Assembly: GCA_017404985.1 (NCBI GenBank)
Contig: JAFRBK010000014.1
Span: forward strand, 1-64,000
Reading direction: 5' to 3'
From: Clostridia bacterium
GTDB lineage: Bacteria; Bacillota; Clostridia; Christensenellales; Aristaeellaceae
DNA length: 64,000 nucleotides
A program made the translations under genes and the position numbers. The notes beneath the pieces were generated by a model. It saw nothing but the letters and a program-made list of their open reading frames with translations. It searched no databases and was not told where the DNA came from. Shown here in pieces: positions 1 through 64,000 of the stretch (position 1 is its first letter; every line of letters begins with the position of its first letter).

Positions 1-1371
1 CAGATGAAAAAGCTCCTGACAAAGCTTTTTCTTGATTTCCCGGAATTGTATCGGTACGAAGGTTTTTTGACGAATGAAAAGCTGGCGCTGGAAAGCATCT
101 GCGAAAAAATGACTGATACAAATGCGGCATTATCTTTGAATCTGTTATCCGGCCTTCTGCAAAGAATCTATGGGAAGAAGGTCCTGATCTTCCTGGATGA
201 ATATGATACCCCGCTGCAGGAAGCCTATATCAACGGCTACTGGGATGAGCTGGTCGCCTTCACGAGGACGATGTTCAATAACGCATTTAAAACCAATTCA
301 TCCCTGGAACGCGGCATCATGACCGGGATCACCCGGGTGAGCAAGGAATCGATCTTTTCCGATCTGAACAATTTGGATGTTGTTACAACGACTTCGACCA
401 AATACGCAACCTGTTTTGGCTTTACAGAGGAAGAAGTATTCCAGGCACTGGAGGATTATGGCTTTACAGAGCAGGACAAGCAGGACGTAAAAACCTGGTA
501 TGATGGATTTACCTTCGGCCCGGTGACGGACATGTACAATCCCTGGTCGATCACAAACTATCTGAAAGAGAAAAAACTGGCAGTCTACTGGGCCAACACC
601 AGCAGTAATGGTCTGGTCGGAAAGCTGCTGCAGGGAGGCAGCCCGGAAATCAAGAAGCAATTTGAAACACTGCTGCAGGGAGATTATATTGAGGTTTCCC
701 TTGACGAGCAAATTGTTTTCAATCAGCTGGACCGCAGAAAAAACGCGGTATGGAGCCTGCTGTTGGCTTCCGGATATCTGAAAACGCTTCCTGTCCCGGG
801 AATGAGGGAACCCTCATTCTGGGAAGATCCTGTATATCGGTTGGCGATTACCAATCTGGAAGTCTGGATCATGTTCAGGAATCTTGTCAGGGAATGGTTT
901 GAACAGGATGAAAGCCTGCCGTCTTTTGTGCAGGCGATGCTGTGCGGCAATGTTGATGAAATGAATCATTACATGAACAGGATTGCCCTGCAGACCTTCA
1001 GCTCCTTTGATACCGGAAACCATCCGGGCGGAGCTGAGCCGGAGCGCTTCTACCACGGGTTTGTATTGGGGCTGATGGCGGAGCAGGCAAAAGGCTATCT
1101 TCTGCGATCCAACCGGGAAAGCGGATTCGGCCGGTACGACGTAATGATGGAGCCGAAAGACCCCTCCGGTTCGGCAGTCATCATGGAATTCAAGGTACTG
1201 AATGAAACAGCAGGAGAAGCCACGCTGGAGGATACCGCCCAAAGCACACTGAAACAGATCGAAGAAAAGCAGTATGACGCTGAACTGATCAGCCGCGGCA
1301 TTCCCGCGGACCATATCCTGAAATACGGCTTCGCTTTCCGCGGCAGAGAATGCCTGATCCGCAAAGGGTAA
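1..1371 (+). CDS. AAA-ATPase-like protein with C-terminal PD-(D/E)XK nuclease domain, 5' truncated by window edge
   Basis: The reading frame is open from base 1. The first visible Met (base 4) is internal, because the P-loop that opens this family (AAA-ATPase_like, PF09820) is absent while the rest is present. Counting from that Met, a Walker B strand VLIFLDEYD lies near residues 60-68, followed by family-typical stretches (GIMTGITRVSKESIFSDLNN, then YDGF and YNPWSI). The C-terminus has a nuclease-like core with GRYDVMM followed by IMEFKV, matching the D...ExK pattern of PDDEXK_9 (DUF1703). Full proteins are usually over 500 residues, so roughly 60-100 residues are missing upstream. These genes are often multicopy in gut anaerobes and their role is not established. 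The stop is TAA at 1369-1371. Confidence 0.85.
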   Translation, partial: QMKKLLTKLFLDFPELYRYEGFLTNEKLALESICEKMTDTNAALSLNLLSGLLQRIYGKKVLIFLDEYDTPLQEAYINGYWDELVAFTRTMFNNAFKTNSSLERGIMTGITRVSKESIFSDLNNLDVVTTTSTKYATCFGFTEEEVFQALEDYGFTEQDKQDVKTWYDGFTFGPVTDMYNPWSITNYLKEKKLAVYWANTSSNGLVGKLLQGGSPEIKKQFETLLQGDYIEVSLDEQIVFNQLDRRKNAVWSLLLASGYLKTLPVPGMREPSFWEDPVYRLAITNLEVWIMFRNLVREWFEQDESLPSFVQAMLCGNVDEMNHYMNRIALQTFSSFDTGNHPGGAEPERFYHGFVLGLMAEQAKGYLLRSNRESGFGRYDVMMEPKDPSGSAVIMEFKVLNETAGEATLEDTAQSTLKQIEEKQYDAELISRGIPADHILKYGFAFRGRECLIRKG

Positions 1372-1585
1372 ACCGAAACAGCAGGACGTCGCTTGAACCA
1401 AACGCGCCACCCCAGTCTTTTCAACTGAGATGGCACGTTTTCCTTCCCACAGATTAACGGATCCGGATTCTTCACCCTTGACCCAGTAAGCCTTATTCTC
1501 ATCAACCCGGAAAGAAACCCTGGGACGGTCTTCACAAAAAACCATCCCCTTTAATTCTCGTGAGAGTGAAGAGAGGAGTGGAGAG
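1372..1585. repeat. Non-coding stretch of degenerate repeat sequence
   Basis: No gene was found here. The stretch contains a 29-base sequence (1469-1497) that recurs inverted at 9875-9903. It also has GGGACGG/CCATCCCC-type segments near 1519-1550, resembling dispersed GGGGAC-type repeats of Bacillota, and a purine-rich GAGAGTG/GGAGTGGAGAG run at 1560-1585. That run supplies an apparent ribosome binding site to the truncated kinase that follows. It looks like the scar of a rearrangement that removed the kinase 5' end. Confidence 0.5.
1469..1497 (-). repeat. 29-base repeat, copy A (inverted relative to copy B at 9875-9903)
   Basis: Read on the minus strand, the sequence begins AATAAGGCTTACTGG and ends AAGGGTGAAGA. 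It is identical over 29 bases to plus-strand positions 9875-9903. Flanking bases diverge immediately on both sides. Confidence 0.8.
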
Positions 1586-2233
1586 TTGAAAGAGAAGATC
1601 GAGCAGCAGAAACGGGCCATGCACGATACCCGCCAGCTGCTTCGCAACGCCGGCACTCTTGCGAAGGAAGGAAAGCAGGAGGAACTGCTGAAATACATCG
1701 ACGAAGCCATGGACTATACGACGGTTTCAGACAAACGGTTTTGCCCGAATGCCTGCGTCAACGGTCTGCTCAATTACTACGCCGGACTCGCTGAGGCCCG
1801 GAATATTGACTTTTCGGTGCGGGCCGTCTGTGACCGGCTCCCTTTTTCCAACGCCGATATGACCATTTTGCTTGGAAACGCGTTGGACAATGCCGTTCGC
1901 GCGGCGTCTGAATTCGGCAGGGCTGTGCCGGATTCGAAACCGGAGGTTCATTTCAACGCGGACATCATCAACGATCAGTTTGCGATCCAGATCGAAAATT
2001 CCTGCCTCTCGGTTTCCTTCGCGGCAGGTTTTCAGAAGGGGAACTGCTCAGGGGATGGGTGGTTTCCGGCTGACGCGTTCAAAAGCACCCACGGCGGCGG
2101 TTACGGGCTGAAACGCATGGAAATGATTACCGGAAAGTACGGCGGTAACGCCTGGTTCTCATTTGACGCGAAGAAGCGGATTTTCGTCACGCGGCTGATG
2201 CTGCCCGTAAGCGAGGTGCAGATATGCGTATAG
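1586..2233 (+). CDS. GHKL-domain histidine kinase, catalytic part only (sensor region missing)
   Basis: This 215-residue protein carries the cytoplasmic half of an AgrC/VirS-type sensor kinase. The phospho-acceptor region is MHDTRQ with His13, the N box is LLGNALDNAVRAA, and the G box is GGGYGLKRMEMI. Relatives have several membrane helices before this region; none are present and the upstream DNA is repeat-like. The gene is therefore probably a 5'-truncated remnant. Translation could start at TTG 1586, preceded by AGGAG at 1574-1578, but that site lies in the repeat-derived sequence. The last 10 bases overlap the response regulator, the usual operon arrangement. It could still act as a soluble phospho-donor, though loss of sensing is more likely. 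Confidence 0.75.
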   Translation: MKEKIEQQKRAMHDTRQLLRNAGTLAKEGKQEELLKYIDEAMDYTTVSDKRFCPNACVNGLLNYYAGLAEARNIDFSVRAVCDRLPFSNADMTILLGNALDNAVRAASEFGRAVPDSKPEVHFNADIINDQFAIQIENSCLSVSFAAGFQKGNCSGDGWFPADAFKSTHGGGYGLKRMEMITGKYGGNAWFSFDAKKRIFVTRLMLPVSEVQICV

Positions 2234-2961
2234 CGGTCTGCGACGACAACAGCATCGACCTGAAGGCTATGGGGGAAGTATTCCGCCGTGCGGCGCCGGC
2301 GCATACCCTGGATACCTTCTCTGAAGGAAGCAAGCTGCTGGACGCGATTTCCGGAGGCAGGAGCTATGACCTGCTGTTTCTGGACATCATGCCGGAGATC
2401 ACCGGTATGGAGCTTGCCAGGAAGATTGCCGTGATCGCCCCGGATATACCGGTCGTGTTTCTGACGGACAGCGATGCCTATGCGGTCGAGGCTTTTTCCG
2501 TCAGGGCGCTGCATTATATTCTCAAGCCCATGACGGAACAATCGCTGAAGGAGTGCCTGAACCGGCTGGAAGAGCGCCGAAGCGCCCGGAGGCGGGTCTA
2601 TATCGTCAGTTCTTCCGGCGATCAGCATATGTTTTTCGCCGATGAACTGCAGTACGCCGAGTGTGACGCGCACTATTACGATCTGCACCTGAAGAACGGA
2701 ATGGTGATCCGGGTCCGCATGACGCAGAAGGAAATCAGGGATACCCTGGGCGACTCATTCCTCATGGTATCCAGAGGCCTGGTCGTCAATGTGGAGTTCA
2801 TCCGCCAGCTCGGCCCTAAATCCTGCATCCTGAAGGATGGGCGGGAAATTCTTCTGAGCCACGGCAATACGGAAGAAATTCATTCCGCCTATGCCGCGTA
2901 TGTCTTTTCGCAGCTGTCCGAGCGCCGCGGAGCATCCCCGGACGGAACGAAGCAATCATGA
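2224..2961 (+). CDS. LytTR-family response regulator
   Basis: This is a 245-residue regulator of the AgrA/VirR/LytR type. The receiver domain (about residues 1-120) has the acidic pair D7-D8, phospho-acceptor D54 in FLDIMP, T81 and K101 (ILKPM). The C-terminal LytTR DNA-binding domain covers about residues 130-235. It overlaps the upstream GHKL kinase by 10 bases, so the two were one two-component operon. The regulator looks intact although its kinase has lost the sensor part. LytTR regulators usually bind direct repeats upstream of surface or peptide-secretion genes; the target here is unknown. Confidence 0.88.
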   Translation: MRIAVCDDNSIDLKAMGEVFRRAAPAHTLDTFSEGSKLLDAISGGRSYDLLFLDIMPEITGMELARKIAVIAPDIPVVFLTDSDAYAVEAFSVRALHYILKPMTEQSLKECLNRLEERRSARRRVYIVSSSGDQHMFFADELQYAECDAHYYDLHLKNGMVIRVRMTQKEIRDTLGDSFLMVSRGLVVNVEFIRQLGPKSCILKDGREILLSHGNTEEIHSAYAAYVFSQLSERRGASPDGTKQS

Positions 2962-3042
2962 ACCCGGCATTGGAACGGGTGATCAATCATACAAACCGGC
3001 AGAGGAATCCGGAAAAACAAAATCAAAAGGAGGACAAAGAAA

Positions 3043-4044
3043 ATGAAACAATCCCTGCAGGAAATCTGCGAGGCGCAGATTCGCAATGAGACGGCCATGC
3101 GCAAGGTGGCAAAGATCGAACATGAGGCAGTTCTGAAACTCTGCGCGATGATGCATGTCAACGCTGGGCGCGAGGTCGATGCGGAGCGTATCAGGGAATG
3201 CGGCGTCATTCTGAAGAGCAGGGCCGGCATATTGTCGAACTTCCGCGGGACGCTGCAGCGTGTGATCCTGACGAAAATGGCGCTCGCAAACGACCCGGCC
3301 TCCTACATTGATGATGTGATGGACGTATACGGGAAACTCAGAACGGATCACAAGCTGCCGGGCGAGATGCTCGCGATGGCGGCGGCAACCATCGTGGAGA
3401 ATTGCCCTGGGGAGCGGCGCACGGAGGTCGTGGAGAAAACACGCCAGACATACGCCATGCTGAAAAAGCAGCACCCTTTCCTGACGGATGAAAGCGATAT
3501 GTCGCTTGTCGCACTGATGATCATGGCGGGCAAAGATCCCGTACAGGCGGCGGAAGAAGCGGAAAAACTTTTTCAGGCCATGAAGAGTGATTATAAGATC
3601 GGCTCGGACGTTGCCCAGTCAGCAGCCATGGTCCTTGCGCTTTCCGACAAGCCCGCGGACCGGAAACTGGAGGCTTTCTTTGGCCTGTATAACGCATGCA
3701 AGGCCGCGAAGCATGAAACCGCAAGGGATAAGGCCATGGTGATATACGCCGCTTTTGCGGACGCCGACGATGACCTGAATGAAACGGCGGCGTCCATTGG
3801 TGAGGTGGACAACTGGCTGAAAGGACAGAAGGGCTATGGCCTCTTTTCCCTCGGGACGAGCGAACGCCGTCTGTTTGCGGCATCCATGGTGCTGAAGGAC
3901 ATGCAGGCGGGAGGCGCGGCTGCCGCATCAAGCGCAACGAACGCGATCACTCAGGCCATTATCGAGGAACTGGTGCTGATTCTGGTGATGATCATCCTCA
4001 CGGGAATCATTGTCAGCACAACCGTATCAAATTCCTTCAGTTAA
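3043..4044 (+). CDS. DUF4003-like protein with C-terminal membrane anchor
   Basis: The protein has 333 residues and a strong ribosome binding site (AAAGGAGG at 3026-3033). It is largely alpha-helical and resembles the DUF4003 family found in Bacillota, recognised by the FRGTLQRVILTKMAL region and repeated helical units through residue 280. The C-terminus is an Ala-rich linker followed by one hydrophobic segment (about residues 306-327) and a short tail, suggesting a tail-anchored membrane protein. Function is unknown. It follows the LytTR regulator on the same strand by 81 bases and may be part of its regulon. Confidence 0.7.
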   Translation: MKQSLQEICEAQIRNETAMRKVAKIEHEAVLKLCAMMHVNAGREVDAERIRECGVILKSRAGILSNFRGTLQRVILTKMALANDPASYIDDVMDVYGKLRTDHKLPGEMLAMAAATIVENCPGERRTEVVEKTRQTYAMLKKQHPFLTDESDMSLVALMIMAGKDPVQAAEEAEKLFQAMKSDYKIGSDVAQSAAMVLALSDKPADRKLEAFFGLYNACKAAKHETARDKAMVIYAAFADADDDLNETAASIGEVDNWLKGQKGYGLFSLGTSERRLFAASMVLKDMQAGGAAAASSATNAITQAIIEELVLILVMIILTGIIVSTTVSNSFS

Positions 4045-4102
4045 GCCTTCCGGACAAGAATCGAAACACACAGCATAAAGAAATTTGAGGAGGACAACGC
4101 AA

Positions 4103-5095
4103 ATGAAGAAAATCTGTTTGTTGCTCGTTTTATGCTTATACCTGTCAGCCTGCCTGGCCTTTGCTGAGAAAACGGATGAAGCCACTGCCCTGATCGAACA
4201 GGCCTGGGCGGCTATAGAAACCGAAGATTATGAAGCTGCCGTTCCGCTTCTGCAGAAAGCGGCAGATCTGGGGAATGCCACAGGGCAGCTCTGGCTCGGA
4301 AACTGTTACCTCTCAGGCCTGGGCATTCAGCAGAATAGCAAAGAAGCGGTGAAATACTACCGGCTGGCCGCCGATCAGGGGAATGTTCCGGCGTGCTACT
4401 ACCTGGGCCTTTGCTATCGTAATGGATGGGGTGTGGATCAGGACCTCGGGAAGGCAGCGGAGTATTTTCTGTCGGCCGCAGACCAGGGCATAGATGCTGC
4501 GCAGTATGAACTCGGTGCCATGTATCATCTTGGTTACGGTGTGGAACAGGATTATGAGAAAGCATTCCATTATTACAGCCTCGCCGCGGCGCAGGACCAT
4601 CCGGAAGCGCTGACATCCGTAGGATATCTTTATAGCCAGGGTCTCGGAACAGAGCAGAAACTGGAAGAGATGCTGAAATTCTACAACCGGGCTGCTGAAT
4701 ACGGGGAACCCATGGCGCTGTTTAATCTCGGATGCTGTTATCGTGACGGCAACGGCGTTGAACAGGATTATGAAAAGATGCTCGAATATTTCCGGCTGGC
4801 CGTTGAGAAGGGAAATGCCAACGCGCAGTTCAATCTCGGCTTTGCCTATTATTTCGGTCAGGGGGTGGAGCAGGATTATGACGAAGCGTTCCGGTTCTAT
4901 CAGCTGGCAGCGGATCAGGGCTTCACTGTTGCCATGTTTGCCGTCGGGGACTGCTACTATCTCGGAAACGGCGTGGAAAAAGACCTGGACAAAGCCGCGG
5001 AATGGTACCGGAAAGCGCTGGATGCAGGATATAAACCGGAGGAGGAAGACCAGAAACATCTGGTGGACGTGCTGGGGAACGAGTATCAGCCATAA
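4103..5095 (+). CDS. Exported Sel1-repeat (SLR/TPR-like) protein
   Basis: The ATG at 4103 is chosen over the upstream TTG because GAGGAGG (4087-4093) sits 9 bases before it. The 330-residue product starts with a signal peptide. LSAC at residues 14-17 fits a lipobox, with AFA-EK a few residues on as an alternative signal peptidase I site. The rest is a tandem array of about 36-residue Sel1 repeats of the form AADQGN..A...LG.CY..G.GVEQD. Such solenoids act as protein-interaction scaffolds; the partner is unknown. The last 50 codons closely match, in DNA as well as protein, the end of the Sel1 gene at 9891-10997 on the opposite strand. The sequence just after the stop contains a GGGGACGTCC-type repeat fragment. 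Confidence 0.82.
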   Translation: MKKICLLLVLCLYLSACLAFAEKTDEATALIEQAWAAIETEDYEAAVPLLQKAADLGNATGQLWLGNCYLSGLGIQQNSKEAVKYYRLAADQGNVPACYYLGLCYRNGWGVDQDLGKAAEYFLSAADQGIDAAQYELGAMYHLGYGVEQDYEKAFHYYSLAAAQDHPEALTSVGYLYSQGLGTEQKLEEMLKFYNRAAEYGEPMALFNLGCCYRDGNGVEQDYEKMLEYFRLAVEKGNANAQFNLGFAYYFGQGVEQDYDEAFRFYQLAADQGFTVAMFAVGDCYYLGNGVEKDLDKAAEWYRKALDAGYKPEEEDQKHLVDVLGNEYQP

Positions 5096-5181
5096 AAAGA
5101 AACGCGGGGACGTCCTTTGTGCGTCTAAAAACAAGCTGAAAATAATGCTGTTTTAATACTGCTGTTTGGAGGGGTTCAGCC

Positions 5182-8100
5182 ATGAGCAAACGTTATACCT
5201 GGATGCTGGTTCTGGGGGTAATCCTGATGCTGATTGTTTGTCCGGTGAAGGCAGATGAACCGGCAAGTATCGAGGAAATCATCTCGTACGCTCGCACCGG
5301 CATGACTGATAGGGTTCTTCCCTCGAATTATAATGCGAACCATCAGGTCAACGCTGATGCTTTGAAAACCGGAACCTCTGTTCAGATCACGAAAGCGCAG
5401 CTGAAATGTTATAAGGACGATACCAAGTAAACACTGGAAGCCACAGTTCCGATTGCTCTTCAGAATACCACGCTCTGGCTGTTTGACGATGTGACGCTGA
5501 TCCAAGAAGCGGATTCGGGAAATATTGTATGGAACGAAAACAGCAGAACCGTCACGCTGGGTTCGTCAGGTTACAGAGTTTCAGGAGCAAAAGCATCCAT
5601 CAGTGAACTGTCCGGACAGAAGGTCTTTCTCCAGATGCAAGACGGGACGATCCGTACTTTTGTCTGCGATTCTGTTTCGGGAAATACGCTGAGAATCGGC
5701 GGCAATGAGACACGGAACCATCCTGCCTGCTATATCAAGGCGTTCGATATTGATGAATCCCCTGAAAATTCGAACTGGCACAAGAAGATTGACAAAGAAG
5801 TAGAGGTTGGGATATTAAAGCGACAGCTGAAGGTGATTTGTCCATCGAATGCAAAGCAAAAGGTGGGTTTAACTGGAGTGACCTCTGTTACGAGGTCAAT
5901 GTCAAGAAATTCACCATCAATTTGGATCTGGATAAAATCACCGTGGACTATGAAACTCACGACAGAGGGGTGGAACTGAAACTCGGTCATTTTGAAATTG
6001 AGATCGTCCCCGGAATTGTGGGGATCGATGTTACTCCCGCCTTGTTTGTCAAGGGAAAAGCGGGTGGATCGGTTACTTTTGACGCAGAGGTAGAAGAAGG
6101 TTTCAGTTGTGTTGTTTCCTATTTCCCCTGGCTCGGAATTCCGATTATTGTTCCCCACGATTTTCAGCGGCTCGGGAATTCACAGGACTTCAATTTCGAC
6201 AACTCCACAATCGAGGGAGAGCTCTATGCAGGAATTTGCTGGGGCCCAGCCTGTCTTTGCTGGAGGGCGTAATCGAATTAGGCTGCGTGTATGAAGCCGG
6301 GGTTGTCTTATTTGGCTTTATCCAGCAGGGTCCATGGGATGACGGAAACCATTATCGGTGGCATGCCTGCGAAGACAACCAATGCCTGCAGGGGAATATC
6401 CATAAGCAGATCGGCCCGTTCTCCGTGGAAGCATCTGCCCTGCATGCGGTGACCGTAACCCTTTATGATTTCGGGCCTGTAAAGAAATACGATCCGTTTT
6501 TATATTTCTATACTTCCAGGACGTTTGGTGACAGCGGACGTGGAGATACAGAAGAGAAAGGGTACTGCCCCCATCATTCCTGGCGGCTGGACGTAACGGT
6601 AAAGGACCAAAATGGCGATCCGCTGCCCGGAGCAACCGTCAGCTATACCCCCGCGATACATAGATATACAAAATATACTACCGGTACCACAGATTCAAAC
6701 GGGACAGTGCGTTTGTATGTGCCGGATGATCCCAAAGCAAGCCATACAGATGATGATCCGCCAGTATTTACCCCCTCTCCGGAAAAGGTTTCGGTGGAAG
6801 TTTCCTGGACCAACGCAGCCCAAAAGACGTTCAAAGCCAAAAAAGATCATACGGCTGTAAAGAAAGAAAGTGATATGGAATTCACTTTTGATGTACGGGA
6901 ATGCACACTGGATTTCAAGGATGTGACAGGGTATGCGACCGGCATTCCCGAACCGATTCTCTTCTATCCGGGAATAACAACCAAAGTACAGATTCCGACT
7001 TCCGTACCGGTTTATTCCGGCCACGAATTCCTTTGGCTGGAGCAAGACGGTGCCTACCGAGGAGAAGCCGATTCCGGAAGGGACTTTCTACACGCCCGGC
7101 AGCCAGATCGACCTGAATGACAACTGTACACTGTTCTCTGTATGGAAAGTGGACGGTTTTGAGTTTTTTGATATTGAATATAATGACAACGGAGGAAACT
7201 GCGGGCCAGGAAGAGAGGTCTTCCTGACATCCGCTCAAACAGTCTGCATTTCTTCCGTAATTCCTGAGCCGGGAATAGAGGGCCAGTCTTTTCTGGGATG
7301 GAGTATCAACCAGGTTGAGCAGGATCCGAGCAAGCTGATGCAGCCGGGTTCAGAGTATGCAGGCAGGGAAACCATAACACTTTATGCGCAGTGGAGCGAT
7401 TTTCCCCCGGTGATTCCTGTTTATATCACTTTTCATGCGAACGGAGATGAAACCATTACCGGTGTTCCTTCGATACAGGTGGTTCCGATCCGTGAATGGT
7501 CCCAATTGACACACACTGTTCCAGTCTGGGACGATCAGCATATTTTCCTGGGGTGGAGCAGGAACAATATGGATACCGAAGGGAGATACTTCCCGGGCGT
7601 ATACCATTACTTTGCTGAAGACACAGACCTGTACGCAGTCTGGAAGCGGGATTACCACATCACGGAAGAGCCGGACGGCCTGGTATACTGTCGGAACAGC
7701 GGGAAAACCCTGCATTTTACCGGCAACGGTGCGTACAGGTATTTCAATTATCTCGCGGTAGATGGGCTGCCGATCGATGAGAAGTACTATAATGCCTCTT
7801 AAGGAAGCACGAAGATCGAACTGAAGCCGGAATACCTGGATACGCTGGCAGATGGAGAACATACGGTGCGGATTGTGTACTATGACGGCGAAACGGATCC
7901 TGTGACAATTACGGTGGAAACGGTGTACTATTTCTTTGCTTCCGGTGATGGGCAAACCTGGACAAAGAACAGTAAAGACGCGCTGGGATTCATTGTCAAG
8001 GGTGACAAGGATGATGAAAACACGTACCAGAAGTTTACCGGGATTCATGTGGACGGACAGGCTGTAAGTATTGCCGGCTATACCACGCAGGCGGGCAGCC

Positions 8101-8330
8101 TGAAGCTCTGGCTGCAGCCGGTGTATCTGCAGAACCTTGACGACGGAAAGCATACCCTGACCGTACTTTTCTCAGACGGGAAAGCTGAAGGATCATTCCA
8201 GATCCAAAAACCTGTGCCGAAAACCGGCGACAGCACACCGCTGGCCCTATGGCTTGTTATGATCCTGGCCGGAACAATCTGCCTGGGTATCATTGTTACA
8301 CATCAGCGCATCACCCGCCTCAAACGCTGA
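5182..8330 (+). pseudogene. Decayed LPXTG-type surface protein with InlB-like B repeats
   Basis: The start is ATG 5182 behind GGAGGGG (5168-5174), followed by a signal peptide. The frame is stopped by TAA at 5428-5430 and reopens in the same frame. It shifts near 5803-5810, again near 6255-6265 and near 7040-7060, and meets a second in-frame TAA at 7800-7802. Homology-like text continues across each break, for example YYNAS, stop, GSTKIELKPEYL. Reconstructed, it is about 1,050 residues. Visible parts are a central beta-rich region, an Ig-like/Cna-type segment (DVTVKDQNGDPLPGATVSY), two to three Listeria-Bacteroides B repeats (GHEFLW, QSFLGWS, HIFLGWS with LYAQW or LYAVW), and two Ig-like modules. 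It ends in a VPKTGDS sorting signal, a hydrophobic segment and a basic tail. Five lesions make it non-functional. Confidence 0.85.
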
Positions 8331-8419
8331 AGCAAAAGGGGAACCGTTCTGGAAAAGAGTTATGAGTTCAGAGTGAAATTCCGGCCAGATTATTTGCAGA
8401 GGGGATCATTAAGGTGACA

Positions 8420-8456
8420 GAACAAAAGGGCCGTCCCCTTGTTCCGTCCCCTCCGG
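8420..8456. repeat. GGGGAC/GTCCCC-type dispersed repeat fragment
   Basis: An imperfect hairpin, GAACAAAAGGG...CCCCTTGTTC, is followed by CGTCCCCTCC. This resembles short dispersed repeats common between genes in Clostridia. Related fragments are seen near 5106-5120 and 1519-1550. No coding potential was seen. Confidence 0.4.
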
Positions 8457-8466
8457 AAAGGATGAT

Positions 8467-8501
8467 AAAAAGCCGGCGCTGCATTGTGCAGTGCCGGCTT
8501 T
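8467..8501 (-). terminator. Rho-independent terminator of the small secreted-protein gene
   Basis: A perfect GC-rich hairpin (arms AAAGCCGGC and GCCGGCTTT, extended by TGCA pairs around a short loop) is followed on the minus strand by a run of T. It lies directly downstream of the gene ending at 8514. Confidence 0.85.
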
Positions 8502-8513
8502 GATAGCTGTGGA

Positions 8514-9041
8514 TTATTCTGCGATCTGGAGGGATGCAAGGATGATGGAGAAAACGAGTTGGGAACCTTCTTCAGAAGCGGGCCCCATCACAAAGTTAAT
8601 GATGTTGCTGTTGGTGTCCACCAGGGAAGCACTCCAGAAATTCATGGTTTCGCTCTTGTAGACGACGGCATTCAGGCCGTTGACAGTGATCATTTCCACA
8701 TCACTGAGGCCCTCGGTGGCCTTGGCATTTTCGTAATACTGGTCAATGGTCATGCCTTCGACGTTCATGGCATCAACGGCCAGATAAGCAGTCTGATCCG
8801 CATCGGTGAACAGCGCCAGACGGCCGGCAGCAGCATCCGCTTCAGAGACTTCAACGGCATTCAGGCCTTCGGGCAGCCAGACTTTCAGGCCCAGCTGGTC
8901 GAGAACGACAAATTCACCGGACTGGTTATTCTCGGCGAGCGTGGGCTCGACATCGGACCAGTTCATCGTGCTGGCGTCTTCAGCGACAGCCGCGGTGCAC
9001 AGCAGGCACAGCATCATTACCAGGGCAAACAGTTTCTTCAT
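8514..9041 (-). CDS. Small secreted protein of unknown function
   Basis: The 175-residue protein has a clear signal peptide (MKKLFALVMMLCLLC, cleavage probably after AVA at residue 20). The mature domain of about 155 residues contains WLPEGLNAVEVSE and a mixed alpha/beta pattern. It resembles secreted clostridial proteins of unknown function that sit in the cell wall or medium; no enzymatic motif is visible. AAGGAGGAG lies 7-8 bases before ATG. It has its own sigma-A promoter (9077-9104) and terminator (8467-8501), so it is monocistronic and probably expressed. Confidence 0.75.
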   Translation of the reverse strand: MKKLFALVMMLCLLCTAAVAEDASTMNWSDVEPTLAENNQSGEFVVLDQLGLKVWLPEGLNAVEVSEADAAAGRLALFTDADQTAYLAVDAMNVEGMTIDQYYENAKATEGLSDVEMITVNGLNAVVYKSETMNFWSASLVDTNSNIINFVMGPASEEGSQLVFSIILASLQIAE

Positions 9042-9076
9042 AGGGGTTCTCCTCCTTCATATAATTACCGCAGGAC

Positions 9077-9104
9077 ATTCTACACTTATTTTTTCGGAAG
9101 TCAA
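9077..9104 (-). promoter_or_regulatory. Sigma-A promoter for the secreted-protein gene
   Basis: On the minus strand, -35 TTGACT (9099-9104) and -10 TAGAAT (9077-9082) are separated by 16 bases, 36 bases upstream of the ATG of the gene ending at 8514. Confidence 0.7.
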
Positions 9105-9117
9105 GAAAAAAGTTTTA

Positions 9118-9879
9118 TCCCCTGTCTGGTTCGAGTTCTCCATCGATGACTTTGGCAGCGGGCTGTCCTCTTTGAGCATGGTGGCCGATACACTCCCGGA
9201 CGAAATCAAGATTGATCGGTCTCTTCTGAAGAAGAACTGCGAGGATGAGCGAGAGCGCATCATCCTGGAGAGCATTTTCCTGTTCGCCACAAGACTGAAC
9301 ATCCGTACCGTTGCAGAGGGCGTGGAGATGAAAGAGCAACTCGGTTTCCTGCGTACATGCAACTGTAATCTGATCCAGGGCTTTTACTTTGCAAGGCCCA
9401 TGCCGGGGGATGCGTTCAGAGAATGCCTGCTCAATCGGTGCAGAAAAAATGAGGAGGATATTCTGGAAATCCAATCCGAGGCTGCTGCGGTTCAGCTTCT
9501 GCTGCAGGCGGTCTGCATGCGCTATCCGCTTATCATCTATGGCAATCTGACGAGAAACAGCTTTTACATGATGACCTATGAGAACTTCACTGCCAAGAGC
9601 TGTCCGTCCACCGGCACTGTGGATGACCTGATTGCTCATGGAACGATGTCCATGCACCCGGAAGACCGGGAGAGATGGAACGCCATGTTTTGCCGGGAGA
9701 ATCAGCTCCGGCTATATCATGAGGGGAAAAAGGAATTCCACATGATCACTAGGCAGATCGGGGATGACGGCATTTATCGCAAGGTGGAAACCAGCAACTA
9801 CTTTGTAAAAAGCCCTGCCTCGGATGACGTGCTGGTCATCAGCCTGTGCAACAACTTCGCGGACGGAGAAGAACAATAA
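9118..9879 (+). pseudogene. 3' remnant of an EAL-domain (c-di-GMP phosphodiesterase-type) protein
   Basis: Recognisable homology starts near 9125 with SIDDFGSGLSSL, then EIKIDRSLL and TVAEGVEMKEQLGFLR...QGFYFARPM. These are the last third of an EAL domain, followed by a C-terminal PAS-like region (YMMTYENF to the stop at 9877-9879). The EAL signature, its metal ligands and any GGDEF or sensor part are absent. The frame is formally open further upstream, but only through the antisense of the secreted-protein gene and its promoter. It has no start with a ribosome binding site and cannot be catalytic. Its stop codon lies inside the 29-base repeat copy B. Confidence 0.8.
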
Positions 9880-9903
9880 GGCTTACTGGGTCAAGGGTGA
9901 AGA
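9875..9903 (+). repeat. 29-base repeat, copy B
   Basis: Identical over 29 bases to the minus strand of 1469-1497 (starts AATAAGGCTTACTGG). It overlaps the stop of the EAL remnant (TAA 9877-9879) and the last codons and stop of the minus-strand Sel1 gene (TGA at 9891-9893). It therefore lies across a convergent gene junction. Confidence 0.8.
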
Positions 9904-10997
9904 TACTCGTCTCCCAGCACATCCTTCAGGTGCGCCTCATCTTCCTCATCCGGTACATATCCGGAATCCAGGGCTTTCCGGTAGTATTCCGCCGCTTTGT
10001 CCAGGTCTTTTTCCGCGCCCTGTCCCAGATAGTAACAGTCTCCGACAACGAAGATAGCGGCCGGGTATCCCTGTTCCGCCGCCAGCCTGAAATATTCCAT
10101 GGCCTTGGCGTAATCCTGTTCAACCCCTTCTCCGTATCTGTAACTGTATCCGATGTTATACTGTGCGCTCGCACTGCCCTGTTCGGCGGCAAGCCGGAAA
10201 TACTTCATAGCCTCCCCGTAATCCGATTTCACGCCTCTGCCTTCGGCATAGCAAAAGCCCAGCGTGGTCCGGGCCTCCGGGTTCCCCTGTTCGGCCGCCA
10301 TTCGGATATACTTCAGCGCCTCTTCATCGTTCTGCTCCACACCGGTACCGTTCAGATAGAACAGCCCCACCGAATGCTGCGCATTCGTATCTCCCTGCGC
10401 GGCCGCCTGCTGATAATACCCGAAAGCCTTGCCATAGTCCTGTTCCACGCCCAGGCCGTATTCATAGCAGCGTCCAAGCATGTACCGGGCGCCGGCATAG
10501 CCCTGATCCGTTGCAAGGGTGAAATACTTCACAGCCTCCCCGTAATCCCGGCTGATGCCCCTTCCGTTCAGATACGCATTGCCCAGATTATTCTGTGCGA
10601 TCGCATTTCCTTGTTCCGCGGCCGTCCGGAAATATTTCACGGCCTCTTCTTCGTTTTTCTCCACGCCGCGGCCTTCCAGATAGCAGTTGCCCAGATTGTT
10701 GACCGCGTTGAGATTTCCGAGATCCGCGGCCCTCTGATAGTATTCGAAAGCTTTATCATAATCCGTTTCCACGCCAAGGCCGAAAGAATACAGATTGCCG
10801 ATTTCCTTGATCGCTTCGGAATAGCCGAGGTCCGCGGCAAGCTGGCAGTACTCCAGGGCCTTTGCGTAGTCCCCCGCGTTCATCGCGGCTTTCCCGGTCT
10901 CATAAAGTTCCTCCGCGGTCATCTCCGCCGCGGATTCCGCAGCGGCACAGCCGAGCAGCAGGGTAAGGGTGATCAGCAAAGCCAACAGTCGTTTCAT
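9891..10997 (-). CDS. Exported Sel1-repeat protein (second copy)
   Basis: The protein has 368 residues with a signal peptide (MKRLLALLITLTLLLGC). LLGC could be a lipobox, with AAA-ES as a signal peptidase I alternative. It carries nine or so Sel1 repeats of the form AAEQGN..A...LG..Y..G.GVE.DY.EA.KYF. It is a paralogue of the plus-strand Sel1 protein at 4103-5095. The C-terminal 50 residues (VGDCYYLG.G.EKDLDKAAEYYRKALD...) are nearly the same, but it ends DEYLHP because the 29-base repeat forms its last codons. AAGGAGG precedes the ATG, and a TTGCCA/TATAAT promoter lies at 11083-11112. It is presumably a scaffold-like extracytoplasmic protein. Confidence 0.85.
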   Translation of the reverse strand: MKRLLALLITLTLLLGCAAAESAAEMTAEELYETGKAAMNAGDYAKALEYCQLAADLGYSEAIKEIGNLYSFGLGVETDYDKAFEYYQRAADLGNLNAVNNLGNCYLEGRGVEKNEEEAVKYFRTAAEQGNAIAQNNLGNAYLNGRGISRDYGEAVKYFTLATDQGYAGARYMLGRCYEYGLGVEQDYGKAFGYYQQAAAQGDTNAQHSVGLFYLNGTGVEQNDEEALKYIRMAAEQGNPEARTTLGFCYAEGRGVKSDYGEAMKYFRLAAEQGSASAQYNIGYSYRYGEGVEQDYAKAMEYFRLAAEQGYPAAIFVVGDCYYLGQGAEKDLDKAAEYYRKALDSGYVPDEEDEAHLKDVLGDEYLHP

Positions 10998-11082
10998 TTG
11001 GGTAAACCTCCTTCATATGATTTCACCAGATTTTCCGGCTTTGTTCCTTTATCGACCGCAGTAATTGTCTGTGTTTTTTCTT

Positions 11083-11112
11083 ATTATACAGGAAATAAAC
11101 TCCCTTTGGCAA
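11083..11112 (-). promoter_or_regulatory. Sigma-A promoter for the minus-strand Sel1 gene
   Basis: On the minus strand, -35 TTGCCA (11107-11112) and -10 TATAAT (11083-11088) have an 18-base spacer. The leader to the ATG is about 80 bases. Confidence 0.7.
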
Positions 11113-11242
11113 ACAATTCGTGCCAGAATCAATACCACTCGTGCCCACTCGTGCCACATCCACTCTCCATCTCCACTCCACTCTCAACACTCTCTCCACT
11201 CAACTCTTCCCCCAATCAATTCTTGATACGTGGACGGAGCCC

Positions 11243-11271
11243 TTGATAAAAATAATCAATTCCTGTATAAT
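11243..11271 (+). promoter_or_regulatory. Sigma-A promoter of the asp23-fakA-recG-ppk operon
   Basis: -35 TTGATA (11243-11248), a 17-base spacer and a perfect -10 TATAAT (11266-11271) lie about 60 bases before the ATG at 11339. Confidence 0.8.
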
Positions 11272-11338
11272 GAAGTGTCCTGTAACCTTAAGAGATGAGG
11301 ACACGGCGAACCTGAAACCGGGAAGGAGCAGCTGTTTT

Positions 11339-11689
11339 ATGGAATGTAAAGTGAAAAACGATTACGGAACAATCTACATCGCCGAAGACGTGATGTTGAA
11401 GGTTGTGGGCTATGCGGCCCTGGAATGCTACGGGATCGTGGCGATGTCCGGGAAGCGAGCAACGGACGGCATCGTGGAATGGCTCGGAAGGGAAAATCTT
11501 TCCAAGGGTGTCCAGATCCGAAACGTCGGCGACATGCTGGACGTTGACCTGTTCATCATTGTTGAATACGGGATTTCCATTTCCGAGGTGTGCAAAACCA
11601 TCGTGGAAACCGTACGCTACAAGCTGGAAAGCATGACAGGCGTCAAGGTTCGGAAGGTTAACATTTCGGTTGAAGGAATCAGAATCTGA
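11339..11689 (+). CDS. Asp23/Gls24-family envelope stress protein (YloU-like)
   Basis: The 116-residue protein starts at ATG 11339 with AAGGAG about 11 bases upstream. Longer upstream frames run through repeat DNA and are rejected. The fold signature is YGTIYIAEDVMLKVVG at the start, GIVAMSG, and a C-terminal amphipathic strand/helix ending VRKVNISVEGIRI, as in YloU. The position directly before the DAK-domain kinase gene (yloU-yloV order) supports the call. Members associate with the membrane or with fatty acid kinase and respond to envelope stress. It is the first gene of the operon driven from 11243-11271. Confidence 0.9.
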   Translation: MECKVKNDYGTIYIAEDVMLKVVGYAALECYGIVAMSGKRATDGIVEWLGRENLSKGVQIRNVGDMLDVDLFIIVEYGISISEVCKTIVETVRYKLESMTGVKVRKVNISVEGIRI

Positions 11690-11744
11690 TTTTTCCGGCC
11701 GGAAGCACCAGAAAGCATTACAGTTTGAAGCGGAGGGTTATCCT

Positions 11745-13412
11745 TTGATACAGTTTAAAACAATAGACGGGCTTTTGCTCCGGGATATGGTGATGGCCGG
11801 TACAGCACTGCTCGAAAAAAACCGGGAAGCAGTGGATGCACTGAACGTTTTTCCCGTTCCGGACGGGGATACCGGTACCAACATGACGCTGACCATGCAG
11901 TCCGCAGTTCGGGAAGTCAACAGCAAGGAATACCTTCGCGCGGACGAAGCCGCCAGCGCCCTCGCCAAAGGCGCACTGAAGGGAGCTCGGGGAAACTCCG
12001 GCGTGATTACCAGCCAGCTGCTCCGCGGCTTTGCCAAGTCGCTGAACGGAGTTGAAAAAATCACCCCGGTGCAGTTCGCTGAGGCCCTGCATAAGGGCGC
12101 AGAAATGGCCTACAAGGCTGTGATGAAACCCAAGGAAGGCACCATCCTGACCGTGGCCCGCGTAATCGCGGAAGATGCCATGAAGCAGGTCAGGAAAGAC
12201 CCGGACGACTACGACCAGCTGATCAACGTGATCCTCAAAAGCGGGGAAGCCATCCTGAAGAAAACACCGGACATGCTGCCGGTGCTGAAACAGGCCGGGG
12301 TGGTCGACTCTGGCGGGCGCGGGCTGATGCTGATCTACCAGGGATACGCCTCCGTGCTTCGCGGGGAGGACATCTCCATGGCGGAATCCGACATGGAGAA
12401 CGAATACGAGGAAGGAACGGACGACTGTCACGACCTGACCCGCGACCTGACCTACGCCTACTGCGTCAACTTTGTGCTGAGCCATTTCCGCGAGGACTGT
12501 GACGAGCACGACCTGGACTCTTTCCGCCGTCGGCTGAACCGCATCGGCGACAACGTGAAAGTGGCCGGAGACCTGGAACGGGCTGAAGTGCACGTGCACA
12601 CGGACAACCCCGGCGCCGCACTGGAATACGGCCTGGAACTGGCGGAAATCAACGACATCAAGGTGGACAACCTGGCCGCCATGAAGCGTGCGATGGAAGA
12701 GGAAAAGGCCGCAGCGGAAGCAGCCGCCGCAGCAGCGGAGGAGCCCGCCGAGGAAAAGAAATACGGTTTTGTGGCCGTATCTCTCGGGGAAGGGTTCTCC
12801 CGCTACTTCACCGATCTGAACGTAGACCAGATTGTCGAAGGCGGGCAAACCATGAACCCCTCCGTCGACGACCTGCTGAACGCGCTGAACCACGTGCAGG
12901 CTGAGAACATCTTCATCCTGCCCAACAACGGCAACGTCATTTTCGCCGCGAACCAGGCGGCGGAGCTGTGCGACAAGAACGTGATTGTGATTCCGACGAA
13001 GAACGTCGCCATGGGCATTGCGGCAGCCATCGCCTTCCAGAACGATGCCGAACCGGACGAAAATGTCGAACGGATGAACGAGGCGGCCCAGCACGTGAAA
13101 ACCGCCACGGTGACCTACGCCATTCGGGACAGCGTATACAACGGCATGGAGATCAAGCAGGGGGACATCATCGGGCTGCACAACGGCCAGATTGAGTTTA
13201 CCGGAAACGACATCCAGACCGTTGTGATGGACATGATGGAAAGCATCATGACGGACGAGGACGAGCTGATCACCGTCTATTTCGGTTCCGACGTGAAGGA
13301 AGAGGATGCCGAAAAGCTTACCGCGGAAATCGAGGAGAAATACGACTACTGTGATGTGGAATGCCACAGCGGCGGACAGCCCCTCTACTACTACCTGATC
13401 TCCGTGGAGTAA
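11745..13412 (+). CDS. fakA: Fatty acid kinase catalytic subunit FakA (DAK/DegV-type, YloV)
   Basis: The chosen start is TTG 11745 (MIQFKTIDG), because GGAGG at 11732-11736 precedes it by 8 bases and relatives begin at this point. The frame is open further upstream, overlapping asp23. The product is 555 residues. The N-terminal DhaL-type nucleotide-binding domain has NVFPVPDGDTGTNM near residues 35-50 and the GARGNSG loop. A linker rich in Ala and Glu (about residues 320-345) precedes the C-terminal FakA domain, which has an ILPNNGN motif. FakA phosphorylates fatty acids presented by FakB proteins for phospholipid synthesis; no fakB is in this window. It is the second gene of the operon and 6 bases separate it from recG. 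Confidence 0.92.
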   Translation: MIQFKTIDGLLLRDMVMAGTALLEKNREAVDALNVFPVPDGDTGTNMTLTMQSAVREVNSKEYLRADEAASALAKGALKGARGNSGVITSQLLRGFAKSLNGVEKITPVQFAEALHKGAEMAYKAVMKPKEGTILTVARVIAEDAMKQVRKDPDDYDQLINVILKSGEAILKKTPDMLPVLKQAGVVDSGGRGLMLIYQGYASVLRGEDISMAESDMENEYEEGTDDCHDLTRDLTYAYCVNFVLSHFREDCDEHDLDSFRRRLNRIGDNVKVAGDLERAEVHVHTDNPGAALEYGLELAEINDIKVDNLAAMKRAMEEEKAAAEAAAAAAEEPAEEKKYGFVAVSLGEGFSRYFTDLNVDQIVEGGQTMNPSVDDLLNALNHVQAENIFILPNNGNVIFAANQAAELCDKNVIVIPTKNVAMGIAAAIAFQNDAEPDENVERMNEAAQHVKTATVTYAIRDSVYNGMEIKQGDIIGLHNGQIEFTGNDIQTVVMDMMESIMTDEDELITVYFGSDVKEEDAEKLTAEIEEKYDYCDVECHSGGQPLYYYLISVE

Positions 13413-13418
13413 AACAAA

Positions 13419-15428
13419 ATGGATTTATCGGATTTGAAGGGAATCGGCCCGGTCCGGTGTGAAGCATTGCGCGCAGTGGGGATTACCTCATTGCGCGATT
13501 TGCTGTATACGCTTCCGATCCGTTACGAAGATCACCGCACCTCCTATCCCTGCGCGACCAAAACGCCCGGAACCTACCTGATGACAGGCATCTTTGAGGG
13601 CGACGGGGCCGGCAGCTATTTTCACGGCCTGTCCCGCGTGACGGCCGCGCTGCGGGATAGCAGTGGGAAGGTCAGCGTATGCTGGTTCAATGAGCCCTGG
13701 ATCGCGCAGAAAATCAAAAAAGGTCAGACGGCCCGGCTGTACGGCAGGCTGACCGTCACCAACGGCCGAAGGATCCTGCAGAACCCCCGGTTCATCACCG
13801 ACAGCGGACTGCAGCCCGTATACCGGGCCGTGAAAGGCTTTCCCGCCAAATCCTTCCGCGACCTGATCCGCTCATCGCTGGAGATGATCGACGAATGCTG
13901 CCCGGAAACCCTGCCGCGGAGCATCCGGATCCGGCACTCCCTGTGCGAGCTGAACTATGCGCTGCGGCAGGCCCACTTTCCGGACGACGCTACGGCGCTG
14001 CAGACCGCCCGCAGGAGGCTGACCTTCGAAAAAATGCTGCTGTACATGTCGTATGTATCCTCCCAGAAGAATCGGAGATACAGTGCCTTGCCATTTCAGT
14101 TTCCGGAGGAGGCGGCGGAAACCTTCTGGGAATCCCTCCCGTTCCGGCCGACCTCCGCTCAGCGGCGGACGCTGGAGGAAATCAGCAGCGATTTAACCAG
14201 AGGGCAGGCCATGAGCCGCCTGGTGCAGGGCGACGTCGGGAGTGGAAAGACGGCCGTGGCCTTCGGGGCGATTTACCTGGCCTACAGCGCCGGGCATCAG
14301 GCGACCATGATGGCCCCGACCGAAATCCTGGCCCGGCAGCACTACGAAAACGCGGCCCGCATCCTGGAACCGCTCGGCGTGCGGTGCAGGCTGCTGACCG
14401 GATCCACAAAGGCCAGCGAAAAGAAGCGCATTCTGCGGGAACTGGAAGCGGGGGAAGCGGATGCTGTTTTCGGCACCCATGCCCTGATCAGCAAAAACGT
14501 GAAATACCGCGACCTGCAGCTGGCAATCACCGATGAGCAGCACCGCTTCGGCGTGCAGCAGCGATGCGACCTGGAAGACAAGGGGGCCGGCGAGGGGACG
14601 CATCCTCACGTGCTGGTCATGTCGGCGACCCCGATTCCACGGTCCCTGGCGCTGATTCTCTACGGAGACTTAGACATCTCCGTTATTGACGAGCTGCCCG
14701 CGGGGCGGATTCCCGTACGGACAAGAATCGTTCCGGAAAACAAGCGCGACGCGATGTACCGGTTTATCCGGGAAGAGGCCGCGAAGGGGAAACAGGCCTA
14801 CATCGTCTGCCCCCTGGTGGAAGAGGACGAGGAAAAAGAGGATTCCGAGCTTAAGAGCGCGAAATCTTTATTCAATCAACTGTCGAACTATGAGCTGCAA
14901 GGCCTCCGCCTGGGGCTGACCTGGGGCAAACAGAAGGCCGCCGACAAAAGCAAAGTGCTGGAAGACTTCCTGGCAGGGGAGATCCAGGTGCTTGTATCCA
15001 CTACCGTGATCGAGGTCGGCGTCAACAACCCCAATGCCACAATCATGATCATCGAAAACGCTGAACGCTTCGGGCTCAGCCAGCTGCACCAGCTGCGGGG
15101 GCGCGTCGGACGGGGGAAGGACGAAAGCTGGTGCTTCCTGCTGGCTGAGGCAAACGACCGGCTGCAGATTTTGTGCCGGACGAATGACGGGTTCGAGGTC
15201 TCCCGGACCGACCTCGAGCAGCGGGGGCCGGGAGACCTGATCGGCACACGGCAGTCGGGAACACCCCTGTTTTCCTGGATCGACGGGGACACCAGGCTGC
15301 TGCACGAGGTTTCGGAATGCGTACGGGATATCCGGAAAGACCCCCGGGAAGCGGAAACCGCCGCTCGGCTGGAACGTACCGCAGCAGCATGGTTCGGCGA
15401 AGAAAGCCATCGAATTGCATTGAACTGA
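13419..15428 (+). CDS. recG: ATP-dependent DNA helicase RecG
   Basis: This is a 669-residue SF2 helicase that remodels stalled forks and Holliday junctions. The N-terminal wedge/OB domain (LKGIGPVRCEALRAVGI, helix-hairpin-helix-like) is followed by Walker A GDVGSGKTAVA, motif II TDEQHRFG (the RecG DEQH variant), motif III MSATPIPRSLAL, and motif VI QLRGRVGRGKDESWC. Near the end are QRGPGDLIGTRQSG and a TRG-like region. Length is normal for the family. The ATG follows FakA by 6 bases, so the two are co-transcribed. Confidence 0.96.
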   Translation: MDLSDLKGIGPVRCEALRAVGITSLRDLLYTLPIRYEDHRTSYPCATKTPGTYLMTGIFEGDGAGSYFHGLSRVTAALRDSSGKVSVCWFNEPWIAQKIKKGQTARLYGRLTVTNGRRILQNPRFITDSGLQPVYRAVKGFPAKSFRDLIRSSLEMIDECCPETLPRSIRIRHSLCELNYALRQAHFPDDATALQTARRRLTFEKMLLYMSYVSSQKNRRYSALPFQFPEEAAETFWESLPFRPTSAQRRTLEEISSDLTRGQAMSRLVQGDVGSGKTAVAFGAIYLAYSAGHQATMMAPTEILARQHYENAARILEPLGVRCRLLTGSTKASEKKRILRELEAGEADAVFGTHALISKNVKYRDLQLAITDEQHRFGVQQRCDLEDKGAGEGTHPHVLVMSATPIPRSLALILYGDLDISVIDELPAGRIPVRTRIVPENKRDAMYRFIREEAAKGKQAYIVCPLVEEDEEKEDSELKSAKSLFNQLSNYELQGLRLGLTWGKQKAADKSKVLEDFLAGEIQVLVSTTVIEVGVNNPNATIMIIENAERFGLSQLHQLRGRVGRGKDESWCFLLAEANDRLQILCRTNDGFEVSRTDLEQRGPGDLIGTRQSGTPLFSWIDGDTRLLHEVSECVRDIRKDPREAETAARLERTAAAWFGEESHRIALN

Positions 15429-15444
15429 CGGAGGAAAGAGTCGA

Positions 15445-17487
15445 ATGAGCGCCCAATGTTTCTGTAACCGTGAACTGAGCTGGCTGGCCTTCAACCGCCG
15501 CGTGCTGGAAAACGCCGCCAACCCCCAGGTTCCGCTGTGCGAACGGCTGAACTTCCTTTCCATTTTCCAGAGCAACCTGGATGAATTTTTCATGGTTCGG
15601 ATCGGCACGCTGCACGACCAGATGATGCTGAACAACGACGTCCGGGACAATAAAACCGGGCTGACGCCGTCCACCCAGATTTCCGAAGCGCTGAACCTGA
15701 TCCGGGAGCTGTGCAGGAAGCGGGACAAGGTGTATGTCGACCTGCTGAAGGAACTGAACCGGGAAGGCATCTTCCTGGTCCGGTTTGACGCCATCTCCAA
15801 CGACGCGGAGCACAAGCTGAAAAAGATGTTCCGCGCAGAGATCCTGCCATACCTTTCCCGGTACTACATCAGCCGGAAGCAGGATTTCCCCTTCCTGAAC
15901 AACAAGGAGATATACAGCATCGCCATCCTGAACGAAAAAAATCAGGACGGAAGCCGGATGATCGCCGTCATTCCCGGAAACAGCAGCGTGCTGCCGCGCC
16001 TGATTCCCGTTCCCGGCAGCCCGGGGCACTACATCCTCGTCGAAGAATTCATCCTGCACTTTCTGCCCCTCGTCGTGCCCGGAAACAAGATTCTTCAGAA
16101 AACCATCGTGCGGGTAACGCGGAACGCGGATATCGACGCGGATGCCGTATACGACGAAGACCTGGACTACCGCGAGCACATGGCAATGGTCATCAACAGG
16201 CGGAAACGGCTTTCCCCCGTGCGGCTTGAGCTGACGCGGCAGATTGAGACCGGCGTGATGGACATGCTGCGGAAACAGCTTTCCGTTTCCGCGGCGCAGG
16301 TTTTCGAATACGATACGCCGCTGGACCTGTCTTTCCTGTACCAGTTCTCCGACACGCTGCGCGCTAAGAAGCAGCTGTTCTACGTGCCCTACCATTCCAG
16401 GAAGATGATTCCCTCCGGCAACGGGATCATGGAGCTGGCCCTGCAGGGGGATATCCTGCTCCACTATCCCTACGACAGCTTCAAAACCTTCCTGCGCCTG
16501 CTGCACGAAGCCGCGTACGACCCCGCGGTGACGGACATCCGGATGACCCTTTACCGCGTGGCGCGGGACAGCAAGGTAGCCGAAACACTGGCTGAAGCGG
16601 CGGAAAACGGAAAGAACGTGGAGGTTTTCGTCGAGCTGAAGGCCCGGTTTGACGAGGAAAACAACATCGAATGGAGCCGGCGGCTCGAGCAGAGCGGATG
16701 CCAGGTGATCTATGGCATCGAGCATATCAAGGTACACAGCAAGATCTGCCTGATTACCCGGCGGGACGCGGAGGGCAACGATTCTTACCTGACCCAGATC
16801 GGCACGGGGAACTACAACGAGAAAACCAGCAAAATCTATACCGACTTCAGCCTGATCACGGCCGACCAGGCCATCGGCCGGGACGGAATGAGCATTTTTG
16901 CGGCGCTGAAAGAAGGGCGCGTGATCCGGCAATCCGAAAAACTGCTGGTTTCGCCGAAGCTGCTGCTGCCGGCTCTGATCGACATGATTGACGAGGAGAT
17001 CAAGCAGGGGGACGAAGGGCTGATCCGCATCAAGATCAACAGCCTGACGGACCGGGAACTTATGGACAAACTGATCGAAGCAAGCCAGGCGGGTGTCCAC
17101 ATCGAAATGGTGGTCCGGGGCATCTGCTGCCTGATCGCGGGGGTGCCCGGATACACGGATAACATCAGCATTATCAGCATTGTGGGGCGCTTTCTGGAGC
17201 ACAGCCGTATGTACCTTTTCGGAAAGGGGAAACGGCTGAAGGCCTTCATCTCCAGCGCGGACTGGATGACGCGGAACATGGACCGTCGCGTAGAGATTGC
17301 CGCTCCCATAACAAATCCCGAACATATCCAGACCCTGGAGGTGATCTTCGCTGCATACCGACGGGACAACTGCCAGTCCTGGCATATGGCGAACAACGGC
17401 GAATACATCCGGAACGAGAACGGCAGGCAGCCGGCATTCAACGCCCAGGAATCCTTCATCCCGGACGATTCCTTCGTGACCGGATAA
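15445..17487 (+). CDS. ppk1: Polyphosphate kinase 1
   Basis: The 680-residue enzyme reversibly polymerises the gamma-phosphate of ATP into polyphosphate. The N-terminal signature is FCNRELSWLAFNRRVLEN, with NFLSIFQSNLDEFFMVR following. The catalytic HxK site is KVHSK with His431, the predicted phosphohistidine, and a second HKD-like site lies near GRFLEHSRMYLF. The C-terminal MDRRVEIA stretch is typical. GGAGGAAAG precedes the ATG. It is the last gene of the asp23-fakA-recG-ppk operon and converges with hemW (stop codons 3 bases apart). No terminator-like hairpin is obvious between them. Confidence 0.95.
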   Translation: MSAQCFCNRELSWLAFNRRVLENAANPQVPLCERLNFLSIFQSNLDEFFMVRIGTLHDQMMLNNDVRDNKTGLTPSTQISEALNLIRELCRKRDKVYVDLLKELNREGIFLVRFDAISNDAEHKLKKMFRAEILPYLSRYYISRKQDFPFLNNKEIYSIAILNEKNQDGSRMIAVIPGNSSVLPRLIPVPGSPGHYILVEEFILHFLPLVVPGNKILQKTIVRVTRNADIDADAVYDEDLDYREHMAMVINRRKRLSPVRLELTRQIETGVMDMLRKQLSVSAAQVFEYDTPLDLSFLYQFSDTLRAKKQLFYVPYHSRKMIPSGNGIMELALQGDILLHYPYDSFKTFLRLLHEAAYDPAVTDIRMTLYRVARDSKVAETLAEAAENGKNVEVFVELKARFDEENNIEWSRRLEQSGCQVIYGIEHIKVHSKICLITRRDAEGNDSYLTQIGTGNYNEKTSKIYTDFSLITADQAIGRDGMSIFAALKEGRVIRQSEKLLVSPKLLLPALIDMIDEEIKQGDEGLIRIKINSLTDRELMDKLIEASQAGVHIEMVVRGICCLIAGVPGYTDNISIISIVGRFLEHSRMYLFGKGKRLKAFISSADWMTRNMDRRVEIAAPITNPEHIQTLEVIFAAYRRDNCQSWHMANNGEYIRNENGRQPAFNAQESFIPDDSFVTG

Positions 17488-17489
17488 GC

Positions 17490-18638
17490 TTACGGCATCA
17501 GATCCACCAGCACCTGATTCTGGAAATCCATCCCTTTGCGGGTCAGGCGAAGGACCCCGTCTTCCCACAGCAGAAAACCATCCCGGACAAACTGCTCCAG
17601 CTTATTCCCGTATGCCTGCTGAAGGGAGATGCCGTGAAGGGAGGCAAACCGGTCCTCCCGGATGCCTTCCGCCATCCGGAGCCCCAGCATCATCGTTTCA
17701 AAGCGGGCTTCCGGCGGGGATACCGTTTCCACGGTTCGGAGGGAGGAATCCGGCCCGGAGACCAGGCGGAAATAATCTTCAAAGGTATCCGGATTTGTCA
17801 GGCGCTGATAGGTTACACCGGCGCTGGCTTTCAGGGGCGGCGTCATGGACGCCGCGGCGAGTCCGAGGCCGAGATAGGGGATCTGGGACCAGTAGCCGAT
17901 ATTGTGGCGGCACTCCTTGCCCGGTTTGGCAAAATTCGAGATTTCATACTGCTTCAGCCCGCTTTCGGCCAGCAGGCGGATTGCGAGATCATACATCGCC
18001 CGCTCCACGTCCGGATCGGGGAGTTCCCACTCGCCCGACTTCAGCCGACGGTCCATTTCCGTGTCCGGTTCGGGGATCAGGCCGTAGGCGCTGATATGGT
18101 CCGGGGAGAGCTCCAGCGCTTTTTCCAGCGTCTGGCGCCAGTCCGGGAGCGTCTGCCCGGGAATGCCGAAGATGAGGTCCAGATTCACATCGGCTCCGGC
18201 GTCCCTGGCCAGCGACACCGCTTCGCAGACATCCCGATAGCCATGGATGCGGCCGAGGGTATTCAGGTCTTTTTCCGAATAGGCCTGCATGCCGAAACTG
18301 AAGCGGGTGACACCCAGGGTCGCCGCTGTGCGAACCCAGGAAACAGAGACCGTCCCCGGATTCGCCTCCGCGGTGAACTCTGCAACATCATACAGCGAAA
18401 ACACTTCCCCGATGCCCTGGACCAGGCGCGACAAAAGCGCTTCGGGCAGAAGGGACGGCGTTCCCCCGCCGAGATAAACGGTTTCCACTTTTTCCGGAAA
18501 GAAAGGCTTCTGCTGGTTTGCTTCGCGGATCAGCGCGTCCACATACGGTTCCATTTTCCCGCTTTGGCCCGGAAATGACGTGAAGGCACAGTAACGGCAT
18601 TTTTTCTTGCAGAAGGGGATATGAAGATAGAGTTCCAC
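17490..18638 (-). CDS. hemW: HemW-type radical SAM protein (heme chaperone, formerly HemN-like)
   Basis: The 382-residue protein starts at GTG 18636-18638 with AAGGAGG 7 bases before it. The cluster motif is HIPFCKKKCRYCAF. The residue after the third Cys-X is Phe, which marks HemW rather than true coproporphyrinogen dehydrogenase HemN. GGGTPSLLP and NPGT are SAM-binding motifs, and the C-terminal HemN_C domain follows (RLTNPDTF onward). HemW hands heme to respiratory proteins; its role in a strict anaerobe is less clear. Its start lies inside the 3' end of the SLOG gene (109-base overlap), and lepA is upstream, matching the common lepA-hemW order in Bacillota. Confidence 0.93.
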   Translation of the reverse strand: MELYLHIPFCKKKCRYCAFTSFPGQSGKMEPYVDALIREANQQKPFFPEKVETVYLGGGTPSLLPEALLSRLVQGIGEVFSLYDVAEFTAEANPGTVSVSWVRTAATLGVTRFSFGMQAYSEKDLNTLGRIHGYRDVCEAVSLARDAGADVNLDLIFGIPGQTLPDWRQTLEKALELSPDHISAYGLIPEPDTEMDRRLKSGEWELPDPDVERAMYDLAIRLLAESGLKQYEISNFAKPGKECRHNIGYWSQIPYLGLGLAAASMTPPLKASAGVTYQRLTNPDTFEDYFRLVSGPDSSLRTVETVSPPEARFETMMLGLRMAEGIREDRFASLHGISLQQAYGNKLEQFVRDGFLLWEDGVLRLTRKGMDFQNQVLVDLMP

Positions 18639-19174
18639 GTTTCATCCTCCTTCAGGAGGCCCTGGTCACGGCGGGGAAGCAGGTCCATCGCCAGATTATC
18701 AATTCTCATCTGTTTTTGCAGGGCATATTTCACGGTGGACATCGTTCCTCCCCGGAAGGAATGCAGATAACAGATGCAGCGGGAAGAATGGTCCACCATA
18801 TACCTGTTCCGGGTCAGCATGCATCCCGGATAATAATGCGGAGAAAGGACGAGAACATGGTCCGCCGCATGAAGCAGCCGGTTATACCGGTTTTTTTCCG
18901 CTTCCGGCCAGCGGGAAGACTGGCCGGCACAGGGGAGGACAAGCGCCAGGCGAAGGCACGGGTCTTTTTTGCGGGCCCGGAGGACCGCCTCCTCCGCCAG
19001 CATATCAAAGCCGAGGGCCCCTCCGCAGAGAAAGCGGAAAAAGCCTTCCGAAACCAGCCGGCGGATTCCGGCATCCAGGGCGGTAGCGAGCTGCTTCTTT
19101 TCAGCCGGAGGGATCATGCGGTGGCCGGTAAAGCAAACTGTGTGCTCCGCATCCGTGAAATCGAAATTGGACAT
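18530..19174 (-). CDS. SLOG/DUF1273-family protein
   Basis: The start is MSNFDF at 19174 and the product is 214 residues. The Rossmann-like SLOG fold (DUF1273, YpsA-like) is recognised from CFTGHR near the N-terminus, FLCGGALGFDMLAEE, LVLPCAGQSSRW, HYYPGCMLTRNRYMVD and a GGTMSTVKYA motif. SLOG proteins are thought to bind nucleotide-derived ligands; the exact role is unknown. The core domain seems to end near residue 170-175 (LAMDLLPRR). The last about 37 residues are encoded over the start of hemW in another frame and look non-homologous, so the original stop may have been lost. It lies 5 bases after lepA, so the two are co-transcribed. Confidence 0.78.
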   Translation of the reverse strand: MSNFDFTDAEHTVCFTGHRMIPPAEKKQLATALDAGIRRLVSEGFFRFLCGGALGFDMLAEEAVLRARKKDPCLRLALVLPCAGQSSRWPEAEKNRYNRLLHAADHVLVLSPHYYPGCMLTRNRYMVDHSSRCICYLHSFRGGTMSTVKYALQKQMRIDNLAMDLLPRRDQGLLKEDETWNSIFISPSARKNAVTVPSRHFRAKAGKWNRMWTR

Positions 19175-19179
19175 GGGCC

Positions 19180-20979
19180 TTAATCCATCTTCAGGACGGC
19201 GAGGAAAGCCTCGCTCGGAACCTGGACCGTGCCGAACTGGCGCATCCGTTTTTTTCCTTCCTTCTGTTTTTCCAGAAGCTTCTTTTTGCGGGTGATATCG
19301 CCGCCGTAGCACTTGGCCAGCACGTCTTTCCGCATGGCCTTGACCGTCTCGCGGGCGATCACTTTTCCGCCGATGGCGGCCTGAATCGGAATTTCAAACA
19401 TCTGGCGCGGAATGACATCCTTCAGCTTTTCGGCTATGCCGCGGCCGCGGGCATAGGCTTTCTCCCGGTGGACAATGATGCTGAAAGCATCGCAGATATC
19501 CCCGTTCAGGAGGATATCCATCTTCACCAGGTCGCTGGGCCGATAATCCTTCAGTTCGTAATCGAAGGAGGCGTACCCCCGGCTGCGGCTTTTGACCTGG
19601 TCAAAGAAATCAAAGATGATTTCATTCAGGGGCATATCATAATTCAGCTTGACCCGGTTGCCCTCATACTGCATATCAATAAAGATGCCGCGCTTATCCT
19701 GGCACAGCTCCATCAGCGTGCCGACGGAATCCTGGGGGGTATAGATCGTGGCATGGACAAAGGGCTCCTCGATCTCCGCGATTTCGCCTACGGGGGGCAG
19801 ATTGGTCGGGTTATCGATCATCAGCTCCGTCCCGTTCGTCTTCACCACTTTGTATATGACGCTCGGGGCCGTCGTGACCAGATTCAGATCAAACTCCCTT
19901 TCCAGCCGGGCGGTGATGATATCCATATGCAAAAGGCCCAGGAAGCCGCAGCGGAACCCGTAGCCGAGGGCGACCGAGGTTTCCGGCTCAAAGGAAAGAG
20001 AGGCATCATTCATCCGCAGCTTTTCCAGCGCGTCCTTCAGGACGGGGTAATCCGCGCCGTCTGCCGGATAAATGCCGCAGTACACCATGGGGGTGACATG
20101 GCGGTAACCGGGAAGGGGAGCGGCGGCGGGCCGGGACGCGTCCGTAATCGTATCGCCGACCCGGGTATCCCGGACATCCTTGATGGACGCGGCGACATAG
20201 CCGACCTCGCCCGCCTTGAGCTCTCCGCAGGATCTGTAACCGGGGGCAAAGGTGCCAACTTCCACCACGTCAAACTCGCTGCCTGTGGCCATCAGCTTCA
20301 TCTTCATGCCGGGGAAAATACGGCCTTCCTTGACCCGGATAAAGCAGATGGCGCCGCGGTAATTATCATAAAACGCGTCAAAAATCAACGCCTGAAGCGG
20401 AGCAGCGGCATCGCCCTGCGGGGAGGGAATATGCTTCACCACCGCTTCCAGGACGTCCTCGATATTCAGGCCGGTTTTCGCAGAAATGCAGGGGGCTTCC
20501 GAGGCGTCAATGCCGATGACATCCTCAATCTCCCGCTTGACTTCCTCCGGGCGGGCCGAAGGCAGGTCGATTTTATTGATGACCGGGATCGTCTCCAGAT
20601 TATGCTCCAGGGCCATATAAACATTGGCCAGCGTCTGGGCTTCAATGCCCTGCGTGGCGTCCACCACCAGGAGCGCACCCTCGCAGGCCGCCAGGGCCCG
20701 GCTGACCTCATAGGTAAAATCGACGTGGCCGGGGGTGTCGATCAGGTTCAGGGTGTAGTCCCTGCCGTCCCGGGCGCGATAATGCATATTGACCGCTTTG
20801 CTCTTGATCGTGATTCCGCGTTCGCGCTCCAGCTCCATGCTGTCCAGGATCTGGTCCACCATTTCCCGCTTTTCAAAGACGCCGGTTTTTTCCAGAATCC
20901 GGTCCGCCAGTGTGCTTTTTCCATGGTCAATGTGGGCGACAATACAGAAATTGCGAATCAGGCTCATGTTCTGATCCAT
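19180..20979 (-). CDS. lepA: Elongation factor 4 (LepA), translational GTPase
   Basis: The protein has 599 residues, the usual length. G1 is [14 protein letters not shown], the switch region is [14 protein letters not shown]3 is [12 protein letters not shown], and G4 is NKIDLP. The C-terminal LepA-specific domain ends with [17 protein letters not shown]. It rescues stalled ribosomes or aids 30S maturation. GGAGG precedes the ATG by 7 bases. It is the first gene of the lepA-SLOG-hemW group and lies 16 bases downstream of plsY, so it may be read from the der operon as well. Confidence 0.97.
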
Positions 20980-20995
20980 GAAAGAACCTCCATGA

Positions 20996-21622
20996 TCACT
21001 CTTTTTTCTTTCCGAGTTTATTTTCCGAATGGTGAATCAGCCGGTTGATATTGGCCCGGTGCCGGATGATGCACATCAGCGCGAGAGCCCATGCCCATGC
21101 AATGATCCAGGGGTTTCCATGGCTGGTCCAGAACGTAACCAGAAGGGCATAAGAGGTCAGCAGGAACATGGAGCCGACGGAAACATACCGGAGGATCGCG
21201 ATCAGCACAATCGTCAGGCCAATGCAGATCAGCGCCGGAATGGGATAGACGAAAAGCATGACGCCGCAGCCCGTGGCCACGCCTTTGCCGCCCTTGAAGC
21301 CGAAGAAGACCGGCCAGTTATGGCCGATGGTGACGAATAGGCCGGCCGCCAGGGCGCCGATGCTGACACCCTCGATTGGGTCGGGAACCAGAAGGCTTCC
21401 GATCCAGCAGGCCAGCACGCCCTTCAGCGCGTCCCCCAGGAGGGTGATGATACCATATTTCCAGCCCATCGTCCGCTGGACATTCGTGGCGCCGGAGCTT
21501 TTGCTGCCGACGGTGTGCAGATCCGGCCCGTGAAAGACCCGGGAAGTGATGATTCCGGCGGAAACGGACCCAATCAGATACGCAATTACACAGGTCAGAA
21601 CCAGCATCAGCGGATTATTCAT
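20996..21622 (-). CDS. plsY: Acyl-phosphate:glycerol-3-phosphate acyltransferase PlsY
   Basis: This is a 208-residue polytopic membrane enzyme that makes lysophosphatidate from acyl-phosphate. Family motifs are visible: [14 protein letters not shown], then [15 protein letters not shown] (acyl-phosphate site), [21 protein letters not shown], and five or so hydrophobic segments. It overlaps der by 4 bases (ATGA arrangement), the common der-plsY coupling. With fakA in the same window it belongs to the acyl-phosphate route of phospholipid synthesis. Confidence 0.95.
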
Positions 21623-22956
21623 TGTTTACCATCCTTCTTTCTTTCCCTCAGCTGGAAGCGAATCGGAGTGCCGGAAAAGTCCATCATTTTTCTGAAAAAG
21701 TTTTCCAGATACCGTTCATAGGAAAAATTCAGGAGGTCCGGATCATTGACGAAAAGGATAAACGTCGGGGGCTGGACGCCGCCCTGGGTGGCATAATAGA
21801 TCCGCAGCCTTCGGCCGCCCTGCATCGGCGGCTGCAGGTCATTGACCGCGTCATTGACGACATCATTCAGGACGCCGGTCGGAACCCGCCGTCGGGCGTT
21901 CTGATAAATGCCCGAAACCTGCTGCAGAATCGTATTCACCCGCTGGCCGGTAAAGGCAGAAATAAAAGCAACCGGGGCATAGTCCATAAACTTCAGGTCA
22001 TTGAGGACTTTTTTCCGCGTTTTTTCCAGGGTACCGGTTTCCTTCTCCACCATATCCCATTTATTGACGACAATCAGCACGCCTTTGCCCTCTTCATGGA
22101 TCAGGCCGGCAATCTTGGTATCCTGCTCCGTGACGCCGTCATTGGCATCAATCATCAGCAGGGCGACATCGCACCGCTTAATCGCGGCAATGGAGCGAAG
22201 AACGCTGTAACGCTCCAGCGTGTTATCCTCCACGGAGCGCTTTCTGCGGATTCCGGCTGTGTCGATGATGTTGAAGGCAATGCCGTCCTCGCTGATAAAT
22301 TCCGTATCGACAGCATCCCTTGTCGTTCCCGCGATATCCGAAACCATCGTGCGGTTAATGCCGAGGAGGCGGTTTGTGAGGCTGCTTTTACCGACATTCG
22401 GACGGCCCACGATGGCCAGCTGAATCCGCTCGCCGCCGGTTTCCTCCGGCGAATCGCTTTCCGGCAGGCAGCGAATGATTTCATCCAGCAGGTCGCCGAA
22501 GCCGAGCATGTTTACGCTGCTGATGCCGATCGGATTGCCCAGGCCAAGCTCATAAAACTCATACAGGCTGTCATCCAGCCCCTGGTAATCGATCTTGTTG
22601 ACCACCAGCAGGACCGGCTTCCCGGTGCGCCGCAGAAGATTGGCCACTTCCCGGTCGTCATCCGTCAGGCCGTCCCGGGCATCCGTGAAGAAGCAGATCA
22701 CATCCGCCATATCGATGGCGATCTGCGCCTGTTCCCGCATTTGGGAAAGCAGGGAATCCTCGCTTCTGGGATCAATTCCGCCCGTATCAATCAGCGTGAA
22801 AACATGGCCGAGCCACTCAACATCCGCCGTGATCCGATCACGGGTCACGCCCGGAACATCCTCCACAATGCTGATCCGCTGGCCTGCCATTTTGTTGAAA
22901 AACGTGGATTTGCCGACGTTCGGGCGCCCGACGACAGCCACCATTGGTTTGCTCAT
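21619..22956 (-). CDS. der: Ribosome-assembly GTPase Der (EngA)
   Basis: This is a 445-residue tandem GTPase for 50S subunit assembly. The first G domain has VGRPNVGKSTFFN, DTGG and NKID. The second has VGRPNVGKSSLTNR, DTAG and NKWD. A C-terminal KH-like domain follows (INPTPIRFQLR type: GTPIRFQLRERKK). It overlaps plsY downstream and the DUF512 gene upstream by 4 bases each, so the three genes are translationally coupled. Confidence 0.97.
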   Translation of the reverse strand: MSKPMVAVVGRPNVGKSTFFNKMAGQRISIVEDVPGVTRDRITADVEWLGHVFTLIDTGGIDPRSEDSLLSQMREQAQIAIDMADVICFFTDARDGLTDDDREVANLLRRTGKPVLLVVNKIDYQGLDDSLYEFYELGLGNPIGISSVNMLGFGDLLDEIIRCLPESDSPEETGGERIQLAIVGRPNVGKSSLTNRLLGINRTMVSDIAGTTRDAVDTEFISEDGIAFNIIDTAGIRRKRSVEDNTLERYSVLRSIAAIKRCDVALLMIDANDGVTEQDTKIAGLIHEEGKGVLIVVNKWDMVEKETGTLEKTRKKVLNDLKFMDYAPVAFISAFTGQRVNTILQQVSGIYQNARRRVPTGVLNDVVNDAVNDLQPPMQGGRRLRIYYATQGGVQPPTFILFVNDPDLLNFSYERYLENFFRKMMDFSGTPIRFQLRERKKDGKQ

Positions 22957-24263
22957 GCTTCCTCCTCCAATCCGTAAAGGGCTCGCAGAAAGGATTCGCC
23001 CGTGTTTTTCACGACCCGGATCGGCTTTTGAACCGCCTGCCGGACTTCATCAAAGGTCATATCATCCAGAAAACAGTCACTGTTTTCCCGCAGCATGGAT
23101 TCGGAAATCAGGATTTCATCACAGTCCGCATCCTTCACCCCGTCCACCAGGTCCCGTCCGACGATCAACCCGGTCACCGTGATCGTTTCCCCGAAGAAGC
23201 GGTTCCGGATCGCCCGAACCTCCACGGACAGGCCCTCCGGCGCATAGCGTTCCGCCAGCTTCTGAAGAAACGGGCGGGCGGACGTGCCCGTCGCGATCAA
23301 CACCCTGCGCAGGCGGCATTCACGCGGGTCCAGCTCCGGCGCGGCATCGCGGCATTCCTGCTCCAGGAGGCGCAGCATCCCGACACCGTTTTCAATCTGC
23401 GGATAATCCTCATAAAACGAATCCGGCGGAATGGGCCGGTCAGCCACACAGTAAAACTCATCCGAGGCAAACACGAACGCGGTTCCGATTTCCCGGCGGT
23501 ACTGCTGCTGGAAGGAATCAATCAGATCCAGCACATCTCCCGCCGACACAGGGTCAAACTGCTTAAGGGGAGCCAATCCTTCCCGAAACCGCGTCATTCC
23601 GACCGGGACCACCGCCATGGACAGGGCGGACGGGTACAGCGCCCGCAGGTCCCGGATGGACTTCTTCAGGATGTCCCCGTCGTTGATGCCGGGGCAGAGA
23701 ACAATCTGGGCATGGAACTGCAGGCCGTGGGCTTTCAGCTGTGTAAGGCGCTCCATGAGCTTTTCCGCCTCGGGATTCTTCATCAGGGAGCGGCGCACCC
23801 GCGGATCGGTCGCATGCACGGAGATGAAGAGGGGAGAGGCTCTTCGGATCAGGATCCTGGTGAATTCCTGGTCGCTGACGTTGGTCAGGGTGATATAATT
23901 GCCCATCATCAGGCTGAGGCGCCAGTCATCATCCTTGACATACAGGGTTTTTCTCATGCCGGGGGGCATCTGGTCAATAAAGCAGAACTGACAGTGGTTC
24001 CTGCACTGCCTCGGCTTCATCTGAACAGCTTCGTCCAGCGTAATTCCAAGGGGCTCCCAGTCCTTTTTCTGGATCGTCCTTTCATAAGGGGCCCCGTCCG
24101 GGCCGGTTAATTCCAGCACGATTCTGGCTTCCGCGCAAAGGGCCTGGTAATCGATTTCATCGATGACGGCTTCCCCGTTCATGCGAACGATTTTGTCGCC
24201 CGGACGAATCCCTGCCCGTGCCGCCGGTGACCCGGGGAACACGTTCAGAATTGAAATGGGCAC
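22953..24263 (-). CDS. DUF512-family radical SAM protein with N-terminal PDZ-like domain
   Basis: The 436-residue protein starts at GTG 24261-24263 behind a purine-rich AAGGGGA. An N-terminal PDZ-like module (GSPAARAGIRPGDKIVRMNG, residues 10-30) precedes a radical SAM core with CRNHCQFCF (CX3CX2C cluster) and SVHATDP, and then the C-terminal DUF512 domain. The family is widespread in Clostridia and usually sits next to der, as here. Its substrate is unknown. It is first in the operon with der and plsY. Confidence 0.88.
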   Translation of the reverse strand: MPISILNVFPGSPAARAGIRPGDKIVRMNGEAVIDEIDYQALCAEARIVLELTGPDGAPYERTIQKKDWEPLGITLDEAVQMKPRQCRNHCQFCFIDQMPPGMRKTLYVKDDDWRLSLMMGNYITLTNVSDQEFTRILIRRASPLFISVHATDPRVRRSLMKNPEAEKLMERLTQLKAHGLQFHAQIVLCPGINDGDILKKSIRDLRALYPSALSMAVVPVGMTRFREGLAPLKQFDPVSAGDVLDLIDSFQQQYRREIGTAFVFASDEFYCVADRPIPPDSFYEDYPQIENGVGMLRLLEQECRDAAPELDPRECRLRRVLIATGTSARPFLQKLAERYAPEGLSVEVRAIRNRFFGETITVTGLIVGRDLVDGVKDADCDEILISESMLRENSDCFLDDMTFDEVRQAVQKPIRVVKNTGESFLRALYGLEEEA

Positions 24264-24341
24264 CGGTTCACCATCCCCTTACATAAAATACACCATTATT
24301 ATTATGCGGTTTTCCTTTTCGCTTGTCAAGGCAGCGAAGAG

Positions 24342-24370
24342 TTGCCAATTTCATGATGAAATGGTATCAT
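24342..24370 (+). promoter_or_regulatory. Sigma-A promoter for the mreB-like gene
   Basis: -35 TTGCCA (24342-24347), a 17-base spacer and -10 TATCAT (24365-24370) lie about 45 bases before the ATG at 24416. Confidence 0.65.
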
Positions 24371-24415
24371 GCTCAGGGATACTTCGCGAGAAATCCGGCG
24401 AAAAGAGGTTCTTTG

Positions 24416-25423
24416 ATGGCGCAATCCAATGATATCGGAATTGACCTTGGCACATCCAATGTGGTGATTTATATGAAGGGGCACGGCATTGTCTTTCGGG
24501 AGCCGACGGTCGTGGCCGTGGACCGGGACACGCGCAGGATTATTGCCTTCGGGATGGAAGCTTACCGCATGATCGGGCGGGCTCCTTCCAACATCGCCAT
24601 CATCCGGCCGCTGGCCCAGGGCAACATGATCGACTTTGACCTGACCAACGCGATGCTGCGGTACGACATCGCGCACGTGATCGGAAAACGGTTCTTTGCC
24701 CGGCCCAGGGCCATCATGGCCGTTCCCGCGGGGATCAAGGACATCGAGAAGAAGGCGCTGATCAGCGCGATGTTCGATGCAGGCATCCGCCGCACCCAGC
24801 TCCTTGACAAAAACATTGCAGCCGCACTGGGCGCCCAGCTGAATTTTCTGGGAGCCTACGGCAGCATGATCGTGGATATGAGCGCAGGCGGCAGCGACAT
24901 TGCCGTACTGTACAACGGCGCTGTTTCCGTCATGAGTTCCATCCGGGTCGGCGGCGATCACTTTGACGACGCTATTGTTCGCTATCTTCGGAAGAAATAT
25001 AACCTGCTGATCGGAGAACGGACGGCAGAGCAGGTGAAAATCGCCATCGGTGGCGCCATGCAGCGTGATCCGTCCGTAACGATGGACGTGACTGGAAGAA
25101 ACCTGCTTTCCGGTCTTCCCAAGACGATGAGCATCAATTCTGATGAGATTTATGAAGCATTGATTGAGAACATCAACGACCTGATCGAAGGGATTCAGGT
25201 CATCATCGAAAGAACCCCGCCGCAGCTCGCCTCCGACATTTTTGAAGGCGGAGTGACGCTGACCGGCGGGGCGGCAGGCCTGTACGGCCTGGCAGAAGCG
25301 ATTGGAGACGTGCTGAAAATTCCCTGCAGGGTTGCTCCGGAGGCGAAGGACTGCGTCGTTCTCGGCTGCGCCCGCGTGCTGAACGAGCCCGCCGAAATGC
25401 GCTTCCTGCTGAACCGGGCATAA
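24416..25423 (+). CDS. mreB: MreB/Mbl-like actin-type cell-shape protein
   Basis: The 335-residue protein starts at ATG 24416. Upstream in-frame codons lie within the promoter and are excluded. The actin-fold nucleotide-binding motifs are visible: IGIDLGTSNVVIYMKG (phosphate 1), IVDMSAGGSDIAVL (phosphate 2), and GGVTLTGGAAGLYGL (adenosine site). It polymerises under the membrane and guides lateral wall synthesis. It stands alone, without mreC or mreD, between its own promoter and terminator, as mbl or mreBH paralogues often do. The paralogue type cannot be decided from sequence reading alone. Confidence 0.88.
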   Translation: MAQSNDIGIDLGTSNVVIYMKGHGIVFREPTVVAVDRDTRRIIAFGMEAYRMIGRAPSNIAIIRPLAQGNMIDFDLTNAMLRYDIAHVIGKRFFARPRAIMAVPAGIKDIEKKALISAMFDAGIRRTQLLDKNIAAALGAQLNFLGAYGSMIVDMSAGGSDIAVLYNGAVSVMSSIRVGGDHFDDAIVRYLRKKYNLLIGERTAEQVKIAIGGAMQRDPSVTMDVTGRNLLSGLPKTMSINSDEIYEALIENINDLIEGIQVIIERTPPQLASDIFEGGVTLTGGAAGLYGLAEAIGDVLKIPCRVAPEAKDCVVLGCARVLNEPAEMRFLLNRA

Positions 25424-25451
25424 AGGGTTTTTTCGGGAAAGAATTGATTGG

Positions 25452-25487
25452 GTTCTCCGGGAAAACTGAACCGGAGAACAGTTTTTT
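25452..25487 (+). terminator. Rho-independent terminator of the mreB-like gene
   Basis: Stem arms GTTCTCCGG (25452-25460) and CCGGAGAAC (25471-25479) are followed by six T residues (25482-25487). Confidence 0.85.
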
Positions 25488-25501
25488 GGAGCCGGAGAGT
25501 T

Positions 25502-28024
25502 TTATTTTTTTCCGGTTCCGGCGGTATCGATTCCCGCGGCGCCGACCAGGCCCAGCCGCTGCGCTGCTTCCTCCCGCATCTTGTACTTCAGGATTTTTCC
25601 CGCGGCATTCATGGGGAAGGAATGCACGAACTCAATATACTGGGGCACTTTATGGCGGGCCATATGGCTCTTAATATACTCGGAAATTTCGTTTTCCGTC
25701 ACAACGGCCCCTTCCTTCAGGATAATGCAGGCCATGACCGCTTCGCCGTATTTGGCATCCGGCACGCCGATAACCTGAACATCCGCCACGGAAGGATGGG
25801 TGTAGATAAACTCCTCAATTTCCTTCGGATAGATATTTTCACCTCCGCGGATAATCATATCCTTGATCCGGCCGGTAATCAGATAGGTTCCGTCCGGATT
25901 TCTTCTGGCCAGGTCGCCGCTGTGGAGCCAGCCGTCCTGGTCAATGGCGGCGCACGTCGCCTCGGGCATTTTGTAATACCCTTTCATGATATTATATCCT
26001 CTGGAACAGAATTCCCCGTCCGTGCCGTCCGGAACCTCTTTGCCGGTTTCCGGATCCACGATTTTGCACTGGACATGCGGGAAGGCGTATCCGACCGTTT
26101 CCGTCCGAAGCTCCAGGGAATCAGTCCAGGCGCTCATGGTGCTTCCGGGAGAGGACTCCGTCTGGCCATAAACGCTGACGATTCCGCGCATGTTCATTTC
26201 ATCCGGCTGCGCCGCGCGCTTCATCAGCTCCGGAGGGCAGCCGGAGCCCGCCATGATGCCGGTTCGCATATGGGAAAAATCCGTCTTCCGGTAATCCGCG
26301 TGGTTAAACATGGCAATAAACATCGTCGGCACGCCGTGGAAACAGGTGATTTTTTCCTGGTTGATGCAGGCCAGGGAGTTTTTCGCCGAAAAATAGGGGA
26401 GCGGGCACAGGGTGGTTCCGTGGGTCATGGAAGCGGTCATCGCCAGCACCATGCCGAAGCAATGGAACATCGGGACCTGGATCATCATCCGGTCGGCCGT
26501 GGACAGGCCCATCCTGTCGCCGATACATTTGCCGTCGTTCACGACATTGTAATGGGTCAGCATGACGCCCTTCGGGAAGCCGGTGGTGCCGCTGGTATAC
26601 TGCATATTGCAGACATCATCGGGAATGACCTTTTCCTGATAACTCTTCAGGATTTCCTCGGACACCGCATCGAAACGGTGCATCGCTTCCTCAAAGGTCA
26701 GGCATCCGGCCTGACGGAAGCCGACGGTAATCACATTCCGGAGGAAGGGGAGTCGCTTGCAGTGAAGCGGTTCGCCGGCTTTGCTCTGCCTGATTTCGGG
26801 GCACAATTCATTGATAATGCTCTGGTAATCACTGTCCAGGGCCTTTTCAATCATCACCAGCGTATGGGTATCGCTCTGGCGAAGCAGGTACTCCGCCTCA
26901 TGGATCTTATAGGCTGTATTGACTGTTACCAGCACAGCGCCGATCCGGACCGTGGCCCAGAACGTCAGATACCAGGCGGGGACATTTGTTGCCCAGATCG
27001 CGACTTTCGTTCCGGGGCGAACCCCCATGGCAATCAGGCTCCGGGAAAGCCGGTCCACATCCTCCCGGAATTCAGAATAGGTTCGGGTGTAATCCAGGGT
27101 GGTATACTTGAACGCATACTGGTCCGGGAACTCTTCAGCCATCCGGTCCAGCACCTGGCCGAAGGTCAGGTCAACCAGCTCGTCCTTTTTCCAGACATAT
27201 TTTCCGGTGCCGTCATGATTGAAATACAGGGTTTTCTTTTTTCCCCTCGGGTTATCAAACCGGTTCATGTAATTCAGGAAATGGCTGAAAATGATTTCCC
27301 GGTCCTGCAGCTCCTCAATCCATTCCGGTTTCCATTCCAGGGAAATGAAGCCGTTATAGTCAATCGAGGAAAGAGCGTTCATCATGTCCTGAATCGGAAT
27401 CGTGCCTTCGCCGATCAGGTTATAGGTCAAATCGTCATTCGAGTCTCTCAGGTGGACATGGCGGACATATCCGCCCAGGTTCCGGATCGTCGTATCCGGC
27501 TTTTCCTGATAATCGCGGTAGGGATGGTGCATATCCCATAGGCAGGCCAGGTCGTCGCTTGCATAATCATCCAGCAGTGCCCGGAGGCGTTTGGTATCCG
27601 CATAGATTCCGACGGTTTTCAGAAGAATGCAGATCTTTTTTTCCGCCGCTTTCAGAAGCAGGCGATCCAGCGAAGCACGGACGTTTTCCTCGCAGTCGCC
27701 CAGCGCGCAGAACGCGAGATACGGAATGCGGAAAGCGGATGCCAGATCCATCAGGTCCGGGATGGTTTCATCCAGCGCAGACGAGATATCGGTGCTGAGA
27801 TCAATCGAAGTATCCAGGCAGGGGACCGTCAGATGGTTTTTCCGCAATTCGCGGATCGTTTCATTCTGCTGGTACTGATGAAACGGGCTGCCGGGCTCTT
27901 TCCAGTCCTTCTGCTTATGGGGATTGTACAGCTCGATGCCGGAAAACTGAAGGTCCGCCGCGTCATGAACGTTTTCCTCCCAGGAAACCTTCTCCCATCC
28001 TCTGGTTGAAAAAGAGAGTTTCAT
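25502..28024 (-). CDS. Fusion of a xylose-isomerase-like TIM barrel with an acyl-CoA-synthetase-type adenylating enzyme
   Basis: This is an 840-residue two-domain protein. Residues 1 to about 270 are an AP-endonuclease-2/sugar-isomerase TIM barrel. Likely metal ligands are the Glu of GIELYNP, WDMHHP, the His pair of HVHLRDS and the Glu of ISLEWKPEW. The Glu expected on the middle strand appears replaced in LLKTVG. From about 275 onward it is a complete AMP-forming ligase with MQYTSGTTGFPKG, YGQTESSPGST, HSGDLARRNPDG, TGRIKDMIIRGGENIYP and the C-terminal catalytic Lys in NAAGKILKYKM. The ligase resembles medium- or long-chain acyl-CoA synthetases. It overlaps the LeuA-like gene by 4 bases, so both are made from one T-box-controlled message. 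The fusion suggests successive steps on one substrate, which is unknown. Confidence 0.88.
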   Translation of the reverse strand: MKLSFSTRGWEKVSWEENVHDAADLQFSGIELYNPHKQKDWKEPGSPFHQYQQNETIRELRKNHLTVPCLDTSIDLSTDISSALDETIPDLMDLASAFRIPYLAFCALGDCEENVRASLDRLLLKAAEKKICILLKTVGIYADTKRLRALLDDYASDDLACLWDMHHPYRDYQEKPDTTIRNLGGYVRHVHLRDSNDDLTYNLIGEGTIPIQDMMNALSSIDYNGFISLEWKPEWIEELQDREIIFSHFLNYMNRFDNPRGKKKTLYFNHDGTGKYVWKKDELVDLTFGQVLDRMAEEFPDQYAFKYTTLDYTRTYSEFREDVDRLSRSLIAMGVRPGTKVAIWATNVPAWYLTFWATVRIGAVLVTVNTAYKIHEAEYLLRQSDTHTLVMIEKALDSDYQSIINELCPEIRQSKAGEPLHCKRLPFLRNVITVGFRQAGCLTFEEAMHRFDAVSEEILKSYQEKVIPDDVCNMQYTSGTTGFPKGVMLTHYNVVNDGKCIGDRMGLSTADRMMIQVPMFHCFGMVLAMTASMTHGTTLCPLPYFSAKNSLACINQEKITCFHGVPTMFIAMFNHADYRKTDFSHMRTGIMAGSGCPPELMKRAAQPDEMNMRGIVSVYGQTESSPGSTMSAWTDSLELRTETVGYAFPHVQCKIVDPETGKEVPDGTDGEFCSRGYNIMKGYYKMPEATCAAIDQDGWLHSGDLARRNPDGTYLITGRIKDMIIRGGENIYPKEIEEFIYTHPSVADVQVIGVPDAKYGEAVMACIILKEGAVVTENEISEYIKSHMARHKVPQYIEFVHSFPMNAAGKILKYKMREEAAQRLGLVGAAGIDTAGTGKK

Positions 28025-29436
28025 GCATTCTCCTCCTCAAACGTAATCTTGTTCAGCGCATTGATATAGGCCATAATGCTGGAACCGATGATATCGGTGC
28101 TCAATCCCCGGCCGGAATAGAGCTTGCCGTTGCTGCGGAGCTTCACAATCGTTTCACCCATCGCTTCCCGGCCCTCCGTAATGGCTTGAATCTGGAAATC
28201 ATCCAGCTCGAAATGCTTGCCGATGGCTTTTTCAATGGACAGGAACGCGGCATCCACCGCGCCGTCCCCGGCGGAAACCCCTTCCAGTTCTTTATCGTGC
28301 AGGCTGATTTTCATATGCGCCATTGCGCCGATGGAATAATCCGTATTCACTGTGTAGCGGACATCATGATAGGCGGACGGAACCTGCATGGCTTCCGCGG
28401 CGATGATCGCATCCAGCTCCCGGAGCGAGATCATGTTCTTCTTCGCGGCGATATGGCAAAAGCTGTTCCAGACCTTTTCCTGGTCCTCCGGATTCAGGTC
28501 GTACCCCAGCCTTTCAACGGCGCTCAGCAGGGTTTCCCGGGAGTCGCTGGCATACAGCCCGCCGGCCGTATCCGCCGCGCTGTCCCCGGCCGAACCTGCG
28601 ATGCTGCCTTTGCCGCTGAAAAACATGTCCATCTGGTTGACGACCCGGCGAATCTGCTCAGTATTCAACGAGGTCCGCACGCCGAATTCGGCGCCTTTCA
28701 TGTGGATCACGCGGCAGATGTTCGCCAGCGAAACCGCGTCACTGCGGCAGGCAACCGCTTTGATTTCCCGCGCTCCATGGCGGACAGCGGCTACGGCACA
28801 CGCATCCGCGAGGGCCAGGTTATTGGAGAAGCCGAAGCCCAGCGTAACCTCCTTCAGCTCAGGCACATCCGCTGCCAGCCGGTCGAGGAATGAAGCTACT
28901 TCATCAGGGAGCATCTCTCCGGCCCTGTCAGACAGGGTGATGGTTCCGGCACCGGCTTTGACCGCTTCCTGAAGAATGCCGCAGAGAAAATCATGGTCGC
29001 TCCTGGTCGCGTCTTCAGCGATGAACTCCACGTTCTCCGTCCATTTTCTGCATTCCCGGATCGCGTCGGAGGCTGCTTTTAGCACAGCCGCCGGCTTCAT
29101 GTGCAGAAGGTATTCCATCTGAACGCTGGAGACCGGAACCGCCACCTGGAGGCGGGCAGAAGCAGCCTGCCGGAGAGTATCCCATGTTTCCTGAACGCTT
29201 TCAGGGGTCAGTCCGACAGGCACGGCTACCGTCACATTTTTTACAGCTGAAACAACGCTCTTAATCAGAAGGCTGTCTATTTTCTTCTGGCGGATCGGGC
29301 TGAGCTGAATCACCGAGACGTTCAGCTTGTTCACCATTTTGCAAAACTCGATTTTTTCCCGAAAGCTAAGGGAGATCTGATCCTCCGGGCCCGCAAGGGT
29401 ACAGTCGCTGATCCGAACCAAATCCATGCTTTGCAT
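28021..29436 (-). CDS. Isopropylmalate/citramalate-synthase-like protein lacking the usual metal ligands
   Basis: The ATG at 29434-29436 is chosen because AAGGAGG precedes it by 8 bases, just after the T-box terminator. The product is 471 residues. It has the HMGL-like TIM barrel (ISDCTL at the N-terminus, VEFIAEDATRSDHDFL and a DRAGEMLP-type stretch) and the C-terminal LeuA regulatory domain (VNTDYSIGAMAHMKISL, IIGSSIMAYINALNK). The catalytic DTTLRDG is replaced by DCTLAGP, HxHND by GFSNN, and the GERAGN loop by ACRSDAV. The Arg, Asp and both His residues that position substrate and metal are therefore gone. It is probably not a classical 2-isopropylmalate synthase; it may be a pseudoenzyme or bind differently. 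It is translationally coupled to the TIM-ligase fusion downstream. Confidence 0.82.
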   Translation of the reverse strand: MQSMDLVRISDCTLAGPEDQISLSFREKIEFCKMVNKLNVSVIQLSPIRQKKIDSLLIKSVVSAVKNVTVAVPVGLTPESVQETWDTLRQAASARLQVAVPVSSVQMEYLLHMKPAAVLKAASDAIRECRKWTENVEFIAEDATRSDHDFLCGILQEAVKAGAGTITLSDRAGEMLPDEVASFLDRLAADVPELKEVTLGFGFSNNLALADACAVAAVRHGAREIKAVACRSDAVSLANICRVIHMKGAEFGVRTSLNTEQIRRVVNQMDMFFSGKGSIAGSAGDSAADTAGGLYASDSRETLLSAVERLGYDLNPEDQEKVWNSFCHIAAKKNMISLRELDAIIAAEAMQVPSAYHDVRYTVNTDYSIGAMAHMKISLHDKELEGVSAGDGAVDAAFLSIEKAIGKHFELDDFQIQAITEGREAMGETIVKLRSNGKLYSGRGLSTDIIGSSIMAYINALNKITFEEENA

Positions 29437-29456
29437 TTCAAATTCCTCCTTCATTG

Positions 29457-29727
29457 AAAAACCCCGAAGCTGACATAATGCTTCAGGGACGAAAAACTCC
29501 GCGGTACCACCCGATTTATTCCTTTTCCAGGAATCACTCTCGAACTCATACAAGTTCAAAGCCGATGACGGGGCGACCGGATTCCATTACCGACTGGCAG
29601 GCAGTTTTGACAGAATCAGCTCCGGAATCAGTATTCCCTGTGCCTCGTACCGCCTCGCAGCAAACGGCGGCTCTCTGAAACAAAGTGAACAGGATTTCTT
29701 TCCTTCATCGCTTTTCCATATGAAATT
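29457..29727 (-). promoter_or_regulatory. T-box riboswitch (tRNA-sensing leader) with terminator
   Basis: On the minus strand, the leader has the Stem I AG motif AGAGAG near 29670. The diagnostic T-box GGGTGGTACCGCG lies at 29500-29512, and the terminator has arms CCCTGAAGC and GCTTCGGGG followed by T5 (29457-29488). The specifier region is near 29611-29640. Candidate triplets there include CUG (Leu), AUU (Ile) and UUC (Phe), and none could be fixed by eye. Uncharged tRNA pairing with the T-box would allow transcription into the LeuA-like gene. Confidence 0.92.
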
Positions 29728-29733
29728 ATGGCG

Positions 29734-29762
29734 ATATTAGCATACTTTCCCCACCGTGTCAA
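29734..29762 (-). promoter_or_regulatory. Sigma-A promoter of the T-box operon
   Basis: On the minus strand, -35 TTGACA (29757-29762), a 17-base spacer and -10 TAATAT (29734-29739) lie directly before the T-box leader. Confidence 0.82.
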
Positions 29763-29811
29763 TCAGATTTATCGGCTCTTTCGCTGTATCTTTTCTGTAT
29801 TCATATAAAGT

Positions 29812-29841
29812 TTGACAAAACTTCCATAAAAACGGTATGAT
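29812..29841 (+). promoter_or_regulatory. Sigma-A promoter of the phoH-pgpH-ybeY-era operon
   Basis: -35 TTGACA (29812-29817), an 18-base spacer and -10 TATGAT (29836-29841) are divergent from the T-box promoter. Confidence 0.8.
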
Positions 29842-29876
29842 ATGGAAAAATACTGTTGAGGGGAGAGCGGCCGATA

Positions 29877-30863
29877 TTGACAGAAACCCGTGAATTTGAA
29901 TTGTCTGCAGATTCGATGGACGCATATGTTTCTCTCTTTGGGCTGAATGACCAGAATATTGCCATGGTGGAACAGGAATGCCATGTCCGGTTTTCGCTTC
30001 ATGATCATCATCTGATCATCAGCGGGGAGCCCGAACAGATTCAGTTTGCACAGCAAACGGTTCAGGTTTTGCTGGATCTGATTTCCCGCGAAGAAGCCAT
30101 AGACCGGATGCGAATCCGCTATATCATTTCAATGCTACGGGAGGGGCGGGGGGACCAGATTCAGGAAAACCTGAAAAAAGTCATCGCCGTTACGCACCGC
30201 GGAAAACAGATTACCTGCAAAACAGCCGGCCAGCAGGAATATGTGGATGCCATCCGGAAAAACGTGCTGACTTTCGCCGTCGGCCCGGCCGGAACCGGCA
30301 AAACCTATCTGGCCATGGCCATGGCCGTAATGGCGCTGAAAAACAAGGAAGCAGACCGGATTATTCTGACCCGGCCCGCCGTCGAAGCCGGAGAAAAGCT
30401 CGGTTTTCTTCCGGGAGACCTTTCCCAGAAAGTGGATCCCTATCTCCGCCCTCTTTATGACGCCATGTATGATTTTATGGGTCCTGATTCTTATATGAAG
30501 CTTTCGGAACGGGGAATCATCGAGGTGGCTCCTCTGGCCTATATGCGCGGGCGCACCCTGTCAGATGCCTTCATTATTATGGATGAGGCGCAGAACACCA
30601 CGTCCGAACAGATGAAAATGTTTCTGACCAGAATCGGTTTCCATTCCAAAGTCGTCGTCACAGGCGATATTACCCAGACAGACCTGCCCCCAGGAAAGAA
30701 ATCCGGCCTTGCCGAAGCAATCCAGCTCCTGGCCGGCATTCCTGATATCGGGATCATCAGACTGACCGGACGTGATATCGTCCGCCATGAGCTCGTTCAG
30801 CAGATTGTTGAAGCCTATGAGCACCATGCTGCCACGAACACTCCGGAAGAAAGGAGAAACTGA
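29877..30863 (+). CDS. phoH: PhoH-family ATPase
   Basis: The TTG at 29877 is preferred: GAGGGGAG (29858-29865) precedes it by 11 bases, whereas the in-frame TTG at 29856 has no site. The product is 328 residues. An N-terminal KH-like region (to about residue 100) precedes the PhoH P-loop domain with GPAGTGKTYLAMAMAV, TRPAVEAGEKLGFLPGD, the Walker B IIMDEAQNTT and TGDITQTDLP. PhoH proteins are RNA-associated ATPases linked to YbeY in ribosome maturation. The order phoH-pgpH-ybeY-era is the conserved clostridial one. Confidence 0.94.
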   Translation: MTETREFELSADSMDAYVSLFGLNDQNIAMVEQECHVRFSLHDHHLIISGEPEQIQFAQQTVQVLLDLISREEAIDRMRIRYIISMLREGRGDQIQENLKKVIAVTHRGKQITCKTAGQQEYVDAIRKNVLTFAVGPAGTGKTYLAMAMAVMALKNKEADRIILTRPAVEAGEKLGFLPGDLSQKVDPYLRPLYDAMYDFMGPDSYMKLSERGIIEVAPLAYMRGRTLSDAFIIMDEAQNTTSEQMKMFLTRIGFHSKVVVTGDITQTDLPPGKKSGLAEAIQLLAGIPDIGIIRLTGRDIVRHELVQQIVEAYEHHAATNTPEERRN

Positions 30864-30868
30864 TTGCA

Positions 30869-33169
30869 ATGCCCGGCAACAGGGAAAAAAAGAAAAAAGC
30901 CCCGAACGGGAAGCACGCTGTGCGTGAATACATCCGTTCGGCATCCTTTATCAATCTTTGGATGTTCCTGTGCGCCTCCCTGCTTTTGCTGCTGTTTTTT
31001 TCTGCTGTATGCACTCCGCGGAAGTATGATTTAAGCGTCGGCTCCATTTCCCACGAAACCATTAACGCGACCAAGGACGTCGTGGATGAAGTCGGCACGG
31101 AGGAAAGAAGGCAGGCGGCGGCAAATGCGGTGGAGCCGACGTACCGGTTTCAGGAGGGCGTGAAGGAGGAAGTCCTGAATTCACTGTCCAACTGGTTCAA
31201 CCAGCTCAGGACCATCCAGCAGTACGGCGTGACCCTGGCCGGAAGCGACGGCAAGCGAACCGATTCCTCCTTTACCAAGCGAACAGATTCCTCCTTTACG
31301 GATGAAGAAATCGATTATGCGATCAAACTGGCGGGAGATCTAAATCTCAGCCGATATCAGATTACCACGCTTCTGAAGGTCGACACCGATGCCTTTGATG
31401 AGATGGTATCGACGGTCACCATTGCCGTCAACAATTCGCTGAACACGACCATTCGTGAAGGACAGGTTACACAGTCCATTCAGACCATTCTGCAGATTGT
31501 GGGCTATAAAGTCGATGTCAGCCTGACCCAGAACATCCTTCCGACTGTTCTGCGCTCCTGTATCCGGCCGAATATGATCATTGACCAGGAAGCGACCGCC
31601 CAGGCCCGGCAGAATGCGATGGATGCCGTTGAATCCGTCATTTATCTTCAGGGGCAGAACATCATCCGCGAAGGCGACCGCATCACCAGAAACCAGCTTG
31701 AAATGCTTCGGACGCTTGGCCTGCTGAAAGAAAGGACAAACAATTTTTCCGTTTACGGCGGATCGCTGCTGGTGATTGCCATCTCCATGGTTGTGCTTCT
31801 CCTTTCCATCTGCCTGATTCAGAAAGAGCTTCTGACGGATAACCGGAAAACAATGGTACTGCTGTTGATTGTGGTAATCTGTGTCGGCTTTGCTGCCGCT
31901 GCCCATCTGGTTCCAAGCGTCTATCTGATTCCCATGACGCTCGGCCCGATTCTTGCGGGCGTCCTTCTCGGCCATATGGCAGGCGTTATCCTGATTCTGC
32001 CGCTGAGCCTTCTTATATCTGGGATGATCACGGGCAATTCTTCCTCTTCCAACTTCGATGTTGTTATTCTGTTCTTTGCCCAGGTGTCCGGCAGTATTTT
32101 TTCAGTGGCATTCATTCATGGCCACCCCCAAAGGGTGAGAGTTCTCCTTTCCGGCCTGATTGCAGCGCTGGCCGGCGTCCTCTCGGTGCTGACTTTCCAT
32201 CTGCTGGCCTCCTCCGATTCCCAGAATCTGGTTGAACTCTGCGCCTGGACCGCCGCCGGAGGAATCCTGAGCGGTGTACTGGCGATCGCATTGCAACCGG
32301 CTTTCGAATCCGTTTTCCGCCTGGCCACTCCCAGCAAGCTTCTGGAGATGACCAATCCCAACCAACCGCTGATGAAGCGCCTAATGATTGAAGCCCCGGG
32401 GACCTATCACCATTCCATTATCGTTGCAAATCTGGCGGAAGCCGCCGCCCAGCGGATTCACGCAAATCCCTTCCTGGCCCGGGCCGGGGCATATTATCAC
32501 GATATCGGAAAGCTGAAGCGCCCGGCCTATTTCAAAGAGAATCAGATGGGGGAGAATCCCCACGAAAAAACAGATCCCTACGTATCTGCGGCGATTCTGA
32601 CCAACCATACAAAAGATGGCGTTCTGATTGCCCAGAAGGAGCATCTTCCTCCGGAGGTACAGGATATTATCCGCCAGCACCACGGCGTTACCCCCGTCAT
32701 GTTTTTCTACCATAAAGCGCTTCAGATGTCTGACGGCAATCCCGTGGATATCAACGAATTCAGATATGACGGGCCGAAACCGCAGACAAAAGAGGCCGCG
32801 ATTGTTATGCTGGCCGATACCATTGAAGCCGCTGTCCGGTCCATGAAGGATCCCACGCCCAAAGCCATTGACCAGTTTATTGAGCGGCTCGTTCGCGGAA
32901 AGCTTGAAGACGGGCAGCTCAGCGACTGTCCGCTGTCCCTGAAGGATATCGACCAGATTTGTGAAGCTTTCTCCAGCATTCTGAAGGGAGTTTATCACGA
33001 ACGGATCGAATATCCCGTTGTTCAGCATTATGCAACCGGCAGCGCTGTAATCCAGAAACCGGCAACTGCGGTTCCGGTGCCTGAACAGGAACCGCAAAAA
33101 GAGGACAGCATACCTGTTTCCGAACCCGCAGAACCGGAAACAACAGAGGAACAGAATCATGAAGATTGA
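30869..33169 (+). CDS. pgpH: PgpH-type 7TM-HD c-di-AMP phosphodiesterase
   Basis: This 766-residue membrane protein has a basic N-terminus, one helix near residues 30-50 and an extracytoplasmic 7TMR-HDED domain. Seven membrane helices (about residues 290-500) precede a cytoplasmic HD domain with YHHSIIVANLAEAAA and GAYYHDIGKLKRP. These HD residues bind the metals that hydrolyse c-di-AMP. The C-terminal tail is Pro/Glu-rich. AAAGGAG lies about 12 bases before the ATG. An exact-register 24-base tandem duplication near 31253-31300 adds a second KRTDSSFT unit in the extracytoplasmic domain. It overlaps ybeY by 11 bases. Confidence 0.92.
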   Translation: MPGNREKKKKAPNGKHAVREYIRSASFINLWMFLCASLLLLLFFSAVCTPRKYDLSVGSISHETINATKDVVDEVGTEERRQAAANAVEPTYRFQEGVKEEVLNSLSNWFNQLRTIQQYGVTLAGSDGKRTDSSFTKRTDSSFTDEEIDYAIKLAGDLNLSRYQITTLLKVDTDAFDEMVSTVTIAVNNSLNTTIREGQVTQSIQTILQIVGYKVDVSLTQNILPTVLRSCIRPNMIIDQEATAQARQNAMDAVESVIYLQGQNIIREGDRITRNQLEMLRTLGLLKERTNNFSVYGGSLLVIAISMVVLLLSICLIQKELLTDNRKTMVLLLIVVICVGFAAAAHLVPSVYLIPMTLGPILAGVLLGHMAGVILILPLSLLISGMITGNSSSSNFDVVILFFAQVSGSIFSVAFIHGHPQRVRVLLSGLIAALAGVLSVLTFHLLASSDSQNLVELCAWTAAGGILSGVLAIALQPAFESVFRLATPSKLLEMTNPNQPLMKRLMIEAPGTYHHSIIVANLAEAAAQRIHANPFLARAGAYYHDIGKLKRPAYFKENQMGENPHEKTDPYVSAAILTNHTKDGVLIAQKEHLPPEVQDIIRQHHGVTPVMFFYHKALQMSDGNPVDINEFRYDGPKPQTKEAAIVMLADTIEAAVRSMKDPTPKAIDQFIERLVRGKLEDGQLSDCPLSLKDIDQICEAFSSILKGVYHERIEYPVVQHYATGSAVIQKPATAVPVPEQEPQKEDSIPVSEPAEPETTEEQNHED

Positions 33170-34064
33170 ATGGATTCCGGATTACCCACTGGATGATGAA
33201 TGTATTCAGGCAATGGAAAAGGCTGCAGACCAATGCCTTATATCAGAAGGGATTCCTTTTCCCTGCAGCATTACGGTGCGCTTATGTGATGACGAAAACA
33301 TCCGAAGAATCAACGCTTTGCACCGCAACATCAATCTGTCCACGGATGTCTTATCCTTTCCATCCGTGGCATATCCCGCGGGAAAAACGGCATCAGCCTG
33401 CCAGCATCTGCTTCAAAAGGAATATGATGACGAAACCTCTGCCTGTTTTCTCGGCGACATCGTGATTTCTGTGCCTCACTGCCTCGCCCAGGCAAACGAA
33501 TTCGGGCATTCCAAAGTCCGGGAATCAGCCTATTTGCTGGTTCACGGCATTTGCCATCTGATGGGCTACGATCATATCAAGGAGGTGGAAAGGCTGGCCA
33601 TGCGCAAAATGGAGGAAAACATTCTTTCCTCGGTCTCACTGGAAAGAAACATGGAAGATCCGGCAACCCAAACGATCCAGCCGGATGAAGAACTGATTGC
33701 CGCTGCCCGCGAGGCAATGAAAATGAGCTACTCCCCGTACTCCCGCTATCCGGTTGGGGCCGCCATCCGGACCGAAGAGGGGAGGATATTTACGGGTTGC
33801 AACATCGAAAATGCTTCCTTCGGCCTTACCAACTGCGCGGAAAGAACCGCTGTTTTCAAAGCCGTCAGCGAAGGATTTCACCGGTTTACAGCCATTGCCA
33901 TCGCCGCATTGCATCCCTCATGGCCCTGCGGCGCCTGCCGGCAGGTACTGAATGAATTTGCTCCCGGCATCACGGTATGGACCACAGCGGAAGGATATCC
34001 TGTCCGGATGAAAAAGCTGACCGAGCTGCTGCCGGAAAGCTTTGGCCCGAAGGATCTTCAATAA
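33159..34064 (+). CDS. ybeY-cdd: YbeY endoribonuclease fused to cytidine deaminase
   Basis: A single 301-residue frame encodes two enzymes normally made separately. Residues 1 to about 160 are YbeY, the 16S rRNA maturation factor, with zinc site HGICHLMGYDH and the STDVLSFP strand. Residues about 172-301 are cytidine deaminase with YSPYSRYPVGAA, GCNIENASFG, the catalytic NCAERTA and the zinc pair PCGACRQ. Both active sites are complete. The usual clostridial order is ybeY, a diacylglycerol kinase gene, cdd, era. The kinase gene is absent here and the flanking genes are joined, so a deletion-fusion is likely. It overlaps pgpH by 11 bases and is followed by era. Confidence 0.94.
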   Translation: MKIEWIPDYPLDDECIQAMEKAADQCLISEGIPFPCSITVRLCDDENIRRINALHRNINLSTDVLSFPSVAYPAGKTASACQHLLQKEYDDETSACFLGDIVISVPHCLAQANEFGHSKVRESAYLLVHGICHLMGYDHIKEVERLAMRKMEENILSSVSLERNMEDPATQTIQPDEELIAAAREAMKMSYSPYSRYPVGAAIRTEEGRIFTGCNIENASFGLTNCAERTAVFKAVSEGFHRFTAIAIAALHPSWPCGACRQVLNEFAPGITVWTTAEGYPVRMKKLTELLPESFGPKDLQ

Positions 34065-34083
34065 ATACGGAGGCGGCAAGGAT

Positions 34084-34983
34084 ATGGATTCATTGTTTTA
34101 TTCGGGCTTTGTCACGATTATCGGCCGGCCCAATGTCGGAAAATCCTCCCTGATGAACGCCCTGATCGGCGAAAAAATCGCAATCGTTTCCAATCGCCCC
34201 CAGACGACCAGAAACAGAATCATGGGCGTTCTTACACAGGAAAACAGACAGATTGTTTTTCTCGATACCCCCGGAATCCACCAGCCGCGGACAAAGCTGG
34301 GAGAATACATGATGCAGTCCGTCCAGCATGCAATGGATGGAATGGATTGCGTGATGATGATCGCCGACGTGACGGATGTTACGGAGAAGGACCTTGAAAT
34401 CGCCCGCGACATTTGCGAACACCAGAAGGTGCCGGCGGTGCTGGCGCTCAACAAAATCGACCTCATCAAACCGGAAATGATTCTGACGGCCACCTCACGC
34501 TTTGCCGGATGCGGCTTTCAGGACATCGTTCCGGTCAGCGCCAAAACCCATGCCGGACTTCCTGAACTCATGAACGTCCTGTTTAAGTACCTGCCGGAAG
34601 GGCCCCGGTATTTCCCGGACGATATGATTACAGACCAGCCTGAGCGGATTCTGTGCGCTGAGATCATCCGGGAAAAAGCACTCCGCCATCTTCGGGATGA
34701 GGTTCCCCATGGCATCGGGGTTGAAATCCTGAAAATCGAAAAGCTTTCCGACTCCCTGACGGAAATTCACGCCACCATATACTGCGAGAGGGAAGCCCAC
34801 AAGGGCATCATCATCGGGAAACACGGCAGCATGCTGCAGACTATCGGATCCGAAGCCAGGGCCGATATCGAAAAACTTCTGGCTACGCATGTGAATCTTC
34901 AGCTTTGGGTCAAAATCAGAAATGACTGGCGGAATAATCCGTCCGACCTGAAAAACCTTGGGTATGAATCAAAATCCCTATAA
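34084..34983 (+). CDS. era: Ribosome-assembly GTPase Era
   Basis: The 299-residue protein starts at ATG 34084 with GGAGG 10 bases upstream. The G domain has IIGRPNVGKSSLMN, DTPGIHQP and LNKIDL. The C-terminal KH domain (HKGIIIGKHGSMLQTIG) binds the 3' end of 16S rRNA. Era with YbeY and PhoH completes the 16S-processing operon. The end overlaps antiparallel with the methyltransferase gene by 6 bases. Confidence 0.97.
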   Translation: MDSLFYSGFVTIIGRPNVGKSSLMNALIGEKIAIVSNRPQTTRNRIMGVLTQENRQIVFLDTPGIHQPRTKLGEYMMQSVQHAMDGMDCVMMIADVTDVTEKDLEIARDICEHQKVPAVLALNKIDLIKPEMILTATSRFAGCGFQDIVPVSAKTHAGLPELMNVLFKYLPEGPRYFPDDMITDQPERILCAEIIREKALRHLRDEVPHGIGVEILKIEKLSDSLTEIHATIYCEREAHKGIIIGKHGSMLQTIGSEARADIEKLLATHVNLQLWVKIRNDWRNNPSDLKNLGYESKSL

Positions 34984-36156
34984 CGGGAACACCTGGTAAA
35001 TCCCGCATTTCAAATACTGGGTTTCCGGCGCAAACGGAAGAATCGGATGGTCCTTTCCCTGTGTACGGAATTCAATCTGGCGTAAAAACACCCGGGCATC
35101 GTCGGAAGCTTCCAACACGATTTTTCGGAACATCTCAGGAAGAACATGCTGGCTGCAGCTGCAGGTCACCAGAAAGCCTCCGGGGCGAATCATCTTCATC
35201 GCACGGAGGTTGATTTCTTTATACCCCCGGGCAGCGCTTTCCACTGCGGCGCGCGTTTTTGTGAACGCCGGCGGGTCCAGAATAATCGTATCATACTGCT
35301 TTCTGTTCCGGCTCTCTTCCGCAAGAAGGTCAAAAGCGTTGGCGGCAACAAACTTTACCCGATCCTCCATGCCGTTCAGCGCTGCGTTTTTCGCGGCAAA
35401 TTCGCAGGCGTATTCGCTGATATCCACCCCGACAACCGATTCCGCGCCATATTTTCCGGCATGCAGGGCAAAAGAGCCGGTATGGGTAAAGCAGTCCAGC
35501 ACATTCATGCCTTTGACAAAGGGCGCAATGGCCGCCCTGTTTTCTTTCTGGTCCAGGAAAAATCCCGTCTTTTGCCCTTCCTTTACGTCCACCAGAAAAC
35601 GGATGCCGTTCTCCACCATTTCCACCTGGTCCGGAACCGTTCCGTATAAAAGTCCCGTAGTCATTTCCAGCCCTTCAAGCTTCCGGACAGGCACATCATT
35701 TCTTTCCCAGATGCCCTGCGGATGCATTTCATCCACCAGGGCTTTCACAATATCCTGCTTGAACTGTTCCATTCCGAGCGAAAGGCACTGAAGAACCAGG
35801 GTATCCCCGAAGGAATCCACAATCAGCGCTGGCAGACGGTCACTTTCAGCGAAAACGAGACGGCAGCTTTTCAGGTCGGCGAAATGCCTGCGGTACTCCA
35901 CAGCATCATGGATCCGATTCGCGATGAATGCTCCGTCAATGGGTTCATCCCGGTAACTCATCACGCGAAGCGAGATCTGGCTTTTTGGATTATACAGCGC
36001 TTTGGCCAGAAAGCGGCCGCGGCTGCTGTATACACTGACGACGCTTCCCGGAGTGCATTGTGCGTCCGCCTTCTGGATATCGCTTTTGTAAATCCAGGGA
36101 TGCTTCGACCAGACCCGTTTTTCTTTCCCCGGAATCAAAGTGACTTTCCCGTCCAT
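34978..36156 (-). CDS. RlmI-like class I rRNA methyltransferase (PUA domain plus SAM-MTase)
   Basis: The start is chosen at 36156 (MDGKVTLIPG), 9 bases after GAGGAGG. Longer in-frame extensions have no site. The 392-residue product has an N-terminal PUA-like domain (KRVWSKHPWIYKSDI, SRGRFLAKALYNP) and a methyltransferase core with QKTGFFLDQKENRA, LDCFTHTGSFALHA (SAM motif I) and ILDPPAFTK. It most resembles RlmI/YwbD, the 23S rRNA m5C methyltransferases. The exact target base is inferred from family only. Confidence 0.9.
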   Translation of the reverse strand: MDGKVTLIPGKEKRVWSKHPWIYKSDIQKADAQCTPGSVVSVYSSRGRFLAKALYNPKSQISLRVMSYRDEPIDGAFIANRIHDAVEYRRHFADLKSCRLVFAESDRLPALIVDSFGDTLVLQCLSLGMEQFKQDIVKALVDEMHPQGIWERNDVPVRKLEGLEMTTGLLYGTVPDQVEMVENGIRFLVDVKEGQKTGFFLDQKENRAAIAPFVKGMNVLDCFTHTGSFALHAGKYGAESVVGVDISEYACEFAAKNAALNGMEDRVKFVAANAFDLLAEESRNRKQYDTIILDPPAFTKTRAAVESAARGYKEINLRAMKMIRPGGFLVTCSCSQHVLPEMFRKIVLEASDDARVFLRQIEFRTQGKDHPILPFAPETQYLKCGIYQVFPL

Positions 36157-36192
36157 CCGACATATCCTCCTCAAACCTGCTTCATGATTGTG

Positions 36193-36220
36193 TTGACCAT
36201 TTGGCAATATGCTGTATAAT
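36193..36220 (+). promoter_or_regulatory. Sigma-A promoter of the two small-protein genes
   Basis: -35 TTGACC (36193-36198), a 16-base spacer and a perfect -10 TATAAT (36215-36220) lie 30 bases before the TTG at 36250. Confidence 0.75.
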
Positions 36221-36249
36221 TGAATCATCCCGCCAAAGGAGTGACGACC

Positions 36250-36450
36250 TTGGAGAAGAAACAATGCGTATTATATGACCGTGTCTGCATCGGCTGCGGG
36301 GAATGCGACCGCTGCGATCTGGATCCGGAAAAAATCTGTGATAACTGCATGAAATGCGTCAACGGGGATTCCGGTTTCCGTTCCATCGCAATCGATGCCA
36401 TTCTGCTCAACGAATCCTCCGGCGAACAGAAGGGGACATCTGTATTATAA
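36250..36450 (+). CDS. Small Cys-rich ferredoxin-like protein
   Basis: The start is TTG 36250, preceded by AAAGGAG (36235-36241) at 8 bases; the upstream TTG at 36220 lies in the promoter. The 66-residue product has eight Cys: C6, then C13, C16, C19 and C22 in CIGCGECDRC, then C30, C33 and C36 in CDNCMKC, after which comes an acidic tail. The pattern fits one or two Fe-S clusters or zinc sites. Similar short proteins are common and unassigned in Clostridia. It is followed after 99 bases by another small conserved gene, and both probably share the promoter at 36193-36220. Confidence 0.75.
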   Translation: MEKKQCVLYDRVCIGCGECDRCDLDPEKICDNCMKCVNGDSGFRSIAIDAILLNESSGEQKGTSVL

Positions 36451-36549
36451 GGACCAGGCTCCTCAAAAGCAAATGAAACTGATACCGGAATGGATTTGGA
36501 TAGTTTTTCGGGATTCGGAAGCCGATCACAGAGGAAAGGAAGTCTGATC

Positions 36550-36774
36550 ATGCCATTGTTCCGGAAAAAAACCGCTGTCGGCCGTGCTGCTTACGATCGA
36601 AAAAAAAAGACACCGGCCATTCGGGCCAGCATCTGTACAGGGGAAAAGGTTGCCGGATTCAGGGATAAGGAAACTGGCAGCTTCGAAGAAATCATGCTGA
36701 TTCGGTCTGAAAAAGACCTGGCTCTGTTTCGTGAGCAGTTCCGGATCGAGGAAGAAATACCGGTCTTTTATTAA
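36550..36774 (+). CDS. Small conserved clostridial protein (74 residues)
   Basis: The start is ATG 36550 with AAAGGAAG upstream. The product has a basic N-terminus (MPLFRKKTAVG), then PAIRASICTGEKVAGFRDK and a helical C-terminal half (EIMLIRSEKDLALFREQF). It resembles a short protein conserved in Clostridia that is sometimes misnamed aspartate dehydrogenase; no catalytic motif is present. The single CTGE Cys is conserved in relatives as I recall them. The stop overlaps that of the recombinase gene on the other strand. Confidence 0.72.
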   Translation: MPLFRKKTAVGRAAYDRKKKTPAIRASICTGEKVAGFRDKETGSFEEIMLIRSEKDLALFREQFRIEEEIPVFY

Positions 36775-37874
36775 CCTTCCGTTCTGAAATCAGGGTCTCC
36801 CGGCAGATGAACATGCTCGGCGGCTTTTCTGCGCCTTGCATCCGTCATATCCGCATAGTGCTTCCGGGTGGTATCGACAGAACTGTGGCCGAGGACATCG
36901 GCGACCAGATAAATATCACCGGTCTCATGATAAAGATTCGTTGCGTACGTGCTGCGAAGCTTATGGGGGCTGATTCGGCTTTTTAACGGCGCGGCGGCGG
37001 CCGCGTATTTTTTTACCAGATTCTGCACGGCCCGCTGGGTAATGCGGCGCCGCTGCAGGCTGAGAAAGAGGGCGTCCTCATGCCCGGGAAGCGCTTCGAT
37101 CGTATCCCGTTCCTCCAGGTATTCCGCCAACGCTTCCGCCACTTCAGGCGGAAAATAAAGCACGACCTGATTGCCGCCCTTCCTTGTGACAAGAAAAGCA
37201 TTGTTTTCCAGATCCACGTCATTGATATTCATTCCAACGCACTCGCTGACCCGGATTCCGGTGCCAAGAAAGAGGCTGAGCATCGCAAAATCCCTTTTGG
37301 ATGTGAGTTTCTGGTATTTTTGCTGGCTTTTGCTCATTCCTGATCCGCTCTGCGCCTCGTCCAGCATTTTTTCCATTTCCGCCCGGGTCAGGCGAATAAT
37401 CGGCTTTTCATGAACTTTGGGGAGGGGAACCAGTTCGGTTACATTGGAAGCAATCCGTTGGTTTTTAAACAAATAATCATAAAAAGACCGGATGGCACAG
37501 AGTTTGCGTTTGATGGACAATTCATGATTGACGATTTCTTTTTTCGGTACCGAATCGTCTTCCGGATTTTTGAGGTAGTAGGTCAGGTATTCCGAATAGG
37601 AGGTCAAATCAGCCCTCGTCAGCTTTTCCAGGTCAGCATCTGTCATAAGGCGCGGATCCTTATCAGAAAAAGCCAGCCGTTCACGGCAAAGAAACTGGAA
37701 AAACGTTCTCAGATCGATAGCGTAGGCCAGCCTGGTAAACGTACCGGTTGTCAGAGCGATTCCACGAAGGAAATCAGAGCAGGCTTCCGGAAGCTCACGG
37801 CAGATCGAACGAATCTGCAGAATCCGTTTTGCGTCCACTTCATCCCTGTAATGGTTTTTCTTATCCGCTGCCAA
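36771..37874 (-). CDS. XerS-like tyrosine recombinase
   Basis: The 367-residue product uses TTG 37872-37874, chosen because AAGGAGG lies 11 bases before it. A longer frame from TTG 37914 starts inside a dyad and lacks a site. The SAM-like N-terminal core-binding domain (about residues 45-155) precedes the catalytic domain with Arg in GTGIRVSECVG, Lys in TRKGGN, SPHKLRST (H..R), LGHSSVDTT and nucleophile Tyr in KHYAD. The linker ahead of the catalytic Arg (SGSGMSKSQQKYQKLTSKRDFAML) resembles single-recombinase systems of the XerS type found in Firmicutes. No phage genes are nearby. It is probably the chromosome dimer resolvase. Confidence 0.85.
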   Translation of the reverse strand: MAADKKNHYRDEVDAKRILQIRSICRELPEACSDFLRGIALTTGTFTRLAYAIDLRTFFQFLCRERLAFSDKDPRLMTDADLEKLTRADLTSYSEYLTYYLKNPEDDSVPKKEIVNHELSIKRKLCAIRSFYDYLFKNQRIASNVTELVPLPKVHEKPIIRLTRAEMEKMLDEAQSGSGMSKSQQKYQKLTSKRDFAMLSLFLGTGIRVSECVGMNINDVDLENNAFLVTRKGGNQVVLYFPPEVAEALAEYLEERDTIEALPGHEDALFLSLQRRRITQRAVQNLVKKYAAAAAPLKSRISPHKLRSTYATNLYHETGDIYLVADVLGHSSVDTTRKHYADMTDARRRKAAEHVHLPGDPDFRTEG

Positions 37875-37913
37875 TGGATCCGGTTCCTCCTTTTCCGGAA
37901 TCAAAAATGGGCT

Positions 37914-37949
37914 CAACTATTCGTAAAACTATGGTTTAGCGAATAGTTG
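37914..37949. promoter_or_regulatory. dif-like recombination site candidate next to the recombinase
   Basis: The left arm CAACTATTCGTAAA (37914-37927) and right arm TTTAGCGAATAGTTG (37935-37949) are inverted repeats differing by one extra base. They flank a 7-base centre ACTATGG (37928-37934). Arm and spacer lengths fit a tyrosine recombinase core site, and CG-AAAACTAT--TTT recalls the streptococcal difSL sequence as I remember it. It could alternatively be an operator of the recombinase gene. Confidence 0.6.
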
Positions 37950-37969
37950 GAGCTGATTCCCTGTTGAGA

Positions 37970-38452
37970 TTAAGGCTTTTGTTCCTCCGGCATATCCGGA
38001 TTCAGGCGGCGATATTCATCGATTGCCGCACGCGCCAATTCATCACAGCGAATATTTTCTGCGTGATCGGCATGCCCTTTTACCTTAATAAAGGTGACCT
38101 GATGCTTTCTGGTCTGCGCCGCCAGAATAAACCATAGGTCCTGGTTTTCAACCGTCGTTCCGTTGCTGGTCTTCCATCCGTTCCTTTTCCAGTGGTCGAT
38201 CCAATGTTCGTTAAAAGCCTGAACCAGGTAATTGCTGTCGGAATACAATTTCACATTGCAGGGCTCCTTCAGGGCCCCGAGGCCGCTGATCGCCGCAAAC
38301 AGCTCCATCCGGTTATTGGTTGTGCCGGCCATATACCCGCTGATTTCCTTCCTGTGCGGGCCAAATTCGAGAATCGCCGCCCAGCCTCCGGGGCCCGGGT
38401 TTCCGCTGCAGGCGCCATCCGTATAGATATTGACCTGTTTTCTTTCACTCAT
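37970..38452 (-). CDS. rnhA: Ribonuclease HI
   Basis: RNase HI cleaves RNA in RNA-DNA hybrids. The catalytic DEDD residues lie in IYTDGACSGNPGPGGW, NRMELFAAI, LYSDSNYLV and the C-terminal KVKGHADHAENIRCDELA. The chosen ATG at 38452 (MSERKQV) has GGAG about 11 bases before it and gives 160 residues. An alternative ATG at 38473 overlaps the proC stop in an ATGA arrangement and would add MNGAFGC. It is translationally linked to proC. Confidence 0.94.
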   Translation of the reverse strand: MSERKQVNIYTDGACSGNPGPGGWAAILEFGPHRKEISGYMAGTTNNRMELFAAISGLGALKEPCNVKLYSDSNYLVQAFNEHWIDHWKRNGWKTSNGTTVENQDLWFILAAQTRKHQVTFIKVKGHADHAENIRCDELARAAIDEYRRLNPDMPEEQKP

Positions 38453-38469
38453 ACAGCCGAACGCTCCGT

Positions 38470-39285
38470 TCATTTGGATTTGGACATTTCACGGCTTTTT
38501 TGCGCACAGGCCTTCATCGCATCCATAATCGCTGCCCGGAAACCTTTTCGTTCCAATTCTTCCACGGCTTCGATGGTGGTTCCGCCCGGAGAGCAGACCG
38601 CATCCTTCAGTGCTGCCGGATGCGTTCCTGAAGAAATGACCATGAGTGCGGAGCCGAGAACGCTCTGTGCTGCCATTTCATATGCATATGTTCTCGGCAA
38701 TCCCTCGGCAACGCCCGCATCGGCCATGGCTTCAATCATCATATATACATAGGCAGGCGAACTGCCGCTGATGGCCACTACGCCGTCAAAAAGCCGTTCA
38801 GGAAGGACTTTGGTTTTCCCGACAGAATCGAAAATCCCTTTTGCGTAATCAAAATCCTCCCTGGAAAAAGTCGTTTCATCACATAGCGCGGTCATCCCTT
38901 CACCAACCAGCGCCGGCGTATTGGGCATCACTCTCATATAGGTCGCATCTGTTCCGGCCAGCGCTTTGGACAGCATGCCAACCGTCCATCCGGCGGCAAT
39001 GCTCAGCACAGCCTTCCCTCTCAATGCAGGCCGGATTTCATCAATGACTTCCTGAATATAAATCGGTTTAACCGCCAGAATAATCAGATCGGCCCGTTCC
39101 GCTGTTTCACGGCAATCCCTGGCCAACGCGATCCCGGGAATGTCTTCGCCGAGTTCCCTCATCCTTCTTGCGCTGGCATCATATGCGATGATTTGTGCAG
39201 GCTTTACATAATCGGCTTCAACAATTCCGCGAAGAATCGCGGATCCCATATTTCCTGTGCCGATCATGCCGATGGTTCTGATCAT
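38470..39285 (-). CDS. proC: Pyrroline-5-carboxylate reductase
   Basis: The 271-residue enzyme performs the last step of proline synthesis using NAD(P)H. The N-terminal Rossmann motif is GMIGTGNMGSAILRG. VKPIYIQEVI and the C-terminal signature (SGSSPAYVYMMIEAMADAGV, then CSPGGTTIEAVEELE) are typical. GGGGAGG precedes the ATG. A minus-strand TATAAT (39318-39323) with a weak -35 TATGCA (39341-39346) suggests its own promoter, with rnhA and perhaps the recombinase downstream. Confidence 0.96.
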   Translation of the reverse strand: MIRTIGMIGTGNMGSAILRGIVEADYVKPAQIIAYDASARRMRELGEDIPGIALARDCRETAERADLIILAVKPIYIQEVIDEIRPALRGKAVLSIAAGWTVGMLSKALAGTDATYMRVMPNTPALVGEGMTALCDETTFSREDFDYAKGIFDSVGKTKVLPERLFDGVVAISGSSPAYVYMMIEAMADAGVAEGLPRTYAYEMAAQSVLGSALMVISSGTHPAALKDAVCSPGGTTIEAVEELERKGFRAAIMDAMKACAQKSREMSKSK

Positions 39286-39369
39286 TTTGGTTTTCCTCCC
39301 CTTTTCATATTTCTGTGATTATATCATAAACGGAGCAGTCTGCATAGAAAGCAAATTGCTCCGAAGGGA

Positions 39370-40734
39370 TTACAGAATATATTTATTCAGGTCCAGGGGC
39401 TTGTTTTCGCCCTTCAGGTGCTCATTGACATAATTCCCGTCGATTTTCAGCTCAAAGGGGGGCATGTTTTCATCCCCGGCATTGAAGCTGATATCCTCAA
39501 GAAGCTGCTCAAAGATCGCGTGCAGCCGCCTGGCGCCGATATCCTCGGCATGGTCGTTCGCGTAGCATGCCGCCTTGGCAATTTCTTCAATAGCGCTTTC
39601 GTCAAACGTAAGCATGACTTTATCCACGGAGAGCAAGGCCGTGTATTGCTTGGTCAGCGCATTTTCAGGAACGGTCAGGATCTTCTGGAAATCATCGATC
39701 GTCAGGCTGTTCAGCTGAACATGCACGGGAAATCTTCCCTGCAATTCGGGAATCAGGTCGGATACCTTGCTGACATGGAAGGCGCCGGCGGCGATAAACA
39801 GCATATGGTCCGTATTCACCGCACCGTATTTGGTATTCACGGTGCAGCCTTCAACAATCGGCAGAATATCCCGCTGGACGCCTTCCCTGCTGACATCCGG
39901 CCCATGGGACTGGGAGCTTCCGGCAATCTTATCGATTTCATCAATAAATACAATCCCGTCCTGCTCCGTCCTCCGTACGGCCTCTTCCTGAACCGCATCA
40001 TTATCGATCAGCTTGGCAGCCTCCTGGTCCGTGAGGATTTTGCGGGCATCCCGGACCTTTACATGACGCATTCTGGTTCGTTTGGGCATCATGTTTCCCA
40101 TCATATCCCCCAGGCTGATGCTGTTTCCTCCGACTTCCAGGGTCGGAGCTTCCTCCTCCACCTCGATTTCCATCTCCAGGTCTTCAATCTCTCCGCGCAT
40201 CAGCTGCTGACGGATATCTTCCTTCCGTTTGGCCAGTGCGGAGCTTTCCTCCGATGTGGGCTGGCTTTCCTTCTGTTTGCCGAGAAGAAAGTCCAGCGGG
40301 TTGGTGCTTTTTTTCTGCGGATGGACCAGCAGGTCGGAAAGCCTTTCCTCAGCCAGCACCCGGGCCCGGGGCATCACCTTTTCCTGATGCTCTTTCCGAA
40401 CCATCCGGACAGCATTTTCCGTCAGGTCGCGAATGATGCTTTCCACATCCCGCCCAACATAGCCGACTTCTGTAAACTTGGTGGCTTCGACCTTAATAAA
40501 GGGCGCATTGACAAGCTTTGCCAGGCGGCGGGCAATTTCTGTTTTCCCGACGCCGGTCGGCCCGATCATCAGAATGTTTTTGGGAATGATTTCATCCCGG
40601 ATGGATTCGTCCACACGGCTTCTGCGATAACGGTTCCGAAGCGCGATGGCTACGGATTTTTTCGCTTCGTTCTGCCCTACGATAAAGCGGTCCAGTTCAT
40701 GCACGATTTGTCTCGGTGTCAGGTTTTCAGCCAT
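39370..40734 (-). CDS. hslU: HslU ATPase subunit of the HslUV protease
   Basis: The 454-residue AAA+ unfoldase has Walker [36 protein letters not shown] and Walker [13 protein letters not shown]. An I-domain with acidic stretches ([14 protein letters not shown]) lies near residues 140-230. The C-terminus DLNKYIL docks on HslV. It follows hslV by 17 bases. No codY follows, unlike the Bacillus clpQ-clpY-codY order. Confidence 0.97.
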
Positions 40735-40751
40735 TGTCTTCCCTTCTCTCC

Positions 40752-41291
40752 TTACAGAACTTCCACTGTAATATGGTCATTGGTGTATACGCAGATGCTC
40801 GCCGCAATCCGTAAAGATTTCTCAGCAATTTCATGGGCGCTCAGTTCCGTGTTCTGAACCAGGGCCCGGGCCGCGGAAAGGGCATAGTTTCCGCCGGAAC
40901 CGATGGCAGCAATTCCTTCATCCGGCTCGATCACTTCCCCTGTTCCGCTCAGAATCAGCAGAGACTCCTTGTTAGCCACGATCATCATGGATTCAAGCTG
41001 CCTCATCACCTGGTCACCGCGCCAGTTTTGCGCAAGGGCAACCGCTGCTTTCTCCAGATTGCCGCCACACTGCTGCAGTTTCTCTTCAAATTTTTCGCAC
41101 AAAGTGAAGGCGTCCGCAACACTGCCGGCAAACCCAACCGCAACCGTTCCGTTATACAGGCGGCGGACTTTACGGGCGCTGGTCTTAAAAATGGTATTTT
41201 CACCCATGGTGACCTGGCCGTCACCGGCGATGGCCACCTCTCCCCCTCTGCGCACCGCACAAATCGTGGTTCCTCTGAATACGCTTCCCAT
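40752..41291 (-). CDS. hslV: HslV peptidase subunit
   Basis: The ATG at 41289-41291 is chosen because AAGGAG lies about 9 bases upstream; the longer frame has no site. The 179-residue product starts [17 protein letters not shown]. The catalytic N-terminal Thr would be exposed by removing the short propeptide before TTICAV. The proteasome-like fold shows [11 protein letters not shown] and [14 protein letters not shown]. With HslU it forms the two-tier ATP-dependent protease. Confidence 0.96.
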
Positions 41292-41320
41292 AAATGTTAA
41301 TCTCCTTTTCCCAGATAATC

Positions 41321-42628
41321 TCAAAGATCCAGTGTTTTCAAATACGCCAGAGACCTGGCGGATATTTTTTCATATCGTGCCTGTTTGTCCATTTTCTTTT
41401 TCCCGGGTTCCGGCGGAAGCGGATCAATCAGCCCGAATGCACAGTTCATCGGCTGGAAGCGGGCGTTCGGTGTGGAAATATATTTCCCCATCGCCCCAAG
41501 CGCCGTCAGGGAGGGCAGCGAAACGGGGTTTTTTCCAAGCAGCTGCCTGGCCAGGGAAATCCCGGCGACCATTCCGCTCCCGGCGCTTTCAACATACCCT
41601 TCCACGCCGGTCATCTGCCCGGCGAAATAGCAGAGCGGACGATGAATCATTTCATAATGCTCATTCAGAAAACCGGGGCTGTTCAGGAAGGTGTTCCGAT
41701 GCATCACGCCATATCGTGCGTATTCGGCGTTCTTCAGCCCGGGAATCAACCCGAAAACGCGCTTCTGCTCCGGAAACTTCAGGCGGGTCTGAAAGCCAAC
41801 GAGATTATACATGGTGTCATCCGCATTATCCTGTCGGAGCTGCAAAACAGCAAAAGGCATTTTCCCCGTGTGGGGATCCCGGAGCCCGATCGGTTTCATT
41901 GGGCCGAACGCCGGAACCATTCTGCCGCGCCGGGCCATGCTTTCGATCGGCATGCAGCCTTCGAAAACCTTCTTTTCCTCAAACCCGTGGATTTCCGCTG
42001 TTTCCGCACTCAGAAGCGCATCAATGAAACAATTGTATTCGGATTCCGTTATCGGGCAGTTCAGGTAGTCATTTCCTCTTTCGTACCGGCTTTGCCGGTA
42101 GATCACGCTCATATCCAGCGAATCCTTATACACAATCGGGGCGGCGGCATCATAAAAATTCAGCGTGGATAAACCCGGAAGCCTGCTGATGGCTTCCGCC
42201 ATTTTATCGGAGGTCAGGGGGCCGGTGGCGATCACCACAGGTCCGTCCGGAATCTCTGCCACTTCTTTTTCCTTTAACGCAATCAGCGGATGCTCCCTGA
42301 TCCTTTGGGTTACCAGTTCCGAGAACCTGCTCCTGTCAACAGCAAGCGCGCCGCCCGCCGGGACAGCCGTCTGTTCGGCGCAGTCTATAATCAGAGAATG
42401 CAACACCCGCATCTCCGCTTTCAGCAGCCCCACCGCGTTGGAAAGCCGGTCGCTGCGAAAACTGTTGGAGCATACCAGTTCCGCCAATTGGTCCGTATGA
42501 TGGGCAGGCGACATTCGGGAAGGCTTCATCTCGTACAGGGTAACCGATACTCCTCTTTCCGCCATCTGCCAGGCTGCTTCGCATCCCGCCAGGCCGGCGC
42601 CGACCACAACGGCCCCCGGATTATTCAT
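41321..42628 (-). CDS. trmFO: Methylenetetrahydrofolate-tRNA (uracil-5-)-methyltransferase TrmFO
   Basis: The 435-residue flavoprotein forms 5-methyluridine at tRNA position 54 using methylene-THF. The FAD-binding N-terminus is [26 protein letters not shown], then [21 protein letters not shown] near the C-terminus, are TrmFO hallmarks. The conserved Cys of ELVCSNS is present. It overlaps topA by 8 bases and precedes hslV by 29, matching the topA-trmFO-hslV order of Bacillota except that no xerC lies between. Confidence 0.96.
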
Positions 42629-44759
42629 TGCTGTCTCCGTCTTCTTCAGTTACAATCGGTTCCGTTTTATACCGGCAGTTTTCATTGGAGCACAGATGAA
42701 GCGTTTCACCCCTGTTGTTTCTTTTCTCCACCATATAGGAGCCGCATTTGGGGCAGGCTTCCGGTACCGGCTTATCCCATGAAACGAAATCGCATTCCGG
42801 ATAGCCTTCACAGCCATAGAACTTTCTGCTGCGTTTGCTGATCTTCTCCAAAAGGCGTTTCCCGCATTTTGGGCAGGGTGTATCCAGGTACTTCAGCACA
42901 GGCTTCGTATTTCTGCAGGCCGGGAAATTGGGGCAGGCCAGGAACTGCCCGAATTTCCCCATTTTATATACCATCAGCGCTCCGCATTGATCGCAGACAA
43001 CGTCGCTGATTTCGTCATGGACCTCCACTTTTTCCACTTCCGCTTCAGCGGTTTTCAGGGTCTTTTCAAATTCGGGATAGAAATCCCGCAAAACCTGTTT
43101 CCAGTCCAGCGTGCCGTCTTCCACTTCATCCAGGCGGGACTCCATGGACGCTGTAAACTCCGTATCCACGATATCGCTGAAATACTTTTCCATCATCTGG
43201 GTAACCATAATCCCAAGCTCCGTAGGATACAGGCGTTTCTTCTCCCTCGAAACATATCCTCTGGAAATAATCGTGCTGATGGTCGGGGCGTACGTGGAAG
43301 GGCGGCCGATGCCGTTTTCTTCCAGCGTGCGGACCAGGCTTGCCTCCGTATACCGGCTCGGCGGCTGGGTGAAATGCTGCTCGCTCTCCACCTTCACAAT
43401 TTCCACAGGCGATTTTTCTGTCAGCAGCGGAAGCGTCATTTCATTGGATTCCGCAGTTTCATCCTGGCCTTCTTCGTACAGCATGGTAAACCCGGCTTCG
43501 GTTTTATGCTCGCCATAGAACCGAAGGCCGACATGTTTGCCCTCAATGCAGGCGGTCATGGTCTGGTATTCGGCAGGCGCCATCTGGCTGGCAACAAACC
43601 GGTTGTAGATCAGGCGGTAAAGCATAAACTGGTCTCTGCTCAGCGAATTCTTAATGGATTCTGGCGTTCTCGTTACATCCGTCGGCCTGATTGCTTCATG
43701 GGCATCCTGGGCATTCTTCCGCCCTTTATACTCATTCACCTGTTCAGAAAGATATTTGGCGCCGTAAGCTTCGGGAATATAAGCCCGCAGGGCAGCAAGC
43801 GCCTCATCGCTGATGCGGACGCTGTCTGTACGGATATACGTCACAAGGCCCTGTGTGCCTTCTCCTTCCAAATCCACGCCTTCATACAGCTGCTGAACAA
43901 TCTGCATCGTTCGGGATGTCGTGAAGTTGAGCTTGCGGCTGGCTTCCTGCTGCAGGCTGGACGTGGTAAACGGCGGTGAGGGCATCCGGTGTTTTTCCTT
44001 GTTTTTTACTTCTGTAATCACAAACTGATCCTTTTCGATCATTTTCCGGATGCGGTCCGCTTCCTCCGCGTTGCTGACGGAAGCTTTTTCATGATCGATG
44101 GTGTTCAGCCGTGCGGTAAACGTCGCCTTTTTTCCTTTGCCGCTTCCTGCCATCTGGCAATTGGCGGAAATATCCCAGTACTCCTCAGGAATAAACGAAT
44201 TAATCTCATTTTCCCGATCCACCACCATGCGTGTCGCCACGCTTTGCACGCGGCCGGCAGACAGGCCTTTTTTCACTTTTGCCCAAAGCAGCGGGCTGAT
44301 TTTATAGCCCACCAAACGGTCCAGGGCCCGCCGCGCCTGCTGCGCGTCAATTCTGGCCAGATCGAGCTTGCGGGGATGCTTGATGGCAGCCTGGACGGCT
44401 TTTTTTGTCACCTCGTTGAATTCAATCCTGCACGGTTCATCATCGCTGACGCCAAGGACGTGATACAGATGCCAGCTGATGGCTTCCCCTTCCCGGTCAG
44501 GGTCTGTTGCAAAAAACACATGCGAAGCCGCCTTGGCCTCTTTTCTGATTTTGCTTAAGATGTCTCCCCTTCCCCGGATCGTGATATATTTCATTGCAAA
44601 ATCGTTGTCTGTATCAACGCCGAGCTGGCTCTTTGGCAAATCACAAACGTGCCCCTGCGAAGCTTCCACCTTGTACCCTTTTCCGAGATACCGGCTGATT
44701 GTCTTCGCCTTGGCAGGTGATTCCACGATAATCAGTTTCTGTTTTCCCGTCGTTGCCAT
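42621..44759 (-). CDS. topA: DNA topoisomerase I
   Basis: This 712-residue type IA enzyme relaxes negative supercoils. The Toprim domain has IVESPAKAKTISRYLG and ATDPDREGEAISWHL. The nucleophile Tyr is in LVTYIRTDSVRIS. Three C-terminal four-Cys zinc ribbons follow (starting CDQCGALM, CPKCGKRLL and CPKCGSYM). It lies between dprA and trmFO in the conserved order. Confidence 0.97.
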   Translation of the reverse strand: MATTGKQKLIIVESPAKAKTISRYLGKGYKVEASQGHVCDLPKSQLGVDTDNDFAMKYITIRGRGDILSKIRKEAKAASHVFFATDPDREGEAISWHLYHVLGVSDDEPCRIEFNEVTKKAVQAAIKHPRKLDLARIDAQQARRALDRLVGYKISPLLWAKVKKGLSAGRVQSVATRMVVDRENEINSFIPEEYWDISANCQMAGSGKGKKATFTARLNTIDHEKASVSNAEEADRIRKMIEKDQFVITEVKNKEKHRMPSPPFTTSSLQQEASRKLNFTTSRTMQIVQQLYEGVDLEGEGTQGLVTYIRTDSVRISDEALAALRAYIPEAYGAKYLSEQVNEYKGRKNAQDAHEAIRPTDVTRTPESIKNSLSRDQFMLYRLIYNRFVASQMAPAEYQTMTACIEGKHVGLRFYGEHKTEAGFTMLYEEGQDETAESNEMTLPLLTEKSPVEIVKVESEQHFTQPPSRYTEASLVRTLEENGIGRPSTYAPTISTIISRGYVSREKKRLYPTELGIMVTQMMEKYFSDIVDTEFTASMESRLDEVEDGTLDWKQVLRDFYPEFEKTLKTAEAEVEKVEVHDEISDVVCDQCGALMVYKMGKFGQFLACPNFPACRNTKPVLKYLDTPCPKCGKRLLEKISKRSRKFYGCEGYPECDFVSWDKPVPEACPKCGSYMVEKRNNRGETLHLCSNENCRYKTEPIVTEEDGDSNE

Positions 44760-44775
44760 GATAAACCCCTCCGGT

Positions 44776-45894
44776 TTATTGTTTCACTTGATAGAATTTT
44801 CCGGGCATTGATTCCACCAGGCCTTTGATCTGCATCATGGTCAGATGGCTCAACAGCCCTGCTGCATCCAGCCCTGTTTTGTCCACCAGCTGGTCAAATC
44901 CAAGCGCTCCGGGGCGCAAAGCCGAAAGAATGCGCTTCTCGGTTTCTGTCAGATTCGCCTCCGCAGTTGAACAATCGATATTTTGCCCTACATTCCTTTT
45001 ATTGTCAAGCCACTTCATATCCTCCAGAATATCTTCCGCTTTCGTGAAGTAGATCGCGCCTTCCCGAAGCAGAAGGTGATTGGCCGAGCAGAGTTCGGAT
45101 TGCGGGTCTCCCGGATAAACAAAAACATCCCGATTCTGCTCCGCCGCATGATTCACCGTAGTCATGCTCCCGCTGTGAATTTGTGCCTCCATCAGAACAA
45201 CCGCATCGCTTAAACCGCTGATAATCCGGTTTCTGACCGGAAAATGGGGACCAAGCGGTTTTTCATCCAGAATGTATTCACTGATCATGACGCCGCCCCT
45301 GTCCAGGACTTTTTTCTTCAGGTCTGCATTCTCGGCCGGATAATTGAAATTCAGGCCGCAGCCAAGAACCGCTGCGGTCGGGCTTGGCCCGTTCAGGCAT
45401 CCTTTGTGTGCGCTGGTATCGATTCCGTAGGCAAACCCGCTGACGATCCGTACGCCGGCATGGCTCAGGTCGCAGGCAATTTTTTCCGTTGCCTGAAGCC
45501 CCGCGTATGAAGCCCTTCTGCTGCCGACCATAGCCAGGCACTTTCCCGTAAGCGCTGAAAGGTCGCCCTGATAGAACAGAATCGCCGGAGGGGCCGGAAT
45601 GTTTTTGATTCTTTCCGGATAATCCTCATCCACGATGGTGACTGCGTGAATTCCGAATTGCCTGATCCGTGCGTCCCAGCCGCTGTTCTTGATCTCATCG
45701 AACCGGCGCTTAAGCAGGGAAAGCTCCCTTTCATTCAGCAGCGGCAAAAATGGTTCCCTTTGCTGCTGCCAGCCTTCCGCGACGGCTTCAGGGCTTCCAA
45801 ACTGTTCCAGCAGGAGCCGCATTTTGTCCGGCTGGATTCCTGTCGACGCCAGCCACATGGACAGCAGTTCCGTTGAGAAATCATTCGTTCCCAT
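44776..45894 (-). CDS. dprA: DprA DNA-processing protein
   Basis: The 372-residue protein loads RecA on incoming single-stranded DNA during transformation. The Rossmann-like DprA core shows MVGSRRASYAGLQ, SGFAYGIDTSAHKGCL, AVLGCGLNFNYP and FPVRNRIISGLSD. A C-terminal winged-helix domain (ETEKRILSALRPGALGFDQL) completes it. It follows comM by 2 bases. The window holds comM and dprA but no other competence genes, so natural transformation is possible but not shown. Confidence 0.95.
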   Translation of the reverse strand: MGTNDFSTELLSMWLASTGIQPDKMRLLLEQFGSPEAVAEGWQQQREPFLPLLNERELSLLKRRFDEIKNSGWDARIRQFGIHAVTIVDEDYPERIKNIPAPPAILFYQGDLSALTGKCLAMVGSRRASYAGLQATEKIACDLSHAGVRIVSGFAYGIDTSAHKGCLNGPSPTAAVLGCGLNFNYPAENADLKKKVLDRGGVMISEYILDEKPLGPHFPVRNRIISGLSDAVVLMEAQIHSGSMTTVNHAAEQNRDVFVYPGDPQSELCSANHLLLREGAIYFTKAEDILEDMKWLDNKRNVGQNIDCSTAEANLTETEKRILSALRPGALGFDQLVDKTGLDAAGLLSHLTMMQIKGLVESMPGKFYQVKQ

Positions 45895-45896
45895 GG

Positions 45897-47447
45897 TTAT
45901 CTCCAGTATTTCTGATCCAGTTCACGATACTGAATCGCTTCTGCAATATGATGCACCCGGATTTTTTCCTGCTTTTCCAGATCCGCAATAGTTCTTGCCA
46001 CTTTCAGAATCCGGTTGTAGGCCCTCATGCTCATATTCATGGTTTCAACTGCGTTGTGAAGCAGCATTTCTGCCTCCGGATCAAGGATGCAGTATTGCCG
46101 GATTCCTTTTCCGTCCAGCTGTGAATTGCAATGGATGGAAGTACCGCGATACCGGTTCAGCTGCAGTTTTCTCGCTTCTGTTACCCGTAAGCAGATGGTT
46201 TCCGAGGATTCCGCCGGCCGGCTGTTCCGGATTTCCTGCACGGGAACAGCATCCACTTCGATCTGGATGTCGATCCGGTCCAGCAGGGGCCCGGAAATCC
46301 TGTCCAGATACCGCCTGATTTCCTGGGTAGTGCAGCGGCAGTTTTTTCTGCTGCTGCCGAAATAACCGCACGGGCACGGATTCATGGCAGCGACCAGCAT
46401 GAAAGAGGACTGATAAACGGCCTGGCGCCGCACACGGCTGACTGTTACGAAGCCATCCTCCAACGGCTGGCGCAACGCCTCCAGGGATGCACGGCTGAAT
46501 TCCGGCAGTTCATCCAGGAACAGCACCCCGTTATGGGCCAGGGAAACCTCGCCGGGAGTCGCGTCTGGGCCGCCGCCGATCAGGCTGGCCACCGATGCGC
46601 TGTGATGCGGCGCGCAAAACGGCCTTTCCACCATGAGCCCCGAATCGGCGGAAAGCCGGCCGCAAATGGAATGCAACCGGGTTGTTTCTAGTGATTCGGA
46701 AAAGCTGAGGGGCGGAAGAATGCCGGGAAGCGCACGGGCCAGCATTGTTTTGCCGCTTCCCGGAACGCCTACCATCATTAAATTGTGGCCGCCGGCTGCA
46801 GCTACTTCCAGGGCCCTTCTGGCTGCCTGCTGGCCCCTGATCTGTGACATATTGACGCTGCAGTGAAAACCCCTGATCAGGTGATCATAGGAAATGGTTT
46901 TCTGTGGTTGGATTGTTTTCTTGCCTTCCAGATGAAGGATGACCTCTTCCAGCCTTTGCGCGGGGAAAACTTCCATCTCCTCAATGCACGCAACTTCTTT
47001 GGCATTCCCGGCGGGAATAATCACTTTTCTGATCCCGTATTCTTTCGCGCTGATGACCATTGGCAGAACGCCGCTGATGGGTTGAATCAAACCATCCAGG
47101 CTCAGTTCGCCGAACATGGCAATTTCGTCCATCCGTATACCGGGATCGGGAACCATTTCACCCGAAGCCAGCAGAATGCCGATGGCAATCGGCAGGTCAA
47201 AGGAAGGGCCTTCCTTCTTTGTATCAGCGGGAGCAAGGTTGATGGTAATCCGCCTGGGCTGCATCTGCCTTCCGCTGTTGATAATCGCCGCATTAACCCG
47301 GTCCTTGCTTTCGCGCACCGAGGTATCCGGAAGGCCGATGATTTCCATCCCCGGAATCCCGTTTATGCCGAACACTTCAACAGTGACAGGGAATCCGTTC
47401 ACCCCGTTGATTCCGAAGCTCAGAGTTTTGGCCATGATTTCGTTCAT
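45897..47447 (-). CDS. comM: ComM/YifB-family Mg-chelatase-like AAA+ ATPase
   Basis: The 516-residue protein has an N-terminal Lon-like S5 fold domain (GINGVNGFPVTVEVFGINGIPG), a P-loop MVGVPGSGKTMLARALPGILPP, Walker B GVLFLDELPEFSRA, a zinc-like CPCGYFG...C site and the Mg-chelatase C-terminal region. In Gram-negatives ComM is a hexameric helicase that promotes branch migration during transformation. The pairing with dprA supports a DNA-uptake role, and the equivalent function here is inferred. Confidence 0.94.
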   Translation of the reverse strand: MNEIMAKTLSFGINGVNGFPVTVEVFGINGIPGMEIIGLPDTSVRESKDRVNAAIINSGRQMQPRRITINLAPADTKKEGPSFDLPIAIGILLASGEMVPDPGIRMDEIAMFGELSLDGLIQPISGVLPMVISAKEYGIRKVIIPAGNAKEVACIEEMEVFPAQRLEEVILHLEGKKTIQPQKTISYDHLIRGFHCSVNMSQIRGQQAARRALEVAAAGGHNLMMVGVPGSGKTMLARALPGILPPLSFSESLETTRLHSICGRLSADSGLMVERPFCAPHHSASVASLIGGGPDATPGEVSLAHNGVLFLDELPEFSRASLEALRQPLEDGFVTVSRVRRQAVYQSSFMLVAAMNPCPCGYFGSSRKNCRCTTQEIRRYLDRISGPLLDRIDIQIEVDAVPVQEIRNSRPAESSETICLRVTEARKLQLNRYRGTSIHCNSQLDGKGIRQYCILDPEAEMLLHNAVETMNMSMRAYNRILKVARTIADLEKQEKIRVHHIAEAIQYRELDQKYWR

Positions 47448-47488
47448 ATGGTTCCTCCGCTGACTGTTTCGGGACTGTGGGTCCGGTT

Positions 47489-50400
47489 CTAATACCAGAT
47501 TTTCAGAAGATCCTTCCCAATATTCATCCAGTCAACAGGGCTTGCAATCCCGCTGGCATACGGAAGGAAGATAATGAATGCCGCGGCTGCCGCCAGGATG
47601 ATTCCTGCCGCGATCCACTGCTGCCATCTTTGCATGACTGCCGGCAGATCATAAACAAACAGTACAATGCTGAGAATGATAAAGGGCACGCTGGCAAAAT
47701 AATGGTAAATATAGGTTCCCCGAGGCACCAGCACCCATGGCAGATACTGGGCCAGCAACCCAATGAAGAGGAACAGATAGGAAGTATCAAACGGCGGAAA
47801 CGCACGCTTTTCAAAATTGTCCTGCCCGGTGGAGCCGCGGAAAAGGGAACAAATCCAGCGCCCGACGCACCAGGGCAGCGTGAACAGCGCCCCATACCAG
47901 ATCACAGGGTTTCCAAAGCAGAAGATACTGTACTGCACGTCTGAACCGGCCGGCACGTATTGTCGTGAAGCATAGTACATCGGTTTTCCGATAATCGGCC
48001 ACTCCCACCAGGGCGAATAGAAAGGATGATCCATGCCCAGCCCCGGTTTGCTGTGATAGTTCAGCATGCTGATCTGGGCGTTCCAGACCGCCTGCAGGTA
48101 ATCACCGAAGCCATTGATCCGCTTGTTGTATGCCATATACGGGATATAGCTCAGGAGATAGACCGCAGCAGGAACGATGATGAAAAACAGGATGCACCAC
48201 AGGCACAGCACCGCCATCCGCTGCAGAACAGGATTCCCCGTCTCTGCTGTGCCGATATACCTTTCCGCTGTTTCCCGGTCCTCCGGAGCAAGCGTCCCGT
48301 CTGAAGCAGCCTCCTGCATGGCTTTCCGAAGCCTGAGATGCCGGAAACAATGGAAAAAGAACAGAACAGCCAGGCCCATTCCGGCATAAATGCCAATCCA
48401 TTTGCTCGCGATGGCCAGCCCCATGAACAGGCCGCACATGGCCAGGTTAGCCAGCAGCTTTTTCAGGGGGGTTTTGACCAGGTCCATCTGGATAAAACGA
48501 AGCATGAAGAAATAGGAAAAAAGAATAAACAACACCGGGAAGCTGTCGATCGTTGCAATCTGCGTCTGGGTCAGATGCTGGCAGTCCAGCGCAAACAGGG
48601 CGGCAGCCAGCGCTCCGCACCAGGTATTTTTCGTCAGCTGCTTTGCGACCAGATAGATGGCGGGCAGCATCAGAATGCCGGCCATCGCGCCGGCGAAGCG
48701 CCAGCCGAAAGGCGTCATTCCGAAGATGGCCACCGCCCAGCTCATCAGGACTTTGCCAAGCGGCGGATGGCTTGTTTCATAGGGAACGGTCCCTTTCAGG
48801 AATTCATATGCTGTTCTGGCGTGATAGATTTCGTCGAAGTATGTGCTGTTCCACCAGCTTGGTTCGGCCCGGTCCGTCGCGCTTTTGCCGAAAAACCCGG
48901 GCAGGTTTTCAAGCGTGTCCTGTTCGTCCAGCAGGGCAGCAGGATCCGAATACAGGGAGGAGTCGGTTTCTCCGCCGCTGTGGGAAACAATCACCGCCGG
49001 TATTGTTTCCCCGTCTCCGTCCCTGAAAATGATTTCGTTCAGTTTCAGGTTGATCTGATTGGCCGTCAGGCGAATATAACGGCCGGAGAAATGAACGATG
49101 TTGCCTTCCCCGGAACTGTAAAAAGTACGGGTTCCGTCGCTGCTTTCGATGGAATTGGTCACATATTTCCATTTCCAGCATTGCCCCTCACTCATTTCCG
49201 CCCATATTTCATCAGACCAGGTTTCTCCGTCATCGCTTTCTTCAAAGGCAAAATCATTCCGGCTGACCTGGCCGAAATACAGAATGGTGGTATTGCCGCC
49301 GCGATCTCCGAGGTCAAACACAATGCTTTCATCATATTCGCTGGATGTCCAGACCGTCTGCGGCGCTTTGGTGCTTCCGAGCGTCAGCAGGCTGAATACG
49401 GCAAAGGCAGACGTGATTCCCAGCATCAGCACCGTATCCTTCCAGGTCCATCTGAGCCGTGAATCCGGGCGGAAGCGGAACGGCGACAGGCGTTGATCAT
49501 TCTTTGATCCTGATGTAGACGTTACGGGAATCTCCGCCGGCAATTCCTGTCTGATCAGCTTCCCGGCCAAAACAACCGCCATGCAGGCGCCAACCGTATT
49601 CACCGCCGCCAGAAGATCGGCAAGCCATACGGTGTCCTGATTCAGATGCCCTAACGAGGCGCCGAGCCGGATGCTGTTGTCCAGCACAATCCCCTCATTC
49701 ACGAAAACAGTCACGCTGAATAAACCAAGAAGGTAAAGAATCCTCCTGTCCCCCGTCTTTCCCCAGGCCAGCAGCAGCAAAAACAGCGCAGGGAAAATAT
49801 ACCGTTCATGCATTTTGATTCCGAATACATACAGCAGAATGAACAGCAAAGCGCCGAAATACGGAACCAATGCAAGGTTATCGCTGTGCAGGTACAGCAG
49901 CAGAACAATGATAAAGGCAAAAGCCATTGCACCGATTCCGGCCAGGCTCCAGCTTGCGCCGAAAACAGCGCAGCCCAGTTCATAAAGGACATAGATGCCG
50001 ATCAGGCATTCTTCCGGAATGAGATATTTATTCTTTCTGTCATGGAAACGCCACCAGATGCCAAACAGAACCCCAAGCACAGCCAGGCAGACCGTCGGCA
50101 GAATGCCTGCAGCCATTTGAGTTTTGACCCAGTTTCCCCCCATCAGGTATTCGAAGTTTGCGGTATTGATGGTTGCATAGGGATAGGAACCGAGTGTGTC
50201 TGAGTAAAGGGTAATCAGCCAGTCTGCCGGCTGTTTGACCGTGAACGGAATGATGCATACAGCCATGACGGCCAGGGAAATGCCGCAGGCCAGCAGCATC
50301 CTTTTCCGGTTTTCCGGTTCCTTCACAAAAAGCCTCAGGAAGCAGCAAAGCCCCAGCGGCCCAAGCATCAGCGCCTGCGGTTTGACGAGCACTGCGACCA

Positions 50401-51658
50401 CATAAACCGGCAAAGCAGCGAGCCATTGCTTACGGGTCACAAAGATCGCCGTAGCCATCAGCAGCAGGCACAGCACGCTGTCCATCTGCCCCCAGGCTGC
50501 GCTGTTCAGAATGGTTGCCGGATTCAGGCTGAAAAAAGCCGCAACAAGGGCCGCCCATTTCGGGTGGATGTTTTTCTGATCCTTTACCATCTCATACAGG
50601 ATCCAGCATGCGGCCAAATCGCAGAGGTTGGGAACCGCCCTGTAAATGATCCTGACCCCCTCAGCCCGGGCGCCGAACCATTCGCACAGTTTCGCGTTCA
50701 GCCCCAGCACATAGAGATACAGCGGAGGATAATCGCAAAATGAGGTCGTCTGATAAAACTCCGCAGGACCTGCAGCCGACATCGTCCGCCCCCAGCTTGT
50801 AAAGCAGTTGACATCCACACTGTATCCTTCCACCCGCGCCGATACGATGATGCGGATGATTGCGGAAATCCCCAGGATGATGAAAAGCCACAGCCGTTCC
50901 GGGTGCTTTTTCTCCTCTTTTCTGAAAACAGCGCCGTCCCTCAGGTAGCGAATCATTAAAAACCCGGCAAGCAGATACAGCACCCCGATGATTCCCAGCC
51001 AGGGCCTGATGGTTTTCGTATTTTCCTCGTCATCAATAACATCAGCTTCCGGTTCAGAGATTTTAAACCAGAGTGAAGCCGTGTCGTCCCCCGGAACCTC
51101 CTGAACCTTCTCCACCTTCAGATTCCGAAAACACGCCCTGCCCTTGCTCATGCCGCTGTATCCGCCGAGCCGTGCAAACAAGGTTACGCTGTACTGGTCC
51201 GGCCCTGTTTCCCCGTACCATTCAACCGTTTCCCATTCCCCATGCGTATCAAAAAGTTCCCTGCTGAAAGCATATAACCCTTCCACGCTGAGATTGGCGC
51301 CATGGCCCTCATCGATCCCGTCCGCCAGGATCTCTCCGCTGAAGCAGTACAGGGATTCCGGTTCGACATCCACATACTGGGCAAACCTGGCGTCATTCTG
51401 CCCCAGGTTTTTTATTTCGGCATAGGCGCTGCCGTCTTCGCCTTTCTGCACCGAAAAAATCGTATAGCCCTCGTCAGCAATATAGGCATCTGTAAACCAT
51501 CCGTCCGGATCGCCGTCGACGACCGGCCCTGAAAAATCGCTGTTGTACAGCAAATTGCTGTTTTCGCTGTCTTCCGAAAAGCAGGCTGAACCAAGGCAAA
51601 AAAAGCACAATATTGCCATCAGGGTCATGGTTATGGCCTTGATTGTGCTTCGTTTCAT
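47489..51658 (-). CDS. Very large membrane glycosyltransferase: two GT-C modules in one chain (second is PMT/GT39-like)
   Basis: ATG 51658 is chosen since GAGGAGG precedes it by 8 bases. The 1,389-residue protein begins with a signal-anchor (residues 1-28). An extracytoplasmic beta-sandwich (about 30-200, carbohydrate-binding-like) follows, then a first multi-helix GT-C module (about 220-740). The acidic first-loop motif is YSVDVNCFTSWG. A further helix and a discoidin-like exterior domain (about 775-930) precede a PMT-type module with STYFDEIYHARTAYEFLKG, SHPPLGK and a PMT_4TMC-like end. Polyprenyl-phosphate-sugar-dependent glycosylation of surface proteins or polymers is likely; donor and acceptor are unknown. 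It lies 31 bases after the yraN stop region in the same direction and may belong to the rnhB-yraN operon. Confidence 0.88.
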   Translation of the reverse strand: MKRSTIKAITMTLMAILCFFCLGSACFSEDSENSNLLYNSDFSGPVVDGDPDGWFTDAYIADEGYTIFSVQKGEDGSAYAEIKNLGQNDARFAQYVDVEPESLYCFSGEILADGIDEGHGANLSVEGLYAFSRELFDTHGEWETVEWYGETGPDQYSVTLFARLGGYSGMSKGRACFRNLKVEKVQEVPGDDTASLWFKISEPEADVIDDEENTKTIRPWLGIIGVLYLLAGFLMIRYLRDGAVFRKEEKKHPERLWLFIILGISAIIRIIVSARVEGYSVDVNCFTSWGRTMSAAGPAEFYQTTSFCDYPPLYLYVLGLNAKLCEWFGARAEGVRIIYRAVPNLCDLAACWILYEMVKDQKNIHPKWAALVAAFFSLNPATILNSAAWGQMDSVLCLLLMATAIFVTRKQWLAALPVYVVAVLVKPQALMLGPLGLCCFLRLFVKEPENRKRMLLACGISLAVMAVCIIPFTVKQPADWLITLYSDTLGSYPYATINTANFEYLMGGNWVKTQMAAGILPTVCLAVLGVLFGIWWRFHDRKNKYLIPEECLIGIYVLYELGCAVFGASWSLAGIGAMAFAFIIVLLLYLHSDNLALVPYFGALLFILLYVFGIKMHERYIFPALFLLLLAWGKTGDRRILYLLGLFSVTVFVNEGIVLDNSIRLGASLGHLNQDTVWLADLLAAVNTVGACMAVVLAGKLIRQELPAEIPVTSTSGSKNDQRLSPFRFRPDSRLRWTWKDTVLMLGITSAFAVFSLLTLGSTKAPQTVWTSSEYDESIVFDLGDRGGNTTILYFGQVSRNDFAFEESDDGETWSDEIWAEMSEGQCWKWKYVTNSIESSDGTRTFYSSGEGNIVHFSGRYIRLTANQINLKLNEIIFRDGDGETIPAVIVSHSGGETDSSLYSDPAALLDEQDTLENLPGFFGKSATDRAEPSWWNSTYFDEIYHARTAYEFLKGTVPYETSHPPLGKVLMSWAVAIFGMTPFGWRFAGAMAGILMLPAIYLVAKQLTKNTWCGALAAALFALDCQHLTQTQIATIDSFPVLFILFSYFFMLRFIQMDLVKTPLKKLLANLAMCGLFMGLAIASKWIGIYAGMGLAVLFFFHCFRHLRLRKAMQEAASDGTLAPEDRETAERYIGTAETGNPVLQRMAVLCLWCILFFIIVPAAVYLLSYIPYMAYNKRINGFGDYLQAVWNAQISMLNYHSKPGLGMDHPFYSPWWEWPIIGKPMYYASRQYVPAGSDVQYSIFCFGNPVIWYGALFTLPWCVGRWICSLFRGSTGQDNFEKRAFPPFDTSYLFLFIGLLAQYLPWVLVPRGTYIYHYFASVPFIILSIVLFVYDLPAVMQRWQQWIAAGIILAAAAAFIIFLPYASGIASPVDWMNIGKDLLKIWY

Positions 51659-51672
51659 AAACCGTTTCCTCC

Positions 51673-52041
51673 TCAATGAAAAAACATAGTGCCGGATGGC
51701 TGAAATGCATTTGGCACATGAATCACAGCGTCTGTTCCGATTTCAACAATATCAAAACGCACAGCGGTATTCAGTTTCTTTTCTTCCATCAGGTATAACG
51801 TTGCAGCCCTGAAAATCCGCATCTGCTTTTTTCTGTCGACGGCCAATAGCCCCTGCCCCGGCCCGGCTTTTTTCCTTGTCTTGACTTCAACAAACACGAT
51901 GGTCTCCCGGTCTTTCATGACCAGGTCGATTTCCCCGCATTTATTCCGATACCGGCGAAGCAGGCAAACCATGCCTTTTCCTTCCAGAAAGCGTTCGGCG
52001 GTTTCTTCCCCGGCCAGGCCGGTCTCATATGTCTGTTTCAT
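51673..52041 (-). CDS. yraN: YraN family (UPF0102) endonuclease-like protein
   Basis: The protein has 122 residues with a restriction-endonuclease-like fold: GLAGEETAERFLEGKGM, then NKCGEIDLVMKD and VFVEVKTRK, giving the E...D...ExK arrangement of PD-(D/E)XK enzymes. Function is unresolved; it usually follows rnhB, as here (4-base overlap). Confidence 0.93.
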   Translation of the reverse strand: MKQTYETGLAGEETAERFLEGKGMVCLLRRYRNKCGEIDLVMKDRETIVFVEVKTRKKAGPGQGLLAVDRKKQMRIFRAATLYLMEEKKLNTAVRFDIVEIGTDAVIHVPNAFQPSGTMFFH

Positions 52042-52649
52042 ATAAAATGTCCGATAAAGGAGCGCCGGTGTACCGGCGTCGGGCCCATCTTTTTCAGGGC
52101 CTCAATATGCTCCTTTGTTCCATAGCCTTTGTTTTTCGCGAATCCGTATCCGGGATACAGCCGGTCCAGTTCCTTCATTTCCCGGTCCCTTGTCACTTTC
52201 GCCACGATACTTGCAGCAGCGATGCTGTATGCTGTCGCATCTCCCTTGATAATGGAAATCTCCCGGCCGCGCAGCCCCAGCCGGCTGACAGCGTCAATCA
52301 GAAAGATGTCGGCCGGCACCTGCGCAGCGGCTTCCGCCATGGCTTCCTTAGTGGCTTCCAGAATATTGATCCTGTCAATATCGGCAGGGCTTCTTCGTCC
52401 GATGCCTACGTAAAGGGCAGATTGCATAATCTCTTCAAACACTTTTTCCCGGCGGCTCTCGCTCAGCTTTTTGCTGTCATCAATCCATGGGATCAGCGGG
52501 CTCTCCGGCATGACGACACAGGCCGTAACCACATCGCCGGCCAGCGGGCCGCGCCCGACCTCATCCATTCCGGCCACGATGGCGCCCGGCGCCCTGTATG
52601 GTTTTTCAAATGAAAACAGCTCGGCCGCCCTGGCCATTCTGTCAATCAT
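52038..52649 (-). CDS. rnhB: Ribonuclease HII
   Basis: The chosen ATG at 52649 has AAAGGAG 10 bases upstream and gives 203 residues. Catalytic motifs are AGMDEVGRGPLAGDVV, DDSKKLS, IDAVSR and AAASIVAKVTRD, with the C-terminal YPGYGFAKNKGYGT signature. It removes single ribonucleotides and RNA primers. It overlaps rbgA by 8 bases and yraN by 4. Confidence 0.95.
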   Translation of the reverse strand: MIDRMARAAELFSFEKPYRAPGAIVAGMDEVGRGPLAGDVVTACVVMPESPLIPWIDDSKKLSESRREKVFEEIMQSALYVGIGRRSPADIDRINILEATKEAMAEAAAQVPADIFLIDAVSRLGLRGREISIIKGDATAYSIAAASIVAKVTRDREMKELDRLYPGYGFAKNKGYGTKEHIEALKKMGPTPVHRRSFIGHFI

Positions 52650-53538
52650 CCGCGCCCGTCTCCTTTCCTGCTGCCGCACCGGACCGGCTGCCTTCCGGGG
52701 ATTCCAGGGTCACGCGCCCGATCTTTCCTTCGCGGAATTCATCCAGCACGACCCTGCAGCAGCGGTCATAATCATATTCGTTTCCCTTCAGAAGCCATCC
52801 TCTTCCGCGGCACACCGCGTCCAGCAGCTCAACACCGCCTGCATCCAGGCTTTCCAAATGGTAACGTTCCTGCAGTAGCCGGGGGGATTTTTCCTTCAGT
52901 TCCTCCAGCAGGGAAATGGTCAGGTCCGCCAGGTCCACCACCTCGTCGCTGATTGTACCGATATAGCACAGCTGCTTGGCCGCCTTCTGATCGTCGAGCC
53001 TGGGCCAGAGCAGCCCCGGCGTATCCATGAGCTCCAGATAAGGGGTAATCCGGATCATCTGATTGGAACGGGTCACGCCCGGCCTGTCGCCTGTAACAGC
53101 GATTTTATTCCCTTTCAGGCGGTTGATTACCGTGCTTTTTCCGACATTCGGCACGCCGACCACCATCGCCCGGATGGTTCGTTTGATTCCTTTCTGCTGC
53201 GCCTTCTCCTGCAGGTCTTTTGTCAGGTCGTCAATGGTATTCAAAACGTCCTTTCTGTTCATCTGCAGGCCGTTGACCATCATCGTTCTGATTCCGCTTT
53301 CCCGGAAAGACTGAAGCCACAGGCGATTCATCAGCTCGTCCGCCAGGTCGCTCTTGTTCATGAGCAGCAGGTGTTTCCGATGGCCTGCCAGCCGGATCAG
53401 GTCGGGATTCCGGCTGGAAAAAGGAAGGCGCGCATCGCAAAGCTCAATGACGAGGTCAATATTCTTCAGTTGTTCTGTAATCTGCCTTTTGGCTTTCGCC
53501 ATATGTCCGGGATACCAGTTGATTCTTTGTGTTTCCAT
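52642..53538 (-). CDS. rbgA: Ribosome biogenesis GTPase RbgA (YlqF), circularly permuted
   Basis: This 298-residue permuted GTPase acts in late 50S assembly. G4 (LLMNKSDL) comes before G1 (VGVPNVGKSTVINRL), then G3 (DTPGLLWPRL), as expected for YlqF. The N-terminal NWYPGHMAKAKRQI is the family hallmark. The last residues (SGAAAGKETGADD) overlap rnhB. It stands between a phosphohexomutase and rnhB; rplS-rbgA-rnhB is the ancestral order, here interrupted by three metabolic genes. Confidence 0.96.
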   Translation of the reverse strand: METQRINWYPGHMAKAKRQITEQLKNIDLVIELCDARLPFSSRNPDLIRLAGHRKHLLLMNKSDLADELMNRLWLQSFRESGIRTMMVNGLQMNRKDVLNTIDDLTKDLQEKAQQKGIKRTIRAMVVGVPNVGKSTVINRLKGNKIAVTGDRPGVTRSNQMIRITPYLELMDTPGLLWPRLDDQKAAKQLCYIGTISDEVVDLADLTISLLEELKEKSPRLLQERYHLESLDAGGVELLDAVCRGRGWLLKGNEYDYDRCCRVVLDEFREGKIGRVTLESPEGSRSGAAAGKETGADD

Positions 53539-53551
53539 TCAGCTACTCTTT

Positions 53552-55072
53552 TCATTCCGCTTCCGCGGCTTTTTTCAGGTCGTCCAGGCAGATTCCCTCC
53601 ATGCCGGAAAGCACACGGAATAACGCCGCCAGCATCGTACGGACACCGCCTGGCGTATCGCTTTCAGCGTTCAGGGGCATCACCGGGTCATGAACGCTGA
53701 GCCGGAGCAGGAACCATCCGGAATCGGGCTGTCCGTTCAAATCAAAACTGATTCTGATCCCTTCCCGGTTATCCGGAGCGATATGCCAGCTGTCCTCCTT
53801 TTCCGCAAAGGCGGTTACCTGTTGAATCGCTTCATTTCCCCTGGTCCTGAAGTCCGGATCTGTAATGGACAGCCGGATTTCGGCCGCTTCAACCGGTTCA
53901 CGCAGATCGGCGATCAATGAGCCGAGCCGGAGCCCGCGTTTCTTCATTTCCATCGCTTTCACGATCAGCACGGTCACCAGATACATGCCGTCGTCCAGGA
54001 AATGGTTTTCCTTCAGCGCCGCATGCCCGCTGGTTTCAATGGCCAGCGGACAGGAGATGTTTTCTTGGTTCAGCCGGATGGCTTCGTCAATCACGTTCCG
54101 ATATCCGCGCTTGAACCGGTAGTGTGTTCCGCCGTGGGCTTCAATGAACTGCTTCAGGCCGGAGGACGTAACCGAATCGGTCACAATCGTCTGTCCGGGC
54201 TGCGCTTCCAGCAGAATGGCACTGATCAGCGCAATCAGGCGGTTCCGGTTGATCTCTTTTCCGTCCGCATCCACCACGGCAGCCCTGTCGCAGTCCGCGT
54301 CAAAAATCACCCCAAGGTCCGCCCCGGATGCCAGCACCGCTTTCCGGAGGGATGCCATGGCGTCTTTGTTTTCGGGGTTCGGAATATGATTGGGAAACAT
54401 TCCGTCCGGTTCCAGGAACTGGCTTCCGTCGATTTCGGCGCCAAGGTTTTTCAGCATGGATGCATAAAACCCGCCGGCGCCGTTCCCGGCATCCACGGCA
54501 ACATGCAGCCCAGCCAGGGGTTCCGGTTCATCCGTCTTCAGGCCAGAACGGATCCTGTCTGCCAGCTGTTTTGTGTATACCGGCAGAAATGCTTTCTCTG
54601 TGATGCTGCCGCGGGATCCTGCGGAAGTGAGTTCATCCCCTTGTTCCGCAGCCGTTTTGAGCAGCTGTTCCACCTCTTTGCCTTCCAGCCCGCCTTCCCG
54701 GGTGAAAAACTTCAGCCCGTTCTTGTTCCATGGATGATGGCTTGCCGTAATCATGATCGCCCCGTCCTGCTCGAAACCGGGCGTGATCGTGCTCATGTAC
54801 ATCGCCGGCGTGGTGCACATCCCGAATTTCACCGCGTTCGCGCCTGCGGAAGCGATGCCTTCCGCGGCGGCATTCAGCAGTTTTTCTCCGGTAATTCTGC
54901 TGTCCCGCCCAAGAGAGATGCTGATCGCATCAATTGTTTTGCCCTTTCTTTCCGCCAGCATAGCGGAAAATGCTGCGCCGAGCTTTGCTGCAATCTTCTC
55001 TGTCAGCTCAATTCCTTCCCCTGCGGCGGTACCCCGAACATCTGATCCGCTTTTCAGTGAAAGCCAGTTCAT
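53552..55072 (-). CDS. Phosphomannomutase/phosphoglucomutase-type phosphohexomutase
   Basis: The 506-residue protein is of the alpha-D-phosphohexomutase superfamily. The active-site Ser loop is ITASHHPWNKNGLK, the metal loop is DADCDRAAV (DxDxD), and the sugar-binding loop appears as ETSGHAAL. It interconverts hexose 1- and 6-phosphates for glycan or polysaccharide precursors. The residue choice does not settle mannose versus glucose. The start ATG overlaps the DUF2461 stop (ATGA), so the genes are coupled. It may supply sugar nucleotides to the large glycosyltransferase downstream. Confidence 0.9.
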   Translation of the reverse strand: MNWLSLKSGSDVRGTAAGEGIELTEKIAAKLGAAFSAMLAERKGKTIDAISISLGRDSRITGEKLLNAAAEGIASAGANAVKFGMCTTPAMYMSTITPGFEQDGAIMITASHHPWNKNGLKFFTREGGLEGKEVEQLLKTAAEQGDELTSAGSRGSITEKAFLPVYTKQLADRIRSGLKTDEPEPLAGLHVAVDAGNGAGGFYASMLKNLGAEIDGSQFLEPDGMFPNHIPNPENKDAMASLRKAVLASGADLGVIFDADCDRAAVVDADGKEINRNRLIALISAILLEAQPGQTIVTDSVTSSGLKQFIEAHGGTHYRFKRGYRNVIDEAIRLNQENISCPLAIETSGHAALKENHFLDDGMYLVTVLIVKAMEMKKRGLRLGSLIADLREPVEAAEIRLSITDPDFRTRGNEAIQQVTAFAEKEDSWHIAPDNREGIRISFDLNGQPDSGWFLLRLSVHDPVMPLNAESDTPGGVRTMLAALFRVLSGMEGICLDDLKKAAEAE

Positions 55073-55776
55073 ACAATGGATTCCTCCTTTTGCTGCTGTG
55101 CATTTTCATCCGCAAATCCCCTGAACATTCTGTACAGAGGCGCCAGCGTATTAAAGTCTTTTCCGACCTCTTTCACCAGTTCTTCGCTGAAGGCCAGTTC
55201 ATATTTCGGCTCAGCTTTCCCGATATACATTTCCTTCGCAAGATACCATCGTTTCAGCCGCTCCGGAATCTGCGGGGGCACGCTCATCCGTTTATGGACG
55301 GATCCGCCGAGATACAGGCGGCGCCTGTTTGCGGCAAACGGATCAATGACGGAAGCGATTTCCGCCGGCCATGCGGCCATCCTTTTCCTGAACAGATCCA
55401 TGGCCTCCCGGTTTTCGCCCCAGAAACCCATCCCCCAGTCCAGCCGTCCGGGGCCGAATTCAAAGAAATAGAACAGCGACCGGTCCCTCGGTTCCGCAGC
55501 GCGCCGGAACAGGAGCCACAGATGGTCCCGGTATGGGCTTTTGTCCCGCGAAAAACGCGTGTCCCGGTGGATGTGGGAAAGGCATTTATAAGGCCGGATT
55601 TCCATCAACGGATCAATGTCTTTCATTTGGGAACCGAGATCCTCAATAAAGTCATAAAATGGTTTCTGAACGTCCTTCAGATACCGTTCATGCTCCTGAT
55701 GAAAGTATTCCGTGCTGTTATGAAACTTCAGATCCAGAAAAAACCGAATCGTATCGTCTGTGAAACCTGTAAACAT
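55069..55776 (-). CDS. DUF2461 family protein
   Basis: The protein has 235 residues. DUF2461 (TIGR02453-like) features are FLDLKFHNSTEYFHQEHERYLKDV near the N-terminus and HIHRDTRFSRDKSPYRDHLW, with a GRLDWGMGFW strand. Function is unknown. It sits between a GH3 glycosidase (9 bases) and a phosphohexomutase (4-base overlap), so a carbohydrate-linked role is possible but unproven. Confidence 0.88.
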   Translation of the reverse strand: MFTGFTDDTIRFFLDLKFHNSTEYFHQEHERYLKDVQKPFYDFIEDLGSQMKDIDPLMEIRPYKCLSHIHRDTRFSRDKSPYRDHLWLLFRRAAEPRDRSLFYFFEFGPGRLDWGMGFWGENREAMDLFRKRMAAWPAEIASVIDPFAANRRRLYLGGSVHKRMSVPPQIPERLKRWYLAKEMYIGKAEPKYELAFSEELVKEVGKDFNTLAPLYRMFRGFADENAQQQKEESIV

Positions 55777-55785
55777 GGGTACCTC

Positions 55786-57855
55786 TTAAATATGGATTTC
55801 CAGCGGTTTTGTGCCGGCCAGGCGGCAGCTCAGTTCATTGGGCTGATGCAGGCCCACATAGCAGGTGGCGTGCTCAGCAGTCACCCGGTTTCCGTTTTCG
55901 TCCACGACCGTCATGCTCAGGGGATCGATCATGACGGAAACTTCCTTCGTTTCCCCGGGTTTCAGCGACACCCGCCGGAAACCGCAGAGCCTCGGATTCG
56001 GCGTCGCTTCCGGATGGTCGCAGGCGATGTAGACCTGGATCACGGCGTCCCCGCCCGTTTTTCCGTCATTGGATACGGAAACAGCAAACCCTTCCTTGTT
56101 CTTTTCTGCTTTCTGAATGCTGAAACGGGTGTAGCTCAGCCCAAAGCCAAAGGGATACAGGGGCGTTCCGGTAAAATACCGGTACGTCCTGTTTTTCATG
56201 CTGTAGTCTTCGAAAGCCGGCAGATCGTTCACATCCCGGTAGAACGTCAGCGGCAGGCGTCCGCTGAAATTCTTTTCGCCGAACAGCAGATGGGCCAGGG
56301 CCGTACCGCCGGCCTGCCCGGCATACCACGCAAATACTTTCGCATTGCCCTCGGGCACATTCAGGGAAGAACCGGCGGCAATCACCGTCACCAGTTTTTT
56401 GGCGCTCTTTTCAAGCACCTTCAGCAGCTTCCTCTGGCTTTCCGGAATCTGCAGGTCCTTTTTGTCTCCGCTGCAGAATTCATTCCCTGTGTCGCCTTCC
56501 TCGCCTTCCAGCCCGGCATCCAGGCCGACGCAGGCAATCACAACATCCGCGCATTCAGCATACATGGCCGCTTCAGCCAGCCGGTCATCCGCCTGGGCCA
56601 GGTTGGATGTCCTGTCCTTGTACAGATGGCTCCCCAGGCTGTAAAGCACGCGGATCCCCCTGCCTGCGCAGTAGTCACGAATACCTTTCAGGAACGTCAC
56701 ATAGCGGCTGCTGGTTCCGTTATAGTTGCCTTCCAGCGCCATCACGCTGTCCGCGTTCGGCCCGATCACGGCAACGGTTTTGATGCTGTCGGCATCCAGC
56801 GGCAGCGTCCCGTCGTTTTCCAGCAGCACCATGCTCTTTTCCGCCGCCTCCAGCGCCAGCGCATCATGCTCGTCCGTATCCGTTTCCGTCACCGGGATCC
56901 TGTTATATTCACAGTCTTCGTCAAACAGGCCCAGCATAAAGCGGGTGGTAAACAGCCTTTCGCAGGCAGTGGTAATCTGTTCCTCGGTCACCAGCCCTTC
57001 CTGCAGGGCCTCCAGCAGGTGCAGATAGGTGACGCCGCAGTTCAGGTCGCATCCGTTTTTGATCGCCAGCGCCGCGCTTTCAGGGGCGGTCGCCGTCACT
57101 TTATGGTTGGTATGGAAGTCCTTGACCGCCCAGCAGTCGCTGACCACGTGGCCTTTGAACCCCCAGCGTTCGCGCAGGGTCTTCTTCAGCAGGGTTTCGG
57201 ATCCGCAGGCTGGCTCGCCGTTCACACGGTTGTAAGCTCCCATCACCGATTCAACTTCGCCTTCCTTCACGGTTGCTTCAAAGGCGGGAAGATATGTTTC
57301 CTCCAGATCCTTCGGGCTGGCGACAGCGTTGAACTCGTGGCGCAGCGCTTCCGGCCCGGAATGGACGGCAAAATGCTTGCTGCAGGCAGCCACCTTCAGG
57401 TATTTGCCGCTGCCCTGCAGCCCCTTGATAAACCGAATGCCAAGGCGGCTGGTCAGATAAGGGTCTTCTCCGTAGGTTTCATGGCCCCTTCCCCAGCGGG
57501 GATCACGGAAAATATTGATGTTGGGGCTCCAGACTGTCAGCCCCTTGTAGATATCGCGGTCTCCGTGCCTGCTCTGCCCGTTGAACTTTGCGCGGGCCTC
57601 CACGGCAATTGCTTCCGCGATTTTTTGCTGAAAATCCTCGTCGAAAATGGCGGCCAGGCCGATCGCCTGGGGAAATACCGTCGCGGTTCCCGCACGGGCA
57701 ACGCCATGCAGCACCTCGTTCCACCAGTTGTAGGCAGGAATATTCAGTCGCGGAATGGCCGGCGCATCATATTTCAGCTGTGCGGCTTTTTCCTCCAGCG
57801 TCATTTGGGAAACCAGTTCTTTTGCCTTGCGAATCGCTTCGTCTCTGTTGCTCAT
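55786..57855 (-). CDS. Glycoside hydrolase family 3 enzyme (beta-glucosidase/beta-xylosidase type)
   Basis: The 689-residue, probably cytoplasmic enzyme has no signal peptide. The N-terminal GH3 barrel has WWNEVLHGVARAG, RWGRGHETYGEDP, and the nucleophile region HVVSDCWAVKDF (Asp after VVS). The C-terminal sandwich domain and FnIII-like end (YPFGFGLSYTRF, then PGETKEVSV) are present. The NEVLHG and CWAV features lean toward xylosidase or arabinosidase specificity, but that is inference. GGAGGG precedes the ATG. The AT-rich leader (57856-57968) is not resolved into a clear promoter. It is coupled downstream to DUF2461 and the phosphohexomutase, a sugar-use unit. Confidence 0.92.
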   Translation of the reverse strand: MSNRDEAIRKAKELVSQMTLEEKAAQLKYDAPAIPRLNIPAYNWWNEVLHGVARAGTATVFPQAIGLAAIFDEDFQQKIAEAIAVEARAKFNGQSRHGDRDIYKGLTVWSPNINIFRDPRWGRGHETYGEDPYLTSRLGIRFIKGLQGSGKYLKVAACSKHFAVHSGPEALRHEFNAVASPKDLEETYLPAFEATVKEGEVESVMGAYNRVNGEPACGSETLLKKTLRERWGFKGHVVSDCWAVKDFHTNHKVTATAPESAALAIKNGCDLNCGVTYLHLLEALQEGLVTEEQITTACERLFTTRFMLGLFDEDCEYNRIPVTETDTDEHDALALEAAEKSMVLLENDGTLPLDADSIKTVAVIGPNADSVMALEGNYNGTSSRYVTFLKGIRDYCAGRGIRVLYSLGSHLYKDRTSNLAQADDRLAEAAMYAECADVVIACVGLDAGLEGEEGDTGNEFCSGDKKDLQIPESQRKLLKVLEKSAKKLVTVIAAGSSLNVPEGNAKVFAWYAGQAGGTALAHLLFGEKNFSGRLPLTFYRDVNDLPAFEDYSMKNRTYRYFTGTPLYPFGFGLSYTRFSIQKAEKNKEGFAVSVSNDGKTGGDAVIQVYIACDHPEATPNPRLCGFRRVSLKPGETKEVSVMIDPLSMTVVDENGNRVTAEHATCYVGLHQPNELSCRLAGTKPLEIHI

Positions 57856-57968
57856 GGCTTGTCCCTCCGATACGGAATGAAATTTCTCGCATATAATAGG
57901 TAATTATTAAAAAATTAGACAGCAAGGCAAAAAAACCCTTTTTCTGGCTTTCTCATTCCTTGCGAAAT

Positions 57969-57997
57969 AAAAAAGCCGCCGAAAACCGGCAGCTTTC
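57969..57997 (-). terminator. Rho-independent terminator after rplS
   Basis: On the minus strand, stem arms AAAGCTGCCGG and CGGCGGCTTT around TTTT are followed by a T run, 9 bases after the rplS stop. Confidence 0.85.
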
Positions 57998-58005
57998 CGA
58001 ACCAA

Positions 58006-58356
58006 TTACACGCGCTTGATCTCCTTGATCTTGGCCGCCTTTCCCTGGCGTTCCCGCAGGTAGTACAGCTTGGCGCGGCGGACTTTACCGTGGCGAATCA
58101 CTTCCACATGGTCCACACGGGGAGAATTCAGCGGGAAAGTCCTTTCAACGCCGATCCCGTAGGACACGCGGCGCACGGTGAACGTTTCGCGCACTCCGCC
58201 GTTCCGCTTGGCGATGACAGTCCCTTCAAACGCCTGCAGGCGTTCGCGGTTCCCTTCAACCACCTTCACCCAAACCCGGGCCGTGTCGCCGACGCTGATG
58301 ACGGGCAGGTCATTCCGGATCTGTTTGGCTTCGATGGAACGAATAATTTCATTCAT
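58006..58356 (-). CDS. rplS: 50S ribosomal protein L19
   Basis: The 116-residue protein, the usual length, has [53 protein letters not shown] and [21 protein letters not shown]. It lies at the 30S-50S interface. It is monocistronic with a promoter at 58459-58487, a leader of about 95 bases carrying a perfect dyad (58399-58416), AAGGAGG before ATG, and its own terminator. Confidence 0.98.
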
Positions 58357-58398
58357 GATGGTTTCCTCCTTCCCTCTCAGACGTTCGTGCCACGGTAA

Positions 58399-58416
58399 CT
58401 GAACCGAACGGTTCAG
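58399..58416. promoter_or_regulatory. Dyad in the rplS leader
   Basis: CTGAACCG, AA, CGGTTCAG is a perfect 8-base inverted repeat with a 2-base centre, about 40-60 bases before the rplS start within the presumed transcript. It may be an RNA hairpin of an L19-leader type or a protein operator. Confidence 0.5.
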
Positions 58417-58458
58417 CCTTCTTCACCCGCACAGAGGACCGTCCGCATAACAAGAGAC

Positions 58459-58487
58459 ATGATACCATTTCTCAAAGAACAAATCAA
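58459..58487 (-). promoter_or_regulatory. Sigma-A promoter of rplS
   Basis: On the minus strand, -35 TTGATT (58482-58487), a 17-base spacer and -10 TATCAT (58459-58464). Confidence 0.72.
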
Positions 58488-58497
58488 GCATTTTTTC

Positions 58498-59508
58498 TCA
58501 GATATCGATAAATTTCCGAAATTCCGGCATGATGCCGATCCCGTTCGGATAATGCGCCGCAAACTGGGGGATGGCATGGGAGGGGAAGCTGTTCCCTTCA
58601 ATGAACGTCGGGCCCTTTTCCGTAATGGCCACATCCCAGGCGATAAACCGCATTTCGGGTACTTTTTTGGCGGCCTCCAGGCACATGGCTTTCGCTTCCT
58701 CCCAGAAAGGGATCTGGAAGCCGATGATGCTGGTGTTCGTCATCGGATGCTTGATAAAGGTATTCCCCTGTTTGTCCGCGCCAACCGTCTGCAGCTTCCC
58801 GGAATCCAGGTCGATTCTGGCGGCCATTCCGCCGCAGTCCACGTTGTCCATCACTTTTCCGTTTCCGATGCGCAAAAACGCGTATACGATTCCCTCCTGC
58901 TTGTCTCCCATCAGGGTGGCAATCCGGCAGGTATTGACGGACGTCGGACAAAGGGAGGCCATCTTTGGATGCTGCTTCACGATTTCTTCCAGAATGCCGA
59001 TACCATCCTGCAAAAGTCGCTTCAGGAAGGCTTCCGGCCCGTCCTTCCAGTCATCGGGCCCGTATTTCTGAATGCCCTGTCCGCTGGACCCCTCCAGCGG
59101 CTTTCCGATCAAAGCCTCCTGGTTCCGATACAGCGCGAACAGCTCCTCCGGATTGGTTTCAGCATTGATCCGAAGCCATTTTCTCGGGATGTATTCCTTA
59201 AAAAAGGCGTTGAACTCCGCTTTGTCATCAAAATAATGCCAGTATTCCTTCGGGTTCATCCGCCGGACAATCTCATTGGAAATCCCGCGCGTGATCACGG
59301 TGCTCCGCTGCTCGTCGTTCAGTTTGTACATCTGGGCGATTTTGTAGTCCACATAGCCGGCATTGTACCGAACGGCGCAGCGCAGCATATCCCCCATCAG
59401 CCAGGGCCGGCTTTTCCCGCTTCTTTTTTTGAGGATGCCGGTTGTTTTCCACATGGACTTCCAGTCCATTTTTTTCATCCGTTTTAATACATACTGCATA
59501 TTCGGCAT
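58498..59508 (-). CDS. ATP-grasp enzyme of the sugar-transfer-associated family (ATPgrasp_ST)
   Basis: The 336-residue protein has an ATP-grasp fold. IGKPLEGSSGQGIQKYG is the glycine-rich loop, EEIVKQHPKMASLCPTSVNTCRIATL marks the PF14397 family, and AWDVAITEKGPTFIEGNSFPS is the metal-binding C-terminal motif (D...E.N). Family members sit in surface-polysaccharide gene sets and probably join a carboxylate to an amine. The substrate is unknown. It lies 15 bases after ychF and just upstream of the rplS promoter. Confidence 0.85.
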   Translation of the reverse strand: MPNMQYVLKRMKKMDWKSMWKTTGILKKRSGKSRPWLMGDMLRCAVRYNAGYVDYKIAQMYKLNDEQRSTVITRGISNEIVRRMNPKEYWHYFDDKAEFNAFFKEYIPRKWLRINAETNPEELFALYRNQEALIGKPLEGSSGQGIQKYGPDDWKDGPEAFLKRLLQDGIGILEEIVKQHPKMASLCPTSVNTCRIATLMGDKQEGIVYAFLRIGNGKVMDNVDCGGMAARIDLDSGKLQTVGADKQGNTFIKHPMTNTSIIGFQIPFWEEAKAMCLEAAKKVPEMRFIAWDVAITEKGPTFIEGNSFPSHAIPQFAAHYPNGIGIMPEFRKFIDI

Positions 59509-59523
59509 GAATGCGGACCTCCC

Positions 59524-60621
59524 TCAGACGTTGAAACGGAAGAGTGTAATATCCCCGTCCTTCATGATGTATTCTTTGCCCTCGCTGCGGACCAGGCCCT
59601 TTTCCTTGCAGGTTGCCATGCTCCCGTTTTCAACCAGGGTTTCATAGGGAACGACTTCGGCCCGAATAAACCCTTTTTCAAAATCCGTATGGATCTTTCC
59701 GGCAGCCTGGGGCGCTTTGGTTCCGTTTTTGATGGTCCATGCCCGGCATTCGTCCTCCCCGACCGTCAGGAAGGAAATCAGGCCGAGCAGCCGGTAGCAA
59801 GCGGTAATCAGCCGGTCCAGCCCGCTCTCCCCGATTCCCAGTTCCTCCAGGAACAGCTCCCTGTCCTCCGGGCTCATCTGGGCAATTTCCTCTTCGATCG
59901 CGGCGGAAATCACAATGATCTCCGCGTTCTCCTCCGCAGCAATTTTCTCTACATCTTTCACAAATGGAATGTCATCGGCATTTTTCCCCAGATCCTCTTC
60001 CGCGATATTGGCGGCATAAATGACCGGTTTGGTGGTCAGCAGGAACCACCCATCGGCAATTTCCTTTTCTTCCTCATTGAAATCGAATGTGCGGGCGGGT
60101 TTTCCCGATTCAAGATGGGCGTAGACCTTTTCCGCCAGTTCCGCTTCCAGGCCGCACTTTTTGTCCCCGCCCCGGAAATTCTTCAGCGCTTTGTCCTTCC
60201 GGCGGGAAACGGTTTCCATATCCGCAAAAATCAGTTCCAGGTTGATGGTCTCGATGTCCCTGGCCGGATCCACCGACCCGTCCACATGAATGATATTGTC
60301 GTCTTCAAAGCAGCGGACGACGTGAACGATTGCATCCACCTCCCGGATATGGCTCAGGAACTTGTTGCCGAGCCCTTCCCCGCGGCTCGCCCCTTTCACC
60401 AGCCCGGCAATATCAACGAATTCAATCGTTGTCGGCGTCACCTTTTTCGGATGGTACATGTCCGCGAGCACATTCAGCCGCGGGTCCGGAACCATCACAA
60501 CGCCTGTGTTGGGTTCAATGGTGCAAAAAGGATAATTCTCCGCCTGCGCCCCGGCTTTGGTGATGGCGTTGAACAGGGTGCTTTTTCCAACATTGGGTAG
60601 TCCGACAACTCCAAGTTTCAT
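59524..60621 (-). CDS. ychF: Ribosome-associated ATPase/GTPase YchF (OLA1-type)
   Basis: This 365-residue Obg-superfamily protein has P-loop GLPNVGKSTLFNAI, DIAGLVKGASRGEGLGNKFL, and NIAE in place of the G4 NKxD, which shifts preference to ATP. The C-terminal TGS domain ends with KEYIMKDGDITLFRFNV. It binds ribosomes and influences stress responses. It is the first gene of the minus-strand run that includes the ATP-grasp gene. Confidence 0.96.
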   Translation of the reverse strand: MKLGVVGLPNVGKSTLFNAITKAGAQAENYPFCTIEPNTGVVMVPDPRLNVLADMYHPKKVTPTTIEFVDIAGLVKGASRGEGLGNKFLSHIREVDAIVHVVRCFEDDNIIHVDGSVDPARDIETINLELIFADMETVSRRKDKALKNFRGGDKKCGLEAELAEKVYAHLESGKPARTFDFNEEEKEIADGWFLLTTKPVIYAANIAEEDLGKNADDIPFVKDVEKIAAEENAEIIVISAAIEEEIAQMSPEDRELFLEELGIGESGLDRLITACYRLLGLISFLTVGEDECRAWTIKNGTKAPQAAGKIHTDFEKGFIRAEVVPYETLVENGSMATCKEKGLVRSEGKEYIMKDGDITLFRFNV

Positions 60622-60694
60622 CTGTGAAACCCTCCATAATCATCAAAAGAAATCCAATTGTGAATTATATAGGCAGGAGAATCCCGCGTCAAGC

Positions 60695-60723
60695 TTTCAA
60701 AGTAATGCAAAGTATGATAAAAT
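60695..60723 (+). promoter_or_regulatory. Possible sigma-A promoter for the D,D-carboxypeptidase gene
   Basis: -35-like TTTCAA (60695-60700), a 17-base spacer and -10 TAAAAT (60718-60723). This is a weak match about 65 bases before the ATG. Confidence 0.4.
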
Positions 60724-60788
60724 AGGATGTTGTCTGTTGTTCCGGCTGGCCGGGGCAGCAGATGCTGAAGGAAGAGGAGGCGGTACGC

Positions 60789-62255
60789 ATGAACAGGGTG
60801 GCCCGGCGGCTGGCGGCTTTGTTTATGGCCCTGCTTTTTCTTTTTTCCGCCGCCCTGGCCGAAGCGCCTGCACAGGAAAAAATCCCGGAACCGACCCTGC
60901 AGCCGGATGCCGTCGCCTATGACCCGGACCACCCGGAGGACCTTCTTCCCGAGCAGCTCTATGCCCTGTCCGCCATCCTGATTACAGAGGATAAAGGCGA
61001 AGTGATTTTTGAGAAGGATCCCGATGAAATCCGTTATCCCGCCTCCACAACGAAGATTCTGACTGTTCTGCTCGGCATCCTGATGGTGGATGATCTTGAG
61101 CAGACAGTAACCGTTTCGGAAACGGCCCTGATGATTCCTGAGGATTCTTCCACCATGAAGCTGAAAGCCGGGGAGGAAATCCGCTTCATTGACGTGCTGT
61201 ACGGCACCATGATGCTGTCCGGCAACGACGGCGCCAATGTCATTGCCGAAACGGTTTCCGGGGATATCTCCCGCTTTGTGAACCTGATGAACGAAACCGC
61301 CGCCGCTTACGGATGTACCAGCACCCACTTTGTCAATGCCCACGGCTATCATGATGACAACCATTATACAACAGCCCGGGATATGGCATTGATTACGCGC
61401 AGGGCCATGCAGAATGAGACCTTTCAGGAAATCGCCAAAGCCAAAACGTGGTCCATTCCACGGACCAACAAGCAGCGTGCCCGAACCATCACCACCAAAT
61501 CGGAGTATATGCTGACCGGAACCGAGGAAAAGCCGAATAAGTATTATTACGAATACGCCACCGGTGTGAAAACCGGTTCCCATTCCCATTCCGGCTACTG
61601 CTTTGTCGGGTCGGCTGAAAAAGATGAGGTTCGCCTGGTTTCCGTGGTTTTCTTTACCGGAAACCGGGCCCGCTGGGCGGACACCATCAAACTGATGAAT
61701 TACGGCTTCAGCCAGTACACCAGCGTGACCCCGGTCCAACTGTACCAGATGAACCCCATTACGATAGAGACCAGCAATTATTCCACTTCAGACAGCAATC
61801 GCGGAAAACTGCTTCTGACATGCCAGCCCTCCGGCGCGGAATCCGCCAGCGTCCGGATTGTTGCCACCAAGGAGGAAATTAAGCGCATGTCTGAAAATCT
61901 GCAGGATTTCCTTCTGATTCAGTATACCCGGGATTTTTCCGCTCCGATTACCGTCGGAGAGCAGATGGGAACCCTGATGTATTTCCCGGAGAAGGGGGAT
62001 CCTGTCACGTATATTCTGACCGCCTCCAGAAGCATCGCCCAGCGGGATAACGTCCCGAAAACGCTGGAACAGATTGTCAATGAAACCTACAGCGATCCGA
62101 ACCCCTTCCCGCCGTTCGGGTTTGAAATGGCCATGATTCTGTTCTCTCCCCTGCTGGTCCTTCTCGGCGCTTTTCTGCTGATTCTGAAGGTTCGGCGAAA
62201 CCGCCGCAAAAAAGGAATGCATACGCCCCGGCCGGTCAACCGCTATGTCAAATAG
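60789..62255 (+). CDS. D-alanyl-D-alanine carboxypeptidase (penicillin-binding protein 5/DacF type)
   Basis: The 488-residue protein starts at ATG 60789 behind AGAGGAGG, with a signal peptide (residues 1-25, ending ALA-EA). The S11 peptidase motifs are PASTTKIL (catalytic Ser and Lys), LSGNDGA (SxN) and GVKTGSHSH (KTG). A C-terminal beta domain leads to a membrane helix near residues 445-470 and a basic tail, so the enzyme is anchored by a transmembrane helix rather than the amphipathic helix of E. coli PBP5. It trims the terminal D-Ala of peptidoglycan stems. Confidence 0.93.
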   Translation: MNRVARRLAALFMALLFLFSAALAEAPAQEKIPEPTLQPDAVAYDPDHPEDLLPEQLYALSAILITEDKGEVIFEKDPDEIRYPASTTKILTVLLGILMVDDLEQTVTVSETALMIPEDSSTMKLKAGEEIRFIDVLYGTMMLSGNDGANVIAETVSGDISRFVNLMNETAAAYGCTSTHFVNAHGYHDDNHYTTARDMALITRRAMQNETFQEIAKAKTWSIPRTNKQRARTITTKSEYMLTGTEEKPNKYYYEYATGVKTGSHSHSGYCFVGSAEKDEVRLVSVVFFTGNRARWADTIKLMNYGFSQYTSVTPVQLYQMNPITIETSNYSTSDSNRGKLLLTCQPSGAESASVRIVATKEEIKRMSENLQDFLLIQYTRDFSAPITVGEQMGTLMYFPEKGDPVTYILTASRSIAQRDNVPKTLEQIVNETYSDPNPFPPFGFEMAMILFSPLLVLLGAFLLILKVRRNRRKKGMHTPRPVNRYVK

Positions 62256-62257
62256 CG

Positions 62258-63733
62258 TCAGGCAGCGCCGGGCTGCTGCGCCGGAAAGCTGAGGATGAAC
62301 GTTGTGCCGGCTCCTTCCTTGGAACGGACTTTGATCTTTCCCTCATGGGCGACCACGATGATCCGGGCGATGCTCAGCCCCAGGCCGTGGCCGCTTGTTT
62401 CTGTTTTGCGGGCGGATTCGCTCCGGTAAAATCTTTCAAAAATCTTTGAGATGTCTTCCGCTTTGATCCCGCTCCCCTGGTCGGAAACGAGCAGTTCTGC
62501 CCGGCCGTCCCCGCCTTTGCGGCAGCCCAGGGTCACCGTCGTGCCGGCGCCGGAGTATTTCACCGCGTTATCGCTCAGGATCCGAAGCACCTGCTTGATC
62601 ATGTTCCGGTCGGCATTCAGCGTGAAGGAGTCGGCAATCTGCAGGTCAAATTGGTGTTCTTCGTGGATGATGGCCTCCTCCTTCTGGACCTCCTGCAGCA
62701 GTTCCGGAACATCGAACACGGATTTTTCCATCATCAGGGTCTTTTTGTCGTGCCGTGCAAGGAACAGCAGGCTTTCCACGAGTTCCTTCATGCTCTCCGT
62801 CTCCTGGGAAATCGCGGCAATGCCTTCATCCAGAACCTCGGGATCATCCTTTCCCCATCTTTTCAGCATATCCGTGTATCCGCGGATGACGGCGATCGGG
62901 GTTCTCAATTCATGGCTGGCATCCGAAACGAATTGTTTCTGGCTGTTGTAGCTCCGCTCAATTCTGTCCAGCATCGTGTTGATCACGCTGGCCAGGTCTT
63001 TCAGTTCGTTTTTCGTGCCGGCGATGTTGATGCGGTTGGATAGGTTGTTCTCGGAAAGGGTCGCCGCCATCCCGGCGATATCCCGGATGGGGGCGAGCAC
63101 CCGTTTATTCAGCCGGTTCTCGTGGCGGAAGAAGTAGATCATCCGGAAAAGATCCGTCCCCAGCAGCCCCAGGAGCACAAACCCCGCCAGAACCAGGATG
63201 TCCCCGATCTGAACGGTGACCAGCATCTCCCCGTGATTCCGGGAGGAGTAGAAAAACTGCAGTTTCCCGTCGTTCAGGGAACCGGAAAAAATGCGGGAAA
63301 CCTGCTGCCCGAATCGGGGAAAAAACCGCTGTTCGGGAATCGTCTCCGTCAGTTCTCCCGTCACAATCCCGTCCACAGCGGGATTCTCCGCGGTGATCGC
63401 CGCCGTTTCCATTTTGTTCAGCCTTCTTGAAACCGGAATGGACAGGCCGCCCGCAAAAAGAACCAGCACCAGGATCGCGGAAGGAATAAAGCTTCTGACC
63501 AGCTGCAGGCAATAATGCGCCGCAATCCGGAAGGTCAGGGAGAGCCTGATTTTGCTCATGCCGCCGTGCATCCGGCCGCTGAGCCGGTTGGCGAGCTTCA
63601 GTTCCTTCTCCTCCGCTGGTTTCTGAGCAGTCTTTTCCTCTGCCGGATTTCGGACGGCCTTTTCCTCTGCCTGATTCCGGGCCGCCTTTTCCTTCTGGAC
63701 CGCTTGTTTTTCTTTACGGTTCTTCTTCGACAT
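62258..63733 (-). CDS. HAMP-containing sensor histidine kinase
   Basis: The 491-residue kinase begins with an unusual charged cytoplasmic extension of three imperfect 10-11-residue units (residues 10-45, pattern A(E)EK-A--NPAEEK). Transmembrane helix 1 (about 80-100), an extracytoplasmic sensor of about 75 residues, helix 2, HAMP (RVLAPIRDIAGMAATLSENNLSNRI) and H box SDASHELRTPIAVIRGY follow. The N box LSDNAVKYS, G1 DQGSGI and G2 GHGLGLSIARII complete the catalytic domain. It overlaps the response regulator by 20 bases and is its partner. The stimulus is unknown. Confidence 0.93.
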   Translation of the reverse strand: MSKKNRKEKQAVQKEKAARNQAEEKAVRNPAEEKTAQKPAEEKELKLANRLSGRMHGGMSKIRLSLTFRIAAHYCLQLVRSFIPSAILVLVLFAGGLSIPVSRRLNKMETAAITAENPAVDGIVTGELTETIPEQRFFPRFGQQVSRIFSGSLNDGKLQFFYSSRNHGEMLVTVQIGDILVLAGFVLLGLLGTDLFRMIYFFRHENRLNKRVLAPIRDIAGMAATLSENNLSNRINIAGTKNELKDLASVINTMLDRIERSYNSQKQFVSDASHELRTPIAVIRGYTDMLKRWGKDDPEVLDEGIAAISQETESMKELVESLLFLARHDKKTLMMEKSVFDVPELLQEVQKEEAIIHEEHQFDLQIADSFTLNADRNMIKQVLRILSDNAVKYSGAGTTVTLGCRKGGDGRAELLVSDQGSGIKAEDISKIFERFYRSESARKTETSGHGLGLSIARIIVVAHEGKIKVRSKEGAGTTFILSFPAQQPGAA

Positions 63734-64000
63734 TGAATAAATACCCCACAGAGCGAATGGTATGAATGGATTTCAGGTGAAATGCGTCGTCAATCTTATG
63801 GCGCAGATACCGGATATACACGTCCACAATATTGGAGTCGCCGACATAATCGTATCCCCATACTTCGTTCATCAGCTGGTCCCTGGAAATGGCTTTGTTC
63901 CTGTGCTCCATCAGGTAGCGCAGCGTTTCGAACTCCTTCCGCGTCAGCGTCACCGGCTGGCCGCATACCGTCACCTGCCATGAGTCCGGATTCAGGATGA
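63714..64000 (-). CDS. OmpR/PhoB-type response regulator, C-terminal part (runs off window)
   Basis: The frame is open to the window end, so the receiver domain lies beyond base 64000. Visible is the winged-helix effector domain with LTRKEFETLRYLMEHRN, ISRDQLMNEVWGYD, SNIVDVYIRYLRHKID and IHTIRSVGYLF. The 3' end overlaps the kinase start by 20 bases, a normal regulator-kinase operon. An internal GTG (63974) is not a credible start because homology continues upstream (ILNPDSWQ). Confidence 0.93.
   Translation of the reverse strand, partial: ILNPDSWQVTVCGQPVTLTRKEFETLRYLMEHRNKAISRDQLMNEVWGYDYVGDSNIVDVYIRYLRHKIDDAFHLKSIHTIRSVGYLFNVEEEP

Follow-up and report, generated by a model that had tools for sequence, protein, structure and literature searches.

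A TIM-barrel/acyl-CoA-ligase fusion and its LeuA-like partner in Clostridia: probable leucine branch of amino acid synthesis from branched-chain fatty acids

Introduction

Which acid is activated by a ligase that is fused to a sugar-isomerase-like TIM barrel, preceded by a relative of 2-isopropylmalate synthase (LeuA) and placed behind a tRNA-sensing leader RNA? We examine this question for a gene pair in a stretch of 64,000 nucleotides of clostridial DNA, the whole of which is called the window below. A preliminary description had suggested an uncharacterised pathway, with an unusual acid as a possible product or substrate. We will argue that the pair belongs, with good probability, to a pathway from branched-chain fatty acids to branched-chain amino acids, of which it would form the leucine branch, the LeuA-like remnant perhaps restraining the ligase. 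It would probably let gut and rumen bacteria without the normal leucine pathway make leucine from waste isovalerate.

Results and Discussion

The fusion protein

The fusion and its two parts are the following.

25502..28024, minus strand: TIM-barrel/acyl-CoA-ligase fusion, 840 residues (open frame and Pfam); proposed isovalerate–CoA ligase
27239..28024, minus strand: xylose-isomerase-like TIM barrel, fusion residues 1-262
25559..27175, minus strand: AMP-forming acyl-CoA ligase with core motifs, fusion residues 284-822 (PF00501 and PF13193)

The 840-residue chain is real, as had been described, and its strand, not given before, is minus. AP_endonuc_2 (residues 20-234), AMP-binding (293-684) and AMP-binding_C (735-810) all score above their curated Pfam cut-offs, with 299 bits for PF00501 and 67 bits for PF13193, and the barrel belongs to the AP_endonuc_2 isomerases and epimerases by both Pfam cut-off and fold. 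The ATG of the fusion shares four bases with the stop of the LeuA-like gene, which bears out the overlap reported earlier. Looking for the same architecture in homologues had been proposed as a check, and both domains are matched in all 80 loci kept from a scan of genome contigs for relatives of the fusion. This rules out a sequencing-error join of barrel and ligase. The match begins at fusion residue 1 in 79 of these loci, while in L072 it begins within the gene, at a contig end.

The ligase part carries Y/TSGTTGFPKG, YGQTE, D704, R719, E729 and K810, which we take to have the roles of the core motifs of such enzymes. The fusion alignment retained 77 of the 80 sequences (L049, L069 and L073 were dropped) and grew to 86 with nine fetched genomes. 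In it the sampled core columns are invariant (86/86), except for K810 with 85/86 and one gap, in keeping with the earlier statement that all core motifs are present; the TSGTTGFPKG stretch is invariant in 65 sequences. Structure prediction used 65 of the 76 fusion sequences and, for the LeuA-like protein, 62 of 74. The nearest NCBIfam model is PRK12583, a fatty acid CoA ligase, the cut-off of which (832 bits) is not reached by the fusion (666 bits); a standalone relative of the ligase scores 807 bits.

We now turn to the TIM barrel, for which most metal ligands had been noted. This is correct for the window protein, where D164, H166, H191 and E230 are present and K136 occupies a column in which the family presumably has a Glu metal ligand. 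These four residues are kept together in 72 of the 86 aligned fusion proteins, and 69 are complete when the set is widened to seven ligand-like columns, so the catalytic metal ligands of AP_endonuc_2 are not kept family-wide. Because the ligand-like residues are incomplete in 17 of the 86, essential metal catalysis by the barrel is unlikely. Ligases of the same family also occur without a barrel, and on these two grounds we reject an essential sugar-isomerase step; a catalytic role of the barrel finds no support. The likeliest, though tentative, role of the barrel is a structural or regulatory one, perhaps as a docking site for the LeuA-like protein.

The T-box leader and the sister ligases

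Upstream of the pair, the following elements are found.

29734..29762, minus strand: sigma-70-like promoter TTGACA-17-TAATAT with TG before the second hexamer (10/12 in a consensus scan; a consensus match only)
29482..29717, minus strand: T-box leader RNA, RF00230 (cmscan 109.6 bits, gathering score 93; full model, positions 1-219)
29629..29631, minus strand: specifier codon in stem I, CUG for leucine; next come an A and UUCC, the strand pairing with GGAA (Rfam alignment and codon-blind reader)
29462..29488, minus strand: T-box terminator hairpin with a 9-nt loop, then a U run (folding energy −14.7 kcal/mol, z −4.4, matched by 0 of 200 shuffles)

The leader is thus the T-box that had been recognised before, and its codon names the amino acid. 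A reader that is given no codon finds leucine in all 47 pair T-boxes of relatives that could be read (29 CTG, 18 CTC), CTG being also that of the window. It is important to note that the 5′ motif of this reader was relaxed, and its spacing limits set, after a stricter first version, which had returned 21 Leu, one GGA (L036) and one AAG (L062) for 23 pair T-boxes, and six Ile/Val and five other codons for 11 ligase T-boxes. The relaxed reader leaves 16 T-box cores without a call (eight of the pair and eight of ligases) and agrees with the Rfam alignments where these are shown, among them five pair T-boxes that are all leucine. At L099 the Rfam alignment appears to be shifted by one base, and the specifier was read by eye as ACC. 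The analysis supports, as first envisaged, a single conserved operon that senses tRNA and centres on an enzyme for acid activation with ties to amino-acid metabolism.

How often the partner gene and the T-box occur together had also been raised. The LeuA-like gene stands before the fusion in 79 of the 80 related loci; no T-box core lies within 300 bp upstream in 18 of the 73 testable pair loci, and eight more have a core with a specifier that is not decodable.

Near the pair there are also HTH-cupin ligases, in 53 copies, the 33 T-boxes of which that could be read comprise 23 Ile and 10 Val. Among curated families, MbcS comes closest to them. The two sister ligases of this type in the window's genome score 436.5 and 445.1 bits, below the NF047394 cut-off of 850, yet this is their best-scoring family. 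The window's own genome carries all three T-box-ligase units, for Leu, Ile and Val.

The LeuA-like partner

28021..29436, minus strand: LeuA-like protein, 471 residues; HMGL barrel without metal ligands and conserved LeuA_dimer domain (PF00682, PF08502, residue columns, structure prediction); proposed leucine-sensing partner

It had been thought that this protein is like a keto-acid synthase. Its AlphaFold2 model (pLDDT 90.9) superimposes on the 2-isopropylmalate synthase 3rmj with an rmsd of 1.9 (Foldseek), and this fold, together with E108, Y109, D142 and R145 of the barrel being kept in 83 of 83 sequences, could speak for a new active condensing enzyme to which the fusion would supply the acyl-CoA, the TIM barrel acting as an isomerase of the same pathway. 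We consider this very improbable. The metal ligands of 2-isopropylmalate synthase are, we assume, the Asp of LRDG and the two His of HxH. The Asp is kept in none of the 83 LeuA-like proteins and His at the two HxH columns in one and in none, so that no protein has the HxH pair, and Arg at the catalytic Arg column is found in seven. The alignment holds 74 of 80 sequences (79 loci and the window; L028, with a stop, and five truncated ones were dropped), and 83 with the nine fetched genomes. The barrel is also less conserved than the regulatory domain (median identity to the window protein 45 vs 60 %), and in the fusion just 69 of 86 sequences have all seven ligand-like TIM columns. The protein scores 236.8 bits on TIGR00973, below its cut-off of 598.7. 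An active synthase is accordingly rejected, on the loss of the metal Asp and of HxH, and the synthase step of the preliminary description is not supported.

The LeuA_dimer allosteric domain, on the other hand, is present with 96 bits on PF08502 (cut-off 24.9), and its G390, G392, G442, G444, S446 and D448 are kept in 83 of 83 sequences. Judged by its residues, with the metal ligands lost and the regulatory domain conserved, the partner is not a working synthase. 2-Isopropylmalate synthase is feedback-inhibited by leucine, and the LeuA remnant may serve as a leucine sensor, the LeuA-like protein and the fusion possibly being interacting partners.

Pathway genes and neighbours of the pair

Of 391 genomes sampled from the class, at least 114 carry the fusion. 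A genome was counted as a carrier when its LeuA-like match reached 198 bits, which gives 53 of 150 relatives. By Fisher tables that count genomes without regard to shared ancestry, LeuA over the cut-off is found in 0/53 carriers vs 33/97 non-carriers and LeuB over the cut-off in 1/53 vs 39/97; the counts are 2/53 vs 34/97 for IlvC, 49/53 vs 63/97 for IOR alpha and 49/53 vs 57/97 for VorB. When LeuB-family matches below the cut-offs are counted (E ≤ 1e-40), the numbers are 8/53 and 48/97. The exceptions among the carriers are G057 (canonical LeuA in two pieces), G043 (LeuB), G050 and G053 (IlvC) and G098 (without IOR), and full-length, unassigned matches to the LeuA family, at 174-241 bits, are found in at least nine carriers. 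The window's genome, which is 85 % complete, has no LeuA over the cut-off among the matches listed and, at E ≤ 1e-40, no match to LeuB or IlvC. One other, unassigned protein of the 2-isopropylmalate/homocitrate synthase family is present (L089, at best 135 of 463 bits), as are VorBAC, IorAB-PaaK and IlvE.

Ligase, 2-oxoacid:ferredoxin oxidoreductase and aminotransferase thus occur together in this genome, where no oxidoreductase is linked to the pair, and also in nine gene clusters. These nine regions, one in each of nine of the 53 carriers, were picked for VorB within 11 kb of the pair on the same strand, and only their other contents are independent: all hold the LeuA-like gene, the fusion, IlvE, VorB and VorA, and in four the pair is preceded by a Leu T-box, one ligase by an Ile T-box and another ligase by a Val T-box. 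Among the 80 pair loci, 21 have a PFOR-type oxidoreductase on the same strand no more than 1.2 kb downstream, eight have IlvE at a distance of up to 600 bp, and six have VOR subunits in their flanks. Two standalone ligase relatives with a Leu T-box (L113 and L114) adjoin a homocysteine S-methyltransferase-like gene, not an oxidoreductase.

Another option considered is that the branched acyl-CoA from the ligase primes the synthesis of branched-chain membrane lipids, the leucine T-box only reporting that the source of the keto acid runs short. MbcS, to which the HTH-cupin ligases near the pair are closest among curated families, does feed fatty acid synthesis in Staphylococcus aureus (PMC10026030). 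However, the ligases with Leu, Ile and Val specifiers share one cluster with IlvE and VOR, which points to amino acids, most carriers are without LeuA, LeuB and IlvC, and no fatty-acid-synthesis gene was noticed in the identified part of the recurring neighbour families. We therefore regard this option as unlikely.

The same neighbours could also serve leucine degradation, in which VOR or PFOR would decarboxylate oxidatively to isovaleryl-CoA and the ligase would free isovalerate; VOR and IlvE are presumably reversible and used by amino-acid fermenters. The sign of the control is wrong for this, T-boxes being understood to activate genes on amino-acid shortage, and for that reason oxidative leucine breakdown is rejected. 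AMP-forming ligases, moreover, are taken normally to spend ATP on activating acids. We give this direction hardly any credence.

The proposed pathway

The explanation that we prefer is synthesis of leucine from isovalerate. Uncharged tRNA-Leu would accumulate and lead to T-box read-through into the pair, by the mechanism known for T-boxes and with the specifier seen here. The ligase part would then convert isovalerate, ATP and CoA into isovaleryl-CoA, as suggested by the T-box, the neighbours and the pathway gaps. A 2-oxoacid:ferredoxin oxidoreductase (VorBAC, PFOR-type or IOR), the genes of which are present, would run in the carboxylating direction to yield 4-methyl-2-oxopentanoate, and IlvE, also present, would aminate it to leucine. 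At high leucine, the catalytically dead 2-isopropylmalate synthase would restrain the ligase through its kept domain of the leucine-binding type. From sequence evidence, the acid that the fusion activates is most likely isovalerate, a precursor in a known carboxylation to the leucine keto acid and not an unusual product.

A wider reading, which we put forward only tentatively, is that a dead 2-isopropylmalate synthase has been reused as a subunit that senses leucine and controls the enzyme opening another leucine pathway, with the TIM barrel as its docking site, and that three ligases, each behind its own tRNA switch for Leu, Ile or Val, free much of the Clostridia, and perhaps also some Bacteroidia of the gut, from the need for an external supply of these amino acids, provided that branched-chain fatty acids are excreted by their neighbours.

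The proposal bears on branched-chain volatile fatty acids as growth factors of rumen bacteria. The pair may supply missing genes for a rumen process reported since the 1960s, and for each of the three acids we propose here an activating enzyme and its tRNA switch, together with the carboxylating partners. Auxotrophy predictions for Leu, Ile and Val in gut genomes could change as well. In an amino-acid reconstruction published for human gut genomes, 699 genomes are classed as Leu/Ile/Val auxotrophs, and nowhere in the main text is there a word beginning with "carboxylat" or "ferredoxin"; if the wider reading is true, many listed gut auxotrophs for branched-chain amino acids would be fatty-acid-dependent prototrophs.

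Comparison with known systems

With LeuA, the LeuA-like protein shares the two-domain layout and LeuA_dimer; it differs in having no metal ligands and a best family score (TIGR00973) far under the cut-off. The arylacetate activation and carboxylation by IorAB-PaaK, encoded in the same genome, likewise combines a ligase with a 2-oxoacid:ferredoxin oxidoreductase, but is assumed to act on aryl acids and forms a separate operon without a LeuA-like partner or TIM barrel.

MbcS is an AMP-forming ligase for branched short acids, as the window ligase is proposed to be, and no curated family is closer to the Ile and Val ligases. It activates 2-methylbutyrate and isobutyrate, isovalerate only poorly (PMC10026030), and feeds membrane lipids, whereas the window ligase is nearest to PRK12583 and fused to a TIM barrel.

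The closest parallel in chemistry is in rumen bacteria, for which titles of Allison and co-workers from 1962 and 1966, as cited in PMC7356843, give an isovalerate carboxylation route to leucine. In passages of a 2020 paper (PMC7709123), the reaction from branched acids to amino acids is described as not proven at that time, and a lax acetyl-CoA synthetase is proposed as an alternative means of activating isovalerate in Prevotella bryantii. The earlier remark that no pathway with this set had been described stands as far as the genes go, in that we found no publication naming them for isovalerate-to-leucine chemistry, but not for the chemistry itself. Both there and here, isovalerate would be carboxylated and aminated to leucine in gut or rumen anaerobes; that pathway is known as physiology, with no activation genes that we have seen named, whereas here we propose a ligase together with its leader RNA and a partner that regulates it.

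Results

The pair, formed by the LeuA-like gene and the gene of the fusion (an AP_endonuc_2 TIM barrel joined to an AMP-forming acyl-CoA ligase), is laid out in the window as follows:

29762-29734, minus strand: promoter-like site upstream of the T-box leader
29717-29482, minus strand: T-box leader (109.6 bits), with a terminator hairpin on the same strand
29631-29629, minus strand: specifier CUG inside the leader
29436-28021, minus strand: LeuA-like gene, overlapping the fusion gene by 4 bases
28024-25502, minus strand: fusion gene (840 residues), last of the pair

Since the next gene downstream, encoding MreB, lies on the opposite strand, the transcription unit most likely consists of the LeuA-like and fusion genes alone.

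The preliminary description had placed the fusion in one operon with a LeuA-like partner and a T-box, and this arrangement recurs among its relatives, of which a contig scan gave at least 593 and the best 80 were kept. The LeuA-like gene is upstream of the fusion in 79/80 loci, the exception (L072) being cut by a contig end, and the gene overlap is 4 bases in 59/79 loci and 1 base in 9/79. Specifiers were read from flanking-stem pairing only, with no codon assumed. All 47 pair T-boxes decoded in relatives specify leucine (29 CTG, 18 CTC); other loci have an undecoded core (8), no core within 300 bases (18) or too little upstream sequence (6). An earlier, stricter reader gave non-leucine codons in 2/23 cases, and the Rfam alignments have leucine in all five pair T-boxes displayed (L017, L048, L061, L076, L083).

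When 391 genomes were sampled evenly across the class, 163 had matches at E <= 1e-100, reaching the TIM barrel in at least 114; among the matches listed, most of those without barrel coverage are same-family ligases lacking it. Identity to the window protein is 65-82 % in records labelled Clostridia, Erysipelotrichaceae, Eggerthellaceae and Bacteroidia, and such similarity across differently labelled records suggests horizontal spread, with binning errors in metagenome-assembled genomes as a possible alternative. Six loci labelled Bacteroidetes, Salinivirgaceae, Bacteroidaceae or Bacteroidia (L046, L047, L051, L056, L057, L064) have the pair and no T-box core, with a PFOR-type gene downstream in L056, L057 and L064; here either cross-phylum transfer or binning errors could account for the pair.

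The pair is present in 53/150 relatives (carriers), and the standard leucine pathway is missing from most of them. With relatedness ignored, LeuA scores over its cut-off in 0/53 carriers vs 33/97 non-carriers (p 6e-8), LeuB in 1/53 vs 39/97, and IlvC is found in 2/53 vs 34/97. Outside the window's genus the figures are 0/19 vs 33/86 for LeuA and 0/19 vs 39/86 for LeuB. The contrast is weaker for any LeuB-family match at E <= 1e-40 (8/53 vs 48/97), and full-profile LeuA-family matches below the cut-off (174-241 bits) occur in at least nine carriers. Again ignoring relatedness, carriers are richer in IOR alpha (49/53 vs 63/97), VorB (49/53 vs 57/97) and, among the matches listed, a full-length ligase of the helix-turn-helix (HTH)-cupin type discussed below (43/53 vs 26/97). 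Individual exceptions are G057 (LeuA in two pieces), G043 (LeuB), G050 and G053 (IlvC) and G098 (no IOR).

In the window's own genome (completeness 85 %), no protein passes the LeuA cut-off and neither LeuB nor IlvC is matched at E <= 1e-40; VorBAC, IorAB-PaaK and IlvE are present. Besides the LeuA-like protein, this genome encodes two proteins with an HMGL domain: an oxaloacetate decarboxylase/pyruvate carboxylase-type subunit and an IPMS/homocitrate synthase family member (L089:1333-2727, contig C34) far below every NCBIfam cut-off. The IorA-IorB-PaaK operon lies on C12 (L117:1014-4677), and the organism may also carboxylate aryl acids through it. Further T-boxes in this genome are a Tyr (UAC) one before a class I/II aminotransferase on C41, three Trp (UGG) ones and a Thr one before a ThrS-like gene (L094, L095, L098, L099); by eye, the Trp T-box of L095 precedes an anthranilate synthase-looking frame and that of L098 a transporter-like frame.

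Genes of the proposed pathway also lie beside the pair, neighbour families having been confirmed for examples. Among the 80 loci, a PFOR-type oxidoreductase follows on the same strand in 21 (19 within about 130 bases, 2 after an IlvE gene), IlvE is no more than 600 bases away in 8, and VorB or VorA is in the flanks in 6. Nine carrier genomes have VorB less than 11 kb from the pair on the same strand, and these regions (L100-L108) all contain LeuA-like, fusion, IlvE, VorB and VorA genes (9/9). The order in L102, L104 and L106 is Leu T-box, LeuA-like, fusion, Ile T-box, ligase, Val T-box, ligase, IlvE, a protein of ~222 residues, VorB, VorA; for L104, the three T-box assignments are confirmed by Rfam. 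In L103 these T-box units recur and IlvE follows VorA, a Leu T-box precedes the pair in L100, L101 and L107, and no T-box core was found in the L105 and L108 regions.

The ~222-residue protein lies between IlvE and VorB at L100:8157-8825, L101:6769-7437, L102:14165-14839, L104:13355-14023, L106:5089-5757 and L107:6110-6784, with a weak ParA/CbiA P-loop match in the three copies scanned (L100, L102, L104). Other neighbours are an amidohydrolase (PF04909) gene flanking the cluster (L054:8500-9318, L104:2042-2839) and, upstream of the pair, a dehydratase of the IlvD/EDD type that scores under the IlvD cut-off (L082:1300-3054).

The sister ligases near the pair combine helix-turn-helix, cupin and AMP-ligase domains. 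For their 53 copies, 33 T-boxes were decoded as 23 ATC (Ile), 8 GTC and 2 GTA (Val), with no other codon; 8 cores are undecoded and 12 copies have no core. The earlier, stricter reader gave other codons in 5/11, and the Ile/Val reads match the Rfam alignments of L017, L080 and L082. In the own genome, a Val (GUA) T-box precedes the ligase on C28 and an Ile (AUC) T-box that on C48.

Discussion

We now turn to the LeuA-like protein, for which a keto-acid-synthase-like role had been suggested. Its modelled barrel (pLDDT 90.9) superposes on isopropylmalate synthase (rmsd 1.9 for 3rmj, 1.8 for 3ewb), and the suggestion is not supported at the columns, located by alignment, that we take to be the metal ligands of the synthase: the metal-Asp column has Asp in 0/83 sequences and Gln in 55/83, and the HxH columns have His in 1/83 and 0/83. 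Median identity to the window is 60 % for the regulatory domain vs 45 % for the barrel, and G390, G392, G442, G444, S446 and D448 of the former are present in 83/83. Judged by these residues, the protein looks like a dead enzyme retaining a live sensor domain.

Of all the parts, the TIM barrel is the least well accounted for. Its seven ligand-like columns are complete in 69/86 sequences, the window's set of four in 72/86, and they are largely lost in L102, L104 and L106, the clearest pathway clusters. Median identity to the window is 54 % for the barrel vs 79 % for the ligase. Two standalone ligase relatives (L113, L114) have CUC (leucine) T-boxes, and the 15-16 kb retrieved for each contain neither barrel nor LeuA-like gene. 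The incomplete columns, the lower conservation and these barrel-free ligases make a regulatory or docking role more likely than catalysis. A homocysteine S-methyltransferase-like gene near both standalone ligases (L113:6132-7529, L114:4617-5936) is at odds with the isovalerate model.

What is directly observed is the gene order, the amino acid specified by the T-boxes, the absence of the metal ligands of a synthase, an intact ligase and the co-occurrence pattern. In the mechanism we propose, the ligase of the fusion would activate isovalerate, the oxidoreductase would work in the carboxylating direction, and the LeuA-like protein would sense leucine.

Leucine formation by isovalerate carboxylation in rumen bacteria is reportedly the subject of papers by Allison. 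Excerpts from PMC7356843 present it as old physiology, long known; the activation gene is not named in the open-access matches listed. Among those matches (titles and abstract openings), none describes this TIM-barrel/ligase fusion, an isovaleryl-CoA ligase gene serving leucine synthesis or the control of such ligases by T-boxes, and 'acyl-CoA' is absent from the main text of two T-box regulon surveys. The nearest curated family to the HTH-cupin ligases is MbcS, their best match, under its cut-off. According to excerpts from PMC10026030, MbcS activates 2-methylbutyrate and isobutyrate, which are the Ile and Val acids, and isovalerate poorly, consistent with leucine requiring a ligase of its own. 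For Prevotella bryantii, excerpts from PMC7709123 assume isovalerate activation by a lax acetyl-CoA synthetase.
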